A stretch of 64,000 nt of DNA from Tessaracoccus sp. SD287 (lineage in GTDB: Bacteria; Actinomycetota; Actinomycetes; Propionibacteriales; Propionibacteriaceae), in the NCBI RefSeq assembly GCF_017355265.1, contig NZ_JADIJQ010000003.1, positions 1 through 64,000 on the forward strand, written 5' to 3'. The first letter of the stretch is position 1. Every line of letters starts with the position of its first letter. The position numbers were made by a program, and so were the translations under genes. Below, piece after piece: positions 1 to 64,000 of the stretch. A model generated the notes under the pieces. The model was not told the DNA's origin and searched no databases. It saw only the letters and a list, made by a program, of their open reading frames with translations.

Positions 1-81
1 ACTGAACTCCGCAGCTGGCCCGCCGCTCACAGCAGACAGACGGCCGCACAGCGCCTCGACCCTCAGGCGCGTCCGCCCCCG

Positions 82-690
82 CTACCCGTCCTGGGACAGC
101 CGGTAGATGGCCGCACCGGCCAACATGTTCGGCCAGACGTTCACCAGTCGTCCGGTCTCGCCGCTTTCGGAGACCGGGACCCGCTCCTCGATGACCAGCC
201 CGTGACTGGTCAGGAAGTCCTCCAGGTCGACCAGTGTCGAGTGGTGCAGGTTGGGCGAGTTGTACCACTCGTAGGGCAGGTCGCGGCTGCGTGGCATGTG
301 ACCGGCGAGCAGTCGAAGCCGGTGCTTCCACAGACCGAAGTTCGGCATCGACAACACCAGGCGGGTGCCGATGCGCGCCATCTGGGTCAGCACGGCCTCG
401 GGCTCGCGGACGACCTGCAGGGTGCGCGACAGGACGACGACGTCGTAGGAACCGTCGTCGAACTCGTCCAGTTGGGTGTCCAGGTCGAGCTCGATGACGT
501 CGACGCCGGCCCGGATGGCCTCCAACACGGCGTCGTTGTCGTTGTCGACGCCGGTGCCGCGGCATCCGTGGTGGTCGATCAGGTGGCGCAGCAACTCGCC
601 GTTGCCGCAGCCAAGATCGAGCACCCGCGAACCGTTGGGGACCAGGTGCGCCAACAACCCCAGGTCGGGCCGCAGCAGCGGCCGGCTCAT
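82..690 (-). CDS. metW: MetW-like methyltransferase-fold protein, methionine biosynthesis
   Basis: A 202-residue class I SAM-methyltransferase-fold protein. The glycine-rich motif I (VLDLGCGNGELL) lies near residues 20-31, followed by family-typical segments VVLSRTLQVV, SMPNFGLWKHR and PYEWYNSPNLHH. MetW proteins are encoded beside metX and in some bacteria are needed for full homoserine acyltransferase activity; the chemistry of the protein itself is not settled. The start chosen (MSRPLLRP) overlaps the end of metX by 4 bases (ATGA), a standard translational-coupling arrangement. Reading the same frame further upstream would only run antisense-like, compositionally odd sequence through metX, so the longer frame is rejected. 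Family assignment is firm; exact role is by analogy. Confidence 0.93.
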   Translation of the reverse strand: MSRPLLRPDLGLLAHLVPNGSRVLDLGCGNGELLRHLIDHHGCRGTGVDNDNDAVLEAIRAGVDVIELDLDTQLDEFDDGSYDVVVLSRTLQVVREPEAVLTQMARIGTRLVLSMPNFGLWKHRLRLLAGHMPRSRDLPYEWYNSPNLHHSTLVDLEDFLTSHGLVIEERVPVSESGETGRLVNVWPNMLAGAAIYRLSQDG

Positions 691-1892
691 CGGGTCACCG
701 CCCCGGCGGTTGCGCCGGTGGCCGTGGCGCTGGTGGCCGTCGGGCCTGGAGCAGGGGTCGCGCGCTCCAGCCACGCCCGCATGGTGTCGTGGTACTGGGG
801 CACGTCGAGCAGGAACGAGTCGTGGCCCCAGACCGACGTGATCTCGCGGAAGGTGACGGGCAGTTCGCCGTGCTCCAGTCGCCGCACGATGCGACGCGAA
901 TGGGAGGTCGAGAACCGCCAGTCGGAGTCGAAGCTCAGGACCAGGAAACTGACGGGGTCGCGCAGCACCGCATCGAGGGCATCGGGCCGGGCGAAGGGGT
1001 CGAAGTAGTCCATGACCCGGGTCAGGTACAGGTAGCTCAGCGCATCGAACCGGGTCAGGAACTTGTTGCCCTGGTGGGCCAGGTAGCTCTCCACGGCGAA
1101 GTCGACTCCGAAACCGCGGGCCTGACCGGGGAACTGCACCTGGCGTCCGAACTTCTGCTCGAAGGCGTCCTCGGACAGGTAGGTGATGTGGGCCATCATC
1201 CGGGCCGTCGACAGGCCCAGGTCGGGGCCGTGGTCGTCGGGGAACCGACCCTCGGCAAAATCTGGGTCGCCCATGATGGCCTGGCGGCCGACCGCCGAGA
1301 AGCCAATGTTCTGGGCGGTGAGCCGACTCGAGGCCGCGATGACGGCGGCGCGGTCGAGTGTCTCGGGGTGACGCAACGCCCATTCGAGCGCCTGCATACC
1401 CCCCAGCGATCCGCCGATCACCGCGCTCCAGTGCTCGATGCCCAGGAAGCGTCCGAGCGCCAGGTGCACGGTGACGAAGTCGGCCACGTCCAGCAGCGGG
1501 AACTCCAGTCCATAGCGTTCGCCGGTGGCCGGGTTGACCGATCGTGGTCCGGTGGTGCCGGTGCAGCCGCCGAGCAGATTGCTGCTGACCACGAACCAGC
1601 GGTCGGTATCAATGGGCTTGCCCGGCCCGATCATGTTGTCCCACCAACCGGTGACACCGGCCTCATTGGTGCCGGCGGCATGGGCGTCCCCGGTCAGGGC
1701 GTGGCAGATGTAGATCGCATTGCCGGCATCGGCGTTGAGGGTGCCGTAGGTCTCATAGGCAACGGTGACCTCTTCGAGTTCCTCACCGCTGGCCAGCACC
1801 AGGGGGGTCTCCGGGGTGAACAGCATGGCTTCCTGGGTCTCCGTGTTCAGCAACCGGGGCTGTGGAACGGGGGACGGGACGCGAGCAACCAT
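687..1892 (-). CDS. metX: homoserine O-acyltransferase MetX
   Basis: Alpha/beta-hydrolase acyltransferase of 401 residues that activates homoserine with an acyl group from acyl-CoA, the first committed step of methionine synthesis in the cytosol. The nucleophile elbow GGSLGGMQ places the catalytic serine near residue 162; an aspartate (FDSDWRFS) and a histidine (VWGHDSFLLD) complete the triad. Family signatures VAYETYGTLN, NLLGGCTGTTGP and LTRFDALSYLYLTR are present and the length is normal, with a slightly extended Ala/Thr-rich tail. It starts with ATG and its last bases overlap metW, so the two form an operon. Whether acetyl- or succinyl-CoA is used cannot be read safely from sequence; acetyl is usual for actinobacterial MetX. 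The methionine synthase metH lies at the other end of this window. Confidence 0.95.
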   Translation of the reverse strand: MVARVPSPVPQPRLLNTETQEAMLFTPETPLVLASGEELEEVTVAYETYGTLNADAGNAIYICHALTGDAHAAGTNEAGVTGWWDNMIGPGKPIDTDRWFVVSSNLLGGCTGTTGPRSVNPATGERYGLEFPLLDVADFVTVHLALGRFLGIEHWSAVIGGSLGGMQALEWALRHPETLDRAAVIAASSRLTAQNIGFSAVGRQAIMGDPDFAEGRFPDDHGPDLGLSTARMMAHITYLSEDAFEQKFGRQVQFPGQARGFGVDFAVESYLAHQGNKFLTRFDALSYLYLTRVMDYFDPFARPDALDAVLRDPVSFLVLSFDSDWRFSTSHSRRIVRRLEHGELPVTFREITSVWGHDSFLLDVPQYHDTMRAWLERATPAPGPTATSATATGATAGAVTR

Positions 1893-2020
1893 GTGCGCCA
1901 GTCTCTCGCAAGGGCCACGACGGTGTGTCGTCTGTCCACACCTTGCGCCGCACCGTCAGCGGGTCATGCCACCATGGTGGGGTCGGTGGGCAGGCCACCG
2001 CGTCGCCCAAGGAGACCCAG
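1893..2020. promoter_or_regulatory. divergent promoter region of metX and hydrolase gene, with CCACCATGGTGG palindrome
   Basis: Intergenic region of 128 bases separating the divergently transcribed metX and the hydrolase gene. A perfect 12-base palindrome, CCACCATGGTGG, sits at 1969-1980. It could be an operator, but nothing links it to a known methionine regulator. No SAM riboswitch-like fold is evident in front of metX. Confidence 0.3.
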
Positions 2021-2641
2021 ATGCAACTCGATGCCGATGCCGTCCTGTGGGACCACGCGGAGGACCCGGACGCGCCATTGCTGGTTCTGCTGCATGGGTT
2101 GGGCTCGCATGAGGGCGACCTCTTCGGGCTGGTGCCGCACCTGCCGGCCGAGTTGAACATTGCCTCGCTGCGGGCACCCCTGGTCACCCCGTACGGCGGA
2201 CGGGCGTGGTTCGACATCGAGCCGCAACCCGAGGGTCCCCCGCTGCATCGTGGTGAGCAGATCGACGCTGCGGGCGAGGCCGTGGTCGAGTGGCTGGACT
2301 CCCTCGGCACGCGCTTCACCCGAATTGGGCTGCTGGGCTTCTCCCAGGGTGCGGCCATCACGCTGAAGGTGGCCAGCATGATTCCCGAGCGGTTGCAGTG
2401 CGTGGTCGCGCTGTCGGGACTGCTGCCGAAGACCCTGGAGGACGCACCCCGGACGAACCTGCCGGCCTTTGTTGCCGTTGGCGACTTCGACACGGTGATC
2501 ACCGCCGATCGTTCGGCGCAGTTCGTCGAATGGGCCGAGACCCATCTGGACGCGACGGTGCGCCACTACCCGATGACCCACCAGGTGATCGCCGAGGAAC
2601 TCGCGGACATCCGCCAGTTCCTGGACGAGCACCTGGCCTAG
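2021..2641 (+). CDS. alpha/beta hydrolase, phospholipase/carboxylesterase family
   Basis: A 206-residue serine hydrolase of the small carboxylesterase/phospholipase (YpfH-like) family, probably cytosolic as there is no signal peptide. The oxyanion region LLHGLGSHEGDL is near residue 25, the nucleophile motif GFSQGAA lies near residue 110, and the acid and histidine are seen in VGDFDTVI and PMTHQVI. The start at ATG (MQLDADAV) is set by a good ribosome-binding site, AAGGAGA, about six bases upstream; an in-frame upstream extension lacks such a site and has unrelated composition. The physiological ester substrate is unknown. It is a single gene with its own promoter, tail-to-tail with the next gene only 3 bases away. 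Confidence 0.85.
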   Translation: MQLDADAVLWDHAEDPDAPLLVLLHGLGSHEGDLFGLVPHLPAELNIASLRAPLVTPYGGRAWFDIEPQPEGPPLHRGEQIDAAGEAVVEWLDSLGTRFTRIGLLGFSQGAAITLKVASMIPERLQCVVALSGLLPKTLEDAPRTNLPAFVAVGDFDTVITADRSAQFVEWAETHLDATVRHYPMTHQVIAEELADIRQFLDEHLA

Positions 2642-2644
2642 TAC

Positions 2645-3199
2645 TCAGCTACGACCAGCGCTCTTCTTCCTGCCCTTGCCGCCCCGACGGGTGGCCTGCA
2701 GCGCCTCGCGTCGGCGCCGTTCCTCGGCACGGACCTCTTCTGGCGTGAGGGGGTCTGCGGAGTGGTGGACCCGGTTCGCCAGCAGCAGCGCGGCACCAAG
2801 CGCGACGGCCAGGGCCGGCAGGAACGGCCAGATGTTGCCCCACAGGTTCAGCGGAAACCTGAGGCCGACGCCCACGGTCAGGGCCGCGACCACCACCCAG
2901 ACGAGCCACACGCCGACGCCCGCCAGCAACGCCCGACGCCGCGACTCGCGCACCCAGTGACGGGCCAGGGCGGCGAGGATCCCGGTCGACGGGGCGACCA
3001 CGACGCCGGTCATGGTGCCGATCAGGGCCCCGATGCCGGCCCCGCCCAGCACGTCGCTGGCTGACCCGGGAACCATCAGGATGGCCATCGAGATCGCGCC
3101 GCCCAGGGCGAGCGCGACCACCACACCCAGCGTCACGCGTCCGAAGACCGCCAGACCACCGTCGGAGGGGTTCATCTCGGCTGCGGAGGGAATCGGCAT
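2645..3199 (-). CDS. integral membrane protein of unknown function
   Basis: A 184-residue protein with about four hydrophobic segments (VTLGVVVALALGGAISMAIL, a glycine-rich stretch with VLGGAGIGALIGTMTGVVVA, then LLAGVGVWLVWVVVAALTVG and WPFLPALAVALGAALLLA) and a cytosolic tail very rich in Arg, Lys and Glu. No family is recognised. The start MPIPSAAEMNP is preferred because a -10-like CATAAT box ends exactly six bases before it, which fits a leaderless transcript; an internal ATG at 3175 is the alternative. It is divergent from the fur-like gene. Confidence 0.7.
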   Translation of the reverse strand: MPIPSAAEMNPSDGGLAVFGRVTLGVVVALALGGAISMAILMVPGSASDVLGGAGIGALIGTMTGVVVAPSTGILAALARHWVRESRRRALLAGVGVWLVWVVVAALTVGVGLRFPLNLWGNIWPFLPALAVALGAALLLANRVHHSADPLTPEEVRAEERRRREALQATRRGGKGRKKSAGRS

Positions 3200-3252
3200 G
3201 CGCCCATTATGGCAATCGGCCACACCCTCGCTTTTCTGGATCACAGTGTTTT

Positions 3253-3287
3253 TTGGACCAAATCCAATTAAGGGCTAGGGTGGGGGC
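3253..3287 (+). promoter_or_regulatory. fur/katA promoter with TTGGA-N5-TCCAA operator, leaderless
   Basis: A -35 box TTGGAC (3253-3258), a 17-base spacer and a -10 box TAGGGT (3276-3281) are followed by six bases and the ATG of the Fur-family gene, so the message probably starts at or next to the start codon. An interrupted palindrome TTGGA-CCAAA-TCCAA (3253-3267) overlaps the -35 box. AT-rich inverted repeats at this position are the autoregulatory sites of FurA/CatR-type peroxide sensors, so the gene below probably represses itself and katA. Confidence 0.65.
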
Positions 3288-3725
3288 ATGCCCACCGATG
3301 ACTTCACTGCCGCGCTCAAGGCCTCCGGCCTGCGCGTCACTGCTCCTCGGTTGGCCACTCTCGAGACGATCCACGATCTTCCGCACGCTGATGCCGACCA
3401 AGTCGCCGCAGCCGTCCGGGAGCGACTGGGGACGGTGTCGAAGCAGGCTGTCTACGACGTCCTGTCGGCACTCACCGATGCCGGTCTGGTCCGGCGGGTG
3501 TCCCCGGATGGACGTCGCGCGCGCTACGAGTTGCAGACCCGGGACAACCACCACCACATGGTGTGTCGTTCGTGCGGGTCGTTGCAGGACGTCCCGTGCC
3601 AGGTGGGCCATGCGCCCTGTCTGGAGCCGTCGGTCGACCACGGCTACGACCTCGAGATCGCCGAGGTGCTCTACCTCGGCCTGTGCCCCGACTGCCAGCG
3701 CGCGTCGGTGGCGACCACCCCCTGA
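3288..3725 (+). CDS. Fur/PerR-family metalloregulator, probable peroxide sensor of katA
   Basis: A 145-residue Fur superfamily repressor. The N-terminal winged helix carries the recognition segment KQAVYDVLSALTDAGLVRR (near residues 44-62). The C-terminal dimer domain carries the regulatory metal ligands in DNHHHMVCRSCGSLQDV and a second Cys-X2-Cys in LYLGLCPDCQ, forming the structural zinc site CxxC...CxxC. It lies 57 bases upstream of katA on the same strand, the arrangement of CatR-CatA in Streptomyces and FurA-KatG in mycobacteria. By that analogy, peroxide oxidises the regulatory site and releases repression of catalase. Sensing of iron, manganese or zinc cannot be separated by sequence alone, but the neighbour argues for peroxide. 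Confidence 0.9.
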   Translation: MPTDDFTAALKASGLRVTAPRLATLETIHDLPHADADQVAAAVRERLGTVSKQAVYDVLSALTDAGLVRRVSPDGRRARYELQTRDNHHHMVCRSCGSLQDVPCQVGHAPCLEPSVDHGYDLEIAEVLYLGLCPDCQRASVATTP

Positions 3726-3782
3726 AGCACCACCCCTTGAGCAAGACACACGCACCACAGATGAAGATTGAGGCGATGACGC

Positions 3783-5342
3783 ATGTCCACCGTTGATCCC
3801 ACGTCGGTTGATCCCACGTTCCACAAGTCCACCCATGAGTCGGGCGCCCCGCGTGACTCCGACGCCCATTCGCTGAGCGTCGGCACGGACGGGCCGCTGC
3901 TGCTGCACGACGTGGCCCTGGTCGAGAAGCTCGCCCGCTTCGACCGCGAGCGCGTCCCGGAGCGTTCCCCCCACGCCAAGGGTTCGGGTGCGTTCGGGGA
4001 GTTCACCGTCACCCATGACGTCAGCCGCTACACCAAGGCCAAGTTCCTTCAGCCCGGGGCCAGGACGCGGATGTTGGCCCGGTTCTCCACCGTCGCCGGT
4101 GAGCTGGGCTCGCCGGACACCTGGCGTGACGTGCGTGGTTTCGCGCTGAAGTTCTACACCGAAGAGGGCAACTTCGACATGGTGGGCAACAACACCCCCG
4201 TGTTCTTCGTCCGCGACCCGATGAAGTTCCCCGACTTCATCCACTCGCAGAAGAGGATGCCCGACACCGGTCTGCGCTCGAACAACATGCAGTGGGACTT
4301 CTGGAGCCTGTCGCCCGAGAGCGCCCATCAGGTCGCCTACTTGATGGGTGACCGTGGCCTGCCCCGCACCTGGCGCCACATGAACGGTTACTCCTCGCAC
4401 ACCTACATGTGGGTCAACGAGGCCGGGGAGAAGTTCTGGGTCCAGTACCACTTCCACACCAACCAGGGCGTCGAGAACATCACCAACGAGGAGGCCGGCA
4501 AGCTCGCCGGCGAGGACGCCGACTTCCACCGTCGCGACCTGTTCGAGGCCATCGAGCGGGGCGAGCACCCCAGCTGGAAGTTCAGCGTCCAGGTGATGCC
4601 CTATGCCGAGGCGAAGACCTACCGGTTCAACCCGTTCGACCTGACCAAGACCTGGTCGCACAAGGACTACCCGCTGATCGAGGTCGGTGAGTTCACCCTG
4701 AACGAGAACCCCACCAACCACTTCGCGCAGATCGAGCAGGCCGCCTTCAGCCCGTCGAACACCGTGCCCGGCACCGGACTGTCCCCCGACAAGATGCTGC
4801 TCGGCCGCGTCTTCAGCTACCCGGACGCCCAGCGCCACCGCATCGGGACCAACTACAACCAGCTGCCGGTGAACCAGCCCATCACCCCGGTCAACGACTA
4901 CGGCAAGGAGGGCAGCATGGAGTACCGCCACAGCGGCAACGCCCCGGTCTACTCCCCCCACTCCTACGGCCGGTCCTACCAGTCCGAACAGGGTCCGGCC
5001 GCCAACGGCTGGGAGTCCGACGGTGCCCTGGTGCGCAGCGCCTACTCCCTGCACGCCGAGGACGACGACTTCGGCCAGGCCCACACCCTGGTCCGCGAGG
5101 TCTACACCGAGGAGCAGCGCCAGCGCCTGATCGAGACCGTCGTGGGTTCGCTGCTGGGTGGTGTCGAGGAGCCGGTGCTGTCGAACGTGTTCACCTACTG
5201 GCGCCACATCGACCAGCAGGTGGGCCAGCAGATCGAGCAGGACTACCGCACCCGGGTCGGCGACCAGTACCCCGGCGGTGACCCGATCGACGGGCAGCCC
5301 GACACGGTGTTGCCGCAGACCAACACCCACGCGGCGCACTGA
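3783..5342 (+). CDS. katA: monofunctional haem catalase KatA
   Basis: A 519-residue small-subunit catalase (clade 3 size) that dismutates hydrogen peroxide to water and oxygen in the cytosol. The distal haem histidine lies in [21 protein letters not shown] near residue 64, the catalytic Asn in [14 protein letters not shown], and the proximal tyrosine in [17 protein letters not shown]. The region is full length with no breaks. Translation starts with ATG (MSTVDPTS) behind a weak GAGG site. The gene follows the Fur-like regulator and probably shares its message. It ends about 55 bases before a strong palindromic hairpin that serves as a shared terminator with the convergent MarR gene. Confidence 0.97.
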
Positions 5343-5396
5343 CCGGCTGACCGCAGCAACGCGGCCCTTGCGCCCGCCCAGTTGCCCGCAGTAATG

Positions 5397-5430
5397 ACGG
5401 CTGCCCCTGCTTCGAAGCAGGGGCAGCCGT
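5397..5430. terminator. perfect 34-base palindromic hairpin between convergent genes (repeat family copy 1)
   Basis: A perfect palindrome, centred on GCTTCGAAGC with CTGCCCC and GGGGCAG arms, follows katA. The minus-strand side continues with CGGGCAACTG, a sequence also seen in copy 2 of the family. It can act as a bidirectional intrinsic terminator between katA and the MarR-like gene, although the T-run is weak. Related hairpins are at 20570, 51570 and 52928. Confidence 0.75.
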
Positions 5431-5528
5431 TGTGATCTGGGGTGTGTGTGCTCGTCCGGGGCAGGTGGCAGCTGGTGGACTGGGATGGGTGCGTGGACGC
5501 ACCGGCGCGTGGCCTCAAGCGATGAGGG

Positions 5529-5966
5529 TCACTCGGCGCCCGTCCAGCCCAGGTTGGTGGCCATCCGCTCCAGCGTGTGGATGGCGGCCTGGTACTCCTC
5601 GGGCGTGATGCCCTCGGCAGCCTGCGTCCGCACCTTGTCGACCACACCGGCCAAGGTGACCAGGCTCGTGGTGCCGCGTTCGGTGAGCTGGTAGTGCTCC
5701 TCGACGATCTCCACCCAGCCGGACTCGACCAGCTCGCTCAGGTGCTCCTGCGGGTCGCTGGGTTCGTCCTGGCCCGCATGCTCAGCCACGAAGGGCGCCA
5801 GCATGCTGAGCAGTTCCTCGCCGGTCGCGGTGGTCCCGTCCAGCACGTTGAGGAGTTGCCATTGCAGCCGGGTGACACCGTGCTCCTCCAGGGAGCGGGC
5901 GAACTGCTCGGTGATGAGCATGTCCACGAGCTTGAGCCAGAATCCGATGGGGCGCTGGGTGTCCAT
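5529..5966 (-). CDS. MarR-family transcriptional regulator
   Basis: A 145-residue winged-helix protein of MarR type. The N-terminal dimer helix (PIGFWLKLVDMLITEQFARSL) is followed by a helix-turn-helix (VTRLQWQLLNVLDGTTATGEELLSML) and the wing region HLSELVESGWVEIVEEHYQLTERG, then a long C-terminal helix closing the dimer. It starts with ATG and lies downstream (3' side) of adhE's end on the same strand, with 93 bases between. No effector or target can be inferred; a DinB/EmrR-style drug or phenolic sensor is typical for the family. The gap to adhE holds a GC-rich inverted repeat (CGGCGGCCCGCCGACGGGC) that may end the adhE message. Confidence 0.8.
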   Translation of the reverse strand: MDTQRPIGFWLKLVDMLITEQFARSLEEHGVTRLQWQLLNVLDGTTATGEELLSMLAPFVAEHAGQDEPSDPQEHLSELVESGWVEIVEEHYQLTERGTTSLVTLAGVVDKVRTQAAEGITPEEYQAAIHTLERMATNLGWTGAE

Positions 5967-6059
5967 GACGCGAGCCTATGCTGCCGTTGAGGGCGCTGGC
6001 AGCAACTAGGACGCGCTGTGCGACGGACCGGCGGCCCGCCGACGGGCCCAGTGGCGGCC

Positions 6060-8732
6060 TCAGGCGTCTGCCCCCACCGACTCCGGCACCTCCTCCACCG
6101 GCACCGGGCGTGAGCGCACCTGGTCGAAGCTCGATCCGTAGTAGGCGGCCTCCATCAACGTCCTCATGTCAGCAAGCATCGGCATCCTGGGGTTCGCCGG
6201 TGCGCACTGGTCCTCGTAGGCGGCCATGGCCAGTTCCTGCAAGCTGGACACGAAGGACCCCTCGTCAACGCCCTGGGCCTGGAAGGAGGCCTCGATGCCC
6301 ACCCGGTCACGGAGGCCTTCCACCGCCCTGGCATAACTCTCGACGCCCTCGTCCGGTGTCGAGGCCGGCAGGCCCAGATGGGCAGCAATTTCCTGGTATC
6401 GCTGCGGGGCGACGTAGCGCTCGTACTTGGGCCAGCCCGAGAGTTTGCTCGGTACTCGACCGTTGTAGCGGATCACGTGGGGAAGGTAGACCGCATTGGT
6501 GCGCCCGTGCGGCAGGTGGAACGTGGCACCGGTGACGTGGGCCATCGCGTGGACGATGCCCAGGAAGGCGTTGCCGAAGGCCATCCCCGCGATGGAGGCC
6601 GCATTGTGCATCTTCTCCCGTGCCCGCAGGTCGTCGGGATTGGTGCTGTGGGGCTGGGTCAGCGCGCTGCGTTCGATGTTCTCGAAGATCAGCTTGATGG
6701 CGTGCAGGCACAGTCCGTCGGTGTAGTCGTTCGCGTACACCGACAGGTAGGCCTCGGTGGCGTGGGTCAGCGCGTCGAAGCCGGCGTCGGCAACCAGGAA
6801 GCCGGGCAGCGCCCGGGTGAGCACGGGGTCGACGATCGCCACCGACGGGGTCAGTGCGTAGTCCGCCAATGGGTACTTCATGCCTGTCTGGTCGTCGGTG
6901 ATCACCGCGAAGGGCGTCATCTCCGATCCCGTGCCAGAGGTGGTCGGGATGCAGACCAGCTGGGCGAGCTTGCCGAGTTCGGGGAACTTGAAGGCCCGCT
7001 TGCGGACGTCGAAGAACTTCTCGCGCATGTCCGAGAACTGGGTGTCGGGGTTCTCGTAGAGCAGCCACATCACCTTGGCGGCATCCATCGGGGAACCACC
7101 GCCCAGGGCAATGATGGTGTCCGGTCTGAACTCCCTCATGGCCTGGGCACCGGCCTTCACCTCCGAGAGCTTGGGCTCGGGACGCACCTGGTCGAGCACC
7201 TGCACCTGCACCCGGTTCGCCCGGCGGCTCAGGACATCGGTGACCCGGTCGACGTAGCCAAGATCGGTCATCGTCTGGTCGGTGACGATGGTCACCCGCT
7301 GGACGCCGCGCATGTCCTGCAGGTAGCGCAGGGCGTTGGCCTCGAAGTAGGTCTTGGCCGGCACCTTGAACCACTGCAGGTTGTTGTTGCGTCGACCGCT
7401 GCGCTTGACGTTCACGAGATTCACCGCCGAGACGTTGTTGGAGACCGAGTTGTGGCCATAGGTTCCGCAGGCCAGGGTCAGTGAGGGCATGAAGGCGGTG
7501 TAGACGTCACCGATGCCCCCGAGTGCTGAGGGCGAGTTCTCGATGATGCGCACCGCCCTGACCGCCAGACCGAAGGCGGTGATGACCGCCTGGTCGTTGG
7601 AATGGATGGCACCGGAATGTCCCAGGCCGTCGAACTCGACCATCTGACGGGACAGTTCGATTCCGTGGTCCGGGGAATCTGCTCGCAGCACGGCCAACAC
7701 GGGGGTCAGCTTTTCGCGGGTGAGCGGTTCGTGGGGCCCGACGCCAGCGACGTCGGCCAGCAGGATCGAGGTGTCCTCGGGAACCGAGAAGCCTGCCTGC
7801 TCAGCGATCCACACCGCTGACTTGCCGACTGCGGCCGAGTTGAGCTTGGCCTCGGCGCAGCTGGCGCTGTGGGCCGAGACGCCGAACAGGAACTCCTCGA
7901 GCATGCGCTTCTGGTCGGGGGTGGTCCGGAAGGCGTGCAGCCGCTGAAACTCCTGGAGTGCTGCCTCGGCGATCGGTGCGTCCAGGATGACGGCCTGTTC
8001 GGAGGCGCACACCATGCCCATGTCGAAGGACTTCGACAAGACGATGTCGTTGACGGCGCGTCCCACGTCGGCGGTGCGCTCGATGAAGGCCGGTACGTTG
8101 CCCGCGCCCACACCCAGGGCCGGCTTGCCACAGGAGTAGGCGGCACGCACCATGGCGTTGCCGCCGGTGGCGAGAATGAGTGCCACTCCTGGGTGGTTCA
8201 TCAACTCGCCGGAGGCCTGCGTGGACGGATTGTCGATCCACTGGACGCAGTGCTCCGGCGCCCCGGCTGCGATGGCCGCGTCGCGGACGATGCGCGCAGC
8301 CTCGGCCGAACAGCGCTGGGCCGACGGATGGAACCCGAAGATGATCGGGTTGCGCGTCTTCAGGGCCAGCAATGCCTTGAAGATGGTCGTCGAGGTGGGA
8401 TTGGTGACCGGCGTCAAGGCGCAGACCACCCCGACCGGGTCAGCGATCTCGGTGATGCCCGTGAGTTCATCGTGGGAGATGACGCCGACTGTCTTCTGGT
8501 TGATGATCGAGTTGGTGACGTGTTCGCAGGCGAACATGTTCTTGACGGCCTTGTCCTCGAACAACCCGCGGCCGGTCTCCTCCACGGCCATGAGGGCGAG
8601 GGTTCCGTGGTGGTGCAGTGCAGCCACCGAGGCGTTGCGGACGATGTGGTCGACCTGTTCCTGGGTGAAGGACGCGTAGTTCGTCAGGGCCTGTTCGGCT
8701 CTGCCGACGAGTTGGTCAATGGGAGTGGACAT
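6060..8732 (-). CDS. adhE: bifunctional acetaldehyde-CoA/alcohol dehydrogenase AdhE
   Basis: An 890-residue two-domain fermentation enzyme that reduces acetyl-CoA to acetaldehyde and then ethanol with two NADH. The N-terminal aldehyde dehydrogenase half (about 1-440) has the nucleophilic cysteine in [11 protein letters not shown]. The C-terminal iron-dependent alcohol dehydrogenase half (about 450-870) has the NAD loop [12 protein letters not shown] and the metal-binding segments [10 protein letters not shown] and [22 protein letters not shown] with their histidines. Length matches the E. coli enzyme. The start MSTPIDQLV is set by AGGAGA ten bases upstream; the frame stays open for 59 more codons but without a ribosome site. 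The upstream region has a perfect Rex operator, so transcription should respond to the NADH/NAD ratio. AdhE normally assembles into cytosolic spirosome filaments. Confidence 0.97.
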
Positions 8733-8856
8733 CGAAATCTCCTGCCCGGGAGCCACGATCCTCCGCATCCTCAGTGGATGTCGGGTCAAGGATGTGTGCG
8801 TTGGCGGCATCCCTTTCCCCTGACGGTAGGCCCCATGGGCAGCCCATGGAACCTGT

Positions 8857-8874
8857 TTGTGAATAGATTCACAA
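8857..8874. promoter_or_regulatory. Rex operator (TTGTGAATAGATTCACAA)
   Basis: An 18-base perfect inverted repeat, TTGTGAA-TAGA-TTCACAA, matches the known Rex consensus TTGTGAANNNNTTCACAA at every fixed position. It is 125 bases upstream of adhE and 104 bases before kup, in the divergent promoter region. adhE is a classical Rex target, repressed at low NADH. Whether kup is also affected is unknown. The rex gene itself is not in this window. Confidence 0.92.
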
Positions 8875-8977
8875 GATCTCTTTTCCGGGTGGCGAGGTGC
8901 GTGTTGCAAATCGTCTCGTCGAGGAGGACCATCGACGGGGCCGGTTCCGCCGGTCCATGCTGCACCAGGGAGTCGTC

Positions 8978-10969
8978 ATGACCATCCAGCCGGAACCACA
9001 GTCCAGCACCACGGATGCGGATCCCCTCACCCCGACGCAGGCGGACGCACTGACACCACCGCGGCCGGCCGAGATGTTGGCCAAGGGAGGCGGCGCCCTC
9101 GGGGCCTTGACCGTCGCGGCACTGGGTGTGGTGTTCGGTGACATTGGGACGAGCCCCCTCTACTCGCTGCGGACGGTGTTCAGCGCCGAGCACAATGCCG
9201 TCCAGCCCACCCGCGAGGACGTCTTCGGCGTCATCTCGATGGTGTTCTGGGCCATCACCATCGTCGTGTCCTACGGCTATGCGGCGCTGATGATGCGGGC
9301 CGACAATGAGGGCGAGGGCGGCATCCTGTCCCTGGTCGCGCTGCTGCGCCGGCACCTCTCGCACAGGCCCCGCCTGATCGGGGTCACCCTGGTGATGGCC
9401 ATCGTGGGCGCGGGCCTGTTCTACGGTGACTCCGTGATCACCCCGGCAATTTCGGTGATGTCGGCGATCGAGGGCCTGTCCATCGTGGACGAGCGCTTCG
9501 AGCGTCTGGTGCTGCCGCTGGCACTGGTGGTCCTGGCGTGCCTGTTCTCGGCCCAGCGGTTCGGCACCGGCCGGGTGGGCAGGTTCTTCGGCCCCATCAT
9601 GGCCCTGTGGTTCGTCACCCTGGCGGCGCTGGGCATTCCGCACATCGTGAAGAATCCGGAGATCCTGGGCGCCATCTCGCCGCACCACGCGCTGGCATTC
9701 GGCTTCACCCATCCCGGAATCGCCTTCATCGCCGCCGGCGCCGTGGTGCTGACGGTCACCGGTGTGGAAGCCATGTATGCCGACATGGGCCACTTCGGAT
9801 CGAAGGCCATCAGGCTGGCCTGGTTCGCCCTGGTCTTCCCTGCCCTGACCATCAACTACCTGGGCCAGGGCGCCGAGATCCTGCGCAACCCCGCGGCCGT
9901 GGCCAGCCCCTTCTTCCTGATGGCTCCGCAGTGGTCCCGGGTGCCGCTCATCATCCTGTCGACCCTGGCCACCGTCATCGCCTCGCAGGCGGTGATCTCG
10001 GGGGCCTTCTCGGTGTCGCGTCAGGCAGCGCGCGCCGGGCTGTTGCCGCGTCTCAACGTGAGGCACACCTCCAAGGAGGAGGGCGGGCAGATCTACATCT
10101 CCTCGATCAACTGGATCCTGTTCCTCGGGGTGGCAGTGTTGATCGCGGTGTTCCGCAGTTCCGAGGCGCTGGCCAGCGCCTACGGGCTGGCCGTCACCGG
10201 GACCCTGCTGCTGGAGATGTCGATCTTCCTGACGCTTGCCCGCTTCGTCTGGCGGGTCGCCATCTGGAAGATCGTCGTCGGGGTCGTGCTGCTGCTGGGC
10301 GTCGAGCTCGTCTTCTTCGCGGCGAACCTGGCCAAAATCCTGCACGGCGGCTGGCTGCCGTTGCTCATCGCCGGCGTGGTGGTGCTGCTCATGCTGACCT
10401 GGCGCGCCGGCTCTGCCACGGTCCACGGGCGTCGTGACGAGATCGAGGGCAGCCTGTCGGAGTTCATCGACATGGTGCGCGAGAGCAACATCCCCAGGGT
10501 TCCCGGGTTGGCGGTCTATCCCCACCCGAACAAGGAGACCACCCCGCTGGCCCTGCGCCAGAACGTCGAGTTCAACCACGTGCTGCACGAGAACATCGCG
10601 ATCGTCACCATCGCCAACGAGAACGTCCCCCACATCCGGCACGTCGACCGTGCCGAGGTCGACGACCTGGGCTACCAGGACGACGGCATCATCCACATCA
10701 ACTACCACGTCGGGTTCAACGACAGCCAGCACGTCCCACGCGCCCTCGACTGGGCCCGGGCCAAGCAGCTCGAGGGCATGGAACTCGACCCGGACCAGGC
10801 CTACTACTTCATCTCGTCGCTGCGGCTGACCAGGCGCGACGTGCCCACCCTGCCCCGGTGGCGCCGCACCATCTTCCTGTGGATGGCGCGCCACGCAGCC
10901 GACCGCACGGCCGTCTTCCACCTGCCACCCGAGCGTTCGGTCGTGATGGGCGGCCGCCTGGAGATGTGA
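8978..10969 (+). CDS. kup: Kup-family low-affinity potassium transporter
   Basis: A 663-residue potassium/proton symporter. About twelve hydrophobic helices run from near residue 30 to 470; the family signature GVVFGDIGTSPLYSL lies near residue 40 and GAGLFYGDSVITPAISV near 145. A hydrophilic cytosolic C-terminal domain of about 190 residues follows (RVPGLAVYPHPNKETTPLALR..., YYFISSLRL). The start MTIQPEPQ follows AGGGAG about seven bases upstream. An in-frame extension of 27 codons overlaps the Rex site region and is unlikely to be translated. The gene is divergent from adhE, and its end is 31 bases from the convergent pdxT. Confidence 0.95.
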   Translation: MTIQPEPQSSTTDADPLTPTQADALTPPRPAEMLAKGGGALGALTVAALGVVFGDIGTSPLYSLRTVFSAEHNAVQPTREDVFGVISMVFWAITIVVSYGYAALMMRADNEGEGGILSLVALLRRHLSHRPRLIGVTLVMAIVGAGLFYGDSVITPAISVMSAIEGLSIVDERFERLVLPLALVVLACLFSAQRFGTGRVGRFFGPIMALWFVTLAALGIPHIVKNPEILGAISPHHALAFGFTHPGIAFIAAGAVVLTVTGVEAMYADMGHFGSKAIRLAWFALVFPALTINYLGQGAEILRNPAAVASPFFLMAPQWSRVPLIILSTLATVIASQAVISGAFSVSRQAARAGLLPRLNVRHTSKEEGGQIYISSINWILFLGVAVLIAVFRSSEALASAYGLAVTGTLLLEMSIFLTLARFVWRVAIWKIVVGVVLLLGVELVFFAANLAKILHGGWLPLLIAGVVVLLMLTWRAGSATVHGRRDEIEGSLSEFIDMVRESNIPRVPGLAVYPHPNKETTPLALRQNVEFNHVLHENIAIVTIANENVPHIRHVDRAEVDDLGYQDDGIIHINYHVGFNDSQHVPRALDWARAKQLEGMELDPDQAYYFISSLRLTRRDVPTLPRWRRTIFLWMARHAADRTAVFHLPPERSVVMGGRLEM

Positions 10970-11000
10970 TCCGGGACGCGGCGCCGGAGCACCCGCGCAG

Positions 11001-11597
11001 TCAGCTGGCGGCGCCGCAGATCTGCAGGAACAGTCGGTGGAACCGGTCGTCGCCGCTCAACTCGGGATGGAACGAGGTGGCCAGCAGCTGGCCCTGGCGC
11101 ACGGCCACGGGGTCCCCGTCCGTCCCGGAGCGGGCCAATACGTCGACCGCGGCGCCGACCTGCACCACCTGCGGTGCCCGGATGAAGATGCCGGGAAACG
11201 CCCGGCACGGAAAGGCGGACACCTGCAGGGGTGCGGTCGAGGAGGCCCGTTGGCCGCCGAAAGCATTGCGCCGTGCGGTGAGGTCAAGGCCACCGACGGT
11301 GGCGTGGTCCCCCAACGCCTGCCCGCCCTGCACCCGGTCGGCGAGCAGGACCAGGCCGGCGCAGGTGCCGAAGAGGGGCAGGCCGGACTCCCGACGCGCC
11401 CGGACCTCCTCGAACAGGCCGGTCGTGGCCCCGGCGCGGGCCATCGCGGTGCTCTCACCGCCGGGAAGGACCAGGCCGTCGAGGCCGTCCAGGGCCGACG
11501 GGGTGCGGATCTCGCGGACGACCGCGCCGAGTCCGGCGAGCATCCGCACGTGCTCGCCGACCGCACCCTGCAGCGCGACCACCCCGATCGTGGTCAC
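11001..11597 (-). CDS. pdxT: PLP synthase glutaminase subunit PdxT
   Basis: A 198-residue class I glutamine amidotransferase that supplies ammonia to PdxS for pyridoxal 5'-phosphate synthesis. Substrate-binding motif LPGGEST is near residue 46, the nucleophilic cysteine lies in [10 protein letters not shown] near residue 78, and the histidine-glutamate pair is in SFHPEL near residue 177. It begins with GTG whose bases overlap the pdxS stop codon (GTGA), so the two subunits are translationally coupled, as expected for a 12+12 complex. Full length for the family. Confidence 0.96.
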
Positions 11598-12520
11598 CAG
11601 CCGCGCTCGGAGAGTCGGTGGGGGGCTGGGAGGTCGGCGACGCTGATGCCGACCATGGCTTCGCCCAGACCGCGGGAGACGTCGGCGACCACGTCGGGGT
11701 CGTTGTAGTGGGTGGTCGCGCGGACGATGGCCGCAGCGCGCTTGGCCGGCTGGCCCGACGTGAAGATCCCGGAACCGACGAACACGCCGTCTGCGCCCAG
11801 CTGCATCATCATGGCGGCGTCGGCCGGGGTGGCGATGCCGCCGGCGACGAAGGTCACCACGGGCAGCCGACCCTCGCGGGCGACCTGTCGGACCAGGTCA
11901 TAGGGCGCCTGCAGTTGTTTGGCCGCCACGAAGAGTTCGTCCTCGTCGCGGGAGGCCAGGGCACGGATCTCGCCCTGGATGGTGCGCAGGTGCTTGGTGG
12001 CCTCGGAGACGTCCCCGGTGCCCGCCTCGCCCTTGGAGCGGATCATGGAGGCGCCTTCGGTGATGCGTCGCAGTGCCTCACCGAGATTGGTCGCCCCGCA
12101 CACGAACGGCACCTCGAACTTCGTCTTGTCGATGTGGTTGACGTAGTCGGCCGGGGACAGGACTTCGGACTCGTCGATGTAGTCGACGCCCAACGCCTGC
12201 AACACCTGGGCCTCGACGAAGTGACCGATTCGGGCCTTGGCCATCACGGGCACCGACACCGCCTGGATGATGGCGTCGATCAGGTCGGGGTCGCTCATCC
12301 GGGCCACCCCACCCTGGGCCCTGATGTCCGCGGGGACCCGCTCCAGCGCCATCACGGCGACGGCACCCGCGTCCTCGGCGATCCTGGCCTGCTCGGCGGT
12401 GACGACGTCCATGATCACCCCACCCTTCAGCATCTGAGCCAGGCCTCGATTGACGACAGTGCGCTCCACGGTGGGAGGCGCTGTGGTGGCGGCGGCGGCG
12501 GTCGAGGTCGCAGTGGTCAT
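11594..12520 (-). CDS. pdxS: PLP synthase lyase subunit PdxS
   Basis: A 308-residue beta/alpha-barrel synthase that builds pyridoxal 5'-phosphate from ribose 5-phosphate, glyceraldehyde 3-phosphate and PdxT-derived ammonia. Active-site lysines are seen in VMAKARIGH and [11 protein letters not shown], with the conserved [17 protein letters not shown] and [32 protein letters not shown] segments. The first ~20 residues are Ala/Thr-rich and variable, as usual. The start MTTATS follows GAGA; an in-frame ATG 13 codons upstream has no ribosome site. Divergent from the MocR-type regulator, which probably controls it. Confidence 0.96.
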
Positions 12521-12593
12521 GGTTCTCACAATCGTGGTGCGGGGATGGTCGTCGTCCATGCTGCCGCGAGATTCTGGCCCACCACAGGGGCAG

Positions 12594-12630
12594 TTGCATG
12601 CGAGTTCACTGGGCCAGTTACGCTGGTCGG
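12594..12630. promoter_or_regulatory. pdxS/pdxR divergent promoter with palindromes, leaderless pdxR start
   Basis: Upstream of the regulator a -10 box TACGCT (12619-12624) sits six bases before the ATG, so the pdxR message is probably leaderless. A perfect palindrome ACTGG-G-CCAGT (12608-12618) and an overlapping CCAG-TTACG-CTGG (12615-12627) lie over this promoter. They are candidate binding sites for the PdxR-type protein acting on itself and on pdxST. The sequence CAGGGGCAGTTG just to the left resembles a half-unit of the hairpin family described elsewhere. Confidence 0.5.
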
Positions 12631-14043
12631 ATGCCACGCACCGTGCCGAACTGGGTGCCGGTCCTGGACCGCACCGCGGGCCCATCGCTGCCCTCACAGA
12701 TCGCGGCGACGGTCCGGCGCGACGTCGCTTCGGGGGCGCTGAGACCCGGCGAGCCGATGCCCTCGAGTCGTGTCCTGGCCCGCCGGTTGTCGGTTTCGCG
12801 CGGGTCGGTCGAGTCCGCCTACGACCAGCTCCTGGCCGAGGGCTACCTGCTGTCCAGGGCGCGTTCCGGCACCTTCGTCAACCCGCATCTGCGCACCCCC
12901 GCCCCACACCGGGGCGACGCCGCGTCGGCCGCGCGACCCAGTGCTGCGCAGCCGCTGGCCCGACTCGACCTGACCCCGGGCCATGACACCCACTCTCCGC
13001 TGGACGACCCGGCGTGGCGGTCAGCCTGGCGCCGTGCCGGCGACCCGGGACGCGGCCACACCAACCTGCCCACCGACCCCATGGGCGAGATGGTCCTGCG
13101 CGCGGCCGTCTCGGAGCACCTGCGCCTCATGCGCGGGTTGGTGGTGGACCCCGCCCGCATCGTCATCACCGCCGGCTCCCGCGACGGACTGGCCCTGCTG
13201 CTGGCGGCGCTGTCCGCCAGTGGCGCACCGCCGCGCGTGGGGGTGGAGGACCCCGGCTTCCCGGGTCTGCGCGCCACCCTGAGGCGACGCGGCATCGAGA
13301 TCGTGCTGCTTCCGGTTGACGACCACGGACTCGTCGTCCCGGGCACCGACTCCGACGCCGAGGCCCCCGGCGTCGTCCTGGTCACCCCCAACCACCAGTT
13401 CCCCTTCGGCTCGGCCATGCCGGCCACCCGTCGCACGGAGCTGCTGGAATGGGCGTCGAACCGGGGAACGATGGTCGTCGAGGACGACTACGACAGCGAG
13501 TTCCGCTACGTGGGACCCCCCTCCCCTGCCCTGTACGGTCTGGTGCCGGGGGCGCCAGTGGTCCACCTCGGCACCTTCTCGGGCATGCTTTCCCGTGACG
13601 TCGGCACGGGCTACCTGTTGCTGCCGGACGCCCTGGTCGACCTGATCACCGCCGTCCGGGCTGACCTGGGCTGCCCGGTGGCGCCGATCCTGCAGCGTGC
13701 CGTGGCCGACTACCTGGCCGAGGGCGGGTTGCGGCGCCGGCTGCAACGGTCCCGTCGGCGACTCCTGACTGCCCAGGACATGGTTGCCTCGAGCCTGCAG
13801 GCCATTCCGGGGTCGGTCGACCACGGCCGGATGATGGTGGTGGAGGCTCCACCTGAGCAGGCGGCCCGCATCCGGCAGGCCTGCCTCGAGCGGGGTGTGC
13901 TGCTGGGCGACCTGGCGCAGGGATGGACGAGGTCGCCGGGAAGCACCGGCGTGGTGCTGGCCTACGGCTCAGTGACCCCCCAGGAGTTGGCCATCGCCCT
14001 GGACGTCCTGGGGTCCGTGGTCCGCGACGTGGCCGGTCATTGA
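12631..14043 (+). CDS. pdxR: MocR/PdxR-type GntR regulator with aminotransferase-like domain lacking the PLP lysine
   Basis: A 470-residue fusion of a GntR winged helix (about residues 15-80: [40 protein letters not shown]) and a class I aminotransferase-like domain. PdxR proteins sense PLP and activate pdxST, and divergence from pdxS supports that role. The fold-type I landmarks are present ([24 protein letters not shown]). However, the position of the PLP-binding lysine, usually Ser-Lys in GTFSKxLxPxxRxGY, reads [16 protein letters not shown] here: glycine replaces lysine. PLP could then not form the usual internal aldimine, so the effector mode may differ. Identification as the pdx regulator is inferred from position. 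Confidence 0.85.
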
Positions 14044-14060
14044 AGGGCGTCGGTCTCGTA

Positions 14061-14116
14061 TGGTTGAACGTTTGACTAATCGCGTGCGTCCATGCTTCTA
14101 TTGAACAGTCAAGTAA
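14061..14116 (+). promoter_or_regulatory. upstream module of doxX copy 1
   Basis: The pattern TGGTTGAACGTTTGACT, about 20 bases, then TGCTTCTATTGAACAGTCAA is repeated in diverged form before the second doxX gene (19140-19192). The conserved words TGGTTGAA.GTT..ACT and TGAA..G.CAA suggest shared -35/-10 or repressor-binding elements (TTGA-N4-TCAA type). Confidence 0.45.
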
Positions 14117-14156
14117 ATCCGTCCTCGAGGCGGCACCAGCACTTCCAGGAGGACTC

Positions 14157-14627
14157 ATGCGTCTCGTCCACACCCCCAGCCCGACTGTTCGTTCCGGCGC
14201 CCTGCTCGTCGCCCGCGTCATCCTCGGCGTCATTCTCATCGCCCATGGACTGCAGAAGTTCACCGAATGGACCCTGGCCGGCACCGGGCAGGCCTTCGCC
14301 TCCATGGGTGTGCCGATGCCGGGCACCTCGGCCACCATCGCCGCCCTGGTGGAGCTCGTCGGTGGCGTGCTGCTGATCCTGGGCGCCTTCACCCCCATCG
14401 TTGGTCTTGTGGTCTTCCTCGAGATGCTCGGCGCCGCGGTGCTGGTCCACCTCGCCGGCGGCGTGTTCGTCGCCAACAACGGTTGGGAACTGGTCGGCGC
14501 CATCGGTGCCGGGGCACTTGCCCTGGCCGCGGTCGGGGCAGGCAAGTGGTCCGTCGACGGTGCCCTGCAGGCACGCAAGCCCGCTCCGGTGGCTGAAGAG
14601 GTCCGCGAGCCGGTCAGCGTTCGCTGA
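14157..14627 (+). CDS. DoxX-family membrane protein, copy 1
   Basis: A 156-residue inner-membrane protein with four hydrophobic helices: ALLVARVILGVILIAHGLQK, ATIAALVELVGGVLLILGAF, GLVVFLEMLGAAVLVHLAGG and LVGAIGAGALALAAVGAG. The DoxX/DoxD signature AHGLQKFTEW lies near residue 30. Some family members contribute to oxidative-stress complexes in mycobacteria (with SodA and SseA), but most are of unknown function. A strong AGGAGGA site precedes the ATG. It is closely similar along its whole length to the gene at 19243, including the C-terminal EPVSVR, so the two are paralogues from a local duplication. Confidence 0.85.
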   Translation: MRLVHTPSPTVRSGALLVARVILGVILIAHGLQKFTEWTLAGTGQAFASMGVPMPGTSATIAALVELVGGVLLILGAFTPIVGLVVFLEMLGAAVLVHLAGGVFVANNGWELVGAIGAGALALAAVGAGKWSVDGALQARKPAPVAEEVREPVSVR

Positions 14628-14649
14628 CCTGTCCTCATCGAACGGTCTC

Positions 14650-14680
14650 GGGCCGTCGCCACCGTCGGTGGCGGCGGCCC
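14650..14680. terminator. bidirectional hairpin terminator
   Basis: GGGCCGTCGCCACC and GGTGGCGGCGGCCC form a stem of 14 pairs with one wobble or mismatch around a three-base loop, between the convergent doxX and MFS genes. No clear T-run; the stem strength and position make it a likely shared terminator. Confidence 0.7.
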
Positions 14681-14688
14681 GCTGCGTG

Positions 14689-15852
14689 TCACGGCACCTG
14701 CAGCGGTCCCCGACGACCGAGCGCCCAGACCACCAGGGCGGCCACGCTGCCCGCCGCCCCGGCAACGCTGACCGCCGTCCAGCCCCACCAGGCCCACAGC
14801 GCGCCGGCGGCCGCCGAACCCGCGGCCGCCGCCACGAAGTTGAAGGTCACGAAGACCGCGTTCAGCCGGCTGCGCTCGGCATCGGAGACAGCGAACAGGC
14901 GGATCTGGTTGAGGATCATCTGACCCTGCAGGGCAACGTCGATGAGCACGACGGCCGCGATGAGCACTGCCAGGGAACGTGCCCCGAAACCGACGCCGAC
15001 CCAGACCAGAAGGGCGAGCAGCCACAGGGCGCCAGTGGCAGCCACCGAATGGCCGCGGTCGTGCAGCACACCGACCCGCCGCGACACCAGCGCCCCGGCC
15101 AACCCGGCCAGACCGAACAGACCGATCTGGGTCAGGCCGAAGGAGTAGGGCTCGGCGCTGAGCAAGAACGTCAGCGCCGTCCAGAACATGGTGAAGGTGC
15201 CGAAGCCGAGCATGCCCAATGCCATCGTCCAGCGCACCGTGCGCTCACGGATGATGACGCTCAACACCGATCGCATCAGCGCCGGGTACCGCATTCGCTG
15301 CCGTGGCGGAAGGTCCGGCAGGCTGCGGAACATCACCACCGCAAGCACGACGGCCACGACCGCCGCGACCAGGTAGACCACCCGCCACCCGACCAGGTCA
15401 CCCACCACGCCGGCCAGGGTGCGTGAGAGCAGGATTCCGATCAGGATGCCAGCCGTGACGGTCGAGACGTACTCGCCGCGCATCGCGTCCGGGGACAGGT
15501 CACCGGCCAGCGGCACCAGCAGTTGCCCGGCAATGGCAGTGACGCCCAGGGCGGCCATCACCACCAGCAGCGCAGCCATGCTCGGCGCCATCGCCACCGC
15601 GACCAGAGCCAGGGCCGAGGCCGCGATCATCAGCGGCACCATCCGGCGTCGGTTGAGGACGTCCCCGAGCGGCAGCAGCAGCAGGATGCCGGCGGCGTAC
15701 CCCAGTTGGACCAGCGTCAGCACCCAACTGGCGCCGGATGGCGCCATGCCGAAGTCGGCGGCGATCGCCGCCAAGAGCGGCTGCGACCAGTAGAGGTTGG
15801 CGACGGCGGCTCCGGCAGCCACCGAGAACAGCCACGCCAGGCGTGGCGTCAT
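14689..15852 (-). CDS. MFS transporter (12 helices)
   Basis: A 387-residue major facilitator with about twelve hydrophobic segments. The motif A region GDVLNRRRMVPLM follows helix 2, and the helix 4-5 region carries TAGILIGILLSRTLAGVVGDLVGWRVVY, typical of drug/arabinose-efflux DHA1 proteins (YnfM/AraJ-like). The start ATG (MTPRLAWLF) is chosen over a TTG four codons upstream because the helix begins directly after it. Substrate unknown; efflux is more likely than uptake from the family. It lies 35 bases downstream of the methyltransferase gene and may share its transcript. Confidence 0.85.
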   Translation of the reverse strand: MTPRLAWLFSVAAGAAVANLYWSQPLLAAIAADFGMAPSGASWVLTLVQLGYAAGILLLLPLGDVLNRRRMVPLMIAASALALVAVAMAPSMAALLVVMAALGVTAIAGQLLVPLAGDLSPDAMRGEYVSTVTAGILIGILLSRTLAGVVGDLVGWRVVYLVAAVVAVVLAVVMFRSLPDLPPRQRMRYPALMRSVLSVIIRERTVRWTMALGMLGFGTFTMFWTALTFLLSAEPYSFGLTQIGLFGLAGLAGALVSRRVGVLHDRGHSVAATGALWLLALLVWVGVGFGARSLAVLIAAVVLIDVALQGQMILNQIRLFAVSDAERSRLNAVFVTFNFVAAAAGSAAAGALWAWWGWTAVSVAGAAGSVAALVVWALGRRGPLQVP

Positions 15853-15887
15853 GTCCCCATCCAAGCACCCTCAGGTTTCGTTGGCCC

Positions 15888-16544
15888 TCACGTTTCGTCG
15901 ACACGACGACGGCGCACCAACACCACCGAGTCGTTCAGCGCCGCGGTCGTGCCGTCCGGACCGCTGGCCCGGCGTTCCCGGACCTCGCAGGCCAGCACCT
16001 CCCAGTGGGTCTGGTCCAGGCCCAGGGCGGCGAGGTCGGTGTCCGGGGCGGGGAACGTCTGGCCGTCGTGGTCCCCGTGCCCGGCGTGGTCGTGGCGGGA
16101 CCACGGTGGCGGTGAGGCGTGCCCGACGACCAACAGCACGCCGCCCGGGGCGACGAATCCGGTGGCCCGCCGCAGGATCTGCTCACGGGGTATCGCGACC
16201 GGCCAGGACTGCAGGAACGAGGCGCTGACCAGGTCGTATTCGTCGTCGGGGGTCCACGCGGCCAGGTCGGCGGCCAAGAAGGTGGTCCGCTCCGCAAGTC
16301 CCCGCTCCTGTGCGCTCTGCCGTGCCCGGGACACCGCCGTGGCAGACAGGTCGACGCCGGTCGCCTGCCATCCGTTGCGGGCGAGCCACACTACGTCCCC
16401 GCCCTCGCCGCAGCCGAGGTCAAGGGACCGCCCGGGCACCAGACCGGCGGCCACGTCCGCCAGGACGGGGTTGACCCGGCCCGACCAGACCCGCTCGGAG
16501 TCGGCGTAGCGCTGCTCCCAGAATTCAGTGGGCGTCGAGTTCAT
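15888..16544 (-). CDS. class I SAM-dependent methyltransferase
   Basis: A 218-residue methyltransferase with motif I LDLGCGEGGDVVWLA near residue 41, acidic motif II GVDLSATAVSRAR, and a post-I region AADLAAW. The N-terminus FWEQRYADSERVWSGRVNPVLADV is characteristic of the TehB/thiopurine-methyltransferase-like group that detoxifies small thiols, selenium or tellurium compounds. A His-rich insert (SRHDHAGHGDHDG) near residue 150 could bind metal; this is unusual. Its start overlaps the end of the flavoprotein gene by 4 bases (ATGA), so the two are coupled and may share a detoxification or thiol-related task. Substrate unproven. Confidence 0.85.
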   Translation of the reverse strand: MNSTPTEFWEQRYADSERVWSGRVNPVLADVAAGLVPGRSLDLGCGEGGDVVWLARNGWQATGVDLSATAVSRARQSAQERGLAERTTFLAADLAAWTPDDEYDLVSASFLQSWPVAIPREQILRRATGFVAPGGVLLVVGHASPPPWSRHDHAGHGDHDGQTFPAPDTDLAALGLDQTHWEVLACEVRERRASGPDGTTAALNDSVVLVRRRRVDET

Positions 16545-17473
16545 CGGTCCATCCCTTCGATCAGTGCCCGGTCGAAGTCCTCGTTGACCAGTGCCATGTT
16601 CACTGCCCCGCCGACGCTATTGCCGGCCCCCGCTGAGACTGGCACCGTCGCCGCCGGGTTCACCACGTTGCCGGCAGCCCAGATCCTCGGTGAACTGGTC
16701 CGGCCCATGGCGTCCACGGCGAGGAACCTGCCCACGGGGGTGTCAACGCGGTCCAGGGCCAGGTCGGCGAGGAAGTCGTCGTGCGGTCGGGGGACGCTGG
16801 CGCTGAACAGCGCATCCACCGCCACCACCTGCCCATCGGCCGTGCGGACCCCGGTGATGCCGGTGCCCTCACCCAGCACCTCGACGGCAGGACCGACGAT
16901 GCGGACGTCCCGGGAGCGGAGTCGGTCGGCGATGGTGTCGTCCAGCAGGCCCGGAGCCGCGAACAACACGACGTCCTCGCTCCACTGGCGGATCAACTGG
17001 GCCTGGTGCAGCGACATCGGCGAGACACCGAGCACACCCAGTCGGCGTCCGTGCACCTCCCAGCCGTGGCAGTAGGGGCAGTGCAGCACCGTGGTGCCCC
17101 AGCGCTCCCCCAGCCCCGGTACATCCGGCAACTCGTCGGTCATGCCGGACGCCACGACCAGGGCGCGGGCGGACAGGCGGGTGCCGTCGTGCAGGTCCAC
17201 CGCCAGGCCTGAGTCCTGCTCGGTGACCCGTTCGATGTTGCCGGTTCTGATCTCGACACCGTACTGGGCGACCTCACGTCGGCCGCTGACCAGCAGGTCT
17301 GCCGGGTTGACCCCCTCATTGCCGAGGACACCGTGCATGGCATCGGCGAACCGGTTGCGGGGTGCGCCGGCGTCGATGACGAGTACGCGTCGTCGGGCCC
17401 GGCCGAGCATGAGTGCGGCTGACAGTCCCGCCACACCACCGCCGACCACGATGACTTCCCAAGTATTGGACAT
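16541..17473 (-). CDS. thioredoxin-reductase-like FAD/NAD(P) oxidoreductase
   Basis: A 310-residue flavoprotein of the low-molecular-weight thioredoxin reductase group. FAD-binding VVGGGVAGLSAALMLGRARR is at the N-terminus, the redox-active Cys-X2-Cys lies in HCPYCHGWE near residue 133 within an NADPH domain (RLGVLGVSPMSLHQA lacks a canonical GxGxxA), and the C-terminal FAD motif reads IWAAGNVVNPA where AAGD is usual. These departures are typical of the large thioredoxin-reductase-like family rather than TrxB proper, so thioredoxin may not be the partner. Operon with the methyltransferase below; divergent from the XRE-cupin regulator 64 bases away, which probably controls it. Confidence 0.88.
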   Translation of the reverse strand: MSNTWEVIVVGGGVAGLSAALMLGRARRRVLVIDAGAPRNRFADAMHGVLGNEGVNPADLLVSGRREVAQYGVEIRTGNIERVTEQDSGLAVDLHDGTRLSARALVVASGMTDELPDVPGLGERWGTTVLHCPYCHGWEVHGRRLGVLGVSPMSLHQAQLIRQWSEDVVLFAAPGLLDDTIADRLRSRDVRIVGPAVEVLGEGTGITGVRTADGQVVAVDALFSASVPRPHDDFLADLALDRVDTPVGRFLAVDAMGRTSSPRIWAAGNVVNPAATVPVSAGAGNSVGGAVNMALVNEDFDRALIEGMDR

Positions 17474-17513
17474 GCCTCCACGATGACTGACAAACTCGGG
17501 TCATGCAATTGTT

Positions 17514-17530
17514 CTTGCCGAATCAGCAAG
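17514..17530. promoter_or_regulatory. CTTGC-N7-GCAAG inverted repeat in divergent promoter
   Basis: A 5+5 base inverted repeat lies seven bases before the start of the XRE-cupin gene and 40 bases from the flavoprotein start. It is a candidate site for autoregulation and for control of the flavoprotein/methyltransferase pair. Short arms, so modest support. Confidence 0.4.
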
Positions 17531-17537
17531 TAGTCCG

Positions 17538-18101
17538 ATGACCGACGAACTAGCCCAGATCGGCCCGCGGCTTCGCGCGGCCCGCCGCGCCCGTGGACTG
17601 ACCCTCGACGACCTCGCCGCCCAGGCGCGGATGTCGACCAGCACCCTGTCCCGGCTGGAGTCCGGCAAGCGCCAGGCGAGTCTGGAGCTGCTACTGCCGT
17701 TGACCCGGCTGCTGGGAATCCGGATCGACGACCTGCTGCCTGACCAACAGCGCGACCCCAGGGTCCGACGTCCGGAGATACGCCGTGAAGGCATGACGAT
17801 CCTTCCGCTGACACCGGAGGGCTCTCCGATCAGCACGTACCGGATCACCTACCAGCCGGCCACCACGCCGCCACGGCTGCGGGTGCACGACGGGTACGAG
17901 TGGATCTACGTTCTCAGCGGTCGGTTGCTGCTGCAGTTGGGCGAGCAGCGGATCGTCCTGACCCGTGGCGAGGCGGCCGAATTCGACACCCGCACACCCC
18001 ACACGATGAGTGCCACCGGTGGCCGGCCCGCCCACGTGCTCAGCATTTTCAATGGCGACGGCGAGCGGATGCACACCCACGTCGAGGGACAGTCGACCTA
18101 G
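17538..18101 (+). CDS. XRE-family regulator with C-terminal cupin domain
   Basis: A 187-residue regulator: an XRE helix-turn-helix in residues 8-62 (LRAARRARGLTLDDLAAQARMSTSTLSRLESGKRQ) joined to a cupin barrel (about 105-180: HDGYEWIYVLSGRLLLQLGEQRIVLTRGEAAEFDTRTPHTM). Such proteins bind a small ligand or metal in the cupin and usually repress neighbouring catabolic or detoxification genes. The cupin has His, Glu and the PHTM histidine that could hold a metal. Divergent from the thioredoxin-reductase-like/methyltransferase operon, its likely target. Ligand unknown. Confidence 0.88.
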   Translation: MTDELAQIGPRLRAARRARGLTLDDLAAQARMSTSTLSRLESGKRQASLELLLPLTRLLGIRIDDLLPDQQRDPRVRRPEIRREGMTILPLTPEGSPISTYRITYQPATTPPRLRVHDGYEWIYVLSGRLLLQLGEQRIVLTRGEAAEFDTRTPHTMSATGGRPAHVLSIFNGDGERMHTHVEGQST

Positions 18102-18156
18102 CGAGCCAGATCCGCAGCAGCACCAATACACAGGCTGTCCTTCGTAGACTGGGCGC

Positions 18157-18726
18157 ATGAATGACGCCCTGTTGATCGTCGACGTGCAGAACGACTTCAC
18201 TGAAGGCGGTGCACTGGGTACCGATGGCGGTGCGGCGGTGGCCGTCGCGGTCACCGAGCACCTTGCCAGCCACAACTATGACCTGGTCGTGGCCAGCCGC
18301 GACTGGCACGACGCCGCGGGCGACAACGGTGGCCACTTCGCCCAGGAACCTGACTACGTCGACACCTGGCCGACGCACTGCGTCGCGGGGTCCAGCGGCG
18401 CCGAGTACCACCCGGCGCTGGACACCAGCGTCGTCGACGTCCACGTGCTCAAGGGACAGGGCGTGCCCGCCTACTCCGCGTTCGAGGGCCGGACGGTCGA
18501 CGGCGACCTGCTGGCTGACATCCTGACTGGACGAGGCATCACGGTCCTGGACGTGGTCGGCATCGCCACTGACCACTGCGTCAGGGCCAGCGCGCTCGAC
18601 GCGCGTAGGCTCGGACTCGAGGTGCGAGTGATCGACTCGTTGACCAGCGCGGTCTCACCCGACAGCCGGGCCACGGCGATCAGCACGATGCGCACGGCGG
18701 GCATCACCGTGTGCGATCGCCCCTGA
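18157..18726 (+). CDS. pncA: nicotinamidase (PncA-like isochorismatase fold)
   Basis: A 189-residue cysteine hydrolase that converts nicotinamide to nicotinate in NAD salvage. The catalytic triad is visible: Asp in LLIVDVQNDF near residue 10, Lys in VHVLKGQG near residue 95, and Cys in IATDHCVRAS near residue 138. Metal-binding ASRDWHDAAGDNGGHF is also present. Length equals the mycobacterial enzyme. A -10 box TAGACT (18145-18150) lies six bases before the ATG, so the mRNA is probably leaderless. The next gene overlaps its end. Confidence 0.92.
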   Translation: MNDALLIVDVQNDFTEGGALGTDGGAAVAVAVTEHLASHNYDLVVASRDWHDAAGDNGGHFAQEPDYVDTWPTHCVAGSSGAEYHPALDTSVVDVHVLKGQGVPAYSAFEGRTVDGDLLADILTGRGITVLDVVGIATDHCVRASALDARRLGLEVRVIDSLTSAVSPDSRATAISTMRTAGITVCDRP

Positions 18727-19112
18727 ACTGGAACCCTGCCGTGCCCACCCGTCCAGCGTTGCCGGTACACATGGTCGAACGCCTCCGGACAACGCTCGAC
18801 ATGCTTCCCGAGACATACGAGGAGGAGGCCTGGACCGGCGTCCGATGGCGGGTGCGGCAGGCCACCATCGTGCACCTGTTCGGCGGGGAGGATCAGCGCT
18901 TCCGGATCGTGTTCCGCGGCGAGGCCGACGAGGTTATCGCGTTTGAGCACATGGGCGAGCCCTACTTCCGGGCCGGCTGGGGCCAGAACGTCATCGGTGT
19001 GGTTCTGGACGATGACACCAACTGGGAGGAGGTCACCGAACTGATGGTGGCGTCCTATTGCCTCGTGGCCCCCGCCAAGTTGTCGGCCCAGGTGAGCGTG
19101 CACGGTTCCTGA
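18711..19112 (+). CDS. YjbR/MmcQ-like small protein
   Basis: A protein of about 120-133 residues resembling the YjbR (MmcQ) fold: MVERLRTTLDMLPETYEEEAW, a central beta region (WRVRQATIVHLFGG, RFRIVFRGEADEVIAF), and FRAGWGQNVIGVVLDDDTNWEEVTELMVASYCLVAPAKL near the end. The fold binds small ligands or DNA in a few cases; no clear function. The first possible start is a GTG that overlaps pncA by 16 bases. A GTG at 18741 and an ATG at 18771 are alternatives, and none has a good ribosome site. Possibly cotranscribed with pncA. Confidence 0.72.
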   Translation: MRSPLNWNPAVPTRPALPVHMVERLRTTLDMLPETYEEEAWTGVRWRVRQATIVHLFGGEDQRFRIVFRGEADEVIAFEHMGEPYFRAGWGQNVIGVVLDDDTNWEEVTELMVASYCLVAPAKLSAQVSVHGS

Positions 19113-19139
19113 CGAACCCGTGGCCGCTGCCAGCGCAAG

Positions 19140-19192
19140 TGGTTGAAAGTTGTACTGCTCCTCATGTCGTGCTTTACTTGAATGGACAACCA
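19140..19192 (+). promoter_or_regulatory. upstream module of doxX copy 2
   Basis: TGGTTGAAAGTTGTACT followed by TGCTTTACTTGAATGGACAA matches the region before the first doxX gene in order and spacing. The two promoters were thus probably duplicated with the genes and kept under selection. Confidence 0.45.
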
Positions 19193-19242
19193 ATGATGTA
19201 GCCCCTGAGCGCATCACCCAGATCCACACACAGGAGCACCAC

Positions 19243-19725
19243 ATGCGCAACACCCTCACCCCCAACCCGACCGTCCAGTCCGCCCTCCTTCTGGTCGGAC
19301 GCGTCGTCCTCGGGTTCATCCTGATCGCCCACGGATGGCAGAAGTTCACCGAGTGGACCCTCGCCGGCACCGGAGAGGCATTCGCAGGCATGGGTGTGCC
19401 GCTGCCCGGGGCGTCCGCCGCGGTGGCCGCCGTCGTCGAGCTGCTCGGTGGTGTGCTGCTGGTTCTCGGCGCGTTCACCCCGATCGTCGGCGTGATCGTC
19501 TTCCTCCAGATGGCCGTCGCGGCCGTCCTGGTCCACCTGACCAATGGCGTGTTCGTCGGCGACAACGGCTGGGAACTCGTCGGCGCCATCGGTGCTGCCG
19601 CCCTGGTGCTCGCCGCGGCGGGCGCCGGCAAGTGGTCGGTGGATGGACTGCTGTCCGCTCGCACGAACGACGGCGCCAACACCTTGGCCTCGGTCGAGGA
19701 CCGTGAGCCGGTCAGCGTTCGCTGA
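19243..19725 (+). CDS. DoxX-family membrane protein, copy 2
   Basis: A 160-residue four-helix membrane protein, a paralogue of the gene at 14157. Shared blocks include IAHGWQKFTEWTLAGTG, GMGVPLPGASA, LGAFTPIVG, NGWELVGAIGA, GAGKWSVDG and the tail EPVSVR. The start MRNTLTPN follows AGGAG; an in-frame extension of 31 codons upstream is through the promoter and is not counted. The function is unknown as for copy 1. It is followed by a strong hairpin. Confidence 0.85.
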   Translation: MRNTLTPNPTVQSALLLVGRVVLGFILIAHGWQKFTEWTLAGTGEAFAGMGVPLPGASAAVAAVVELLGGVLLVLGAFTPIVGVIVFLQMAVAAVLVHLTNGVFVGDNGWELVGAIGAAALVLAAAGAGKWSVDGLLSARTNDGANTLASVEDREPVSVR

Positions 19726-19752
19726 TCACTCGGTACTCAGATTGCCCATGAA

Positions 19753-19782
19753 GTGGGGCTCCAGCGCCTGCTGGGGCCCCAC
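19753..19782. terminator. bidirectional hairpin terminator
   Basis: GTGGGGC-t-CCAGC-gcct-GCTGG-g-GCCCCAC forms a long stem with one symmetric mismatch and a four-base loop, between doxX copy 2 and the convergent GyrI-like gene. CTTCGTCT follows on the plus side. Confidence 0.8.
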
Positions 19783-19807
19783 CTTCGTCTGTGCGAGGCA
19801 CAGCGTG

Positions 19808-20440
19808 TCACTCGGCTGCGGCCGCGTGCTGCACAGGCTGGCGCAGAATCGTCCGCAGCTTGTCAGCCGTGACCTTGCGGGGGTCGCTGAGGTAGATCTC
19901 ATGGTGCTTACCGGTCATCTGCAACCCGTTGCCGGGGATGAACTCCTCGTGCAGCGCGGCCAGCACCGGGGCCTCGTCATCGTAGGAACCGACGTGGAGG
20001 GTCTGCACGCACAGCCCCTCCGACAAGGACTCGAGTCGGACCTCGCCCAACCGGACGGGCGGATCCTTGGCGCCGACCTTCGCCAGGGCCTGCTCGTAGT
20101 GGGACCGGTCGATCCACTCCGGGGCCATGATCATCATGGTCCAGTCCCACTGGGACTTGTCCCGCGACAGGGTGAATGCCTCCATGTCCCGGGCCCACCA
20201 CAGCCCCTCAAGCGGCGGCACGACGTAGTCGCGTCCCAGGTGCTGCTTGCTGGCGAACTTCATGGCGTAGGCGACCGGGTAGAGCGCGTTGACGGCCTCG
20301 CGGTAGTGCGCCGACGTGTTCGGGTCGCCCTGCCCGTCGACCATCAGGTACTGCATCACGGGCACCTCGAGGATGCGGAACTGCCCGCGCTTGGCCTGGT
20401 AGGAGTCGCGGTCCACCTTGGCGTCGAGCTTGTCGGTCAC
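19808..20440 (-). CDS. GyrI-like small-molecule-binding domain protein
   Basis: A 210-residue protein of the stand-alone GyrI-like (SOUL/GyrI fold, COG4832-type) family. Typical segments are YLMVDGQGDPNTSAHYREAVNALYPVAYAMKF, PLEGLWWARDM, WDWTMMIMAPEWI, the repeat-like HVGSYDDEAPVLAALHEEFI and GKHHEIYLSDPRKV. These proteins bind or hydrolyse small organic molecules, and no metabolic role is established. Start GTG at 20440 (VTDKLDAK) is preferred because GGAG lies eight bases upstream; the frame continues 26 codons further without a site. Stands alone. Confidence 0.82.
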   Translation of the reverse strand: MTDKLDAKVDRDSYQAKRGQFRILEVPVMQYLMVDGQGDPNTSAHYREAVNALYPVAYAMKFASKQHLGRDYVVPPLEGLWWARDMEAFTLSRDKSQWDWTMMIMAPEWIDRSHYEQALAKVGAKDPPVRLGEVRLESLSEGLCVQTLHVGSYDDEAPVLAALHEEFIPGNGLQMTGKHHEIYLSDPRKVTADKLRTILRQPVQHAAAAE

Positions 20441-20569
20441 GCAAACACTCCGGTCCAGTCCTGCCGGGCGTCCACCTGCCTGCCCGGGCCATGGGGGCAA
20501 CGCTACGCCCGCGGGCATCGCGTGTCAGGAGGGTTCTGATCGGCCGACCGGCACCTGCCCGCCTCGGTG

Positions 20570-20655
20570 ACGGCTGCCCCTGCCTCGGAACAGGGGCAGC
20601 TGTCGTCTTCCCGGGCAACTGTTCGTTTTCTGGGGCAGTTGTCGTTTCCGGGCGC
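20570..20655. repeat. hairpin family copy 2 with extra tandem half-units
   Basis: A long imperfect palindrome (20570-20603; arms GCTGCCCCTG and CAGGGGCAGC) lies just 3' of the flavoprotein gene that ends at 20674. It is followed toward the right by two further units resembling its arm, GGGCAACTGTTCGTTTTC and GGGGCAGTTGTCGTTTCC, giving three tandem degenerate half-units of about 25 bases. Read with the minus strand the structure can terminate the flavoprotein/folE operon's message. Confidence 0.75.
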
Positions 20656-20673
20656 ACGCACCGATCGACGAGG

Positions 20674-21879
20674 TCACCCGGTCGGCAGTTCGGCCACCGG
20701 CCCACCGACCAGGCGTCGTACCTCCTCAATGGCATCCCAGTCATTGGCATGCATGCCCGCCAGCACCCGGTCCCCCTTCGTCCAGTACGCGGTGAACACC
20801 CGGCCCGCGAGGTCACCCCGGATGCGGACCTGGTCATAGCCGTCGCGTCCCACGTGACCGACGTACTCCATGCCCAGGTCGTACTGGTCGGTGAAGAAGT
20901 ACGGCTGGCGTTGGTAGGCCGTGGTGTCGCCGAGCATGGTCCGGGCGGCGTGTCGGCCCTGCTCGATGGCGTTGTCCCAGTGTTCGACGCGCAGCCGTCC
21001 TAGCAGCGGATGGTCGTGGTTGGCGACGTCACCGGCGGCGTGGACATGGGCGTCACTGGTGCGCAGCTGGGCATCGACCAGCACCCCGTTGTCGCACGCC
21101 AGCCCGGCGGCGGCGGCCAGGTCGGAGTTCGGCTCGGCGCCGATGCCCACCAGCAGCACGTCGGCGCTCACCGTGGTGCCGTCGGAGAGCCGGACGGTCG
21201 TCTGCCCGCCCTGGTGCGTGACCTGCTCGAGGGTGGTGCTGGTGCGCAGGTCGACGCCGTGCTGACGGTGCAGGTCGGCGAAGACCTGCGCAACCTCGTC
21301 GCCCAGCACCCGCGCCAACGGCATCGGTGCGGCTTCGACGACCGTCACCGTCCCACCCGCGGCCCGGGCGGCGGCCGCCACCTCCAGACCGATCCAGCCG
21401 GCGCCGACGATGAACAGCCGCTGGCTGAGCCGGGCCTTGAGGGCCAGGGCGTCCTCGAGGGTGCGCAGGTAGATGACCTCAGCACCTGACTGGTCGGCCA
21501 TGGCGAAGCGGCGGGGTCGTGATCCGGTGGCGAGCAGCAACCGGTCGTAGCCGACGGTGCGGTTGCCCACCCTGAGGGTGCGCGCCGTCGTGTCCAGGTC
21601 GGCGGCTGGCTGACCGGTGAGCAGTTCGATGTCGTGCTCGGCGTACCAGTCGAGGGGGTGCAGGTAGGCGGAGTCCGGGGTGGCGGCGCCGAGCTGGATC
21701 TGCTTGGACAGCGGCGGACGCTCGTAGGGCGGCTGTGCCTCGTCGCCGATCAGGACGAGTGCGCCGGTGTACCCGCTTGCGCGCAGTGCCTCGGCGGCAT
21801 TGGCCCCGGCCAGGGACGCACCGACGATGGCGATACGGGTGACGTCGTCCGGGGTGCGGTGCTGTTGTGGCGTGGTCAT
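20674..21879 (-). CDS. FAD-dependent pyridine nucleotide-disulphide-type oxidoreductase (ferredoxin-reductase-like)
   Basis: A 401-residue flavoprotein. FAD motif IAIVGASLAGANAAEALRASGYTGALVLIGDE is near residue 16, the characteristic PYERPPLSKQ of the rubredoxin/putidaredoxin reductase group follows, the NAD motif RLFIVGAGWIGLEVAAAARAAGGTVTVVE lies near residue 153, and ADVLLVGIGAEPNS and HAAGDVANHDH complete the FAD site. A C-terminal reductase dimer domain (about 310-401) is present. It probably passes electrons from NAD(P)H to a small iron-sulphur partner, not encoded nearby. Its ATG overlaps the folE stop by 4 bases, so it is the second gene of a folE operon, an unusual pairing. Confidence 0.9.
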   Translation of the reverse strand: MTTPQQHRTPDDVTRIAIVGASLAGANAAEALRASGYTGALVLIGDEAQPPYERPPLSKQIQLGAATPDSAYLHPLDWYAEHDIELLTGQPAADLDTTARTLRVGNRTVGYDRLLLATGSRPRRFAMADQSGAEVIYLRTLEDALALKARLSQRLFIVGAGWIGLEVAAAARAAGGTVTVVEAAPMPLARVLGDEVAQVFADLHRQHGVDLRTSTTLEQVTHQGGQTTVRLSDGTTVSADVLLVGIGAEPNSDLAAAAGLACDNGVLVDAQLRTSDAHVHAAGDVANHDHPLLGRLRVEHWDNAIEQGRHAARTMLGDTTAYQRQPYFFTDQYDLGMEYVGHVGRDGYDQVRIRGDLAGRVFTAYWTKGDRVLAGMHANDWDAIEEVRRLVGGPVAELPTG

Positions 21880-22493
21880 CGTGTGCTCCTGGTCAGGGCG
21901 AGGAACTCGGCGCGGCTGCGGGCGTCATCGCGCATGCGGCCGAACATTGCCGAGGTGGAGGTGAGGGCGTGGGGGGTGCGGGCGCCGCGCAGGCTCATGC
22001 AGCTGTGCCTGGCCTCGATGACCACGCCGACGCCATGTGGTGCCAGGGCGGTCTGCAGGTGGTCGGCGATGCGCTTGGTCAGGCGCTCCTGGGTTTGCGG
22101 TCGGCGGGCATGCAACTCGACCATGCGGGCGAACTTCGACAACCCCAGGATGCGCTCGCTGGGCAGGTAGCCGATGTGGGCCACGCCCACGAACGGCAAC
22201 AGGTGGTGCTCGCACAGCGACTGCACCGTGATGTCGGTGACCATCACCATCTCGTCGTAACCCTCGTCATTGGGAAAGGTGGTCAACTCGAAGCTCGGGC
22301 CACTGGTCATCTCGATCAGTGCCTGCGACATCCGGCGGGGGGTGTCGACCAGGCTCTCATCGGTGAGGTCCATGCCCAGGGCCCGCATCAGGTCGGTCGC
22401 GGCCCGCTCGGCCGCGACCGGATCGACGTGGGGTCGGCTCGGGGCGACCAGGGGACGGAAACGGTGCGCCGTGTCACGGATCGTGGTGCTCAT
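21876..22493 (-). CDS. folE: GTP cyclohydrolase I FolE
   Basis: A 205-residue enzyme converting GTP to dihydroneopterin triphosphate, the entry step to folate (and other pterins). Zinc ligands are seen in QSLCEHHLLPFVG (Cys, His) and ARHSCMSLRG (Cys), with LGLSKFARMVELHARRPQTQERLT and the C-terminal FGRMRDDARSRAEFL. Start ATG at 22493 or the ATG two codons before it. A possible -10 box TAAGAA lies about 25 bases upstream on the minus strand. The other folate genes are not here and this copy is paired with a flavoprotein, so it may be a second, specialised FolE; that is inference only. Confidence 0.94.
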   Translation of the reverse strand: MSTTIRDTAHRFRPLVAPSRPHVDPVAAERAATDLMRALGMDLTDESLVDTPRRMSQALIEMTSGPSFELTTFPNDEGYDEMVMVTDITVQSLCEHHLLPFVGVAHIGYLPSERILGLSKFARMVELHARRPQTQERLTKRIADHLQTALAPHGVGVVIEARHSCMSLRGARTPHALTSTSAMFGRMRDDARSRAEFLALTRSTR

Positions 22494-22676
22494 ACCCATT
22501 GGTGTCGCCCGGCACGAGGTTCTTACCGCGACCGTGCCGAGTGTGTTGAAAAGGGCCTCGAAAGCAGGGCGGCGGGGTAAGAGGGCCGCTCGCGCAGGAC
22601 ACCAAGGGTCATGGGAACAGCGTTGGCCGCCACCACGTGTCGCCCGAGTACTGTCCACCGCGCCGACTGGGGTGCG

Positions 22677-23333
22677 ATGATGACGCTCGTGCAGCCGCCG
22701 AGCCCTGACGCGTCCACCCGGACGCCCGATGAGTCGTGGATCGAGGACCTCACCGACCCCGGGCCGGGCGGGCAGGCGGCGGTCCAGAACCTGCACGCGC
22801 TGCTGGTCCGGGCAGCGCGACACCAGGTCTACCGGCTGCGCGACCAACTGCCGGGCGCCGGCACACGGGAGCTGGAGGACCTGGCCCAGCAGGCCGCCGA
22901 CGACGCCCTGGTCTCGGTGCTCGGCAAGCTGGACACCTTCCAGGGACGCAGCCGGTTCACCACCTGGGTGTACAAGTTCGGTGTGCTGCACGCCGGCGTG
23001 GCGGTGCGACGTCAGGCCTGGCGTCATCGTGAGGTGCCGTTGCCGGAGACCCTGACGGTGGTGGCGACAGCGGCGACACCCGGCGCTGAGGCGGAGGCGC
23101 GTGACCTGTCCCGCGCCCTGTCCTCGGCCATCGCCGAGGACTTGACCCCGCACCAGCGACAGGTGACCTTGGCGCTGCTGGTCGAGGAGGTCCCCATCGA
23201 CGTGCTGGCCGACCGTCTGGGGACCACCCGCAACGCCCTGTACAAGACCCTGCACGATGCCCGGCGGCGGCTGCGCACCTCGCTGGCCGACCGCGGCTTC
23301 CTCGATCACCTTCCTCGCCGGAGCACACCATGA
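22677..23333 (+). CDS. ECF-type RNA polymerase sigma factor
   Basis: A 218-residue extracytoplasmic-function sigma factor. Region 2 is seen in ELEDLAQQAADDALVSVLGKLDTFQGRSRFTTWVYKFGVLHA (near 70-110; a DLxQ core-binding and SRFTTWVY -10 recognition pattern), and region 4 in LTPHQRQVTLALLVEEVPIDVLADRLGTTRNALYKTLHDARRRLR (near 165-208). Two adjacent ATG codons start it. It is coupled through a 4-base overlap to a small zinc anti-sigma gene and is divergent from folE. The stimulus is unknown; the zinc partner suggests redox or thiol stress. Confidence 0.9.
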   Translation: MMTLVQPPSPDASTRTPDESWIEDLTDPGPGGQAAVQNLHALLVRAARHQVYRLRDQLPGAGTRELEDLAQQAADDALVSVLGKLDTFQGRSRFTTWVYKFGVLHAGVAVRRQAWRHREVPLPETLTVVATAATPGAEAEARDLSRALSSAIAEDLTPHQRQVTLALLVEEVPIDVLADRLGTTRNALYKTLHDARRRLRTSLADRGFLDHLPRRSTP

Positions 23334-23551
23334 CCGCCCATCCCCATCTGAGTGCCGAGGTCGCGGCGAGCCTGCTGGCGAACACCGCGCCCTACCTGTC
23401 GTGCGACGAGTGCTTCGAGCGCATCGACGAGTACGCCGAACGGGTCGTGGGCGACCCCGGCTACCGGGACGTCGCCATGCAGGTGCACCTGGCGGCCTGT
23501 GGAGTGTGCGCGGAGGAGGCCGAGACGCTGATGGAGTTGCTGCGCACATAG
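23330..23551 (+). CDS. small zinc anti-sigma factor
   Basis: A 73-residue protein whose HLAACGVC segment is the His-X3-Cys-X2-Cys motif of zinc anti-sigma (ZAS) domains, preceded by an extra Cys-X2-Cys (SCDECFERIDEY) that may provide the fourth ligand. No membrane segment, so it is a soluble anti-sigma. It overlaps the sigma gene by 4 bases (ATGA), which keeps the pair in balance. It probably releases the sigma factor when the cysteines are oxidised or the zinc is lost, as in RsrA-type systems. Confidence 0.85.
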   Translation: MTAHPHLSAEVAASLLANTAPYLSCDECFERIDEYAERVVGDPGYRDVAMQVHLAACGVCAEEAETLMELLRT

Positions 23552-23560
23552 GCTTTCGGC

Positions 23561-24259
23561 ATGGACGACAGACTCAAGCTCCTCGCACACCGCTCCGAAC
23601 CCGGTGTGCACGTAACAGTCACTGAGGACGACGGAGCGAGCGTGTCGCTGAGTTGGGGCCAGGGCACCTCACTGGTGGCAAAGCAGGTGCTCGAGTGGCT
23701 TGAGGTGTGGGTCCATGGGATCAAGGTGGGGGGCATGTGGGTGTCCGCCGCAGAGGTTGAACTGTTCCTTGAGTGCCTGTCGTCCCAGCCGGCCGTGCGA
23801 TCGCGAAGACGTTTCTCCACGGCTCTGACACTGCGGGACGGTTATCCTCTTGGCAGCCGCCTCGCACTGAGAGGACGGTTGCCGGAGGCAACGTTCCCGC
23901 CCTTTCCGGGTCAGAGGGAACCGGTGACGTGGTTCGTGCTGTTTGAGGACGGACTCCTGGTCGCACGCGAGTGGGCCCGGGAGGCCGTCTGGCTGGCTTC
24001 AGACCCTCAGGCTCCTCACGGCGAGCCGCGCGCTTTCAGCAGCGACAGGCGACTCCTCACAATGCACGACCACCCAGATGGGTACGACGGAATTTCTGCA
24101 GTGAGTTTCATCACAGATCAAGAACTCGATGCGTTCGTCCGGGCCGCCCGGAAACAGCCCCCGGGTGCCAAGCAGATGACTGTCGACGAGATGTTGGCTT
24201 GGCATTCGACCCACAGTGCGAATGCCCCGTGGGAAATCACAAGTGGGCCGTCGTTGTGA
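23561..24259 (+). CDS. hypothetical protein, 232 residues
   Basis: No family is recognised. The sequence is acidic-aromatic, with many tryptophans and a beta-strand-like N-terminus (GVHVTVTEDDGASVSLSWGQGTSLVAKQVLEWLEVWV), a middle WFVLFEDGLLVAREWAREAVWLA, and FITDQELDAFVRAARKQPPG near the end. No signal peptide or membrane segment. A TAGGCT box (23549-23554) six bases before the ATG points to a leaderless message that starts inside the 10-base gap after the anti-sigma gene. Its third-position GC seems lower than neighbours, as for the next gene, which hints at recent acquisition. Confidence 0.75.
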   Translation: MDDRLKLLAHRSEPGVHVTVTEDDGASVSLSWGQGTSLVAKQVLEWLEVWVHGIKVGGMWVSAAEVELFLECLSSQPAVRSRRRFSTALTLRDGYPLGSRLALRGRLPEATFPPFPGQREPVTWFVLFEDGLLVAREWAREAVWLASDPQAPHGEPRAFSSDRRLLTMHDHPDGYDGISAVSFITDQELDAFVRAARKQPPGAKQMTVDEMLAWHSTHSANAPWEITSGPSL

Positions 24260-24402
24260 AGAGTTGCCCAACGACGACACCCCGCTCACTGCCTGCACGA
24301 GTCGGCGGCTCAATCCACACCCCAGATGCTGCGAGGAATTCCCCCAAGATAACGTGATGACGGTAGAGGTCAGCGCTGATCTCGCACAAAGGGGGAATCG
24401 TC

Positions 24403-25140
24403 ATGTCACCACAAGCTCCCGCAGGTTGGTATACCCAACCCGACGGCAGTCGGCAGTTTTGGAACGGAAGTCATTGGGTCAGTCCCGTGAACGCCGCTGC
24501 AGGTCAAGATCCAACCCCCCAACCGCGAGCCTCCAGCAAGCCCAAGCGGCCATGGTTCAAGAAGAAGCGGATCTTGATCCCGGGCGTGGCACTTATTGCC
24601 ATCGCTGCCATGAACTTGAACGACAAGGATTCCGTGGACACGGCAGTTCCCGCGCCGAGCACAGTCATCACGGCCCCCTCGACCACGGCGTCAGCGGCAG
24701 CGCAACCGTCCAACAAGACCACAAGCCAGGCGGTGGCCACGACCGCGCCTCCAGCCACCAGCGCGGTGCCGCCTGCGAGCCAGGCACCACGCACCACTCA
24801 AGTTCCAGCAACCACCCAGGCACCGCCAGCCACCAAAGCCCCAGCGGCCGTGTCCGTGTCGCAGGAGCAGGCTATGAAGAAGGCGCTCGACTACCTGGAA
24901 CTTACGGGCTTCTCAGCCTCTGGCCTGCAAGAGCAGTTGGAGTTCGAAGGTTTCCCTGCCGCCGATGCCGCTTATGCCGTCAAGCATATTGACGTGGACT
25001 GGATGGAGCAGGCTGCGCGCAAGGCGAAAGAGTACTTGGACCTTACCTCCTTTTCGCGACAGGGTTTGATCGATCAGTTGATCTTTGAGGGCTTCAGCAG
25101 CAAGCAGGCGGCGCACGGCGCGGATTCTGTGGGTCTTTGA
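24403..25140 (+). CDS. DUF2510 membrane-anchored protein with two C-terminal Ltp repeats
   Basis: A 245-residue surface protein. Residues 6-30 form a DUF2510 motif (PAGWYTQPDGSRQFWNGSHW). A basic stretch (KPKRPWFKKKR) and one hydrophobic helix (ILIPGVALIAIAAM, about 57-70) follow, then a Thr/Ala/Pro-rich spacer of about 80 residues. Two tandem 'host cell surface-exposed lipoprotein' (Ltp) repeats end it: ALDYLELTGFSASGLQEQLEFEGFPAADAAYAV and a closely similar KEYLDLTSFSRQGLIDQLIFEGFSSKQAA. Ltp domains in phage TP-J34 block superinfection by interfering with DNA entry; in bacteria their role is open. AAAGGGGGA precedes the ATG. Layout implies the repeats sit outside the membrane. Confidence 0.85.
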   Translation: MSPQAPAGWYTQPDGSRQFWNGSHWVSPVNAAAGQDPTPQPRASSKPKRPWFKKKRILIPGVALIAIAAMNLNDKDSVDTAVPAPSTVITAPSTTASAAAQPSNKTTSQAVATTAPPATSAVPPASQAPRTTQVPATTQAPPATKAPAAVSVSQEQAMKKALDYLELTGFSASGLQEQLEFEGFPAADAAYAVKHIDVDWMEQAARKAKEYLDLTSFSRQGLIDQLIFEGFSSKQAAHGADSVGL

Positions 25141-25148
25141 CGAAAGAC

Positions 25149-25898
25149 TCACCAGGGCATCAGTTCGCCGAACAGCTTGGTCATCATCCGGTGCCACCAG
25201 TGCCAGTCGTGGGAGACGTCGTGACCCCAGTACTCGAACTGGTGGTCCACCCCGCGCCGGGTCAAGACTTCATCCATCCACCGGGTGGAGGCGAGCAGTT
25301 CCTCCTCCCAGGCGCCCTGGCCGACGGCGGCGACGATGCGTCCCTGCCGGTACTGGTCCAACCAGGGATGGTCGTCGGGCATGGCGTCGACGAACCAGGC
25401 CGGGGAGTTGTCGTGGGCGCGTCCCCCGCGGTTGTCCCCGACGAAATGGCTGCCCTCGAACAGTCCCGACAGCACCACCATGGTGCTGAACAGGTCGGGG
25501 CGCCGGAAGAAGCTGATGGCGGCATGGAACCCGCCCATGGAGTTTCCGGTGACCCAGAGCTTGGGCCGGTCAGTCCGCGACCACCACTGCGCCCGCGGCG
25601 CCATCTCCTCGACGACGTAGCGGTGGAACTGCTCCTGCAGCTCCATCCGGGCCGCGAGGTCGCCGCCGACATCCGACCAGGAGTGCTCGTCGACCGAGTC
25701 GAGGCAGAACAGTTGCAGCCGTCCGGCGTCCAGCCAGGGACGTAGCACCTCGACCATGCCATGGTCCTGGTAGTCGAAGAACCGTCCGTTCTGCGTGGGA
25801 AAAACCAGGCAGGGCTGCCCACCATGGCCAAAAACCTTGAACTCCATGTCCCGGCCCAGGGCATGGCTGAACTCGCGGTGGTACGAACCGTGGGTCAC
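25149..25898 (-). CDS. putative esterase (alpha/beta hydrolase) paired with ATP-grasp enzyme
   Basis: A 249-residue hydrolase of the esterase-D/antigen-85-like superfamily. Nucleophile motif VTGNSMGGFHA near residue 118, aspartate and histidine candidates in the C-terminal half (WGHDVSHDWHWW). No signal peptide. The N-terminus LGRDMEFKVFGHGGQPCLVFPTQNGRFFDYQDHGMVE is shared by small esterases that travel with ATP-grasp ligases. It starts with GTG that overlaps the ligase stop (GTGA), so the pair is strictly coupled. A role in hydrolysing or transferring an acyl or peptidyl product of the ligase is likely, product unknown. Confidence 0.82.
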   Translation of the reverse strand: MTHGSYHREFSHALGRDMEFKVFGHGGQPCLVFPTQNGRFFDYQDHGMVEVLRPWLDAGRLQLFCLDSVDEHSWSDVGGDLAARMELQEQFHRYVVEEMAPRAQWWSRTDRPKLWVTGNSMGGFHAAISFFRRPDLFSTMVVLSGLFEGSHFVGDNRGGRAHDNSPAWFVDAMPDDHPWLDQYRQGRIVAAVGQGAWEEELLASTRWMDEVLTRRGVDHQFEYWGHDVSHDWHWWHRMMTKLFGELMPW

Positions 25899-27112
25899 GC
25901 CCGGTCACCCGCCAGGGCCAGGGCATCGGCCACGAAGGCGTCGGCCAGCTCGGTCGACTCGGCGCGCAGGATGAAGAACTCATCACCCATCTGCGGCACC
26001 ATCATCGCCGGGTTGCGGCGGTGACGGATGAACTCGTCGCGGTAGCGCTCCAGCAGCTCCTCGCGGGACAGGGCGTAACGTCGCAGGTCACGGCGCCCGG
26101 CGTACACGCAGATCTGCGGGTCGACCGCGCCGCGAGCCGCCGCACCGGTGTCCTGTCCGGTGACCAGGTCGGTGTAGATCTGGTAGACGTCGGCGCTGCG
26201 GGCATGGTTCAGCATGTCCAGGGTGAACCCACCCGCAGGCCGCATGTTGACCTCCAGCCCGACGAACTCCCCCACCTCGGCCAGACCGGGGCGGGCGACG
26301 TCCAGCTTGAAGAACTCCAGGTGGACGAAACGGTTCACCATCCCGAACGCCGCCGCGGTCCGCCGGCCGCGCTCACGCAACTGCTCGGGCACCTCCCCCA
26401 GCACCCGGTAGGTGAGGTCGAGGCCCTCGAGCACCACGTCCATGATCGAAGGTGGCCAGCGGGTGGCGGCCTCGAAGACCGGCTCGCCGCGAGCGTCCAG
26501 GATCGCGTCGTAGGAGTAGATGTCGCCAGTGAGGAACTCCTCCATCACGTAGTCCCCCTCCGGCCTCACGTCGAAGAAGGCGAGCAGCGCCGCGTCGTCG
26601 TCCAAGCGGCGGGTTCCGGTGGCACCAACGCCACGCTCGGGCTTCACGATCACCGGGTGCCCCACGGCGGCGGTGAAGGCCAGGGCCGCGGCGGCATCGG
26701 TGACCGTGATCTGGCGGGCGGTGGGCACCCCTGCCGCCTGGTAGACGGGCTTCATGGCGCTCTTGGAGCGAATCGAGGCAATCCGGTCGACCGTGTGGCC
26801 GGTGGTGATGTTGAAGTCGGTGCGCAACCGGGCGTCGGTCTCGAGCCAGTGCTCGTTGTTGGACTCCACCCATCCGATGCGTCCGTGGCGAAAGGCCAGG
26901 AACGCCATCGCCTTGTACACCTCGGCGTAGTCCTCAAGGTTGTCGACGCGGTAGTACTCGGTCAGCGCCGAGGTGAGCGGGGCCGGCAGCTCGTGGAACG
27001 GTGCATCACCGATGCCCAGCACCCGCACCCCGGCGTCGGCCAGGTGGGTGCAGAAGTGCATGTTGGTCTCGGGGAAGCTCGGCGAGATGCAGACGAAGTT
27101 GGTGGCCACCAC
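25895..27112 (-). CDS. ATP-grasp carboxylate-amine ligase-like protein
   Basis: A 405-residue ATP-grasp enzyme. The N-terminal preATP-grasp domain (about 1-110: FVCISPSFPETNMHFCTHLADAGVRVLGIGD) is followed by the ATP lobe with VIVKPERGVGATGTRRL near residue 155 and VMEEFLTGDIYSYDAILD near 190, and the metal-binding FVGLEVNMRPAGGFTLDMLNHA near 290. Such ligases form amide or peptide bonds through acyl phosphates. The message begins with AAGGAGGAC directly before two tandem GTG codons; the second (27109) has better spacing. Operon with the esterase gene. No biosynthetic neighbours identify the product. Confidence 0.85.
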   Translation of the reverse strand: MVATNFVCISPSFPETNMHFCTHLADAGVRVLGIGDAPFHELPAPLTSALTEYYRVDNLEDYAEVYKAMAFLAFRHGRIGWVESNNEHWLETDARLRTDFNITTGHTVDRIASIRSKSAMKPVYQAAGVPTARQITVTDAAAALAFTAAVGHPVIVKPERGVGATGTRRLDDDAALLAFFDVRPEGDYVMEEFLTGDIYSYDAILDARGEPVFEAATRWPPSIMDVVLEGLDLTYRVLGEVPEQLRERGRRTAAAFGMVNRFVHLEFFKLDVARPGLAEVGEFVGLEVNMRPAGGFTLDMLNHARSADVYQIYTDLVTGQDTGAAARGAVDPQICVYAGRRDLRRYALSREELLERYRDEFIRHRRNPAMMVPQMGDEFFILRAESTELADAFVADALALAGDRA

Positions 27113-27348
27113 GTCCTCCTTGGTGCTGCACGAAAAGTGCGCGTCGTTGGTGCTGGCATCCTACGACGGGCGGCGGTGGCGGCCGTGCGCCGGGACGAAA
27201 CCGGGACTGGGGGCGGCAACGCGGGTGACCATCGACTGACCAGGTGACTGGCACGCGCCATTGGCCTGATTTCGCTGCGCGCCACCTCCACGCGAAGGCA
27301 GGATGGGTGCGGTGACATTGCCGGCGACCCACTGCACCAGGAGTTCCC

Positions 27349-27939
27349 ATGTCAGCACGATTCGTCTACTGGATGAACGTCTCCGCGGACCTGCGGATCG
27401 AGCGTGACCCCCACGAGCAGGGAGGCGGCGACTGGATGCGGATCACCGAGTCGCTGCATCGGGAGTTCAATGCCCGCGCGGCGAAGCTGACCATGGGGGT
27501 CGAGGGACGCGTCATCTACGAGACGATGGAGTCGTTCTGGCCCGAGGCCCGCCGCGACCAGTCCCAGCCCGACTTCCTGCGCGAGTACGGCAAAATCTGG
27601 ACAACGATGCCCAAGGTGCTGGTCAGCCGCACCCGCACCAGCGCCGGCCACAACACCCGGGTGATCGGCGCCCAGGACGACGCCGTCGAACAGCTGGCGC
27701 GGCTGCGGGCCGAATCCAGCGGCGACATCGGCGTCGGCGGCGCCACGATTGCCACCCTGCTGCTGAGGGCGGGCCTGCTGGACGAGCTGCTGTTGTTCAT
27801 CCACCCCGTGATCCTGGGACGCGGTCGTCCGTTGTTCGACGAGCCGATCGAGCCCGTCGACCTCGACCTGCTGGAGTCCCAGACCTACGAGCAGGGCGTC
27901 GTGCTGCACCGCTACGCAGTCAGGGCTGCATCCGAATAG
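27349..27939 (+). CDS. dihydrofolate reductase-fold protein (RibD C-terminal family)
   Basis: A 196-residue protein with the RibD/DHFR fold: RFVYWMNVSADLRIE at the N-terminus, LTMGVEGRVIYETMESFWP, KVLVSRT, the nucleotide-binding SSGDIGVGGATIATLLLRAGLLDELLLFIHPVILGRGRPLF and VVLHRYAV. Such stand-alone proteins reduce unknown NADPH-dependent substrates, not normally dihydrofolate. CAGGAG precedes the ATG. It stands alone between the ATP-grasp pair and the MFS exporter. Confidence 0.85.
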   Translation: MSARFVYWMNVSADLRIERDPHEQGGGDWMRITESLHREFNARAAKLTMGVEGRVIYETMESFWPEARRDQSQPDFLREYGKIWTTMPKVLVSRTRTSAGHNTRVIGAQDDAVEQLARLRAESSGDIGVGGATIATLLLRAGLLDELLLFIHPVILGRGRPLFDEPIEPVDLDLLESQTYEQGVVLHRYAVRAASE

Positions 27940-27960
27940 CTCGGCGGTTGTGCCATTGTC

Positions 27961-27976
27961 ATCACAGTGTTGTGAT
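27961..27976. promoter_or_regulatory. perfect palindrome ATCACA-GTGT-TGTGAT before MFS exporter
   Basis: A 16-base perfect inverted repeat (6+6 with 4-base centre) lies 41 bases before the exporter start, in its expected promoter region (TATCGT about 15 bases further). Typical of a TetR- or MarR-type repressor site; the cognate regulator is not adjacent. Confidence 0.55.
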
Positions 27977-28017
27977 CGGTGACTATCGTGATGCACCGAT
28001 CCATTGAAGGGGTTCGG

Positions 28018-29568
28018 ATGAGCACGTCACCCACCACGGCAGCCCCGGCGCCGCCCATGACCGCCGCCCATGACCGGCGGCTGTTCATCTGGGCCTTCGT
28101 CGGGCTGCTGATGTCCATGCTGCTGGCGGCCCTCGACCAGACCATCGTCTCGACCGCGCTGCCCAGCATCGTCGGTGAGCTCAACGGGCTCGACCACATT
28201 GCCTGGGTGATCACCGCCTACCTGCTGGCGGCGACCATTGGACTGCCGATCTACGGCAAGGCCGGCGACCTGTACGGACGCAAACCCGTGCTGATCTTCG
28301 CCATCGTCACGTTCCTGGTCGGCTCGATCCTGGCGGGCATGGCCACCAGCATGGTGCAACTGATCATCTTCCGGGCGATTCAGGGCGTGGGCGGTGGCGG
28401 GCTGATGATCGGCGCCCAGGCGATCATCGCCGACCTCGTCCCCCCGCGTGAACGCGGCAAGTACATGGGGCTGATGGGGGCAGTGTTCGGGCTGTCGTCG
28501 GTCGCCGGCCCCCTGATCGGCGGATTCTTCACCGACAGCGTCGGCTGGCGCTGGATCTTCTACATCAACATTCCGCTGGGTCTGCTCGCGCTGGCGACCG
28601 TGGTCTTCGCATTGCACCTGCCCCGCCGGGAGCGCTCGACCCAACCCGTCGACGTGGCAGGCATGGCGCTGATCGTGTTGTTCAGCGCCGCCGCGGTGTT
28701 CGCCACCAGCTGGGCCGGCACCACCTACGCCTGGGCGAGCCCCCAGATCATCGGACTGCTGGTCGGACTGGTGGTCACCGCCGCCCTGTTCGTCCTGGTC
28801 GAGCGCCGGGCAGTGGAGCCGATCATGCCGCTGTCGCTGTTCCGGTTGCGCAACTTCAACCTGCCGGCACTGGGTGGTGTGGCCGTGGGCATCGCCATGT
28901 TCTCGACCATTGCCTACCTGCCGACCTACCTGCAGATGGTGGACGGCGCCAGCGCCACCATGTCGGGGCTGATGCTCATTCCGATGACGGCCGGGATGCT
29001 GACCAGCACCATCGGCACCGGTCGCCTCATCTCGGCCACCGGCCGGTACAAGCTCTGGCTCATCCTGGGCCCGATCATCGGGGCGGTGGGGCTGGCCATG
29101 CTGTCCACCATCGACGCCGCGACGCCCTACTGGTTCACCGGGCTAGGCATGTTCATCCTGGGTCTGGGCGTTGGCTGCTCGATGCAGAACCTGGTGCTGG
29201 TCGTGCAGAACGACGTGCCGCACCGGATCGTGGGCGTCGCCACCAGTTCAGTCGCCTACTTCCGGCAGATCGGCGCCTCGGTGGGGATCGCGGTGTTCGG
29301 GTCGTTGTTCGTCTCGCGGTTGACCGACGCCTTCGCCGCCATGCCGCGCGGCCCGTCCGGTGCCCCGGGGGTCGACCCCGACGAGGTGCGTTCCCTGACC
29401 CCGCAGGTGCTGGCCTCGCTGCCGGCGCCGGTCAGGGCCGCCATCGCGGATGCCTTCGCCACGGCGCTGCCGCCGCTGTTCCTGTACGGAGTGCCGGTGA
29501 TGCTCGTCGGGCTGCTGCTGGCGTTGTTCATCAAGGAGCACCCACTGAGGACCGCGATCGAGCACTAG
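28018..29568 (+). CDS. DHA2-family (14-helix) drug/proton antiporter
   Basis: A 516-residue EmrB/QacA-type major facilitator with about fourteen hydrophobic segments. The DHA2 signatures are LDQTIVSTALPSIVGELN near residue 36, GKAGDLYGRKPVLIF after helix 2, FRAIQGVGGGGLMIGAQAIIADLVPPRERGKYMG in helices 4-5, and GPLIGGFFTDSVGWRWIFYINIPLG. The start MSTSPTTAA follows GAAGGGG; a weaker upstream in-frame ATG would place the start within the promoter. A perfect operator-like palindrome precedes it. Its 3' end overlaps the LysR gene by 38 bases on the opposite strand. Exports hydrophobic drugs or metabolites; exact substrate unknown. Confidence 0.92.
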   Translation: MSTSPTTAAPAPPMTAAHDRRLFIWAFVGLLMSMLLAALDQTIVSTALPSIVGELNGLDHIAWVITAYLLAATIGLPIYGKAGDLYGRKPVLIFAIVTFLVGSILAGMATSMVQLIIFRAIQGVGGGGLMIGAQAIIADLVPPRERGKYMGLMGAVFGLSSVAGPLIGGFFTDSVGWRWIFYINIPLGLLALATVVFALHLPRRERSTQPVDVAGMALIVLFSAAAVFATSWAGTTYAWASPQIIGLLVGLVVTAALFVLVERRAVEPIMPLSLFRLRNFNLPALGGVAVGIAMFSTIAYLPTYLQMVDGASATMSGLMLIPMTAGMLTSTIGTGRLISATGRYKLWLILGPIIGAVGLAMLSTIDAATPYWFTGLGMFILGLGVGCSMQNLVLVVQNDVPHRIVGVATSSVAYFRQIGASVGIAVFGSLFVSRLTDAFAAMPRGPSGAPGVDPDEVRSLTPQVLASLPAPVRAAIADAFATALPPLFLYGVPVMLVGLLLALFIKEHPLRTAIEH

Positions 29569-30433
29569 GTTCCGTCAGGACGTCCAGGAAGGCGAGCGAC
29601 GCGGGACTCGGGTTGAAGTCGCTCCAGGCCAAGTACTCGATCCTGGTCGGACCGTCGGCGACCGGAACCTTGATCAGATCCTGTCCATCGGGAACGACCG
29701 CAGGCGCCAGCAGGGCGACTGCGAGGTCATTCCTGACCAGCTCAAGCATCAGGTCGGTGCTCGCAACCTCGAACGCCACCCGTCGCGGCACCCCCGCCGC
29801 GGTGAAGGCAACGTCGGACTGGGCACGTCCCGGCGATCCGGCCGGGAAGTCCACGAAGGCATCCTCGGCCAGGTCCTGCAGCCGTAGCCTGCGACGTCCG
29901 GCGAGACGGTGGCCGACACCGAGCACAGCGACCAACCTTTCCCTGTCCAGGACGCGGGTCGCCACCAGCCGCGGGACATCCGCCTCGGTGAGCCCCAGGA
30001 CTGCCATGTCCATGCCTCCCTGCGCGATGGCCGTCATGAACTCGTGGCTGTCGCCCTGCCGCAGTCTGATCTGCACCGCCGGGTGGGCGCGGTGGAAAGC
30101 CCCCATCGCCGCCGGGATGTCGAGGGCGGTCACCGTGGGGATGAGCCCGATCGTGAGGGTGCCCCGAATCTGACCGGACGCGGCTGCGGCATCGGCAATC
30201 GCGCGATCGGCCGCGTCCAGGGCTGCCCGTGCCGCGGGCAGGAAGGCTGCCCCGGCAGGGGTGAGTTCGACGCGTCGGCTGGTGCGCGCGAACAGGTCCA
30301 TGCCCAGTTCGCGTTCCAGGGACTTGATCTGGTGGCTCAGTGCCGACTGCACCACGAAGCACCTCTCGGCGGCACGGGTGAAGTTCCGCTCCTCGGCGAC
30401 GGCCAGGACGTAGCGCAGTTGCTGCAGTTCCAT
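29531..30433 (-). CDS. LysR-family transcriptional regulator
   Basis: A 300-residue regulator starting MELQQLRYVLAVAEERNFTRAAERCFVVQSALSHQIKSLERELGMDLFARTSRRVELTPAG, a canonical LysR winged helix, followed by a periplasmic-binding-like effector domain (about 90-290: TLTIGLIPTVTAL, MDMAVLGL, LVAVLGVGHRLAG, NDLAVALLAPAVV). ATG at 30433 is the conserved family start. It is divergent from the EamA transporter with a 78-base gap, the usual layout for a LysR regulator and its target. Its 3' end lies inside the convergent exporter gene (38-base antisense overlap). Confidence 0.92.
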   Translation of the reverse strand: MELQQLRYVLAVAEERNFTRAAERCFVVQSALSHQIKSLERELGMDLFARTSRRVELTPAGAAFLPAARAALDAADRAIADAAAASGQIRGTLTIGLIPTVTALDIPAAMGAFHRAHPAVQIRLRQGDSHEFMTAIAQGGMDMAVLGLTEADVPRLVATRVLDRERLVAVLGVGHRLAGRRRLRLQDLAEDAFVDFPAGSPGRAQSDVAFTAAGVPRRVAFEVASTDLMLELVRNDLAVALLAPAVVPDGQDLIKVPVADGPTRIEYLAWSDFNPSPASLAFLDVLTEPSARSRSSVGAP

Positions 30434-30511
30434 CCATCCATCATGAACCACGATTGTTTGCATGAACAGCATGTGCTGGACTCATGGATCACGCGGGCCC
30501 ACAGTGGAGTG

Positions 30512-31435
30512 GTGAACACAGCAGCCATCGACCACGCCATGACACCAATCTCCCCCACGTCGCGTGCGTCGACCACCCTGGTGACGGCGTTCGCGCCCGC
30601 GGTGTGGGGAACCACCTACCTCGTCACCACGACCATGCTGCCCGCCGGCCACCCGATGTTCGCCGCCCTCATCCGCGCGCTACCGGCGGGACTGCTGGCG
30701 TTGTTGATCGCCCGTCGGCTGCCGTGGGGCGCGTGGTGGTGGAAGACCGCGGTGCTCGGCACCCTGAACATCGGAGTGTTCTTCCCGCTGCTGTTCGTCG
30801 CTGCCGAGCGTCTGCCCGGCGGGGTGGCCGCGACACTGGGTGCGACCCAACCGATTCTGGTCGCGGTCCTCGCGGTCGTCGTGCTCTCGGAACGGTTGTC
30901 GTGGTGGCGACTGGGGTGGGGCGTGGTCGGGGTGGCTGGCGTCGCCATGGTGGTGCTCGGTCCCGGCGCCGCGTTCGACACGGTCGGTGTGGCTGCCGGC
31001 ATTGGCGGGGCTGCAGCCATGGGTACCGGGGTCGTCCTCACCAAGAAGTGGGGCCGTCCACCTGGTCTGGGCGCGGTCGGGTACGCCGGTTGGCAGCTCA
31101 GCGCGGGCGGCGTCGTGCTGTTGGCCCCGACGCTGCTGCTGGAGGGTGTTCCTGCTCACGTCGACACGGCGGGCGTGGCAGGCTACCTGTGGCTCGGGCT
31201 GGTCGGCGGACTGCTGGCGTACACACTGTGGTTCCGAGGCCTCGGACGACTGCCGGTCACGGCAACGGCCCTGCTGGGCCTGCTGTCGCCGTTGGTGGCA
31301 GCGGCCCTGGGCGTGGTCTTCGCCGACGAGTCCCTCAACTGGGCGCAGCTCCTGGGGTTCGGGTTGGCACTGACGGCGATGGCGTGCGGTCAGCTGACGC
31401 CACCCGTGGACAAGCGGCGCCGCGCCCGGCAGTGA
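30512..31435 (+). CDS. EamA-family (DMT) permease
   Basis: A protein of about 307 residues with ten hydrophobic helices arranged as two EamA repeats (RhaT/YedA type: FAPAVWGTTYLVTTTMLP..., GALMRALPAG-like LIRALPAGLLALLIARRLP, ATLGATQPILVAVLAVVVLSERLSWWRLGWGVVGVAGVAMVV; second repeat ends SLNWAQLLGFGLALTAMACG). Probably exports or imports small metabolites such as amino acids. Start is uncertain: GTG at 30512 is close to GGAG, and ATG at 30539 has no site. Divergent LysR regulator is the likely controller. The start region contains repeated ATGAAC/CATG words (30443-30476) as possible LysR contacts. Confidence 0.88.
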   Translation: MNTAAIDHAMTPISPTSRASTTLVTAFAPAVWGTTYLVTTTMLPAGHPMFAALIRALPAGLLALLIARRLPWGAWWWKTAVLGTLNIGVFFPLLFVAAERLPGGVAATLGATQPILVAVLAVVVLSERLSWWRLGWGVVGVAGVAMVVLGPGAAFDTVGVAAGIGGAAAMGTGVVLTKKWGRPPGLGAVGYAGWQLSAGGVVLLAPTLLLEGVPAHVDTAGVAGYLWLGLVGGLLAYTLWFRGLGRLPVTATALLGLLSPLVAAALGVVFADESLNWAQLLGFGLALTAMACGQLTPPVDKRRRARQ

Positions 31436-31560
31436 TTGCGATGAGAGCCAACGCTTGCTGGCGACGGCGCACCCTGTCGGACCCATCACCCGGGCACAGT
31501 CGATGACTGTTGCCCAATGCTTGAACCCTGCGTCAACGCCGGGTCCTGAAATTGCAGCGT

Positions 31561-32685
31561 TCAGCCGACAGTGTCGAGGAGCAATTCGGGCACAACGATG
31601 GACGTCGGTCCATCAAATCCCTGCCTGAACACCGTCGCAAAGGACAGGACGGCGGTTGTCTTCACGTCGGGTAGATGGCCGCCGAAGACGATGGTGCCAC
31701 GGCGCGTCTGCCCGGGAGCAATCTGATCGCTCCAAGTACTGCGCAGGCGGTCCGCGTCCAACGTATTTCCCACGGCGTCGCTGAGTGTGGCGTTCGTGAA
31801 CAGCGGCAGGGTGATGGTGTTGCCGAGATTGTTCTGCACCACGATGGTGACGCGCGTGAAGTCACGCGTTTGTTCGACGCTCTCCACAGTGGTCAGGACC
31901 CCGTCGGCGTTCACGGTGACGGGGCCGTCCCGCAATCGTTCTGAGCCGCCCGCTTGGTTACCGGTGATGTACCCGCTGACCGCTGCCACCCCAAACGCGA
32001 CGACTGCTCCCCCCGAACCGACCAGCACGACGGCGATGAGGACGCCGGCAACGACCGAGGTACGACGCTTCGGTGGGCGGACAGCAGCAGCCGGTCTGGC
32101 CCGTGGCATGTCACCGCCGACGGGGCCACCCGCCGGCGACGGCTTCTCTCGAGTGAACGATTCCCTGGTGACTTCGATCAGTGAGGCCACCATCCCGACA
32201 ATCGGGGCGGCGATCCACGGCCCGATGCTCGTGGAACTCGTGGCGAACTGGATCGCCACACCGACGGCGAGGATCACAATGTTGGCGACAGCGCCGAAAA
32301 CGAGGACGCGGCCCAGGCGCACAGACCCTCGTCCTTGAACGTCCGGCGCTGGCATTGCGGCATGATGCGCTGGTGGATAGCCACCCTCGAACCGCAGGGT
32401 GACCGATCCGATCCGGACTTCCTCTCCAGCACGGAGCCAGTGCCGGGAGCTCAGTCGCCTGCCGTTCACCCAGGTGCCGTTCGTGGAACCCGAGTCCTCG
32501 ATGGTCACACTGTCAGCTGCCCGGACCACGAGTGCATGGCGGCGGCTCACGCCGTCGTCCATGAGCCGTATGGTCGAGGCTGATTCTCGGCCGATCAGGT
32601 GCATCCCCTGGGGTATCCGAATGCGCTGCCCTGATCGGCTTCCGCCCATGACCAGGAAAGCCAGTTCTGCGTCACGGCGTTCCAT
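31561..32685 (-). CDS. FHA-domain membrane protein with C-terminal extracellular domain
   Basis: A 374-residue protein. The N-terminal FHA domain (about 10-100) has the phosphothreonine-binding pattern HLIGRESASTIRLMDDGVSRRHALV and SGSTNGTWVNGRRL. A hydrophobic region (about 125-170, LVFGAVANIVILAVGVAIQFA and WIAAPIVGMVASLIEV) is followed by a basic, Pro-rich loop and another helix (TSVVAGVLIAVVLVGSGGAVVAFGV), then a beta-rich domain of about 120 residues resembling DUF4352-like domains (VESVEQTRDFTRVTIVVQNNLGNTITLPLF). FHA domains read Ser/Thr kinase signals, so this may link a kinase to the cell envelope. No kinase is nearby. Tail region shows a possible sensor function; exact role unknown. 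Confidence 0.75.
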   Translation of the reverse strand: MERRDAELAFLVMGGSRSGQRIRIPQGMHLIGRESASTIRLMDDGVSRRHALVVRAADSVTIEDSGSTNGTWVNGRRLSSRHWLRAGEEVRIGSVTLRFEGGYPPAHHAAMPAPDVQGRGSVRLGRVLVFGAVANIVILAVGVAIQFATSSTSIGPWIAAPIVGMVASLIEVTRESFTREKPSPAGGPVGGDMPRARPAAAVRPPKRRTSVVAGVLIAVVLVGSGGAVVAFGVAAVSGYITGNQAGGSERLRDGPVTVNADGVLTTVESVEQTRDFTRVTIVVQNNLGNTITLPLFTNATLSDAVGNTLDADRLRSTWSDQIAPGQTRRGTIVFGGHLPDVKTTAVLSFATVFRQGFDGPTSIVVPELLLDTVG

Positions 32686-32751
32686 CAGAATCGCCTTCCG
32701 TCCAGGGGCACGACCTGTCAGCCGCTGCTGCCCCGCACCACCACCGTTCGT

Positions 32752-33075
32752 TCAGACGAACAATCGCGCGTTCTCGGAGCGGACGCGGTCCACCGCCGAC
32801 GGTTCGGCGATCCCCGCGAAGAGCTGCGCCTTCTCGGATTCGTTCTCCGCCTTCTGGGTGGCCTTCGCCGCCTTCTCGTTGGCCTGGTCCGCCTGCGACT
32901 TGAAGAAGAACGCCGGGATGACGCCCGTGGCGACGCCAATGAGTGTTCCGAAGAGCCCCCAGTACTTGGCGAACTCGTCGAACGTGTCGGTCTGGCTGGC
33001 GCAGAAGAGCATGACGAACACCACCAGGCCGATGTAGGCCAAACCGATGAGGATGGGACCTGTCTTGGTTTGCAT
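32752..33075 (-). CDS. small membrane protein with C-terminal coiled coil
   Basis: A 107-residue protein with two hydrophobic helices (ILIGLAYIGLVVFVMLFCA and YWGLFGTLIGVATGVIPAFFF) and an Ala/Lys/Glu-rich coiled coil (SQADQANEKAAKATQKAENESEKAQLFAG). No family recognised. The ATG at 33075 follows AAGGGGG; a GTG directly before it is the alternative. It is upstream of the FHA gene on the same strand with a 66-base gap, so the two may form a unit. Confidence 0.72.
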   Translation of the reverse strand: MQTKTGPILIGLAYIGLVVFVMLFCASQTDTFDEFAKYWGLFGTLIGVATGVIPAFFFKSQADQANEKAAKATQKAENESEKAQLFAGIAEPSAVDRVRSENARLFV

Positions 33076-33281
33076 CACGGACCCCCTTCGAGGGACTGTC
33101 GAGCCCGGACAGACGCGAGGATCATCTCTCTGCCGGCCCGGCCAGTCAAGAGCCTGGCCACGTGGTCTGAGGCACCCCTGAAAAGGGGTTGGCTTTCGAG
33201 CCGGACGGGCGCTTGACGTCAGCGAAAGTTGACCTTCTGACAGCTGATTTTTAGCAAGCTGCCTGGACGACCGGGCGCGGC

Positions 33282-34139
33282 TCAGAAAATGGGCTTGCCG
33301 CCTGTGACACCCAGCACGGTCCCGGAGACGTAACTGGCCTCGTCGGAGGCGAGGAACACGAAGGCAGCGGCCACCTCGACAGGTTGACCGGCGCGTCCCA
33401 GTGGCGTGTCAGATCCGAATCCGTCGACCTTCTCGGGGGGCATCGTCGCCGGGATGAGGGGGGTCCAGATGGGTCCCGGCGCCACAGCGTTGACGCGGGT
33501 GCCGTGCTCGCCCAACTCCGCTGCAAGGTTGACCGCCAGGTTGTTCAGCCCGGCTTTGGTGGCCGCGTAGTCGAGGAGCTGGTCCGACGGGTTGAAGGCC
33601 TGGACGGAACTCGTGATGATCACGCTGCCGCCGTGGAGCTCCTTCTCCAGCGCCTTGGTCAGCCACAGCGGCCCCATGATGTTGGTCTCGAAGGTGCGCT
33701 GGATCTGGCCGTCGGGGAACTCCTGGAGTTCCTTGTGGGTCATCTGGTAGGCCGCATTGCAGACCAGGACGTCGACCCCGCCGAGCAGTTCGACGGCGCG
33801 CTTGGCGAGTTCGCGGTTCGCCTCGGGCGTCCGCAGGTCACCGGGCACCGACTCACCGCGCCTTCCCGCAGCGCGGACCAGTTCCAGCGTGGCCTGGGCA
33901 TCCACTTCCTCCTCGGGCAGATGCGCGATGACGACGTCGGCACCCTCCTTGGCAAAGGTCACCGCCACGGCACGACCGATGCCCGAATCCCCACCGGTGA
34001 TGAGTGCCCGCTTGCCCTCGAGCCTGCCGCGCCCAACCCAGGACTGTTCACCGTGGTCCGGCTGGGGGTCCAGTTCGGACGTCCTGCCGGGCCACTCCTG
34101 CTGCTGTGCCGGAATCCTGCTGAGTTCGTCGTAAGTCAT
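33282..34139 (-). CDS. short-chain dehydrogenase/reductase, general-stress type (YghA/YhdF-like)
   Basis: A 285-residue SDR. NAD(P)-binding GKRALITGGDSGIGRAVAVTFAKEGADVVIAHL near residue 40, NNAA-equivalent LVCNAAYQ, catalytic Ser in IITSSVQAF, and YAATKAGL (Tyr-X3-Lys) near residue 190. The N-terminal extension RIPAQQQEWPGRTSELDPQPDHGE is typical of the bacterial stress SDRs related to YghA. Start MTYDEL follows GGGAGAGGA; an upstream ATG in frame lacks a site. Lies downstream of a small hydrophobic protein and a PfpI-like gene on the same strand, a plausible stress operon. Substrate unknown. Confidence 0.9.
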   Translation of the reverse strand: MTYDELSRIPAQQQEWPGRTSELDPQPDHGEQSWVGRGRLEGKRALITGGDSGIGRAVAVTFAKEGADVVIAHLPEEEVDAQATLELVRAAGRRGESVPGDLRTPEANRELAKRAVELLGGVDVLVCNAAYQMTHKELQEFPDGQIQRTFETNIMGPLWLTKALEKELHGGSVIITSSVQAFNPSDQLLDYAATKAGLNNLAVNLAAELGEHGTRVNAVAPGPIWTPLIPATMPPEKVDGFGSDTPLGRAGQPVEVAAAFVFLASDEASYVSGTVLGVTGGKPIF

Positions 34140-34220
34140 GTGTGATCCTCTCCCTCTCCGGGGTGTGGTGGAGCCGTTCGATGGATGTTCGTGCACCTGA
34201 CGCGAGCACCTGGGTCGGAG

Positions 34221-34439
34221 TCATCCCTGCCGACGTTTGCGAGCGGCAGGAAGTACCACTGCGCCGATCGTGCCCAGCACCGTCATCATGCCCACACATC
34301 CGATCGGTAGGGGCAGGCAGCACCCGCCGACCTGCCACTTGGTACCCCCGCGGGTGGTGCCCGCTGCCCCCGGGAAGGGGAAGCCGGTGGGGCGCACTCG
34401 TTGGCGGCGGGGTCGGCGGTACTCCTCCTGCTCGTCCAT
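34221..34439 (-). CDS. small hydrophobic mini-protein in stress cluster
   Basis: A 72-residue protein with an Arg/Pro-rich N-terminus (MDEQEEYRRPRRQRVRPTG) and a single hydrophobic segment containing CCLPLPIGCVGMMTVLGTIG followed by a basic end. AAGGGGG lies ten bases upstream, within the end of the PfpI-like gene, and the gap is only 3 bases, so it is translated as part of that operon. Short membrane-associated proteins with a Cys-Cys pair like this have no known function. Confidence 0.55.
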   Translation of the reverse strand: MDEQEEYRRPRRQRVRPTGFPFPGAAGTTRGGTKWQVGGCCLPLPIGCVGMMTVLGTIGAVVLPAARKRRQG

Positions 34440-34442
34440 GAG

Positions 34443-34979
34443 TCACGCCCCCTTGACGGCGTCCACCAGCGCCCGGCAGAACGCGGGCAGGTCGTCGGGG
34501 TTGCGGCTGGTGATCAGGTTGCCGTCCTCGACGACCTCCTGGTCCTTCCACTCACCTCCGGCATTGCGGATGTCGGTCTGCAGCGAGGGCCAACTGGCCA
34601 GAGTACGGCCCTTCACCACGTCGGCCTCGACCAGGGTCCAGGCGGCGTGGCAGATTGCTGCCACCGGCTTGCCGGAGGCCATGAAGTCCTTGACGAACTG
34701 GACGGCCTGCTTGTCGGTGCGCAAGGCGTCGGGGTTGGCCACGCCACCGGGCAGCACCAGCGCGTCGTAGTCGTCCACACTGGCCTCGGCCACGGTGACA
34801 TCCACCTGTTGCGTCGAGGACTTGGTGAGGTGGTCGAACAGGTCGACGCTGCCGGCCTCGGGGCTGACCAGCTCGGGGGTCCAGCCCTGCTCCTTGACAG
34901 CGGCCCACGGCTCGGTCAACTCCTGCGCCTCGACACCTTCGGAGGCGGTCAGGAATGCGATGCGAATCTGATCAGTCAT
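34443..34979 (-). CDS. DJ-1/PfpI-family stress protein
   Basis: A 178-residue class I glutamine-amidotransferase-like fold protein of the PfpI/YhbO group. The reactive cysteine lies in KPVAAICHAAWTLVEADVV near residue 105, next to the acidic DYDALVLPGGVANPDALR. YhbO-type proteins protect against oxidative, thermal and glycation damage; some act as deglycases or chaperones. ATG start. First gene of the PfpI/mini-protein/SDR run. A perfect CCCGGCGCCGGG palindrome lies about 25 bases upstream, in its promoter. Confidence 0.9.
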   Translation of the reverse strand: MTDQIRIAFLTASEGVEAQELTEPWAAVKEQGWTPELVSPEAGSVDLFDHLTKSSTQQVDVTVAEASVDDYDALVLPGGVANPDALRTDKQAVQFVKDFMASGKPVAAICHAAWTLVEADVVKGRTLASWPSLQTDIRNAGGEWKDQEVVEDGNLITSRNPDDLPAFCRALVDAVKGA

Positions 34980-35175
34980 GTCGCCACGCTAACCGCCGCT
35001 GCCCGGCGCCGGGTCGTCCCCGACGACATTCCACCCCCAACGGCGTGCCGCAGCCCGCGGTCGCTGGGGTCGCACGCCTGTTGGCCGGCACCAACGGACG
35101 CCATTGCGTCCGACCCACCGAGGGAGAACACTGGCGCTGTCAGCGAATGCTGGTGGGCGCGTCGAGGGGGTGGGG

Positions 35176-35931
35176 ATGCCCGTATGGCTGCAGGCCTGGA
35201 TCTGGGGCACTGTCGCCGGTGCCGCGCTGCTGCTGGGCAGTGCCCTCGCCTGGAAGTGGCGGGTGCCAGCACGGGTCGTCTCGTCGGTGATGTCCTTTGG
35301 CGCCGGGGTGCTGATCTCGGCGCTGTCCTTCCAGTTGGTGGAGGAGTCCGTCAAGGGCGGCGGCCTGCTCGCCATGGTGGCCGGGTTCGTCTGCGGTGCG
35401 GTCGTCTATGTCGGTGCCAATGTGCTGCTGGCCCGCCGCGGTGCCCGACACCGCAAGCGCTCCGGTGACCTACAGCCGGGCGAGCAGGACGCACCCGGAA
35501 GCGGCACCGCCATCGCCGTGGGAGCGTTGTTGGACGGCGTGCCCGAGTCCGTCGTCCTGGGCGTCGGGATGTTGGGTGCTGGGGCGGTCAGCCCCGCCAT
35601 GCTGGCCGCCGTCTTCATTTCGAACGTGCCGGAGGGACTGTCCAGCACGGCAGGTATGAAACGCAGCGGACGCAGCGCCGGGTACGTCTTCGCCGTGTGG
35701 GGCGGCATAGCCGTGGTCTCCGGGCTCTCGGCCCTGGCCGGCTTCCTGTTCCTGCAGGACGCCTCAGGTGGACTCATCGCCTTCATCACCGCGGTCGCGG
35801 CTGGAGCCATCCTGGCGATGCTGGCCGACACGATGATTCCCGAGGCCTTCGAGAACAGCCACATGCTCACCGGACTGATCACGGCTGCCGGGTTCCTGAC
35901 AGCCTTCATCATCGACTACTCCGGTCGGTGA
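35176..35931 (+). CDS. ZIP-family divalent metal transporter
   Basis: A 251-residue membrane protein with about eight helices. The metal-pathway motif lies in GTAIAVGALLDGVPESVVLGVG (near residue 115), where the usual histidine is replaced by aspartate, and in VFISNVPEGLSSTAGMKRSG. It probably moves zinc, iron or manganese. The start MPVWLQAW follows a G-rich site; a longer upstream frame starts in promoter sequence and is not counted. A short polar loop between helices 3 and 4 (RRGARHRKRSGDLQPGEQD) replaces the His-rich loop of many eukaryotic ZIPs. It overlaps the next convergent gene by 23 bases. Confidence 0.85.
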   Translation: MPVWLQAWIWGTVAGAALLLGSALAWKWRVPARVVSSVMSFGAGVLISALSFQLVEESVKGGGLLAMVAGFVCGAVVYVGANVLLARRGARHRKRSGDLQPGEQDAPGSGTAIAVGALLDGVPESVVLGVGMLGAGAVSPAMLAAVFISNVPEGLSSTAGMKRSGRSAGYVFAVWGGIAVVSGLSALAGFLFLQDASGGLIAFITAVAAGAILAMLADTMIPEAFENSHMLTGLITAAGFLTAFIIDYSGR

Positions 35932-36202
35932 GTCCCCCCGGACCACGAGTCGGCGAAACGCCGTCCGATGAGCAGGGCGCCGTGCCTTCCACCGAAATGA
36001 GCGTGGCGCCGATGTCGCGAACCTTCGCCAGCAGTCCGTGCAGGGCGGCTTGGTCAATCAGCTCGCCGCGCATGGTGGTGGTGCCGTCGTCCTCGCAGGT
36101 CAGGGCCATTCCCCAGAACCACGGTGACCAGGATTCGTCGAAGTGCCCCCGGACGCGCACTGCGTAGTGGGTCGGTGCGTCGCGTTCCAGACGCGGGTTC
36201 AT
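35909..36202 (-). CDS. conserved hypothetical protein, 97 residues
   Basis: A small protein with the compact segment YAVRVRGHFDESWSPWFWGMALTCEDDGTTTMRGELIDQAALHGLLAKVRDIGATLISVE, a pattern I recognise from uncharacterised actinobacterial proteins encoded next to membrane or regulatory genes. It has a variable, polar C-terminus. Its ATG overlaps the stop of the DUF2306 gene by 4 bases, so it is the third gene of that operon. No enzyme motif is seen. Its last 23 bases overlap the convergent ZIP gene. Confidence 0.75.
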   Translation of the reverse strand: MNPRLERDAPTHYAVRVRGHFDESWSPWFWGMALTCEDDGTTTMRGELIDQAALHGLLAKVRDIGATLISVEGTAPCSSDGVSPTRGPGGLTDRSSR

Positions 36203-36936
36203 CGCGACACCGCCAGAATCCGAGCAGCGCTGATTCGACGCCTGCCAGCCCCAGCCCGCCGGATCACCCATTCGGCGACGGCGGCATTGATCACCCAGCC
36301 TGAGCTGATCGAGACCGCTGTGCTCAGCTCGCCGGTGCCGAACAGGGCCTCGCCGACTCCTTGGGTGAAGGTCTGGGTGCCGGCGGCGACAGCGAGTGCG
36401 TAGGCGCGAATCATCCACGCTCGGTGCGCCCCAATGTCGTGGCGCCGAATCGCGGTGACGCCCAGGACGATGCAGGCGGCCATCGAGGTGCCGGCTACGA
36501 GCCGCACCGCCCACAGCAGGTCGCCACCGGGAGCGCCGGGGTAGAACACCGTCATCCAGAGACCGGAGACGGCGACCAGCATGCCTGCCCCGACCAGCAC
36601 CCGGCCCGACCTGCGATGCCAGGTGGGTCGTGAGCGTCGAAGCCGGGCGGAGAACTGGAGTGACCCGACCAGGGCGAAGACGGCAGCGGCGATGATGTGC
36701 ACCACCACAGGTGCCGGGACGGCGTCGATGCGTGGGTTGACCGGTAGCACCTGCGGACCGCCGGCGATCTCGGCCACCCGGAGCGAACCGGCAATGACCG
36801 GGATCAAGCTGAGTGCTACCAGCGCGGCCAGCACGCCCCAGCTGGTCCTGTCCGCAGCCGGAACCCCGGCCCCCTTCCGGGAGGGCCGGGTCTGGACCCG
36901 CTGCGGTCGGGCCACCGAGCCGCGTGGCGGGGTCAT
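36199..36936 (-). CDS. DUF2306 membrane protein
   Basis: A 245-residue integral membrane protein with about seven hydrophobic segments and the DUF2306 pattern: HIIAAAVFALVGSLQFSARLRRSRPTWHRRSGRVLVGAGMLVAVSGLWM, then GVTAIRRHDIGAHRAWMIRAYALAVAAGTQTFTQ. Paired histidines (HIIAA, TWHRRSG, IGAHRAWM) could hold haem or metal, but this is unproven. It is coupled by 4-base overlaps to the genes on both sides. Located in the operon downstream of the MalT-like regulator. Confidence 0.85.
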   Translation of the reverse strand: MTPPRGSVARPQRVQTRPSRKGAGVPAADRTSWGVLAALVALSLIPVIAGSLRVAEIAGGPQVLPVNPRIDAVPAPVVVHIIAAAVFALVGSLQFSARLRRSRPTWHRRSGRVLVGAGMLVAVSGLWMTVFYPGAPGGDLLWAVRLVAGTSMAACIVLGVTAIRRHDIGAHRAWMIRAYALAVAAGTQTFTQGVGEALFGTGELSTAVSISSGWVINAAVAEWVIRRAGAGRRRISAARILAVSR

Positions 36937-37622
36937 CGGACACTCGTGGCGGCGAGGGGCTCGGCCCCGACAGCGACGGGCGACACCTCAGGTTCGACGC
37001 GGGTGCTGAGCCACAGGGACACACCGAGTCCGATCAGCGCGATGGAGTTGGGGAAGGCCAGGAGCCGGAAGAACGCGTCAGGAAGGATGGCGAGCGAGGC
37101 GGTGAAGAGGCTGGCCAGCGCCAACAGGACGGCTGCCCAGCGGGCCAGCACGCGCGCCCGGAACAGGGCGATGCCGAACAGGATGCCGCCGCCCAGGTAG
37201 GTGAGACCCATGATGTTGAGGACCGACTGCATCAGACCGATGTCGCCGACCGCAGCACCGTTGGTGGCCGCGGCGAGGACGTCGTTGACGTAGCCGGGGT
37301 CGGTCTCGGCAATGGACGGCAGGACGAAGGCGGAGACGAACGTGACGCCGATGATGCACAGATAGCCAGCTGCGAAGACGAGGTAGCCCAGCAGGCCGAG
37401 CCGGCCCACTTGTTTCACCTGACGCAGGTACATGCCGGTGATGCCGACCAGCGCCAGGGCGCCCATCACCACCTTGGCCGAGTTGCGCACCGCCCACTCG
37501 GTGGTGGTGACGGCGGTGACGTCGGAATGGGGGTGGCCAAGCTGGATGCCAATGAAGAGCAACCCGGCGGCGACGGCGGCGACGGCCGCCGATCGGAAGA
37601 GGAAGTTGGGTGTGATGGTCAT
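36933..37622 (-). CDS. DUF4386-like integral membrane protein
   Basis: A 229-residue membrane protein of about six to seven helices (FLFRSAAVAAVAAGLLFIGIQLG, VVMGALALVGITGMYLR, LGLLGYLVFAAGYLCIIGVTFVSAFVLPSIAE, GLTYLGGGILFGIALFRA). The overall pattern resembles DUF4386-type proteins often encoded next to DUF2306 genes and a LuxR regulator. ATG start; 4-base overlap with the next gene. A pair of inverted repeats precedes it. Function unknown. Confidence 0.75.
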   Translation of the reverse strand: MTITPNFLFRSAAVAAVAAGLLFIGIQLGHPHSDVTAVTTTEWAVRNSAKVVMGALALVGITGMYLRQVKQVGRLGLLGYLVFAAGYLCIIGVTFVSAFVLPSIAETDPGYVNDVLAAATNGAAVGDIGLMQSVLNIMGLTYLGGGILFGIALFRARVLARWAAVLLALASLFTASLAILPDAFFRLLAFPNSIALIGLGVSLWLSTRVEPEVSPVAVGAEPLAATSVR

Positions 37623-37632
37623 GTCAGGTCCT

Positions 37633-37736
37633 GTTCAGGTCGGTCCGTGGCGGATGCTGCGGAGATGACCTGAACCTAGGAGCCGGCATGATGACCGGGC
37701 GTCACCAGATGATGTGAGTGATGTGGTGACACCGTC
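37633..37736. promoter_or_regulatory. operon promoter region with two inverted repeats
   Basis: Between the MalT-like gene's end and the membrane operon start. GTTCAGGTC (37633-37641) pairs perfectly with GACCTGAAC (37667-37675) over 25 bases; further right GTCACCA and TGGTGAC form a second 7+7 repeat about 16 bases apart (near 37700-37730). The second may end the regulator's message or act with the first as a regulator-binding array. Confidence 0.45.
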
Positions 37737-37748
37737 TTGTGGATCGAC

Positions 37749-40523
37749 CTAGAGAAGACCGTGTTCGCGGGCCCGATGGACCGCGGCTGCCCGAGTCTGG
37801 GCATCGAGCTTGGTGAAGATGCGCCTGGTGTGGGTGCGCAGCGTGTTGAGGGTGATGTAGAGCTGGCGGGCAATCTCCGGTCCGGTCAGTTCACTGTCGA
37901 GGAGTCGCAGCACGTCGAGTTCACGCCGGCTCAGGGCGTCCACCAACGGCACGGCAACAGCAGCGTCCATGGTCGGCGGGGTCCCGTCGAGGAGCCTTCG
38001 GGCATGCTCCCGAAGCGTGACGCGAGCCTCCGTAGCGCTGGGAGTCGTGTCTAAGGCGGCTCGGTCCAGCAGCGCGAGCATGGGGGCACCCTCATCAAGG
38101 AACAGCCGGACATGGCGGTGGGGCTCGGAGGTCTCGCCCAGGCCGAGCGCCAGGGCGTCGAGGGCGAGGGGCAGGTCACCTCGGGCCTGGTGGGTGAGCG
38201 CCTGCAGCAGCCGGATCTCCAGCAGACTTCCCCCTCGCCCGCTGGCAGCGGCTGCTGCGTGCAGCCGGTCCAGCAGACCCAGCGACGCCTCCAGCGGATC
38301 CGTGCCTGCCGGTCCACGGCCGGGAGCGGCCCAATGCTGGGCCAGCAGGAGCCGCGTCAGGGTCAGATGCTCGTACTCGCGCAAGAACTCTGCCTCGTCA
38401 TCGACGCTGAGGTCCCGCTCCTGCGCCCACGCGGTGGCGGCCGCGAGCTCGCCAGCCGCGATCTGGACGCGTGCCTTCATCGCGGCGATGGGGCGGACGT
38501 CGGGAGAGAAGCCGGGTCGAAAGAGTGCCTCCGCCTGGTCGAACAGGTCCTTCGCCGACCCATGGTCCCCACGCGCGGCGCGTACCTGCGCCATGGCGAT
38601 GAACCAGCGGTGCCGGTTCTCGGTGATCGACGTTCGTTCCCCCAGGACGCGTGCCGTCTCGAGAAGGGCGTCGGCGCCGGTCAGGTCGTTGACCTCCCGA
38701 TCCAGCTCGGCCAGGGCGACGTGGAGGTCGGCGGCAGCCCGCAGGTACGGGTTTCCACCCCGGTTGGCGGTCTCCAGTGCCTGCTCGCAGAGTCGGCGGG
38801 CACGGCTCGGCCTGCCAGCGGCCACCCACATGTCGGCGAGCATCACGGTGCTGTCCAGCTCATCCACCACATTCCCTGCCGCGCGCAGGCTGCGCCCCGC
38901 CTCGGTGAACAGGGACAACCCCTCGTGGACGTTCCCTGCCGCCCACTTTGCCAGTCCGAGGAAGCCACCGCCGGCGCCACGCACCAAGTGGTCATCGGGA
39001 CGGGCAAGGTCGAGTGCACGCCGGGCATGACGCATGGTGCCGGCCACGTCACCACGTGCCTGGGCCATCGAGGCGCGGTACACCGCCACCGTCGCAGGCG
39101 CGGTCCGAAGGTCCTCGGTGTCGGCCCACGCGGCCGCGAGCGTCGGGTCGTCCAGACCCGCCTCGAGGGCCGCCTCGGCGTCGTCGAACCTGGATTCGGC
39201 GCCGTCCAGATCGCCGTCCAACATCAGTGACCAGCCCGACAGGATGGCCAGGACCGGTCGGCTCCGCACCGTTGCTTCCGGCAGCGACCGCACCCAGCCC
39301 AGCAGTACGCCGTCCCGGCGATTGCGGCGCATTTGCGGCAGTGCATCCTCCATCAGGTGGGCGGCACGCTCGAAGTCCTCGGCCGACAGGGCGTGCCGGA
39401 CGGCGTCCTCGACCATGCCCTGGGTCGCGAACCATTCACTGGCCCGACGGTGCAGGACGGGCAGCCCGCCCGGGTTCTCGACGTGCAGTCGCGCGCGCAG
39501 GACGTCGGCGAACAGGTGGTGGTAGCGATACCAGCGGCGCTCGGCATCGAGCGGGACCACGAACAGGTTGCTGCGCTCCAGGTCGGCCAGCATCTGGGTA
39601 CCGTCAGCGCCACCAGTGACCGCCGAGCACAAGGGCCCGGTGAGGCGGTCGAGGATCGAGGTGTCGAGCAGGAACTCGCGGAGGTCGCTGGTCTGCCGGG
39701 CGAGCACCTCGTCGGCGAGGTAGTCGATGACGAACCGGTTGCTGCCGGCGAATGCCTCGATGAACTCCGCGATCCCGCGCCGTTCGGTGATGCCACGCAG
39801 TGACAATGCGGCGAGCTGGAGCCCGGCAATCCAGCCCTCGGTCCGCTCCTCGAGCGCCTCCACGTCCGACGGGGCAAGATCCAGCGCCATCGTCTGGTTG
39901 CAGAACTCAAGTGCCTCGGCCGGGGTGAAACGGAGGTCGGCGGCCCGTACCTCGGTGAGTTGTCCGCTGCTGCGCAGCCGGGCCAGCGGCAGCGGCGGAT
40001 CGGCCCTGGTCGCCACCACCAGATGCAGGTGGGCAGGCAGGTGTTCGACCACGAAGGCCAGGACCTCGTGCACTGCAGCAGCGTCAATGACGTGGTAGTC
40101 ATCCAGCACGAGCACCCACTGCTCCCCCGGCGATCCTTGCGTCGCAAGGGTGATGTCGTTGACGAGCACGGTCAGCGCCGCCTGGCTCAGGCCGGTGGCC
40201 AGCGCCTCTGGTGCGACCGGGCTGATGTCAAGACCTGCGGTGTGGAGTGACGCCACCAGGTGCGTCATCAACCGGACGAGGTCGTTGTCGCCAGCGTCCA
40301 GCGAGAGCCACCCCACCCGGATGTGCTGCTCGCGCTGGGCCAGACCGGCCAGCCAGTCGCCCAGCACCGTCGTCTTCCCGAACCCGGCTGGCGCGGACAC
40401 CAGGGTGAGCCGGTGGCCCGCGGCGAGTGTCGCGTCCAAGTGTGTTGTCAGTCGCGGACGGACCACCAGGCGGGGGCGCGTGGTCGGCACGAACAGCTTG
40501 GTCGCGAGGACAGGAGTCGTCAC
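37749..40523 (-). CDS. MalT-type large ATP-dependent LuxR regulator
   Basis: A 924-residue LAL-family activator. An N-terminal NTPase has Walker A APAGFGKTTVLGDWL near residue 46 and Walker B-like WVLVLDDYHVID near 135; the middle (about 330-830) is a helical TPR-like repeat region; the C-terminal LuxR helix-turn-helix (SRRELDVLRLLDSELTGPEIARQLYITLNTLRTHTRRIFTKL) lies near 862-903. Such proteins oligomerise on an inducer and ATP to activate transcription. The start is GTG with a -10-like TAAGCT six bases before it, hence probably leaderless. The membrane operon downstream on the same strand is the likely target; the inducer is unknown. Confidence 0.92.
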   Translation of the reverse strand: MTTPVLATKLFVPTTRPRLVVRPRLTTHLDATLAAGHRLTLVSAPAGFGKTTVLGDWLAGLAQREQHIRVGWLSLDAGDNDLVRLMTHLVASLHTAGLDISPVAPEALATGLSQAALTVLVNDITLATQGSPGEQWVLVLDDYHVIDAAAVHEVLAFVVEHLPAHLHLVVATRADPPLPLARLRSSGQLTEVRAADLRFTPAEALEFCNQTMALDLAPSDVEALEERTEGWIAGLQLAALSLRGITERRGIAEFIEAFAGSNRFVIDYLADEVLARQTSDLREFLLDTSILDRLTGPLCSAVTGGADGTQMLADLERSNLFVVPLDAERRWYRYHHLFADVLRARLHVENPGGLPVLHRRASEWFATQGMVEDAVRHALSAEDFERAAHLMEDALPQMRRNRRDGVLLGWVRSLPEATVRSRPVLAILSGWSLMLDGDLDGAESRFDDAEAALEAGLDDPTLAAAWADTEDLRTAPATVAVYRASMAQARGDVAGTMRHARRALDLARPDDHLVRGAGGGFLGLAKWAAGNVHEGLSLFTEAGRSLRAAGNVVDELDSTVMLADMWVAAGRPSRARRLCEQALETANRGGNPYLRAAADLHVALAELDREVNDLTGADALLETARVLGERTSITENRHRWFIAMAQVRAARGDHGSAKDLFDQAEALFRPGFSPDVRPIAAMKARVQIAAGELAAATAWAQERDLSVDDEAEFLREYEHLTLTRLLLAQHWAAPGRGPAGTDPLEASLGLLDRLHAAAAASGRGGSLLEIRLLQALTHQARGDLPLALDALALGLGETSEPHRHVRLFLDEGAPMLALLDRAALDTTPSATEARVTLREHARRLLDGTPPTMDAAVAVPLVDALSRRELDVLRLLDSELTGPEIARQLYITLNTLRTHTRRIFTKLDAQTRAAAVHRAREHGLL

Positions 40524-40606
40524 CTCTGCAGCTTAGGAGCACGGGTCGTGTGGTGCGATGCCCTCGGACAGTCACACCATGGCGACCGAGATGACAGGAT
40601 CGAGGC

Positions 40607-41374
40607 ATGACCAAGCGCAAGGTTCTGATCACCGGTGCCACGGGAGGTATCGGCCAGTTGCTCGCCGACCGGTTGGCCGACGACTACGACTTGGTGCTGC
40701 AGGGCAGGCATCCGGACGAGGACGAGGCCGACCGGATCACCATCGCTGACCTGACCGACTACGAGGCCACCGAGAAGCTCATGGACGGGGTGGACACCGT
40801 CGTCCACATGGCCGGGTCGGCCTCCCCCGAGTCGTCCTGGCAGGACGTGCTCGATGCCAACATCGTCGGGATGCGCAATGCGCTGGAGGCTGCTCGGGCC
40901 CACGGGGTGCGACGGTTCGTCTTCGCCTCGTCCAACCATGCAATGGGCATGTACGACCGCCACGAGACGTGGCCGGTCTACCCGCACCAGCTGCCCCGGC
41001 CCGACTCGCTCTACGGCGTCTCGAAGGTCTTCGGGGAGGCTCTGGGCAGCTACTACCACGACGAGTACGGCATCGACTTCATTGCGCTACGGATCGGCTG
41101 GAGTTCCCCCGACCCCAGCACCGTCGACCTCGACCTGCTGCGGGCGATGTGGCTGAGCGAGGACGACACCGTCCAGGTGGTGAGGTGCGCCATCGAGGCC
41201 GAGGTGACCTTCGGGCTCTACTACGCGATCTCGGACAACCCGAACCGGCGCTGGGACATGACCAACACCATGTTGGAACTCGGCTACCGGCCCCAGGACG
41301 ACTGGACGCAGCACGTCGCCGTCCCCGAGAAGCCGGAGGAGCCCACCCCGGACGACTGGCCGAAGGGCTCCTGA
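40607..41374 (+). CDS. NAD-dependent epimerase/dehydratase (uronate-dehydrogenase-like)
   Basis: A 255-residue extended SDR. NAD motif VLITGATGGIGQLLADRLA near residue 7; FASSNHAMGMYDR and YGVSKVFGEALGSYYHDEYGIDFIALRIGWSSP carry the active-site Ser, Tyr and Lys. The closest recognisable group is the uronate dehydrogenase-like family that oxidises hexuronic acids. The sequence ends early compared with larger epimerases, as usual for that group. Divergent from the LuxR gene and not evidently controlled by it. Substrate not proven. Confidence 0.85.
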   Translation: MTKRKVLITGATGGIGQLLADRLADDYDLVLQGRHPDEDEADRITIADLTDYEATEKLMDGVDTVVHMAGSASPESSWQDVLDANIVGMRNALEAARAHGVRRFVFASSNHAMGMYDRHETWPVYPHQLPRPDSLYGVSKVFGEALGSYYHDEYGIDFIALRIGWSSPDPSTVDLDLLRAMWLSEDDTVQVVRCAIEAEVTFGLYYAISDNPNRRWDMTNTMLELGYRPQDDWTQHVAVPEKPEEPTPDDWPKGS

Positions 41375-41499
41375 GCCGGTCTTGCCGCGTCGCTCAGGTC
41401 TGTTCGGCCGGGACCGCGAAGACGCCCCGGCGCTGCCAACGGACCTGTACCGCGTTCACTGCTGAGAAAGCCATGTGGGTGGCCAGTCACCCCTTGTCC

Positions 41500-42075
41500 C
41501 TAGTGGGACGGACCCGGCGGAGACGCTGTGCGTCGGGTGCTGCCCATGTGACCGCCCAACATGGCAGCCGCCAGCAGGAAGACCGCGCCCACCCTGTTCA
41601 ACTGCACGCCGACGTCATGACGGCCGCGACGCCGGGCGACCCAGGAGGCCAGGTAGATGACGGCGGCGACCTCGTTTCCCACGGCGTGCACGATCCCCAC
41701 CCGACGGTTCGGCTGGTCCTTCAAGGACCATTCGGCCCACCCAGCCAACGCGGTCGGCACGGCACCCACGAGACCGAGCCCTACGAGGCGCTGCGACGCC
41801 GCGCGGAAGTCCTGTTGGGGGAACAGGTCCAGGAAGATGGACATCCACCACGCACCGAGGGGCAGGTCGGTGACGATCACGTGGAGGGGGATGCCGGTGA
41901 CATCGCCGTGGAGGACGCCGCGCATCCGGTCGTTGGAGGTGAGTTTTCCTGCCAACGGGTCGACCTGGTCGACGACACGGTCGAGGATGGCGGCTTCTTC
42001 GATCCGTCGAAGCAGTCGTGCGTAGGCATTCGGCGTCTCCGTCGAGACTGGCTCTGAGCCCGAGACTGTGGCCAT
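41500..42075 (-). CDS. DUF2231 membrane protein
   Basis: A 191-residue protein. After a soluble N-terminus (AYARLLRRIEEAAILDRVVDQVDPLAGKL), the DUF2231 core HGDVTGIPLHVIVTDLPLGAWWMSIFLDLFPQQDF, GLGLVGAVPTALAGWAEWSLKD, RVGIVHAVGNEVAAVIYLASWVARRRGRHDVGV carries about four hydrophobic segments and conserved histidines. Members are often linked to Rieske or cytochrome-type redox proteins, but none is nearby. The start MATVSGSE is the last ATG before the conserved part; upstream in-frame reading runs antisense through the next gene. Confidence 0.82.
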   Translation of the reverse strand: MATVSGSEPVSTETPNAYARLLRRIEEAAILDRVVDQVDPLAGKLTSNDRMRGVLHGDVTGIPLHVIVTDLPLGAWWMSIFLDLFPQQDFRAASQRLVGLGLVGAVPTALAGWAEWSLKDQPNRRVGIVHAVGNEVAAVIYLASWVARRRGRHDVGVQLNRVGAVFLLAAAMLGGHMGSTRRTASPPGPSH

Positions 42076-42189
42076 GGCCCACAATCTACGCCGACGCGCA
42101 GGCGCTGGGGTGTGTTGAGGAGACCCCATTTGGGCAGGTCCGACGCGTCGCGGCGGACGTACCGTTGTCCATGACCCGGGGAGGTTGTG

Positions 42190-42864
42190 ATGGCGACAAA
42201 TGACTACCACTTCATCACGCACTGGCACATGAAGGCCCGAGCAGAGGACGTCATTGCGATCTTCAATGACGTCGAGAGTCTGCCGCGGTGGTGGCCGTCG
42301 GTCTACCTGGAAACGCGCATTTTGACCCCCGGGCAGGCCAATGGCCTCGGCAAGCGGGTTGACCTGCACACCAAGGGCTGGTTGCCGTACACGTTGCGGT
42401 GGCAGTTCGTCGTTACGGACGTTTCCCCCACCGGGTCGACGCTCGTCGCCGAAGGCGACTTCGTCGGACGCGGCATCTGGACCTTCGCGAAGGACGGTGA
42501 CGGGGTGGCGATCACCTACGACTGGAGGGTTGAAGCCACCAAGCCGCTGCTCAAGTACTTGTCCTGTGCGCTGCGGCCCCTCTTCGCGATGAATCATCGG
42601 TGGGCCATGGACCGCGGTGAGCGCAGCCTTGCGCTGGAACTGCGCCGACGCGCCGGGGAGGCCGGGGTGCCGGGACCGCCTCCCCGACGCCGAGCGGCGG
42701 TCGTGCGTGGCTCACGGGGGTGCTGGCCCGCCGACGCGCCTCGACGTGAGCGGCTCGTGGCGGGGCATGGCTGGTGGGTCAGGCGACGTCGACCAGTTCG
42801 AGCTCGAAGGAGATCGTGCCCAGACGCATGCACAGGACGCCATTGTCGCGAGCGACCAGATTGA
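42190..42864 (+). CDS. SRPBCC/START-like domain protein with unusual C-terminal tail
   Basis: A 224-residue protein whose first about 150 residues form a START-like ligand pocket (HFITHWHMKARAEDVIAIFNDVESLPRWWPSVYL, GWLPYTLRWQFVVTDVSPTGSTLVAEGDFVGRGIWTFAKD, VAITYDWRVEA). Such domains bind lipids or aromatic molecules. The remaining 70 residues are Arg/Pro-rich and resemble a run-through of non-coding sequence, and overlap the reverse-strand gene by 86 bases; a frameshift may have displaced the natural end near residue 150. GGGGAGG precedes the ATG (a GTG codon lies directly before it). Stands alone. Confidence 0.78.
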   Translation: MATNDYHFITHWHMKARAEDVIAIFNDVESLPRWWPSVYLETRILTPGQANGLGKRVDLHTKGWLPYTLRWQFVVTDVSPTGSTLVAEGDFVGRGIWTFAKDGDGVAITYDWRVEATKPLLKYLSCALRPLFAMNHRWAMDRGERSLALELRRRAGEAGVPGPPPRRRAAVVRGSRGCWPADAPRRERLVAGHGWWVRRRRPVRARRRSCPDACTGRHCRERPD

Positions 42865-43117
42865 CCACCAACACGACGTGTTCGCCTGCCTTGGCCTCGG
42901 TCGTCAAGTGCATGTGCGTGTCATTGAGGTCAACGCGGGAGGCGCGAGCTTCGGCCCCCACCACCAGACAAGCAAAGGCCGCATGCGAGTGGCACAAACT
43001 TGACGCCCTGACGTGGACCACGACGTTCTTCGCTTCGTTCGCTCGGTTCTGAACTTGCAGGACGCAGGTGTCGGCGGCTTCGCCGACCGAGCCGTCGACT
43101 GCGGTCTTGTCGGGCAT
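42779..43117 (-). CDS. hypothetical protein, 112 residues
   Basis: A protein with beta-rich composition and several cysteines and histidines: AADTCVLQVQNRANEAKNVVVHVRASSLCHSHAAFACLVVGAE, then HMHLTTEAKAGEHVVLVVNLVARDNGVLCMRLGTISFELELVDVA. No family is recognised. The ATG at 43117 has a good AGGAG seven bases upstream, which supports translation. Its 3' end overlaps the SRPBCC gene's questionable tail by 86 bases on the opposite strand, so at most one of these ends is right. Confidence 0.6.
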   Translation of the reverse strand: MPDKTAVDGSVGEAADTCVLQVQNRANEAKNVVVHVRASSLCHSHAAFACLVVGAEARASRVDLNDTHMHLTTEAKAGEHVVLVVNLVARDNGVLCMRLGTISFELELVDVA

Positions 43118-43276
43118 GGGTGCTCCTCTACGGACACGGGGCGCTTTCACCGCTGGGCCTGTCGGTGTGCAGGGACTGTGCGAGCGCTCCCCTTGGTCGT
43201 CATCCAACGCCGCTGGTCTGCGTGGATGTGACGACTGGGGATCTTCTTCGCAGAATCTCAGCGGCCGCGGTGACCG

Positions 43277-43750
43277 CTACCCGATGGTGGCGCACGCCAG
43301 GAGGACCAAGGCACCGACGCTGGTGAGGGTCCGGGCGAGATTCCAGCGGTTCCAGGCGGCCTCGAACGCCGAGCGGGCCTGCTCGTACTGCGTCGAGGTG
43401 GTCCCAGGGGCGGCATCCAGCGCCTGGTTTAGGGGCAGGTTGGCCGCCACGGTGATGACGAAGGTGAAGGTTGAACAGGCTGCGGCGACAACCGCCCACC
43501 AGAATGATGGGTGGCGCCCCAGAGTGGCCACCACCGTTGCGGCGATCGCCGTCGCGGGTGCCAGGAAGAAGACCGGCAGGAACCAGCGGTTGAGGATCAC
43601 CGTGTTGATGGACCGGAAGGCCGCCACGTAGGAGCGATCATCGAGGCGACCGAGTGCCGGGCTCACTGCGCAGGTGAACGCGAAGAACAAGCCCGCGAGC
43701 AGCCCGTTCGTCACGACAGCGGCTGTGACGATCACGTCGAACGCCGTCAC
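43277..43750 (-). CDS. DUF1772 membrane protein
   Basis: A 157-residue protein with four hydrophobic helices and the DUF1772 pattern: VIVTAAVVTNGLLAGLFFAFTCAVSPALGRL, FRSINTVILNRWFLPVFFLAPATAIAA, FVITVAANLPLNQAL, then EAAWNRWNLARTLTSVGALVLLACA. It starts with GTG overlapping the stop codon of a 33-codon frame (GTGA). Function unknown; family members are often beside NAD-binding or LysR genes. The start depends on that overlap, as the upstream ribosome site is weak. Confidence 0.82.
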   Translation of the reverse strand: MTAFDVIVTAAVVTNGLLAGLFFAFTCAVSPALGRLDDRSYVAAFRSINTVILNRWFLPVFFLAPATAIAATVVATLGRHPSFWWAVVAAACSTFTFVITVAANLPLNQALDAAPGTTSTQYEQARSAFEAAWNRWNLARTLTSVGALVLLACATIG

Positions 43751-43848
43751 CGGCCCGACCGTCCGGCTGCCGCTGCGAGCACTGTGGTGGCCTTGCCCCG
43801 GATGGTCGTGGCCGCCTGGACGTACCCGACTCCTACGACGACATGCAT
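43747..43848 (-). pseudogene. 33-codon open frame resembling the start of an NAD-binding epimerase
   Basis: A short frame beginning MHVVVGVGYVQAATTIRG that looks like the first strand and glycine loop of a Rossmann fold, after which it ends in unrelated sequence. It has an AAAGGGAA ribosome site six bases upstream and its stop overlaps the DUF1772 start (GTGA), so translation may couple the two. It may be the surviving 5' end of a deleted epimerase gene, or a small leader. Weak evidence. Confidence 0.35.
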
Positions 43849-44124
43849 GTGTTCCCTTTCGACGGCTCCGATTGCCCGTACCACCGACGCTAGAGGGTGA
43901 GGAGCGGCTGTTCCATTCGCGTGAGTGCCGCTCTTCTTGCTCCTTCGTCCGAAGGGTTCGGATCGTGCATGCCCCGCGTGGCACCTTAGCCAGCAGACAT
44001 GCCCCAGTCCCGCACATCCCGCATGCTGTTGCCGGTCCAGGGGTTGGTGAGCACACTTGCTGCATGGAGACCTTCGCAGCGTCCGTGTGGACTCGGGGGC
44101 GAGGCCGACCGGAGGATGAAGCCC

Positions 44125-44697
44125 ATGGCGAGCGAAGAGGCTGAGCAGTTCCAACCGGCGACGCTGGCGGACTGGCGCGACTGGCTGGCCGCGAACCACA
44201 CTCGCCGGGAGGGCGTCTGGGTCATCGGATGGCGCAGCAAGTCGGGACGAACGCCCCTGCCGTATGACGACCTCGTCCGTGAGGCCCTGTGCTGGGGCTG
44301 GATCGACGGACAGGTCAAGGGACTCGACGACCAACGGGCGATGCAGTGGATGTCGCCTCGCCGGTTGAACAGCCCGTGGGCAGCCTCCAACAAGGCGCGG
44401 GTGGCAGACCTGGAACGTGAGGGACGCCTGCAGCCGGCGGGGATCGCGGCGATCGAGCGGGCCAAGGCCAATGGCATGTGGACGGTGTTCGACTCCGTGG
44501 AGGCACTCGTCGAGCCGCCTGAACTGGTCGACGCCCTCGACGCGAACGCGGTGGCGCGGACCACCTGGGACTCCTGTGCGCCGAGCATCCGCAAACAGGC
44601 GCTCGCCCTGATTGCGTTGGCCAAGCGCTCAGAAACGCGTGCGAGCCGGATTGCCACCATCGTGGCGCGGGTGGGGCGCGGAGAACGTCCGGTGTGA
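44125..44697 (+). CDS. YdeI/OmpD-associated family protein
   Basis: A 190-residue protein with the YdeI pattern: ATLADWRDWLAANHTRREGVWVIGWRSKSGRTPLPYDDLVREALCWGWIDGQVKGLDDQRAMQWMSPRRLNSPWAASNKARVADLEREGRLQPAGIAAIERAKANGMW, then a C-terminal helical half (PSIRKQALALIALAKRSETRASRIATIVAR). Family members protect against some antimicrobial peptides in Gram-negative bacteria; function here unknown. ATG at 44125 is preferred, with GGAGG nine bases upstream. Its neighbours are unrelated. Confidence 0.85.
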   Translation: MASEEAEQFQPATLADWRDWLAANHTRREGVWVIGWRSKSGRTPLPYDDLVREALCWGWIDGQVKGLDDQRAMQWMSPRRLNSPWAASNKARVADLEREGRLQPAGIAAIERAKANGMWTVFDSVEALVEPPELVDALDANAVARTTWDSCAPSIRKQALALIALAKRSETRASRIATIVARVGRGERPV

Positions 44698-44797
44698 TCT
44701 GGGCAGAGATGGCCCTCGGCCTCGAGCCAGACCCGATTCGAGCTGTCCTCATCCCCTTCCTGAAGTGATCGCCAGGATCGGGCATACAGTGCCGAAC

Positions 44798-45973
44798 ATG
44801 ACAGAGATCGGGACGGATTGGCGGGTGGTCGACGGTGTGGCGACCGCATGGTTCGACGCGCCGTCGTTGACCGAAGGGGCCGCGTTGGCGAGCCGCATCA
44901 TGGAGTTGGCGCCCGCGATGTTGGTGGACCTGCGCGCCACCGGCCTACGGGTGCGCCTCGACTCCGATGAGCACGCCGGGGCGGTGTCGGCGGTGGCGCG
45001 GGACCTGGGATTGGCCGCGAACCCCGCCGTGCTGCAGCACCTGAGCGTCGTGATCGAATCCCCCAACCCGTCGGGCGTGCAGGAGTTCTGGCAGCACGTG
45101 CTCGACTACTCCCCTGGCCCTGACTTTGGTTTGGTGGATGCGTTGCGGCGCGACCCACCGCTACGGATCCGTGGGGTGGACGAGGCCCGGCCGTTGCGCA
45201 ACCGCATCCACCTCGACGTGGTGCGTCCGGCCGCGGCAGTCGCGCAGGCCAGTCCTGGGCAAGGCTCGGGACCGTTCGGGGTCTGTCACGCCGACCCCGA
45301 TGGCAACGAGGTCGACCTGGTGCCAGGAGACGGGCTCGGCGATCAGGACGGAACCTCCGACTGGCAGGCGGTGTTCAGCGCCATGGCGTGCTACCGCGTC
45401 ACCTCCCCTGCCCAGCAACGTGAGCTGGTTGCCGCCGCGGCAGCGCTGGCCCACGAGGCGGGCTTCCCGCTGCTGATCGACCTGCGCCCCGGGCTCGTGA
45501 TCCTCGACAGTGGCAAGGACCAGTGGGACAAGGATGCCCACGGCCTGGCGTTGGACTTCACCGATCTTGCCGTGAGTATCCAGGCCGCCGCTCGTGAACT
45601 CGGGGCCACGGCGGATTCTGCACGCCCCCGATTTGTCCAGTTGTTCCTGGACGCTGCCGATGTGGCCGCGGTGCGGGCGTTCTGGGTCGCTGCGCTCGGC
45701 TACGAGCACGACCGGCGCGACGGGGCCAGCGACATTTACGATCTGCGCCGGTTGAACCCGGAGGTGGTGTTCCAGGAGCTCGACGTCTCGGAGACGGATC
45801 GGCGCCGGCAGCGCAACCGCATCCATGTCGAGCTTGCGGTGCCGGCGGACGTCGCGGAGTCGCGTGTCGCCTCGGCCGTTGCGGGCCGGGGCCAGCTCTT
45901 GGATGAGTCGGAGGGCCGCTGGCGGGTCGCCGACCCGGAGGGCAATGAGCTGGTGATCGTCAGCGGAGCGTGA
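44798..45973 (+). CDS. tandem fusion of pterin-carbinolamine-dehydratase-like and VOC domains
   Basis: A 391-residue protein built of two similar halves. Each half has a PCD-like segment (first: WRVVDGVATAWFDAPSLTEGAALASRIMELA... near 8-75; second: CYRVTSPAQQRELVAAAAALAHEAG... near 200-275) and a VOC/glyoxalase-like beta module (first VIESPNPSGVQEFWQHVLDYSPG near 87; second LFLDAADVAAVRAFWVAALGYEHDRRDG near 285), with matching ends RNRIHLDVVRPA and RNRIHVELAVPA, and NEVDLVPG and NELVIVSG. No metal triad is certain. A -10-like TACAGT lies seven bases before the ATG (probable leaderless start). Function unknown; the domain set suggests binding of a small aromatic or pterin-type molecule. Confidence 0.82.
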   Translation: MTEIGTDWRVVDGVATAWFDAPSLTEGAALASRIMELAPAMLVDLRATGLRVRLDSDEHAGAVSAVARDLGLAANPAVLQHLSVVIESPNPSGVQEFWQHVLDYSPGPDFGLVDALRRDPPLRIRGVDEARPLRNRIHLDVVRPAAAVAQASPGQGSGPFGVCHADPDGNEVDLVPGDGLGDQDGTSDWQAVFSAMACYRVTSPAQQRELVAAAAALAHEAGFPLLIDLRPGLVILDSGKDQWDKDAHGLALDFTDLAVSIQAAARELGATADSARPRFVQLFLDAADVAAVRAFWVAALGYEHDRRDGASDIYDLRRLNPEVVFQELDVSETDRRRQRNRIHVELAVPADVAESRVASAVAGRGQLLDESEGRWRVADPEGNELVIVSGA

Positions 45974-46104
45974 GTGTCTGCCGAGAAGCAGCGCGTGCAC
46001 CATCGGGCTCTGCCTGGCTAGCCACGGGCCTTCCCTGGTCGGCCCCTCGCCACGACCCGACACGACCGGCGTCCCACTGAGAACCACCCACCAGGCCGGT
46101 CGAC

Positions 46105-46135
46105 TTGACTCCCCATATACCCCCGGGAGTATCGT
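46105..46135 (+). promoter_or_regulatory. promoter with CsoR/CstR-like palindrome ATACCCCCGGGAGTAT
   Basis: A -35 box TTGACT (46105-46110) and a -10 box TATCGT (46130-46135) are separated by 19 bases that contain the near-perfect palindrome ATACCCCCGGGAGTAT (46117-46132). C/G-tract palindromes flanked by ATAC/GTAT are the typical operators of CsoR-family repressors that sense copper or reactive sulphur. The downstream operon of a cysteine-rich protein and a thioredoxin fits a sulphur or thiol signal. The regulator is not in this window. Confidence 0.6.
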
Positions 46136-46173
46136 TGTGTGCAGACGCAGAGCACAACACAAGGAGATTGCCC

Positions 46174-46350
46174 ATGTGCAGCCCCACCCAATGCAATGTT
46201 TGCGGCAAGACCACGTGGTCCGGCTGCGGCCAGCACATCGACCAGGTCAAGGCCCACGTGTCCGCCGACCAGTGGTGCGACGGACACGCGCAGTCCGTGC
46301 AGCCCGTGATCACGTCCAGTTCCGGGCTGTTCAAGGTCTTCGGCCGCTAA
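46174..46350 (+). CDS. cysteine-rich zinc-binding-like mini-protein
   Basis: A 58-residue protein beginning MCSPTQCNVCGKTTWSGCGQHI and containing WCDGH further on. The arrangement Cys-X2-Cys, Cys-X-His and Cys-X2-His suggests one zinc site. The pattern Cys-Gly-Lys-Thr-Thr-Trp-Ser-Gly-Cys-Gly-X-His recurs in small bacterial proteins of unknown function. AAGGAG lies eight bases before ATG. First gene of a thioredoxin operon behind a CsoR-like operator, so a role in thiol or sulphur chemistry is plausible. Confidence 0.85.
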   Translation: MCSPTQCNVCGKTTWSGCGQHIDQVKAHVSADQWCDGHAQSVQPVITSSSGLFKVFGR

Positions 46351-46378
46351 GCCCACACGACGACAAGGAGTGACCACC

Positions 46379-46750
46379 ATGGCAACGCAGAACCTCACGG
46401 AAACCAACTTCGAAAGCACCATCAAGAACAATCCCATCGTCCTGGTCGACTTCTGGGCGGCCTGGTGCGCCCCCTGCCGAGCGTTCGCCCCCACCTTTGA
46501 GGCAGCCTCTGCCAAGCATGACGGGATCGTGTTCGGCAAGGTCGACACCGAAGCCGAAGGACAGCTCGCGCAAGCGGCCCGGATTTCGTCCATCCCCACT
46601 CTCATGGCGTTCCGGGACGGCATTCTGGTCTTCAACCAGCCCGGCGCGTTGAGGCCCGCTGACCTGGACCGCGTCATCGAGCAGGTGAACGGGCTCGACA
46701 TGGACGACGTCCGTGCGCAGATCGCTACCCAGCAGAGCGCCGGTGTCTGA
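46379..46750 (+). CDS. trx: thioredoxin
   Basis: A 123-residue thioredoxin-fold protein with the canonical redox site VDFWAAWCAPCRAFAP near residue 28, the cis-proline loop SSIPTLMAF near residue 73, and a 20-residue extra C-terminal helix. It reduces protein disulphides in the cytosol with thioredoxin reductase. ATG at 46379 has AAGGAG eight bases upstream (a GTG nine bases earlier overlaps the site). Middle gene of the operon; the next gene starts on the last base of its stop codon. Confidence 0.93.
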   Translation: MATQNLTETNFESTIKNNPIVLVDFWAAWCAPCRAFAPTFEAASAKHDGIVFGKVDTEAEGQLAQAARISSIPTLMAFRDGILVFNQPGALRPADLDRVIEQVNGLDMDDVRAQIATQQSAGV

Positions 46751-47205
46751 TGCTGGCTGACGGCCGACGGACCGACCAGTCCCCCATGTTTGGTCCCCAC
46801 GGTCGGATCCCGGCCCTGGACGCCGTCGCCCTGAGACGTCCGTCGGTCATCAACACCCTCCGCGCCGGGTGGCTCCCACGCCATACGTTGGCGCTGCTGC
46901 TGCTGAGCCCGCTGCTCTTCCTGGGGTACCTCGCCTCAGCAGGGGCCTCACTGGCCAACTTGCAGGGTTACATCCTCATCGGCGCAATGGCCGTGATCGG
47001 TGCACTGGTCCTGACCACCTACCTGCCACTGCGGGGAGCCACGAGAGGCGTTGCGTCGTCGTGCGCGCTGATGCCGGCGCTGCTCGTCCCCGGCGCCGGC
47101 ATGATGCTCGACCAGCCGAACTGGGCCGCCAGCGCAGGTTTCGGACTCGCCATCCTGGGCTTCGCCCTGTGGCAACGACTGTCAGGCGCCTCGGCCTGCG
47201 CCTGA
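46750..47205 (+). CDS. small membrane protein of the thioredoxin operon
   Basis: A 151-residue protein with about four hydrophobic segments (HTLALLLLSPLLFLGYLASA, GYILIGAMAVIGALVLTTYLP, GVASSCALMPALLVPGAGMML, AGFGLAILGFALWQ) and a short soluble N-terminus. Its ATG shares one base with the thioredoxin stop (TGATG), so the two are translationally coupled. No family identified. It may export or anchor a partner of the cysteine-rich protein and thioredoxin. Confidence 0.78.
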   Translation: MLADGRRTDQSPMFGPHGRIPALDAVALRRPSVINTLRAGWLPRHTLALLLLSPLLFLGYLASAGASLANLQGYILIGAMAVIGALVLTTYLPLRGATRGVASSCALMPALLVPGAGMMLDQPNWAASAGFGLAILGFALWQRLSGASACA

Positions 47206-47375
47206 CCGGCATTCCGTTGTTGCAGCCGCGGGCCGGCTTCTGGACGAGCCAGACGGTCGTTGGCGGGTGAAGCAGTGTTCAGCACCAGATGTTGGGACTG
47301 GGTGGGTCGGACGGAAGTAGTCACGCTGGAGCTAGTTGCTGCATCGAGTGACCCTCGACGGTAACGTCCACTGGC

Positions 47376-47552
47376 ATGACGCAGACGCCGGACAAGCACG
47401 ATGTCGAGACCCGGGCCCAGTTGTTGCCCGAGGAACAAGCGGCGGGCAGTGAGTCCCCGCATGTTCAGGCCGAGATCATTCTGGAAGAGTCCCTGGAGAG
47501 GACCGAGGATCCCGAGGGCACCCGGCGCTCCTCCACTCAGACCCCAGACTGA
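47376..47552 (+). CDS. small acidic conserved protein, 58 residues
   Basis: A short hydrophilic protein, rich in Glu, with the segment LLPEEQAAGSESPHVQAEIILEESLERTEDPEGTR, a pattern I recognise from uncharacterised actinobacterial mini-proteins. No membrane or catalytic motif. Probably intrinsically disordered or helical. A -10 box TAACGT (47362-47367) lies eight bases upstream of the ATG, pointing to a leaderless start. It stands alone and ends before a gene-free stretch. Confidence 0.75.
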   Translation: MTQTPDKHDVETRAQLLPEEQAAGSESPHVQAEIILEESLERTEDPEGTRRSSTQTPD

Positions 47553-47867
47553 CACGAGGCACCTCATTCCCGGGCGCGTCCAGCGGACCTTGCCGCCCAC
47601 CTGCGTCGCTGAGTGGGCACCCCGGGCTGCTCACCGGGACGAGAACCTGCCGAGCTGGAAGCCATGGGACCTGGTCAGGGCGAGCGCCTGACGCAACGTC
47701 TCAGGGCACCGCCATGGAACGAGACGTTCGGGCGCGGTCCGGTGGTCCTCCCCGACAACGCGATCACTGCAGGCCACCTGCCACGGGACGGGGTGATCAT
47801 CCTCGGACCTGCTGACGCGCCTGGCCTCGTCCGACCACACGATGACGGAAGCTCGAGTTTGAGCGGC
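47553..47867. other. gene-free stretch of about 315 bases
   Basis: Between the small acidic gene and the convergent membrane gene. Open frames exist on both strands but have no ribosome sites and no domain likeness. I see no repeat, RNA gene or clear terminator here. Confidence 0.5.
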
Positions 47868-48407
47868 TCACACGAAAGGCACAGCGATAATCGCCGTGCA
47901 CATCGCCACACTGCCGGCGAGTCCAACCGTGCGCACCCGTGAAAATGTGTCCGCAAACCACGGAATCGCCAACCAGCGCAGCACCATCCCGAACACGCCG
48001 ACTGCGACCAAGAAGACGGCGAGGAACCAGACGACGGTCGGCCTGGTGACCCAGTCCCAGGTCACCCATGCCATGGTGAGGCCCGTCAGCGCCGCGACGA
48101 AGCGGACGATCAGCCCCGCTCGATCGCGATCGGTGACTGTCCCACGCCCCCACCAGGCGCTGATCGTGAACGCCACGATGAGCCAGACAATCGCGACCCC
48201 TTGCCCATCCTCGAGCAGCAGCGCCGCCAACGAGAATGCAACACTCGTCCAGAGGAAGCGGGTTTTCAGGATGCCCAGCGCTCGCTCACGGAGCCGTCCC
48301 TGCGTCCGAACTGCCGCAGCGATCAACGCCACGGCGAGACTGACGATGAGGCCGTTCGGTGCACCGAGCAGCATCATGATGATGATGGTGAGGACAATGA
48401 TGTTCAT
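47868..48407 (-). CDS. integral membrane protein, probably partner of the serine hydrolase
   Basis: A 179-residue protein with five to six hydrophobic segments (MNIIVLTIIIMMLLG, GLIVSLAVALIAAAV, TSVAFSLAALLLEDGQGVAIVWLIVAFTISAWW, GLIVRFVAALTGLTMAWVTWDWV, VVWFLAVFLVAVGVFGMVLRWLA). No family recognised. The ATG shares one base with the serine hydrolase stop, so translation is coupled and it is probably functionally tied to it. Confidence 0.78.
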   Translation of the reverse strand: MNIIVLTIIIMMLLGAPNGLIVSLAVALIAAAVRTQGRLRERALGILKTRFLWTSVAFSLAALLLEDGQGVAIVWLIVAFTISAWWGRGTVTDRDRAGLIVRFVAALTGLTMAWVTWDWVTRPTVVWFLAVFLVAVGVFGMVLRWLAIPWFADTFSRVRTVGLAGSVAMCTAIIAVPFV

Positions 48408-49552
48408 CAGTGCTCCCCGACCAGCAGCGTGAGTGCGGCTTGCTCTACGGGTGACTTCGTGTTCGAGAGGATGATGACCGCCCGATGGTTGGTCAGATCG
48501 AGAGCGATGGCGGCGCAGAACCCTCCGGTGGCGCCACCATGACTGGTGACGATGTGCCCTGCGACCGAGGTGGTGTACCAGGCGTAGCCCATGCGTGCGC
48601 CATACCCGGCGTCCCAGCGTGGAGTGAGCGCGCCCATGCCCGGGGCGGTGCCGCCAAGCAGTGCCTGCGCGTACCGAACCATATCCGTGGCGTTCGAGTG
48701 GATGCCCCCTGCCGGAGCCGATGCATTGAGCGTCCAGGGCGGCGCAAACTTGCCATCAGCGCTGTATCCGGTGAGGACAGTCGCCGGCAGATTCGCGGCG
48801 GTCACGGGGACAGTGCTGGCAGTCATGCCGAGCGGTCCGAAGATGCGCTGGCCCACCAGTTCGGCGTAATCGGTCGAGGTCACCGCAGCGAGTGCCTGTC
48901 CGAGGAGTGCTGCGCCCAAGTTGGCATAGCGGACCGTACCCCTTTCGTGCAGGGCCGCTGCCCGCGCCTGTGCGATCACCCCGTCAACATCCTCGACGTA
49001 GGGGTCACGATGTGGACTATTGAGCTGCAGCAGCATCATCCGGTACGTGGTCGGCGCAGTGCGCGGCAACCCCGAGCGGTGGCTGGCAAGTTCGGCCAAC
49101 GTGACGTCGGCTGCCGGCGAATCCCCGAGCGGCAGGAGCGCACCCAGTCTCGTGTCGGCTGTCACTTCGCCCCGCTCGATGGCATCGGCGAGCAGTAGAG
49201 ATGTGAACGTCTTGGTGATCGAGCCGATTTCGTACACGGTCGTGCCGTCGGCGCCGAAGTTCGCGTAGGTGACGGTGTTGCCGTCGACGACGGCGATGCT
49301 GACCCGGTCGAGTGCCCCGTCCAGGTACGGGAGCGCCAGAGCGGCGAGGGCTGGGTCCCCCGTCACAGTGGTGGAGAGCGACGGCGGACGTGGCCGCGCG
49401 AGCGCGCCGACAAGGCCAACGGTCACGGCCAGTCCGGTCGCGACGATGATGGTACGCCTCGTAACGGCTGTGGGGACTGGCGCGTCGGGACTGGGCGCGT
49501 CGGGACTGGTCTGAACGGGAGTGGGCTCGACGGCGTTGGTCACTGGGGACAT
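48407..49552 (-). CDS. serine hydrolase, beta-lactamase/penicillin-binding-protein-like
   Basis: A 381-residue class C beta-lactamase-like (Pfam beta-lactamase, PBP4*-type) hydrolase. An N-terminal disordered stretch is followed by a hydrophobic segment (TIIVATGLAVTVGLVGALA, about 35-53) that is a signal anchor. The active-site Ser-X2-Lys is GSITKTFTSLLLADAI near residue 112, the Tyr-X-Asn motif is RYANLGAALLGQALA near 206, and HGGATGGFCAAIAL replaces the KTG box near 340. It probably faces the cell exterior. Likely acts on peptidoglycan peptides or esters. Coupled with the membrane gene below. Confidence 0.88.
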   Translation of the reverse strand: MSPVTNAVEPTPVQTSPDAPSPDAPVPTAVTRRTIIVATGLAVTVGLVGALARPRPPSLSTTVTGDPALAALALPYLDGALDRVSIAVVDGNTVTYANFGADGTTVYEIGSITKTFTSLLLADAIERGEVTADTRLGALLPLGDSPAADVTLAELASHRSGLPRTAPTTYRMMLLQLNSPHRDPYVEDVDGVIAQARAAALHERGTVRYANLGAALLGQALAAVTSTDYAELVGQRIFGPLGMTASTVPVTAANLPATVLTGYSADGKFAPPWTLNASAPAGGIHSNATDMVRYAQALLGGTAPGMGALTPRWDAGYGARMGYAWYTTSVAGHIVTSHGGATGGFCAAIALDLTNHRAVIILSNTKSPVEQAALTLLVGEH

Positions 49553-49977
49553 CCCTCTGCTCGAGAGGGCATCGGGCCTGTGCGACGGGCGGGACCAGCC
49601 GGCAAACGAGGCGTCCTCGATATGAGGCTACGTCGATATTCCGGCCACAAGCGTGCGTGGATAACATCGTTATCGAAATGACAGAACGTCGGCTCGGATC
49701 CCGACGCCGTCGGCTTAGGCGCGGACGTCGACGTGACCCACCTGGACGACTTGATCGGCGGAGTGAGCCTCAATCGAAGGACATCGTGACAGTGATGGCA
49801 GAACGTCCGCTCAGATCCTGAGACTGACCGGACATCGTGACTTCTATGGCAGAACTTCCGCTGGACAGCCCACGCGAGCGGAAAGATCTGGAACCCACCA
49901 GTTCCCGCCGGCCCGTCGCGGTCCCCGCCGGGTCACCTCTTAACCCCTGCTGCCGATGTTGCTGCCAAGACCACGAA
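49553..49977. other. gene-poor region with three degenerate direct repeats
   Basis: About 425 bases without a supported gene between the serine hydrolase and the tRNA-Pro terminator. It holds three diverged copies of a motif (49663-49701, 49780-49820, 49831-49865) of the form ACATCGTGAC-N4-ATGGCAGAAC-TCCGCT, all in the same orientation. They look like remains of mobile-element ends. Confidence 0.5.
49663..49865. repeat. three degenerate direct repeats of a ~35-base motif
   Basis: Copy 1 begins AACATCGTTATCGAAATGAC, copy 2 ACATCGTGACAGTGATGGCA, copy 3 ACATCGTGACTTCTATGGCA; each is followed by AGAAC and a TCGGCT/TCCGCT word. Copies 2 and 3 are about 50 bases apart, copies 1 and 2 about 117. 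Similar spacing and direction indicate duplicated element ends or a decayed insertion sequence. Confidence 0.5.
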
Positions 49978-50011
49978 AGAGGCGGCCCCGGACTTCTCCG
50001 AAACCGCCTCT
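49978..50011 (-). terminator. terminator of the tRNA-Pro gene
   Basis: Read on the minus strand, AGAGGCGG and CCGCCTCT form an 8-base perfect stem with an inner CGGA-GAAG-TCCG hairpin, followed by TTTCG. It lies 17 bases after the tRNA 3' end. Confidence 0.75.
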
Positions 50012-50027
50012 GACTACGCTTTATACG

Positions 50028-50101
<74 letters not shown>

Positions 50102-50266
50102 CCCGGGTCTGTCCTCCACCATAAAGGTGGCGGGCTGACCCGAAGAAGAACACTACCGGAAAGTGGTCCTTGCGCCCAATCGGACGCGCACCGGTCACGA
50201 CTTGGCCCGCCATCCGGATTGCCGCGTAGCCTGATCGCGGTCCCTGTCTAGCGCAAGGAGCTCCCC

Positions 50267-51493
50267 GTGAGCAATCTGGCCGATGCCGTCCTGCCCCTGA
50301 TCCGCACCCGTGCCGAACTGCATTACCACGCCGCGAACCGGCATGGCAGTCAGATGCACGAGGCGATCGACATCCTCGAGGATGCCCTGACGACCAGCGA
50401 CCCCAGCGAGGTGCACGCGGTCACCCACAAGGCGCTCACCAGCGCCATCGCCGTGATCGCACGCGCCGATGACTCCAGTGGCACCATCGGGGATGCGGTG
50501 CATCGGCTGCTCGAGCTGCATCCCCAGACCGCCGCCGCAGCCCACGTGCCGAGCAGCAAGCTGATCACCTGGATGATCAAGTTCCAGTTCGACGGCGAAG
50601 TCGACTTCTTCGAGCTCGACCCAGTGGCCTACGCGCCGGCCCTGGGCGTAGCCGGCGTCCGGACCTACCGCCAGCGGCTAGCCGAGATCGAGGCGAGTCT
50701 CGGCCCACGACCCAGTCACGACGAACGTTTCAGCTCCGAACACTCCGCAGAGTGGTTCACCCTGGACTGGAATGCCCAGCGCCTGGCCGTGCTGGACCGC
50801 GACATCGACGCGATCATCGGCACCCACGCCCGTGACCGCAAGGTCGCCGCCTGGTACGTGGACACGGCGAAGGCCCTCGAGGAGATCGGTGAGTTCGATC
50901 TCGCCATCGATTGGGCCAGGCAGGCCACTGAGTTCGACCATCAGCACCAGTCCCGGAGCGCCGCCGACTACTGGTGCGAACTGCTCCAGCAGCACCGGCC
51001 CGACGAGTTGCTTCCGGCCCGACTCGACGTCTTTCGTCGCTGGCCGTCGCAGACGACGGCGACCGCGTTGTTCAAGGCCGCCCGGACGAGCTGGCCCGAA
51101 TATCGAGAAGAGGTGATGAGCAGCCTGACCCGCACGCCAGCGGACGCCGTCGGCTTCACCCTGCGAACACTCAAGCAGCCCGAAGCCGCCTGGCAACTCG
51201 CCCACTCCCTGCACCTTGACGACCATGCCACCTGGAGTGACCTGCTCAAGACCTACGAGAAGATCGACGCCACCGCAGTGCTGCCGATCCACCGACGCCT
51301 GGTCGAGGACGAACTGAGCGTCACCGACCCCAGGAACTACCCGATCGCTGCCCGCCGGTTGGCGACGATGCGCCGACTGGCGTCCGGCTCGGCCCAGGAA
51401 GCAGCGGTGGACGAGTTCATCGCCGAGCTGCGGGAGAGGTATCGACGGCGCACCCGCATGCAGCAGGATTTCGACCGGCTCGGACTCCCCTGA
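50267..51493 (+). CDS. uncharacterised helical-repeat protein
   Basis: A 408-residue, mainly alpha-helical protein. HYHAANRHGSQMHEAIDILEDAL at the N-terminus and a central TPR-like run (VAAWYVDTAKALEEIGEFDLAIDWARQATEFDHQHQSRSAADYWCELLQQHRPDELLPARLDVFRRWPSQTTATALFKAA) resemble the C-terminal regions of SWIM-zinc-finger-associated and DUF6880-type proteins; the zinc finger itself is absent. It begins with GTG behind AAGGAG. It stands directly beside tRNA-Pro, divergent, and is followed by a palindromic hairpin. Without partner genes I cannot assign a role. Confidence 0.75.
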   Translation: MSNLADAVLPLIRTRAELHYHAANRHGSQMHEAIDILEDALTTSDPSEVHAVTHKALTSAIAVIARADDSSGTIGDAVHRLLELHPQTAAAAHVPSSKLITWMIKFQFDGEVDFFELDPVAYAPALGVAGVRTYRQRLAEIEASLGPRPSHDERFSSEHSAEWFTLDWNAQRLAVLDRDIDAIIGTHARDRKVAAWYVDTAKALEEIGEFDLAIDWARQATEFDHQHQSRSAADYWCELLQQHRPDELLPARLDVFRRWPSQTTATALFKAARTSWPEYREEVMSSLTRTPADAVGFTLRTLKQPEAAWQLAHSLHLDDHATWSDLLKTYEKIDATAVLPIHRRLVEDELSVTDPRNYPIAARRLATMRRLASGSAQEAAVDEFIAELRERYRRRTRMQQDFDRLGLP

Positions 51494-51569
51494 GCTGCCG
51501 GACCACTTCGGCAGTGATGCCACGAGTGGCCCCTGATTGTTGACCCCGCCCGCCCGTTGCACCCACAAA

Positions 51570-51607
51570 TCACAGCTGCCTCTGCTCCGAAGCAGGGGCA
51601 GCTGTGA
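51570..51607. terminator. palindromic hairpin between convergent genes (repeat family copy 3)
   Basis: A 38-base palindrome with one wobble pair; arms TCACAGCTGCC and GGCAGCTGTGA around CTGCTCCGAAGCAG. It lies between the helical-repeat gene and the convergent nuclease gene. Right flank CTTTCGCGGGTA matches the flank of copy 4. Confidence 0.75.
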
Positions 51608-51677
51608 CTTTCGCGGGTATTCGTCATGGAGACGCGGCGAGCGCCCGTCCGTCCGGCCGCCCACCACAGCGCTGGAT

Positions 51678-52802
51678 TCAGCACGGCTTCCAGGTTTTGC
51701 CTCCGGGTGCATAACAGCGCGGCCCGGTGTAACCCGGGTACGGGTTGGTCGCCTTCGGCTTGGAGGTCGTCTTCGGGGCGCTGGGACGTTTCGTGGCCGG
51801 CGCCTTGACCAACTTGCGCTGCTGCGCCTTCTTGGCTGCAGCCTCGCGCTCCTGCGCGGCCTTCCGTGCTTGCTCAGCCCTGCGCGCCTCGTCAGCCTTG
51901 CGCTCTTCCTCCACTTTCTGCGCCGCTAAGGCCTTACGGGACTCGTCCGCCTTGCGTGCTTCCTCCGCCTTGCGTGCTTCCGCCGCCTTCCGGGCCGCCT
52001 CTTCGCTACCAACAAGCGCAGCGTGATGCGCGGTGTGACGCTGTCGCTTCTCTCGCGCACCTGTGAGAGCCGCGCGGAGCATCTTGCGATAGCCGGGCAC
52101 CCCGGCTTCATAGGCAGCCCTCCTCACCGCGTGCACGCCACGCTCGGCGTCGTCCAAGGCGGACTCCACCGCCTGGGCGCCTTCGATCGCTGCCGCCACC
52201 ATTCCCAGCGCCGCGAGCGCCGCAGCAGCGTCCGTAGCAGACGGTTCAGGAAGGCTCTCGAGGGCCGCCACCGTCGATGCCACCTGGGCAGGCAGTGTGC
52301 AAGCGACCTTCGGGTCGTACAGCCCGACGCGGGCCGCTTGTGCTTCCTGCTGGGCGCGCAGGACGGCGCCATGGAACTTGTCGTTCGGGCGGTACACCAC
52401 GGCTGCTCCGAGACCCTTGCGGGCGATCTCGGCGTTGACTAGTTGTCCCGATTCGGTGACCGCCGCCAGCGTCCGACCGTAAGGATCCAGGAGTTCCTGG
52501 TCATACTCGAGATCGATGTGGGTCCCGACCGGCAGTCGCTCGGTGAGAAATACCGTCGCCTCCACGCCCAGACATTCGGGTGCGACATTTGGGTGCTTGG
52601 TCTCCGGCGTATCCACATTTAGCAGTCGAATGGTTGTCCTGACCCCGTCCACCTGGGCCACCAACGTGTCGCCGTCAATCACCCGAACAACGGTAGCCTT
52701 GCCGCTCGTCTGCGCCTCACGACCATTGATCGCATCCGCTGCAGCAGCGATGCCCCCGACTGTGACGACTGCAGCCAGCAGGCCCGCAACAAGCTTCCCC
52801 AT
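51678..52802 (-). CDS. secreted staphylococcal-nuclease-like thermonuclease with long Lys/Glu/Ala stalk
   Basis: A 374-residue protein. Residues 1-24 are a signal peptide (LVAGLLAAVVTVGGIAAAADA). The nuclease domain (about 35-170) has the core TIRLLNVDTPETKHPN (catalytic Arg and Asp-Thr-Pro-Glu) and LLDPYGRTLAAV (second Arg). A charged coiled coil (about 260-340, KAAEARKAEEARKADESRKALAAQKVEEERKADE...) follows, then YPGYTGPRCYAPGGKTWKPC, an end with two cysteines that resembles an Excalibur-like calcium domain remnant. It probably degrades extracellular DNA/RNA. Start ATG. A palindromic hairpin of the same family lies on each side of this gene. Confidence 0.85.
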   Translation of the reverse strand: MGKLVAGLLAAVVTVGGIAAAADAINGREAQTSGKATVVRVIDGDTLVAQVDGVRTTIRLLNVDTPETKHPNVAPECLGVEATVFLTERLPVGTHIDLEYDQELLDPYGRTLAAVTESGQLVNAEIARKGLGAAVVYRPNDKFHGAVLRAQQEAQAARVGLYDPKVACTLPAQVASTVAALESLPEPSATDAAAALAALGMVAAAIEGAQAVESALDDAERGVHAVRRAAYEAGVPGYRKMLRAALTGAREKRQRHTAHHAALVGSEEAARKAAEARKAEEARKADESRKALAAQKVEEERKADEARRAEQARKAAQEREAAAKKAQQRKLVKAPATKRPSAPKTTSKPKATNPYPGYTGPRCYAPGGKTWKPC

Positions 52803-52927
52803 TGAGTTTTCCTATCCAGAATGTGCTTCCGGTGACCTTAGCAGCGCCCCACCGGAAAGAATCGCGCAGTTCACCGCCTTCAGAAAGCCACACCTGGTGA
52901 CCCAGCAGTTGATTACCCCAGAAAACG

Positions 52928-52961
52928 ACAGTTGCCCCCGCTTCGAAGCAGGGGCAACTGT
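52928..52961. repeat. palindromic hairpin (repeat family copy 4)
   Basis: A 34-base near-perfect palindrome (GTTGCCCCCGC and GCAGGGGCAAC arms) located 60 bases after the end of der and before the nuclease gene. On the minus strand CTGTCGTTTTCTGGGG follows, almost as in copy 2; on the plus side ATCACGGGTA resembles copy 3. Likely der terminator. Confidence 0.78.
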
Positions 52962-53021
52962 GACCATCACGGGTAAGTGGCGTGGCGGCCGTCTCGGGGC
53001 CTCCCGGCCCACGCGCGTCCC

Positions 53022-54467
53022 CTACGTCCGGTTCTTGTGCTTCTCCCGGGCCCGCACCGACACGTGCACCGGGGTCCCCGGGAACCCGAAGTCCTCGCGC
53101 AGTCGCCGCTCCACGAAACGGACGTAGCCGGGGTCGAACTCGCCGGAGGTGAACAGCACGAAGGTGGGCGGGCAGGCCTGCGCCTGGGTGCCGAACAGGA
53201 TCCGGGGCTGCTTGCCCGAACGCACCGGGTGCGGATGCGCCGCCGCGACCCGGCCCAGGAACGAGTTGAGCTTGCCGGTCGACACGCGGGTCTCCCAACC
53301 CTCCAGCGCCATCTCGATGGCCTTGGACAACTTGTCGACGTTGCGACCGGTCAGCGCCGAGATGTTGACGTGCGGCGCCCACGAGAAGCCGTGCACGTCC
53401 CGCTCGATCTCGCGGGTCAGGTAGTAGCGACGCTCCTCATCGGTCAGGTCCCACTTGTTGTAGGCGATCACCAGCGCGCGGCCGGCGTCCTCGACCATCG
53501 ACAGGATCCGCAGGTCCTGCTCGCTGATCTCGTCCGACGCGTCGATGACGACCACGCACACCTCGGCGCGCTCGATGGCGCTCTGGGTGCGCAGGCTGGC
53601 GTAGTACTCATGGCCCGAGGCCTCCTTGACCCGGCGGCGGATGCCGGCGGTGTCAATGAACTTGTAGATGACCCCGCCCACCTCGACCAGTTCGTCGACG
53701 GGGTCGACGGTGGTGCCGGACATGTCCGAGACGACCACCCGCTGGGCCTTGGCGATCTTGTTCAACAGCGAGGACTTGCCCACGTTGGGGCGTCCGACGA
53801 TGGCCACGCGGCGCGGCCCGCCCAGACGGACACCAGCCTCGCGGGGCGCCTCGGGCAGTGCCTCCAGGACGGCGTCCAGCATGTCGCCGGTGCCGCGACC
53901 GTGCATGGCCGAGATCGCCCACGGTTGGCCCAGGCCCAAGTTCCACATGGTGGCGGCCTCGGCCTCGGTGCGCTGGTCGTCGACCTTGTTGGCGGCCAGC
54001 ACCACCGGCTTCTTGGCACGGCGCAACACCTGGACGACGGCCTCGTCCTCGTCGGTGGTGCCGACGGTCGCATCCACCACGAACAGCACGGCGTCGGCGG
54101 CCATGATGGCCAGTTCGGCCTGCTCGGCGATCTGCGCGGCCAGACCACGGGCATCCGAGATCCAGCCGCCGGTGTCGACCAGCACGAAGTCGCGTCCGGC
54201 CCAGTTGGCGTCGTAGCTGACCCGGTCGCGGGTGACGCCGGGGACGTCCTGGACGACGGCCTCACGGCGACCCAGGATGCGGTTCACGAGGGTCGACTTG
54301 CCGACGTTGGGTCGTCCGACCACGGCCAGCACCGGCTTGGGAACCTCGGGCTCGAGGTCGAACTCGCCGAGCAGTTCGGCGGGGAACTCGCCGTCGGCCA
54401 GGTCGAACGCTCCGGGCGCGTAGTCGCTGGTGTCGAAATCAGGGCTGGTGTTGCTGGGCTCGGTCAT
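53022..54467 (-). CDS. der: ribosome biogenesis GTPase Der (EngA)
   Basis: A 481-residue double GTPase needed for 50S ribosome assembly. The first G domain (about 40-200) begins [22 protein letters not shown], the second (about 215-385) [22 protein letters not shown], each with DTGG/DTAG switch II and ANKVD / YNKWD base-recognition motifs. The KH-like C-terminal domain follows (about 390-481). A short acidic N-terminal extension is usual for actinobacterial Der. ATG start; it is the downstream gene of the tyrA-cmk-plsC-der block. Confidence 0.97.
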
Positions 54468-54498
54468 GGGGGTCCTTCGTTGATCGAGCCGCGGCCGG

Positions 54499-55236
54499 TC
54501 AGGCTCCCGGCAGGCTCATCTGGGTCAATTCTTGCGCCACGCGCACGTGTTCGCCGCAGACCTGCGCCAAATAGCTGGTCGCAGCGGCGATGTCGGCCTT
54601 CCGACGCGGCCACTCCTGCATGGGAATGTGAACCTGTCCACCGTACACGATGTGCATTGTCGACCCCAGCGGCGGCGTGGAGGTCAGGTGCGTCCCCGGC
54701 ACCCGGGTGCCGAGGATCGCGACCGGGACGATCGGCGCCCCGGTGACCATGGCCAGGTACGCGGCCCCGCCCTGGATGCGGGACATGTCGCCGATGCCCC
54801 GCTTGCCTTCGGGGAAGATTGCCAGCACGCGACCGTCGTCCAGCACCTGCAGGCAGCGCTTCACGGCCCGGATGTCGGCGTACTGGCGGCTCACCGGAAT
54901 CTGGCCGGCGAGGCTCAGCAACGGTCCCACCGGCGAATCGAACAGTTCGCTCTTGGCCAGCGCCAGCGTGCGACCGGTGGCGGCCACCAGCAACGGGCCG
55001 TCCAGGGTGCCAATGTGGTTCGCGGCCAGGATCACCGGCCCGTCCTCGGGAACATTCTCCATGCCGTGCAGCCGGACGTCTCACACGGTGTGCAGCAGCC
55101 GCCGGAAGCTGCCACGCAGCGTGGTCAACAGCCTCGTCCTCAGCGGCGGCAGATCATCGAGTCGGGGAACGTCCGGCAGGACCGGGCGCGCCGGGACGAC
55201 GGTGTCGAGATCAGCAGCCGTGAGGGCGAGGCTCAT
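54499..55236 (-). pseudogene. plsC: 1-acyl-glycerol-phosphate acyltransferase (PlsC-like) interrupted by in-frame TGA
   Basis: The gene begins at ATG 55236, one base after cmk, behind AGGAG, and reads MSLALTAADLDTVVPARPVL... for 51 codons, then TGA (55081-55083), then continues in the same frame for 194 further codons. The part after the stop has the acyltransferase His-X4-Asp (NHIGTLD), FPEGKR and VPVAILGTR blocks of phosphatidate synthesis. Because frame, spacing and domain order are intact across the stop, the most likely change is a single-base TGG or CGA to TGA. Translation could restart at ATG 55062, giving 187 residues with the catalytic motifs, so activity may persist. A sequencing error is possible. 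Confidence 0.8.
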
Positions 55237-55237
55237 G

Positions 55238-55945
55238 TCACTCCTGGGGTGTGGGTGCCAGCGAACAGATCGCGTCGATGACCTGCTCGAGATTCAGGTG
55301 GGTGGAATCCACCAAGGTCACGCCCTCGGCGGGCGTGGCGAACTCGCTGACGGTGGCGTCGTCGCGATCACGACGCACCACCTGGTCGTGGACTTCGTCG
55401 GTGCTGGCGGCACCGGCGAGTTCAGCCTCACGGCGGCGGATCCGGGCCTGCGCGTCGGCGACCAGCAGCACCCGCACCTGGGCGTCGGGCCACACCACGG
55501 TGGTGATGTCGCGGCCCTCGACAACGATCCGCTGGTCGGCGGCCTCGATCAGGGCGCGCATCTGGTCGGTGAGCACCTGCCGGACGTGGGCGTTGGTGGC
55601 CAGCACCGAGACGTGCTGGCTGACCCGAGGTTCGCGGATCTCGGCGGTGACGTCCTCACCGTCCAGCGCGATGGCAGGCGCCCCGGGATCATCGGTGACG
55701 GTCAGTTCCACCTCGTCGACGAGCCGCTCGATGGCCTCGGTCTGGTCGGGCTGCAGCCCGGCGCGCAGGTAGGCCACGGTGACGGCGCGGTACATCGCAC
55801 CGGTGTCGAGGAAGGACAGCCCCAGACGCTGGGCCACGCCCCGCGAGGTGGACGACTTCCCCGATCCGCTGGGCCCGTCGATGGCAATGACCAGCGCCGG
55901 TTCCGGCTGCTGGGTCTCGACCTGGGGCTGTTCCACGAAATTCAC
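55238..55945 (-). CDS. cmk: cytidylate kinase Cmk
   Basis: A 235-residue (d)CMP kinase. P-loop IAIDGPSGSGKSSTSRGVAQRLG near residue 20, substrate region FLDTGAMYRAVTVAYL, the CMP insert domain, and VVEGRDITTVVWPDAQVRVLLVAD near residue 142. It begins with GTG behind GAGG. Supplies CDP for nucleotide synthesis in the cytosol. Upstream of plsC with only 1 base between, and downstream of tyrA after a large inverted repeat. Confidence 0.96.
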   Translation of the reverse strand: MNFVEQPQVETQQPEPALVIAIDGPSGSGKSSTSRGVAQRLGLSFLDTGAMYRAVTVAYLRAGLQPDQTEAIERLVDEVELTVTDDPGAPAIALDGEDVTAEIREPRVSQHVSVLATNAHVRQVLTDQMRALIEAADQRIVVEGRDITTVVWPDAQVRVLLVADAQARIRRREAELAGAASTDEVHDQVVRRDRDDATVSEFATPAEGVTLVDSTHLNLEQVIDAICSLAPTPQE

Positions 55946-56077
55946 GCTATGACCTCTTGTTTGACGTTGGGGAAAACCGATGCGGACGCCCGGCCAACAA
56001 CAGTTGGCGGGCAGGTGAACATTCTGTCAGGCCCGCCGATGAACCTCGGCCAGCATCATCCAGGCCACGGGACACCA

Positions 56078-56144
56078 CAGCTGCAGTAGTTAGCGACTGA
56101 TGCCGCGGTTGAAGCCGTGCACCAGTCGCTAACTACTGCAGCTG
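56078..56144. repeat. 22-base perfect inverted repeat with 23-base loop between tyrA and cmk
   Basis: The arms (56078-56099 and 56123-56144; each contains TAGTTAGCGACTG or its complement) are perfect for 22 bases and enclose a loop with its own short CGG-CCG hairpin. It lies directly after the tyrA stop and before cmk. The arms are not GC-rich and no T-run follows, so it is not a typical terminator; a cruciform or RNA stem of unknown role is possible. Confidence 0.8.
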
Positions 56145-56180
56145 GTGGAGGAGCCGCGCGGACGGGGGCTCGGAACCTGC

Positions 56181-57290
56181 TCAGGGCAGGTGGAGCTCCC
56201 ACCCCTTGCCACGCATGGCATCGGCCAGCGCCTGCACCGAGCCGGGGTCGACGGCCACCGACAGGTAGCCGTACTGGCGCGACGGGTCGTGCTCGATGGA
56301 CAGGTCCTCGACGTTGATGCCGGCCGCATCCACGTCGGTGAACAGCCTGGCGAGCGCACCGGCGGCGTCGGGAATCTCGATGGTGACGGTGACGAACGCG
56401 TCGGGGCTGAGCCCGTGCTTGCCCGGTAATGACCGGGCCCCGGCGCGGCCGCGGGCCAGGAAGCCCTCCAGGGCGTCGGGGTCGTCCAGGACGCCGAGCA
56501 GCTCGTCCAGGTCGGCGCGGACCCCGGCCAGTTCGGCGCGCACCGCCTGCCGGTTGCCCCACAGGATCTGTCTCCACAGCCCCGGGTCGGAGCCGGCGAT
56601 GCGGGTGACGTCGCGGATGCCCTGCCCGGCCAGCGGCAGGTGGTCGCTGGGCACCCCGCGCAGGTGACCGGCCGTCAGGATGCTCATCAGGTGCGGCAGG
56701 TGGCTCACCTGGGCCACCGCCTGGTCATGCTCGACCGGATCCATCCAGACCACCCTGGCCCCGCAGATGGTGGCCAGGTCACGGACCCGGGCGATGTCGG
56801 CCTCGGCATTGGCCGGGGTGGGGGTGATCACCCAGGTGCGATCGATGAACAGGTCGGCGTCAGCGGTCAGCGGCCCCGAGAACTGCGAGCCGGCCATGGG
56901 ATGCGACCCGACGTAGCGGTGAGCGTCGGCCGCGTCGATCGAGTCAATGATGATCGACTTCACCGAGGCCACGTCGGTCACGGTGGCCTGCGGAAACCGG
57001 TCCAGGGCGTCGTCGACGACGCTGGCCACGTGGGCCGGTGGGGTGGCAACGACGACGAGTCTCACCGCATCGGGGCTGGCGGCTGTGACCACCCCCGCTC
57101 CCCTGCCGGCGGCGACGATGGCGTGGCTGGGCACCCGGTCCTCCAGATGCACCCGGTAGCCGGCGGCGCTCAGCGCGCAGCCAATGCTGGCGCCCACCAG
57201 CCCAGTGCCGATGATGACGACCGGTCCGGTCAGGCCACCATTCAGGCCACTGTTCGGGCCACCAAGGGGGTCAGGGGTCGCGTCGGGCAT
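56181..57290 (-). CDS. tyrA: prephenate dehydrogenase with C-terminal ACT domain
   Basis: A 369-residue enzyme converting prephenate to 4-hydroxyphenylpyruvate in tyrosine synthesis. NAD motif VVIIGTGLVGASIGCALSAAGYRVHLED near residue 24; SHPMAGSQFSGP holds the active-site histidine; dimer helices LPHLMSILTAGHL follow; then an ACT regulatory domain (about 290-369: VTVTIEIPDAAGALARLFTDVDAAGINVEDLSIEHD) for feedback by tyrosine or phenylalanine. Gly/Leu-rich N-terminal repeat (GGPNSGLNGGLTGP) is variable. ATG start. It lies 36 bases downstream of pup. Confidence 0.94.
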   Translation of the reverse strand: MPDATPDPLGGPNSGLNGGLTGPVVIIGTGLVGASIGCALSAAGYRVHLEDRVPSHAIVAAGRGAGVVTAASPDAVRLVVVATPPAHVASVVDDALDRFPQATVTDVASVKSIIIDSIDAADAHRYVGSHPMAGSQFSGPLTADADLFIDRTWVITPTPANAEADIARVRDLATICGARVVWMDPVEHDQAVAQVSHLPHLMSILTAGHLRGVPSDHLPLAGQGIRDVTRIAGSDPGLWRQILWGNRQAVRAELAGVRADLDELLGVLDDPDALEGFLARGRAGARSLPGKHGLSPDAFVTVTIEIPDAAGALARLFTDVDAAGINVEDLSIEHDPSRQYGYLSVAVDPGSVQALADAMRGKGWELHLP

Positions 57291-57326
57291 TGCGCCATTC
57301 TCGCACCTGGCCCCGACTGGTCGGCG

Positions 57327-57527
57327 CTACTGCCCGCCGCGCTGGACGAAGGTGCGGACGTAACCGGCCGGGTTGGCGTCAATGACCGCATCGATCTGGT
57401 CGAGCAGGTCCTCGAAGGAACTGTCGGACGCCTGCGGCTGGCTGCTGGACGACGTCAGGCGCAGTTGCTCCTCGGCGGGGCCGTCGTGGCCCTGCCGCTG
57501 CTGTCGGGACTGCTGCTGGTCGCTCAT
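57327..57527 (-). CDS. pup: prokaryotic ubiquitin-like protein Pup
   Basis: A 66-residue intrinsically disordered tag. Its Gln/Ser/Arg-rich N-terminus is followed by the conserved SFEDLLDQIDAVIDANPAGYVRTFVQRGGQ end. The final Gly-Gly-Gln shows that it is made in the Gln form and needs deamidation by Dop before PafA can ligate it to lysines. It lies 11 bases after dop on the same strand. No prcBA (20S proteasome) genes follow. Confidence 0.97.
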   Translation of the reverse strand: MSDQQQSRQQRQGHDGPAEEQLRLTSSSSQPQASDSSFEDLLDQIDAVIDANPAGYVRTFVQRGGQ

Positions 57528-57538
57528 CGCGGGCCAGT

Positions 57539-58831
57539 CTATGTCCGGACGTCACCGAACGGGTCGCGCAGGTCGATGCGCGGGGTGTCGGACTCACTCG
57601 ACAGGATGAGCTGGCTCCAGTCGGCGCGCGCCACCCTGCCCTCGTGCTCGGTGAGCAGCGCAGCCCGGACTGCGGCGCGGGTGCCGGTCGGCGCCGTGCG
57701 CATCGCCAGCTGCACTGCCGCCGGCTCCACCAGCTGACGCAGTCGTCCGGCCGCCTGTAGCTTCAGTGCCAGCCCCCGCTCGGGGTCGAGCTCGTGCCAC
57801 TGCAGGTCGACGGCGGCGACACCGGCGTCGTCCCAGTCCCACCCGTGGCGGCGTCTCAGGCCGTCCAGCAGGGCGAGTTTCGCGGCCCAGTCGACCCGGT
57901 CGGCCAGCAGCCCGGGATCGGCCTCGGCGTCACGGATCAACTCGTCCCACAACTCCAGCACCAGCGCCCCGTCGGGCAACGCGTCGACGTGGGCGCTGGC
58001 CGCGTCCCAGTACAACCGTTGCAGTTGCAGGGCCGTGCGATCCACCCCGTCATCGCACGGCAGCGCCACCCTCACACCGAGGTCACGGGAGTAGGCCCGG
58101 ACGGCGGTCAGCGGGTCGACCAGCCGCGGCACCCGGCTGTCACCGGTGGCGATGGCGGCCAGCACCAGCGCGGTGCCGCCGACCTTGACCAGGGTGGCCA
58201 CCTGGGCCATGGTGGCGTCACCGGTGATGACGTGCAGCCTCCGCCATCGTCCGGGGTCGGCGTGGGGTTCGTCGCGCGTGTTGACCAGCGGCCGACGCAC
58301 CGTGGTCTCGATGCCCTCCAGCGCCTCCATGAAGTCGGCGCGCTGGCTGATCTGGAAGCCGGGCTGCCCGCCGTGCTGACCCAGCCCGACCCGGCCGGCG
58401 CCGACCAGCACCACCCGGCTGACCAGGTGCCCGGTGACCTGCTCGACGATCCGCGACCAGGGCAGTCGTCTCGGCAGCAGGTAGTTCTCGTGGTAGCCGT
58501 AGCTTCGACCCTTGCCGTCGGTGTTGTTGCGGTGCAGGACGACCCGGTCGTCCAGGTTGACCGAGAGCCGGTGGGCGGCGGCCTGCATCAACTGGTCACC
58601 GGCCAGTTCCCAGGTGAGCACGTCGGTGGCGCTGACGCACTCGGGGCCCGAGTACTCGGGGTGGGCGTGGTCAACATAGACGCGGGCACCATTGCCGAGC
58701 ATCCGGTCGAGGTGCCCGACCCCCAGGCCCGGCACGCGGAGGACGACACCCTCGGACAGTTGCACCGGGTTGGCCGCGCGGTCGCGCAGGCTGATGCCGT
58801 ACTCGATCTCGCTGCCCAGCACCATCCTCAT
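57539..58831 (-). CDS. dop: Pup deamidase/depupylase Dop, lacking the Dop loop
   Basis: A 430-residue member of the glutamine-synthetase-like Dop/PafA family. VLGSEIEYGIS at the N-terminus, VYVDHAHPEYSGPECV (Dop-type; PafA has an extra residue here), NTDGKGRSYGYHENYL and NTRDEPHADPGRWRRLHVITGDA are intact. Between NPVQLSEGV and GNGARVYVD only about 20 residues occur, whereas Dop of Mycobacterium has about 60, including the flexible 'Dop loop' over the active site. Total length is about 70 residues below the mycobacterial protein. TAGGCT lies seven bases before the ATG, so the message is probably leaderless. Deamidates Pup and removes it from tagged proteins. Confidence 0.92.
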   Translation of the reverse strand: MRMVLGSEIEYGISLRDRAANPVQLSEGVVLRVPGLGVGHLDRMLGNGARVYVDHAHPEYSGPECVSATDVLTWELAGDQLMQAAAHRLSVNLDDRVVLHRNNTDGKGRSYGYHENYLLPRRLPWSRIVEQVTGHLVSRVVLVGAGRVGLGQHGGQPGFQISQRADFMEALEGIETTVRRPLVNTRDEPHADPGRWRRLHVITGDATMAQVATLVKVGGTALVLAAIATGDSRVPRLVDPLTAVRAYSRDLGVRVALPCDDGVDRTALQLQRLYWDAASAHVDALPDGALVLELWDELIRDAEADPGLLADRVDWAAKLALLDGLRRRHGWDWDDAGVAAVDLQWHELDPERGLALKLQAAGRLRQLVEPAAVQLAMRTAPTGTRAAVRAALLTEHEGRVARADWSQLILSSESDTPRIDLRDPFGDVRT

Positions 58832-58881
58832 GCAGGTGAGCCTACGTCCCGGACGTCCGGGCGGCTCGATAGGCTGGGGCC

Positions 58882-59262
58882 ATGGCCAAGCAGTATGCGA
58901 TTCTCGTCGACCTGGTGCTCGTGCTGGTCTTCGCCACCATCGGACGCGCCAGCCACGCCGAGGGGCTGACCCCCAACGGCATCCTGAGCACCGCCTGGCC
59001 GTTCCTGACCGCCTGCCTGGTGGCTTGGGCCGTGATGTTGATCCGCCGCCGCGACCACCTGGGTCTGGGCGCCGGCCTGTTCACCTGGTTCATCACCTGG
59101 GCCGGTGGCCTGTTCTTCCGGGTGTCCAGCGGCGACACCGCCGAGACGCCGTTCATCATCGTGGCCGGCGTCGTGCTGCTGCTGTTCCTGGTGGGCTGGC
59201 GCCTGGTCGCCCGGCTCGTCACCCGCCGCAGTACGCCGGCCGCGTCAGTGGCTGACCAGTGA
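58882..59262 (+). CDS. DUF3054 membrane protein
   Basis: A 126-residue protein with four hydrophobic helices (ILVDLVLVLVFATIGRASH, ILSTAWPFLTACLVAWAVML, LGAGLFTWFITWAGGLFFRV, PFIIVAGVVLLLFLVGWRLVARL). DUF3054 proteins are widespread in actinobacteria, often next to pup-system or redox genes, and have no known function. TAGGCT (58870-58875) lies six bases before the ATG, indicating a leaderless mRNA, in mirror image to dop. Its end overlaps arc by 18 bases. Confidence 0.85.
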   Translation: MAKQYAILVDLVLVLVFATIGRASHAEGLTPNGILSTAWPFLTACLVAWAVMLIRRRDHLGLGAGLFTWFITWAGGLFFRVSSGDTAETPFIIVAGVVLLLFLVGWRLVARLVTRRSTPAASVADQ

Positions 59263-60786
59263 GCGGACCCAGCTGATCCGCATCCCGCGGCGTCCGCTGA
59301 TCCGGGCCCAGTCGTCCGGGTTGGTGGTGTTGGGCAGGTCCTCGTTCTCGCGGAACTCGTCGCGGGCGGCCTGCAGCAGACCGGCGCGTGAGACTCCCCC
59401 CGCACCGCCGACCAGTTCGTCCTTGATGGCGAAACGCTTGGCCCGGTCGACGATGTTGCGCAGCATCGCGCCCGAGGAGAAGTCGCCGAAGTACAGCACC
59501 TCGCTGCCGCCGTCCACGTAGTTCACCTCCAGGAACCGGTTGTGGTGGTCGCGGGCGTAGATGTCGTCGACCACCGCATCGATCAGCGCCCCGACCTCGT
59601 CGCCGGCGGCGATCGGCACCTCGGCGACCAGGTACTTGGCCAGGATGTCGCGGGCGCCCTCGGCATCGGGACGATCGAGCTTGATCTTCACGTCCAGTCG
59701 GCCGGCGCGCAGGATGGCCGGGTCAATCATGTCCTCACGGTTGGAGGCACCGATGACGATGACATTGTCCAGCCCGACCACCCCGTCGATCTCGCTGAGC
59801 AACTGCGGCACCACCGTGGATTCCACGTCGGAGGAGATGCCCGACCCGCGGGTGCGGAACAGGGAGTCCATCTCGTCGAAGAAGACGATTACCGGACGAC
59901 CGCTGGTGGCATGCTGGCGGGCCCGTTCGAAGATCAACCGCACCTGACGCTCGGACTCGCCGACGTACTTGTTCAGCAGCTCGGGGCCCTTGACGTTGAT
60001 GAAGATGCTGCCCGGGGCGTCCGGGTCGGCCTCGGCCCCCGACGGCTGCAGCTGCTCCCCCAGCGAGCGGGCCACCGCCTTGGCGATCATGGTCTTGCCG
60101 CACCCGGGCGGGCCGTACAGCAGCACGCCCTTGGGCGGGGTGAGCCGGTAGTTCGCGAACCGCTCCCGGTGCAGGAACGGCAGTTCGACCGCATCACGGA
60201 TCGCCTCGATCTGGGCGGCCAGGCCACCAATGTCCTCGTAGCTGACGTCGGGCACCTCGGTGAGCACCAGTTCCTCGACTTGCTGGCGGGTGACCAGCGC
60301 CACCGCCAGACCGGCGCCCCGTTCGATCCGGACGGTGTCCCCGGCGCGGCCCTGCGCCGCCGAACCGACCAGCCGCAGCCGCACTTCGTCCTGACCGGCC
60401 TGCACGACGGCCAACCCGTCGGTGGCCTCGACGACCCGGCCGACCTCACCGCTGGGGTCCTCGGCCGCCGGGTGGGCGGTGATGACCAGGCCCTCGTTGA
60501 GCAGCACCAAATCGCCGGGGGCCAGCTGGTCCAGGGCCACGTCGGCGGCGGCCACCACCCGCAGCATCCGTCCGAGCACGAAGACGTCGACGAACTCGTC
60601 GACCACCGCGACCACCCGGCCCCGGGTCAGCGGCGGCTGTCCCAACCGGTCGAGCCGCTCCTTCATGGCCAGCAACTGGGCCCGCGCATCCTTGATGGTG
60701 CGCGACAGGGTCTCGTTCTGGGCGGCCAGCGCCTTGGTCTCGGCGCGCGCCTCGGACAGACGACGCTCCAGCGGCGGCTCGGTCAT
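59245..60786 (-). CDS. arc: AAA+ ATPase ARC/Mpa without proteasome-docking tail
   Basis: A 513-residue ring ATPase that recognises pupylated proteins. An N-terminal coiled coil (about 5-50) binds Pup; two OB folds follow (about 55-180); the AAA+ module has Walker [17 protein letters not shown] near 225 and Walker [13 protein letters not shown] near 300, and second-region [23 protein letters not shown]. The C-terminus ends RSLVSH; mycobacterial Mpa ends in Gln-Tyr-Leu, needed to open the 20S proteasome. Its absence fits the missing prcBA. ATG overlaps the upstream gene's stop by 4 bases (ATGA). Confidence 0.95.
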
Positions 60787-62426
60787 GGCGTCTGGTTGTC
60801 CATGGGCACGTTGTCGGGACGAGGGCCGGTGTAGTCGGGGCCGTAGGCGCCCGGCGCCGGACGACGCTTGCGCATCGGCGCCTTGATGCCGGGGGCCAGC
60901 CGGCGGCTGACCACCAGGAATCCGGTGTGCGGACTGGTGCCGTGGCCGGGCCGGATGGCCAGCCCCTCGGCGTGCCACTCACGGATGCTGGTCTCGGTCA
61001 GGTGCGGCTCGGTGAACCCGCCGTGCACCCGCAGGGTGTCGGCGACGCGACCCAACTGGGTGGCGGTGGCAACGTAACAGCACAGCACCCCGCCGGGCTC
61101 GAGCACCTTGGCCACGGCGTCAATGCACTCCCAGGGGGCCAGCATGTCCAGGATGACCCGGTCGACCGGCTCCTCCCGGATCTCGGTGACCAGGTCACCG
61201 ACGGTGATCGTCCAGGCCGGGTGGTCGCGACCCAGGAACGACTCGACGTTCTGTCGGGCCACCTTGGCGAAGTCCTCACGGCGCTCGTAGGACGACAGTC
61301 GTCCGCCGGGGCCGATGGCGCGCAGCAGCGACAGGCTGAGCGCCCCGGAGCCGACGCCCGCCTCCAGCACCCGGGCACCTGGGTAGATGTCGGTGGCCAT
61401 CAGGATCTGGGCGGCGTCCTTGGGATAGATGACGGCCGCCCCCCGCGGCATGGTGGTGGTGAACTCACTCAGCAGGGGGCGCATCACCAGGAAGTTCAAC
61501 CCGCCCACGGTGGTGGCCACGATGCCCTCGGGCTGGCCAATGATGTCGTCGTGGGCCAAGCCACCCTTGGTGGTGTGGAAGGTCTTGCCCGGCACCAGCA
61601 GCAGCGAGTGGCGCCGACCCTTCTGGTCGGTGAGGCTGACCCGTTCACCGGGCAGCATCGGGCCGGTGCGGACCCCCGAGAGGGTCTCGATCTCGTCGTA
61701 GCGGTCGCCGACCAGGTCGTCAATCCAGCGCAGGTCGACGCCCTCCATGGTCTGCACGACCACCCGTCCGGCGGTCTCGTGCAGGATGCCGTCGGTGGGG
61801 CACCCGATCACCACGGCACCGGCGGCCTCACCGGCAATGGCGCCGGGGTCGGAGTCCTCCACCACGACGCAGCGGTGGATGTCGACGCCGAGGCGTTCGG
61901 CGGCGAGCAGGTAGGGCTCGGGGTGCGGCTTGAGGTTGCGGGGAATTTCCTGGGTGATGACGGCGGCGAACTGGTCGGCGGGCAGTCGCGGCAGGACGGC
62001 ATCGGTGATCAGCTTGGGGCTGGAGGTCACCACCGCACAGGGCACCCCGGCGGCCCGGGCCTCGGCGAGCAGCGCCTCGATGCCGGGACGAAACGCCGGT
62101 TCGGTCTGCCGCACCTTGGCGACGACCCGCTCGAACAGTTCGGCCATGAAGTCCTCGGGCCGGGTCTGGTCGTCGCCGAGTTCTTCCAGCATCAGCCGCA
62201 CCGTGCTCGGCACGGAGGTGCCGTTGCGGGCCTGGGCGTCGGCGTAGTCCCAGTGACCGCCGCGTTCGGCCATCATCTCCAGTTCGACGTCGATCCACAG
62301 CGGCTCGGTGTCGACCAGGGTTCCGTCGAAGTCGAACAGCAGCGCCGCGACGTGCTGGGGGCCGGTCGGGTGCTGGGTGGTCGGGTGCTGGGTGGTCGTG
62401 TCCGCGTGGGCGGTGTCAACGGGCAT
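60783..62426 (-). CDS. trmI: HAD phosphatase fused to tRNA (adenine-58-N1)-methyltransferase TrmI
   Basis: A 547-residue fusion. Residues about 25-240 form a HAD hydrolase of the beta-phosphoglucomutase type (LLFDFDGTLVDTEPLW; VVTSSPKLI; VVVEDSDPGAIAGEAAGAVVIG). Residues about 255-520 form TrmI (ERVSLTDQKGRRHSLLLVPGKTFHTTKGGLAHDDIIG; GARVLEAGVGSGALSLSLLRAIGPGG; RVILDMLAPWECIDAV), which methylates A58 of tRNAs. No stop or ribosome site is seen at the junction (about 235-255), so one polypeptide is expected. In other actinobacteria I know the two as separate genes. Its start overlaps metH by 11 bases and its end overlaps arc by 4. Confidence 0.9.
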   Translation of the reverse strand: MPVDTAHADTTTQHPTTQHPTGPQHVAALLFDFDGTLVDTEPLWIDVELEMMAERGGHWDYADAQARNGTSVPSTVRLMLEELGDDQTRPEDFMAELFERVVAKVRQTEPAFRPGIEALLAEARAAGVPCAVVTSSPKLITDAVLPRLPADQFAAVITQEIPRNLKPHPEPYLLAAERLGVDIHRCVVVEDSDPGAIAGEAAGAVVIGCPTDGILHETAGRVVVQTMEGVDLRWIDDLVGDRYDEIETLSGVRTGPMLPGERVSLTDQKGRRHSLLLVPGKTFHTTKGGLAHDDIIGQPEGIVATTVGGLNFLVMRPLLSEFTTTMPRGAAVIYPKDAAQILMATDIYPGARVLEAGVGSGALSLSLLRAIGPGGRLSSYERREDFAKVARQNVESFLGRDHPAWTITVGDLVTEIREEPVDRVILDMLAPWECIDAVAKVLEPGGVLCCYVATATQLGRVADTLRVHGGFTEPHLTETSIREWHAEGLAIRPGHGTSPHTGFLVVSRRLAPGIKAPMRKRRPAPGAYGPDYTGPRPDNVPMDNQTP

Positions 62427-64000
62427 TGAAGTACTTGGCCTCCGGGTGGTGGACGATGATCGCGTCGGTGGACTGTTCGGGGTGCAGCTGCAGCTCCTCG
62501 GACAGGTTCACCCCGATCCGGGACGGGTCGAGCAGTTCGACCAGCAGTTGGCGGCTCTCCAGGTCGGGGCAGGCCGGGTAGCCGAAGCTGTAGCGCGACC
62601 CACGGTAGGCCTGGTCACGGATGGCCTCGTCGACGGGTCCGTCGGCCGCGGCCAGGCCGAGCTCGGCGCGCACCCGGGAGTGCCACAGCTCGGCCAGCGC
62701 CTCGGTCAGCTGGACGCTGAGGCCGTGCAGTTCGAGGTAGTCGCGGTAGGCATTGGCCTCGAAGAGCTTGGCCGTCTCGCGGGCCACCTGCGGGCCCATG
62801 GTGACCAGCTGCATGGCAAAGGTGTCGGGGCCGAACTCGGCAGCCTCGGCCTCGTCACGGAAGAAGTCGGCCAGGCACAACCGCTTGTCGCGGCGCTGCC
62901 GGGGAAAGTCCCAGCTGCCCAGTTCGCGGCTGTGGTCGGCGGGGTCGAGCACCACCAGCGTCTTCTCGCGGCTGAACACCGGGAAGTAGCCGTGCACCAC
63001 CCCGAACTCGCCAATGCTCTCGGCGCGGATGCGGTCGAGCCACATCCGCAGCCGGGGACGGGCCTCGGTCTCGACCAGTTCCTCGAAGCTGGGGCCACCC
63101 TTCAGCGACCGCAGACCCCACTGGCCCATGAACGTGGCCCGCTCGTCGAGCCAGCCGACAATGTCGTTCAGGGCGATGCCCTTGGTGACCCGGGTGCCCC
63201 AGAACGGCGGCTCGGGCACCTCGACGCTGCCGGGCACCGGACGGGCGACGTCGGATCGGCCCAGGTCCTCGGGCTCTTCGATCTCGACCAGCGAGCCGCG
63301 GGCGGTGCGACGCTTGCGCGGTTCGGGCAGCTTCGCGCCCGGCACGCCCTTCTTGACGGCCATCACCGCGTCCATCAGGCTGAGGCCCTCGAAGGCGTCC
63401 TTGGCGTAGCGCACCTCGCCCTCGAACATGCCGTTGAGGTCCTCCTCAACATAGGCACGGGTCAGCGCGGCACCGCCGAGCAGCACCGGGTAGCGGCTGG
63501 CCAGCCCCCGGGCGTTGAGCTCGGACAGGTTGTCCTTCATCACCATGGTGGACTTCACCAGCAGCCCGGACATGCCGATGGCGTCGGCGCGGGCGGCTTC
63601 GGCGGCCTCGATGATCTCGGTGATGGTCTTCTTGATGCCAATGTTGACCACGGTGTAGCCGTTGTTGGACACGATGATGTCGACCAGGTTCTTGCCGATG
63701 TCGTGGACGTCACCCTTGACCGTGGCCAGCACGATGGTGCCCTTGCCCTCGGTGTCGGCCTTTTCCATGTGCGGCTCCAGGTGGGCCACGGCCCGCTTCA
63801 TCACCTCGGCCGACTGCAGCACGAAGGGCAGCTGCATCTGGCCCGAGCCGAACAGCTCACCGACGGTCTTCATACCGGCCAGCAGGTCGACGTTGATGAT
63901 GTCGAGGGCCGGCTTGACGCCCAGCGCCTCGTCCAGGTCCTCGAACAGGCCGCGGTCATTGCCGTCGACGATCCGCCGGGCCAGGCGCTCGTCCAGCGGC
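62416..64000 (-). CDS. metH: cobalamin-dependent methionine synthase MetH, C-terminal part (cut by window edge)
   Basis: The frame is open through the right edge. The visible residues include the end of the helical cap, the B12-binding domain (KGDVHDIGKNLVDIIVSNNGYTVVNIG, carrying the cobalt-ligating His; later IGMSGLLVKSTMVM and PVLLGGAALTRAYVEEDL), and the complete S-adenosylmethionine activation domain (ARPRLRMWLDRIRAESIGEFGVVHGYFPVFS; RGSRYSFGYPACPD). MetH transfers a methyl group from methyltetrahydrofolate to homocysteine. Its end overlaps the HAD-TrmI gene by 11 bases; its start lies beyond the window. Confidence 0.95.
   Translation of the reverse strand, partial: PLDERLARRIVDGNDRGLFEDLDEALGVKPALDIINVDLLAGMKTVGELFGSGQMQLPFVLQSAEVMKRAVAHLEPHMEKADTEGKGTIVLATVKGDVHDIGKNLVDIIVSNNGYTVVNIGIKKTITEIIEAAEAARADAIGMSGLLVKSTMVMKDNLSELNARGLASRYPVLLGGAALTRAYVEEDLNGMFEGEVRYAKDAFEGLSLMDAVMAVKKGVPGAKLPEPRKRRTARGSLVEIEEPEDLGRSDVARPVPGSVEVPEPPFWGTRVTKGIALNDIVGWLDERATFMGQWGLRSLKGGPSFEELVETEARPRLRMWLDRIRAESIGEFGVVHGYFPVFSREKTLVVLDPADHSRELGSWDFPRQRRDKRLCLADFFRDEAEAAEFGPDTFAMQLVTMGPQVARETAKLFEANAYRDYLELHGLSVQLTEALAELWHSRVRAELGLAAADGPVDEAIRDQAYRGSRYSFGYPACPDLESRQLLVELLDPSRIGVNLSEELQLHPEQSTDAIIVHHPEAKYFNAR

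Follow-up and report, generated by a model that had tools for sequence, protein, structure and literature searches.

A Dop enzyme without the Dop-loop in Tessaracoccus sp. SD287 and its recurrence within one bacterial family

The dop gene of Tessaracoccus sp. SD287, located in a window of 64,000 nucleotides (the whole stretch of DNA analysed), encodes a Dop from which the Dop-loop has been naturally lost. Dop both trims Pup, a ubiquitin-like tag, and takes it off again, and its loop has hitherto been regarded as a feature of every Dop and of no PafA. Taken together, the evidence makes it probable that this is a genuine Dop in which the whole Dop-loop disappeared by a lineage-specific in-frame loss, with deamidation and depupylation presumably retained. 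The loss is real, natural and recurrent within one family, in an enzyme that is otherwise well known. Throughout, G000 denotes the SD287 genome that contains the window, G001 is a congener (genus g1), and the other g-numbers stand for genera.

Identity and locus of the dop gene

As seen in Table 1, the dop reading frame lies in a locus of the order mpa-dop-pup. It is complete from ATG to stop and contains no internal stops, which agrees with the first-pass annotation, where the gene was described as otherwise complete and adjoining pup. The assignment to Dop made there was likewise borne out by tree, fold, residues and synteny. Against the Dop profile TIGR03688 the protein scores 430.6 bits over profile positions 82-470 only, below the curated equivalog cut-off of 492.3 bits, which is reached only with the loop half. 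The PafA profile TIGR03686 gives 320 bits, under its cut-off of 551.3. The best PDB relatives are the Dops 9cku, 4b0r and 5lrt, and in a joint Dop/PafA tree all true PafAs fall on one side of a branch with support 100 and length 0.94, with SD287 on the Dop side. The PafA-type alpha-loop and the VGSHPEY motif of PafA are both absent; the protein has YVDHAHPEYS. A separate pafA is present elsewhere in the SD287 genome.

Table 1. Features of the dop locus and of the encoded Dop in the window
Feature	Position	Strand	Basis
dop, loopless Pup deamidase/depupylase, 430 aa	57539..58831	-	profile, PDB, fold, tree
pup, 66 aa, C-terminus GGQ	57327..57527	-	ORF and profile search
mpa/arc proteasomal ATPase	59245..60978	-	TIGR03689, 662 bits
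DUF3054 gene, between mpa and dop	58882..59262	+	neighbour
prephenate dehydrogenase (tyrA), directly after pup; relatives with a proteasome have prcB-prcA there	56181..57290	-	
short linker (residues ~31-44, LRVPGLGVGHLDRM) in place of the Dop-loop	58700..58741	-	comparison with aligned Dops of G001 and the M. tuberculosis type
catalytic Asp D54 (Acel D94) in NGARVYVDHAHPEYS	58670..58672	-	invariant alignment column
alpha-loop (residues ~167-179, FMEALEGIETTVR), Dop-type not PafA-type	58295..58333	-	criteria of PMC7947786
Asp404 (Acel S452, beside W453), PafA-like residue	57620..57622	-	Dop alignment

Also in the window, a 547-aa ORF at 60783-62426 fuses a HAD phosphatase to a methyltransferase; these are two genes in G001. 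Judged by its place, the methyltransferase half is presumably of the tRNA m1A58 type.

Absence of the Dop-loop

The Dop-loop consists of 40-65 residues before beta2 and was stated to be present in all Dop orthologues (PMC8599861). Its absence from SD287 Dop contradicts this published statement. GxExEYG and YVD are spaced by 46 residues, compared with 73 to 160 in the Dops scored as loop-bearing (relatives and 80 named genomes) and 47 in the PafAs measured by the same script. Only about 14 residues stand where 45-50 are expected, a PafA-like spacing, and the alignment reads QLSEGVVLRVPGLGVGHLDRMLGNGAR at the site of the loop of the M. tuberculosis-type Dop. The congener G001 keeps the loop, and SD287 Dop is about 35 residues shorter there. 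Lacking these 40-65 residues, the protein belongs to the Dop lineage but is classed as a loopless variant, not as a canonical Dop.

The first-pass annotation had stated that the loop was skipped in about 20 residues and had proposed an alignment to Dops and PafAs; the figure proved right, and the alignment gave the spacings above. Its view that the loop was naturally lost is confirmed by the intact in-frame gene, the lack of a displaced loop and the reduced loops of other genera. A search of the SD287 genome for the loop peptide matched nothing beyond the cores of dop and pafA and some weak noise, which rules out a displaced loop. No direct repeats were found around the loop junction, and an assembly collapse between repeats is thereby ruled out.

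Distribution in the family and beyond

When 198 genomes from the family of SD287 (Propionibacteriaceae) were searched and the genes read directly, the loop proved to be truncated or missing in 22 further species from three further genera. Six species of g18 and 6 of g9 have reduced loops with a spacing of 60, and 10 species of g12 have reduced loops as well, with spacings of 50-51 in the nine that were read; the tenth, G146, was recognised through a DNA pattern for short-spaced Dops. It can be seen that the loss is graded, with spacings of 60, 51 and 46 as opposed to 73 or more in loop-bearing Dops. All of g9 and one species of g18 (G133) carry half a loop with the Trp, in an LDW/LEW...PIPIEDAH remnant. 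The other g18 species carry half a loop without the Trp, and in g12 and SD287 the loop segment is absent.

Outside the family, no loopless Dop was found in either the class sample or the phylum sample. Of 395 genomes in the class sample, 331 match TIGR03688 and 318 exceed its cut-off. Sixteen low or split cases from this sample were re-examined and consisted of genomes with PafA only, fragments that were split or at contig edges, and expanded loops, with no loopless Dop among them. The phylum sample contains 72 genomes with a match, 65 of which lie above the cut-off. The seven below it are SD287 itself, two that were opened and proved to be PafAs (G636 and G648), and PafA-like or fragment matches. 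The readable Dops of 80 named relatives are all loop-bearing. The DNA pattern, which recovers 21 of 22 known cases, was matched in the 395 class genomes only by SD287 and by G566, where the match fell by chance inside a normal loop.

Several other observations on Dop were made in these samples. Dop-loops are expanded in Nesterenkonia, Kocuria, Occultella and Brachybacterium (L054, L046, L038, L083 and L037), with GxE-YVD spacings of 129-160. In one complete genome (G508:C1:7557429-7558887) the Dop gene lies in two frames near profile position 164, a frameshift or pseudogene. One genome has, besides its normal pair, a second and highly divergent dop at L187 (G129:C312, ~4766-7891), with a GGQ pup of its own and another gene of the Pup-ligase family next to it; this set may be an extra pupylation island.

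Pup, Mpa and the proteasome

Wherever pup was found in a loopless genome, the C-terminus of Pup is Gln. Because the Pup of SD287 ends in GGQ and pupylation depends on Dop as deamidase, the SD287 enzyme would at least have to deamidate. No 20S proteasome gene (PF00227) was found in the SD287 genome, an assembly of 66 contigs that is 90.7% complete, or in the complete genome of G001. The Mpa of SD287 ends in ...RSLVSH, without the GQYL proteasome-docking tail; among the relatives read, this tail is present in those bearing a proteasome and absent in those lacking one. Pupylation without a proteasome is known in Corynebacterium (PMC8223512), whose Dop retains the loop as residues H43-I77 (PMC8599861). 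Separately, many genomes of g4, g14, g17, g27, g31 and g35 have PF00227 genes (mostly two copies, one in g14) and no Dop or PafA match, that is, proteasome-type proteases without pupylation.

Of the loopless genomes in the tree set, 19 are without a proteasome and 3 have one; of the loop-bearing ones, 3 are without and 42 have it. Proteasome loss was rejected as the cause of loop loss on account of the two groups of three, and the association comprises two independent contrasts only. Three g12 species are loopless and yet keep prcBA in its canonical place, whereas G001 keeps the loop without a proteasome. Proteasome loss is therefore neither necessary nor sufficient for loop loss, and at most permissive.

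Relaxed selection is one possible account: in the absence of a proteasome, deamidation of PupQ would be the main reason for retaining Dop, strong control of depupylation would have lapsed, and the loop would have decayed neutrally. The indispensability of deamidation for a GGQ Pup and the lack of a proteasome in 19 of 22 loopless genomes speak for it. So does the comparison of G000 with G001, in which identity is 50% for Dop and 61% for PafA, so that Dop diverges faster, and dN/dS for Dop is 0.62; relaxed constraint is thus possible in this sublineage, for which the evidence base is one genome. By contrast, dN/dS between loopless dop pairs within g9, g12 and g18 is 0.13-0.28, which indicates purifying selection on these genes. 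Together with the prcBA-bearing loopless species and the small number of independent contrasts, this makes neutral decay a rather unlikely account, even if a serious one.

Number of loop losses

In a Dop tree built without the loop columns, SD287 groups with G001 and genus g30 (SH-aLRT 98), and all 21 remaining loopless Dops fall into a single clade (support 97), so that two loop changes are required. In this tree the Dop of a sister family lies beside that of Kribbella antibiotica, in line with a placement of the SD287 family as Propionibacteriaceae. In an AU test on Dop, a single clade of all loopless Dops was not rejected (p 0.21), a result in which long branches matter. By itself, this would leave room for a horizontal replacement, in which the dop of SD287 came, already without its loop, from the g9/g12/g18 clade and a single loss accounts for all cases. 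The PafA tree, however, pairs SD287 with G001 at 100/98, and a PafA clade of all loopless genomes is rejected (p 0.0009, with an outgroup row, G023, that is the Dop of that genome). The gene order around dop is also the same in G001 and SD287. Against this background a horizontal replacement is improbable. A separate loss in the SD287 lineage appears the better reading, favoured by the grouping in the Dop tree, the PafA test and the gene order shared with G001.

Active site and structure

The active-site residues D94, H95, H97, E99, H155, R205, R227, H231, H241 and W453 (Acel numbering) are all kept in SD287 Dop, as are the loop partners R90 and Y92. Judged from these residues, the enzyme looks active. 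Thirteen sites that discriminate Dop from PafA were checked; SD287 is PafA-like only at position 452, and A211 and L212 match neither enzyme. The alpha-loop and nearly all of the discriminating residues are thus those of a Dop. Trp47 of the loop packs on Trp453, the neighbour of Ser452 (PMC8599861). Position 452 is not Ser in any of the 16 Dops without the loop Trp (Asp, Thr, Gly or Asn), while Dops with the Trp mostly have Ser there, with exceptions. As the rows are related by descent, this is no more than suggestive of a coupling between the loss of Trp47 and that of Ser452.

Structure modelling, which the first-pass annotation had proposed, gave a Dop fold. The AlphaFold model (pLDDT 93.3) matches the Dop 4b0r with Z 55.5, an rmsd of 1.6 over 424 residues and 43% identity, compared with Z 45.0 and 34% identity for the PafA 4bjr.

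A drift towards some Pup-ligase side activity might be imagined from the loop loss and the PafA-like Asp at 452, because Dop becomes a ligase when its loop is deleted and its alpha-loop swapped (PMC7947786), S452D occurs in SD287 and g18, and L219R occurs in g9 and several g12 members. It is very improbable, since the alpha-loop, which decides between Dop and ligase behaviour (PMC7947786), remains Dop-type in SD287 (F208, E210, G214, I215, E216), H95 is kept and the genome has its separate PafA. That an assembly or sequencing artefact removed the loop, as the single draft genome and the loop of G001 might suggest, is hardly credible given an in-frame, stop-free linker of unrelated sequence, repeat-free flanks, a model confident at the junction (pLDDT 85-93) and loop-reduced Dops in 22 other assemblies, some of them single-contig.

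Proposed mechanism and significance

When the active site is empty, the Dop-loop plugs it; Pup displaces the loop, and Trp47 then comes to stack on R90, close to the nucleotide (PMC8599861). In C. glutamicum Dop, replacement of the loop made Pup binding 2.5-fold tighter, the lag longer and kcat 2.3-fold lower (PMC8599861). For M. smegmatis, PMC7947786 and PMC9556782 cite Hecht et al. 2020 for a Dop that depupylates faster once its loop is deleted, and partial deletions in M. tuberculosis changed the set of accumulating substrates, an altered substrate choice (PMC9556782).

The loopless Dop of SD287 would still deamidate PupQ and depupylate proteins through the ADP/Pi chemistry of other Dops. 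The plug of the empty site would be missing, as would Pup sensing by Trp47 and its help in positioning the nucleotide. Tighter Pup binding, a phosphate-formation lag set by other contacts and weaker selectivity among pupylated substrates would be expected. From the known roles of the loop and the engineered deletions, one would expect a Dop that is loopless by nature to act as an open and ungated amidase, with a kinetic effect of unpredictable direction. The constitutive depupylase suggested by the first-pass annotation is plausible; the in vitro reports on loop deletion conflict. The loss was probably tolerated because depupylation no longer competes with degradation where the proteasome is absent. 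In such cells the most likely roles of pupylation are unfolding by Mpa or a reversible marking, on the pattern of Corynebacterium.

More broadly, it may tentatively be proposed that loopless Dops are a functional class of their own, sensing Pup and priming ATP by a route that bypasses the Trp47 loop. In at least two lineages this loop and the surface it contacts (Trp47, and residue 452 beside Trp453) would have disappeared step by step, giving an ungated Pup recycler in cells that have largely separated pupylation from degradation by the proteasome.

That the loop is dispensable for Dop activity was known already; natural loopless Dops contradict the published generalisation, and they show that Dop can persist in nature without the loop. 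Whether the loop inhibits, promotes or redirects depupylation is disputed among three laboratories. All of them used engineered deletions in enzymes that had evolved with the loop, whereas the Dops described here evolved without it. The graded natural series permits Trp47 and the remaining loop to be tested separately, with the loop-bearing G001 as control. Curated Dop models will under-call loopless Dops.

Comparison with known systems

The Dops of Acidothermus cellulolyticus, Corynebacterium glutamicum and Mycobacterium (4b0r, 5lrt, 7oxv-7oyh, 9cku) have the same fold, active-site residues and alpha-loop type as SD287 Dop, as well as the same gene neighbourhood and Pup partner; C. glutamicum also lacks the proteasome, as SD287 does. 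They differ in the loop of about 40 residues with Trp47 and in Ser452, where SD287 has about 14 residues, no Trp, and Asp. The engineered variants DopGS and Dop-delta-loop (PMC8599861, PMC7947786, PMC9556782) are loopless like SD287 Dop and are active in vitro and in cells; they were made in the laboratory, whereas the SD287 loss is natural and has other changes alongside. PafA (4bjr, 4b0t) belongs to the same superfamily and has almost the same beta1-beta2 spacing (47, against 46 in SD287 Dop). Unlike PafA, SD287 Dop is of the Dop type in its alpha-loop, in H95 and in overall similarity.
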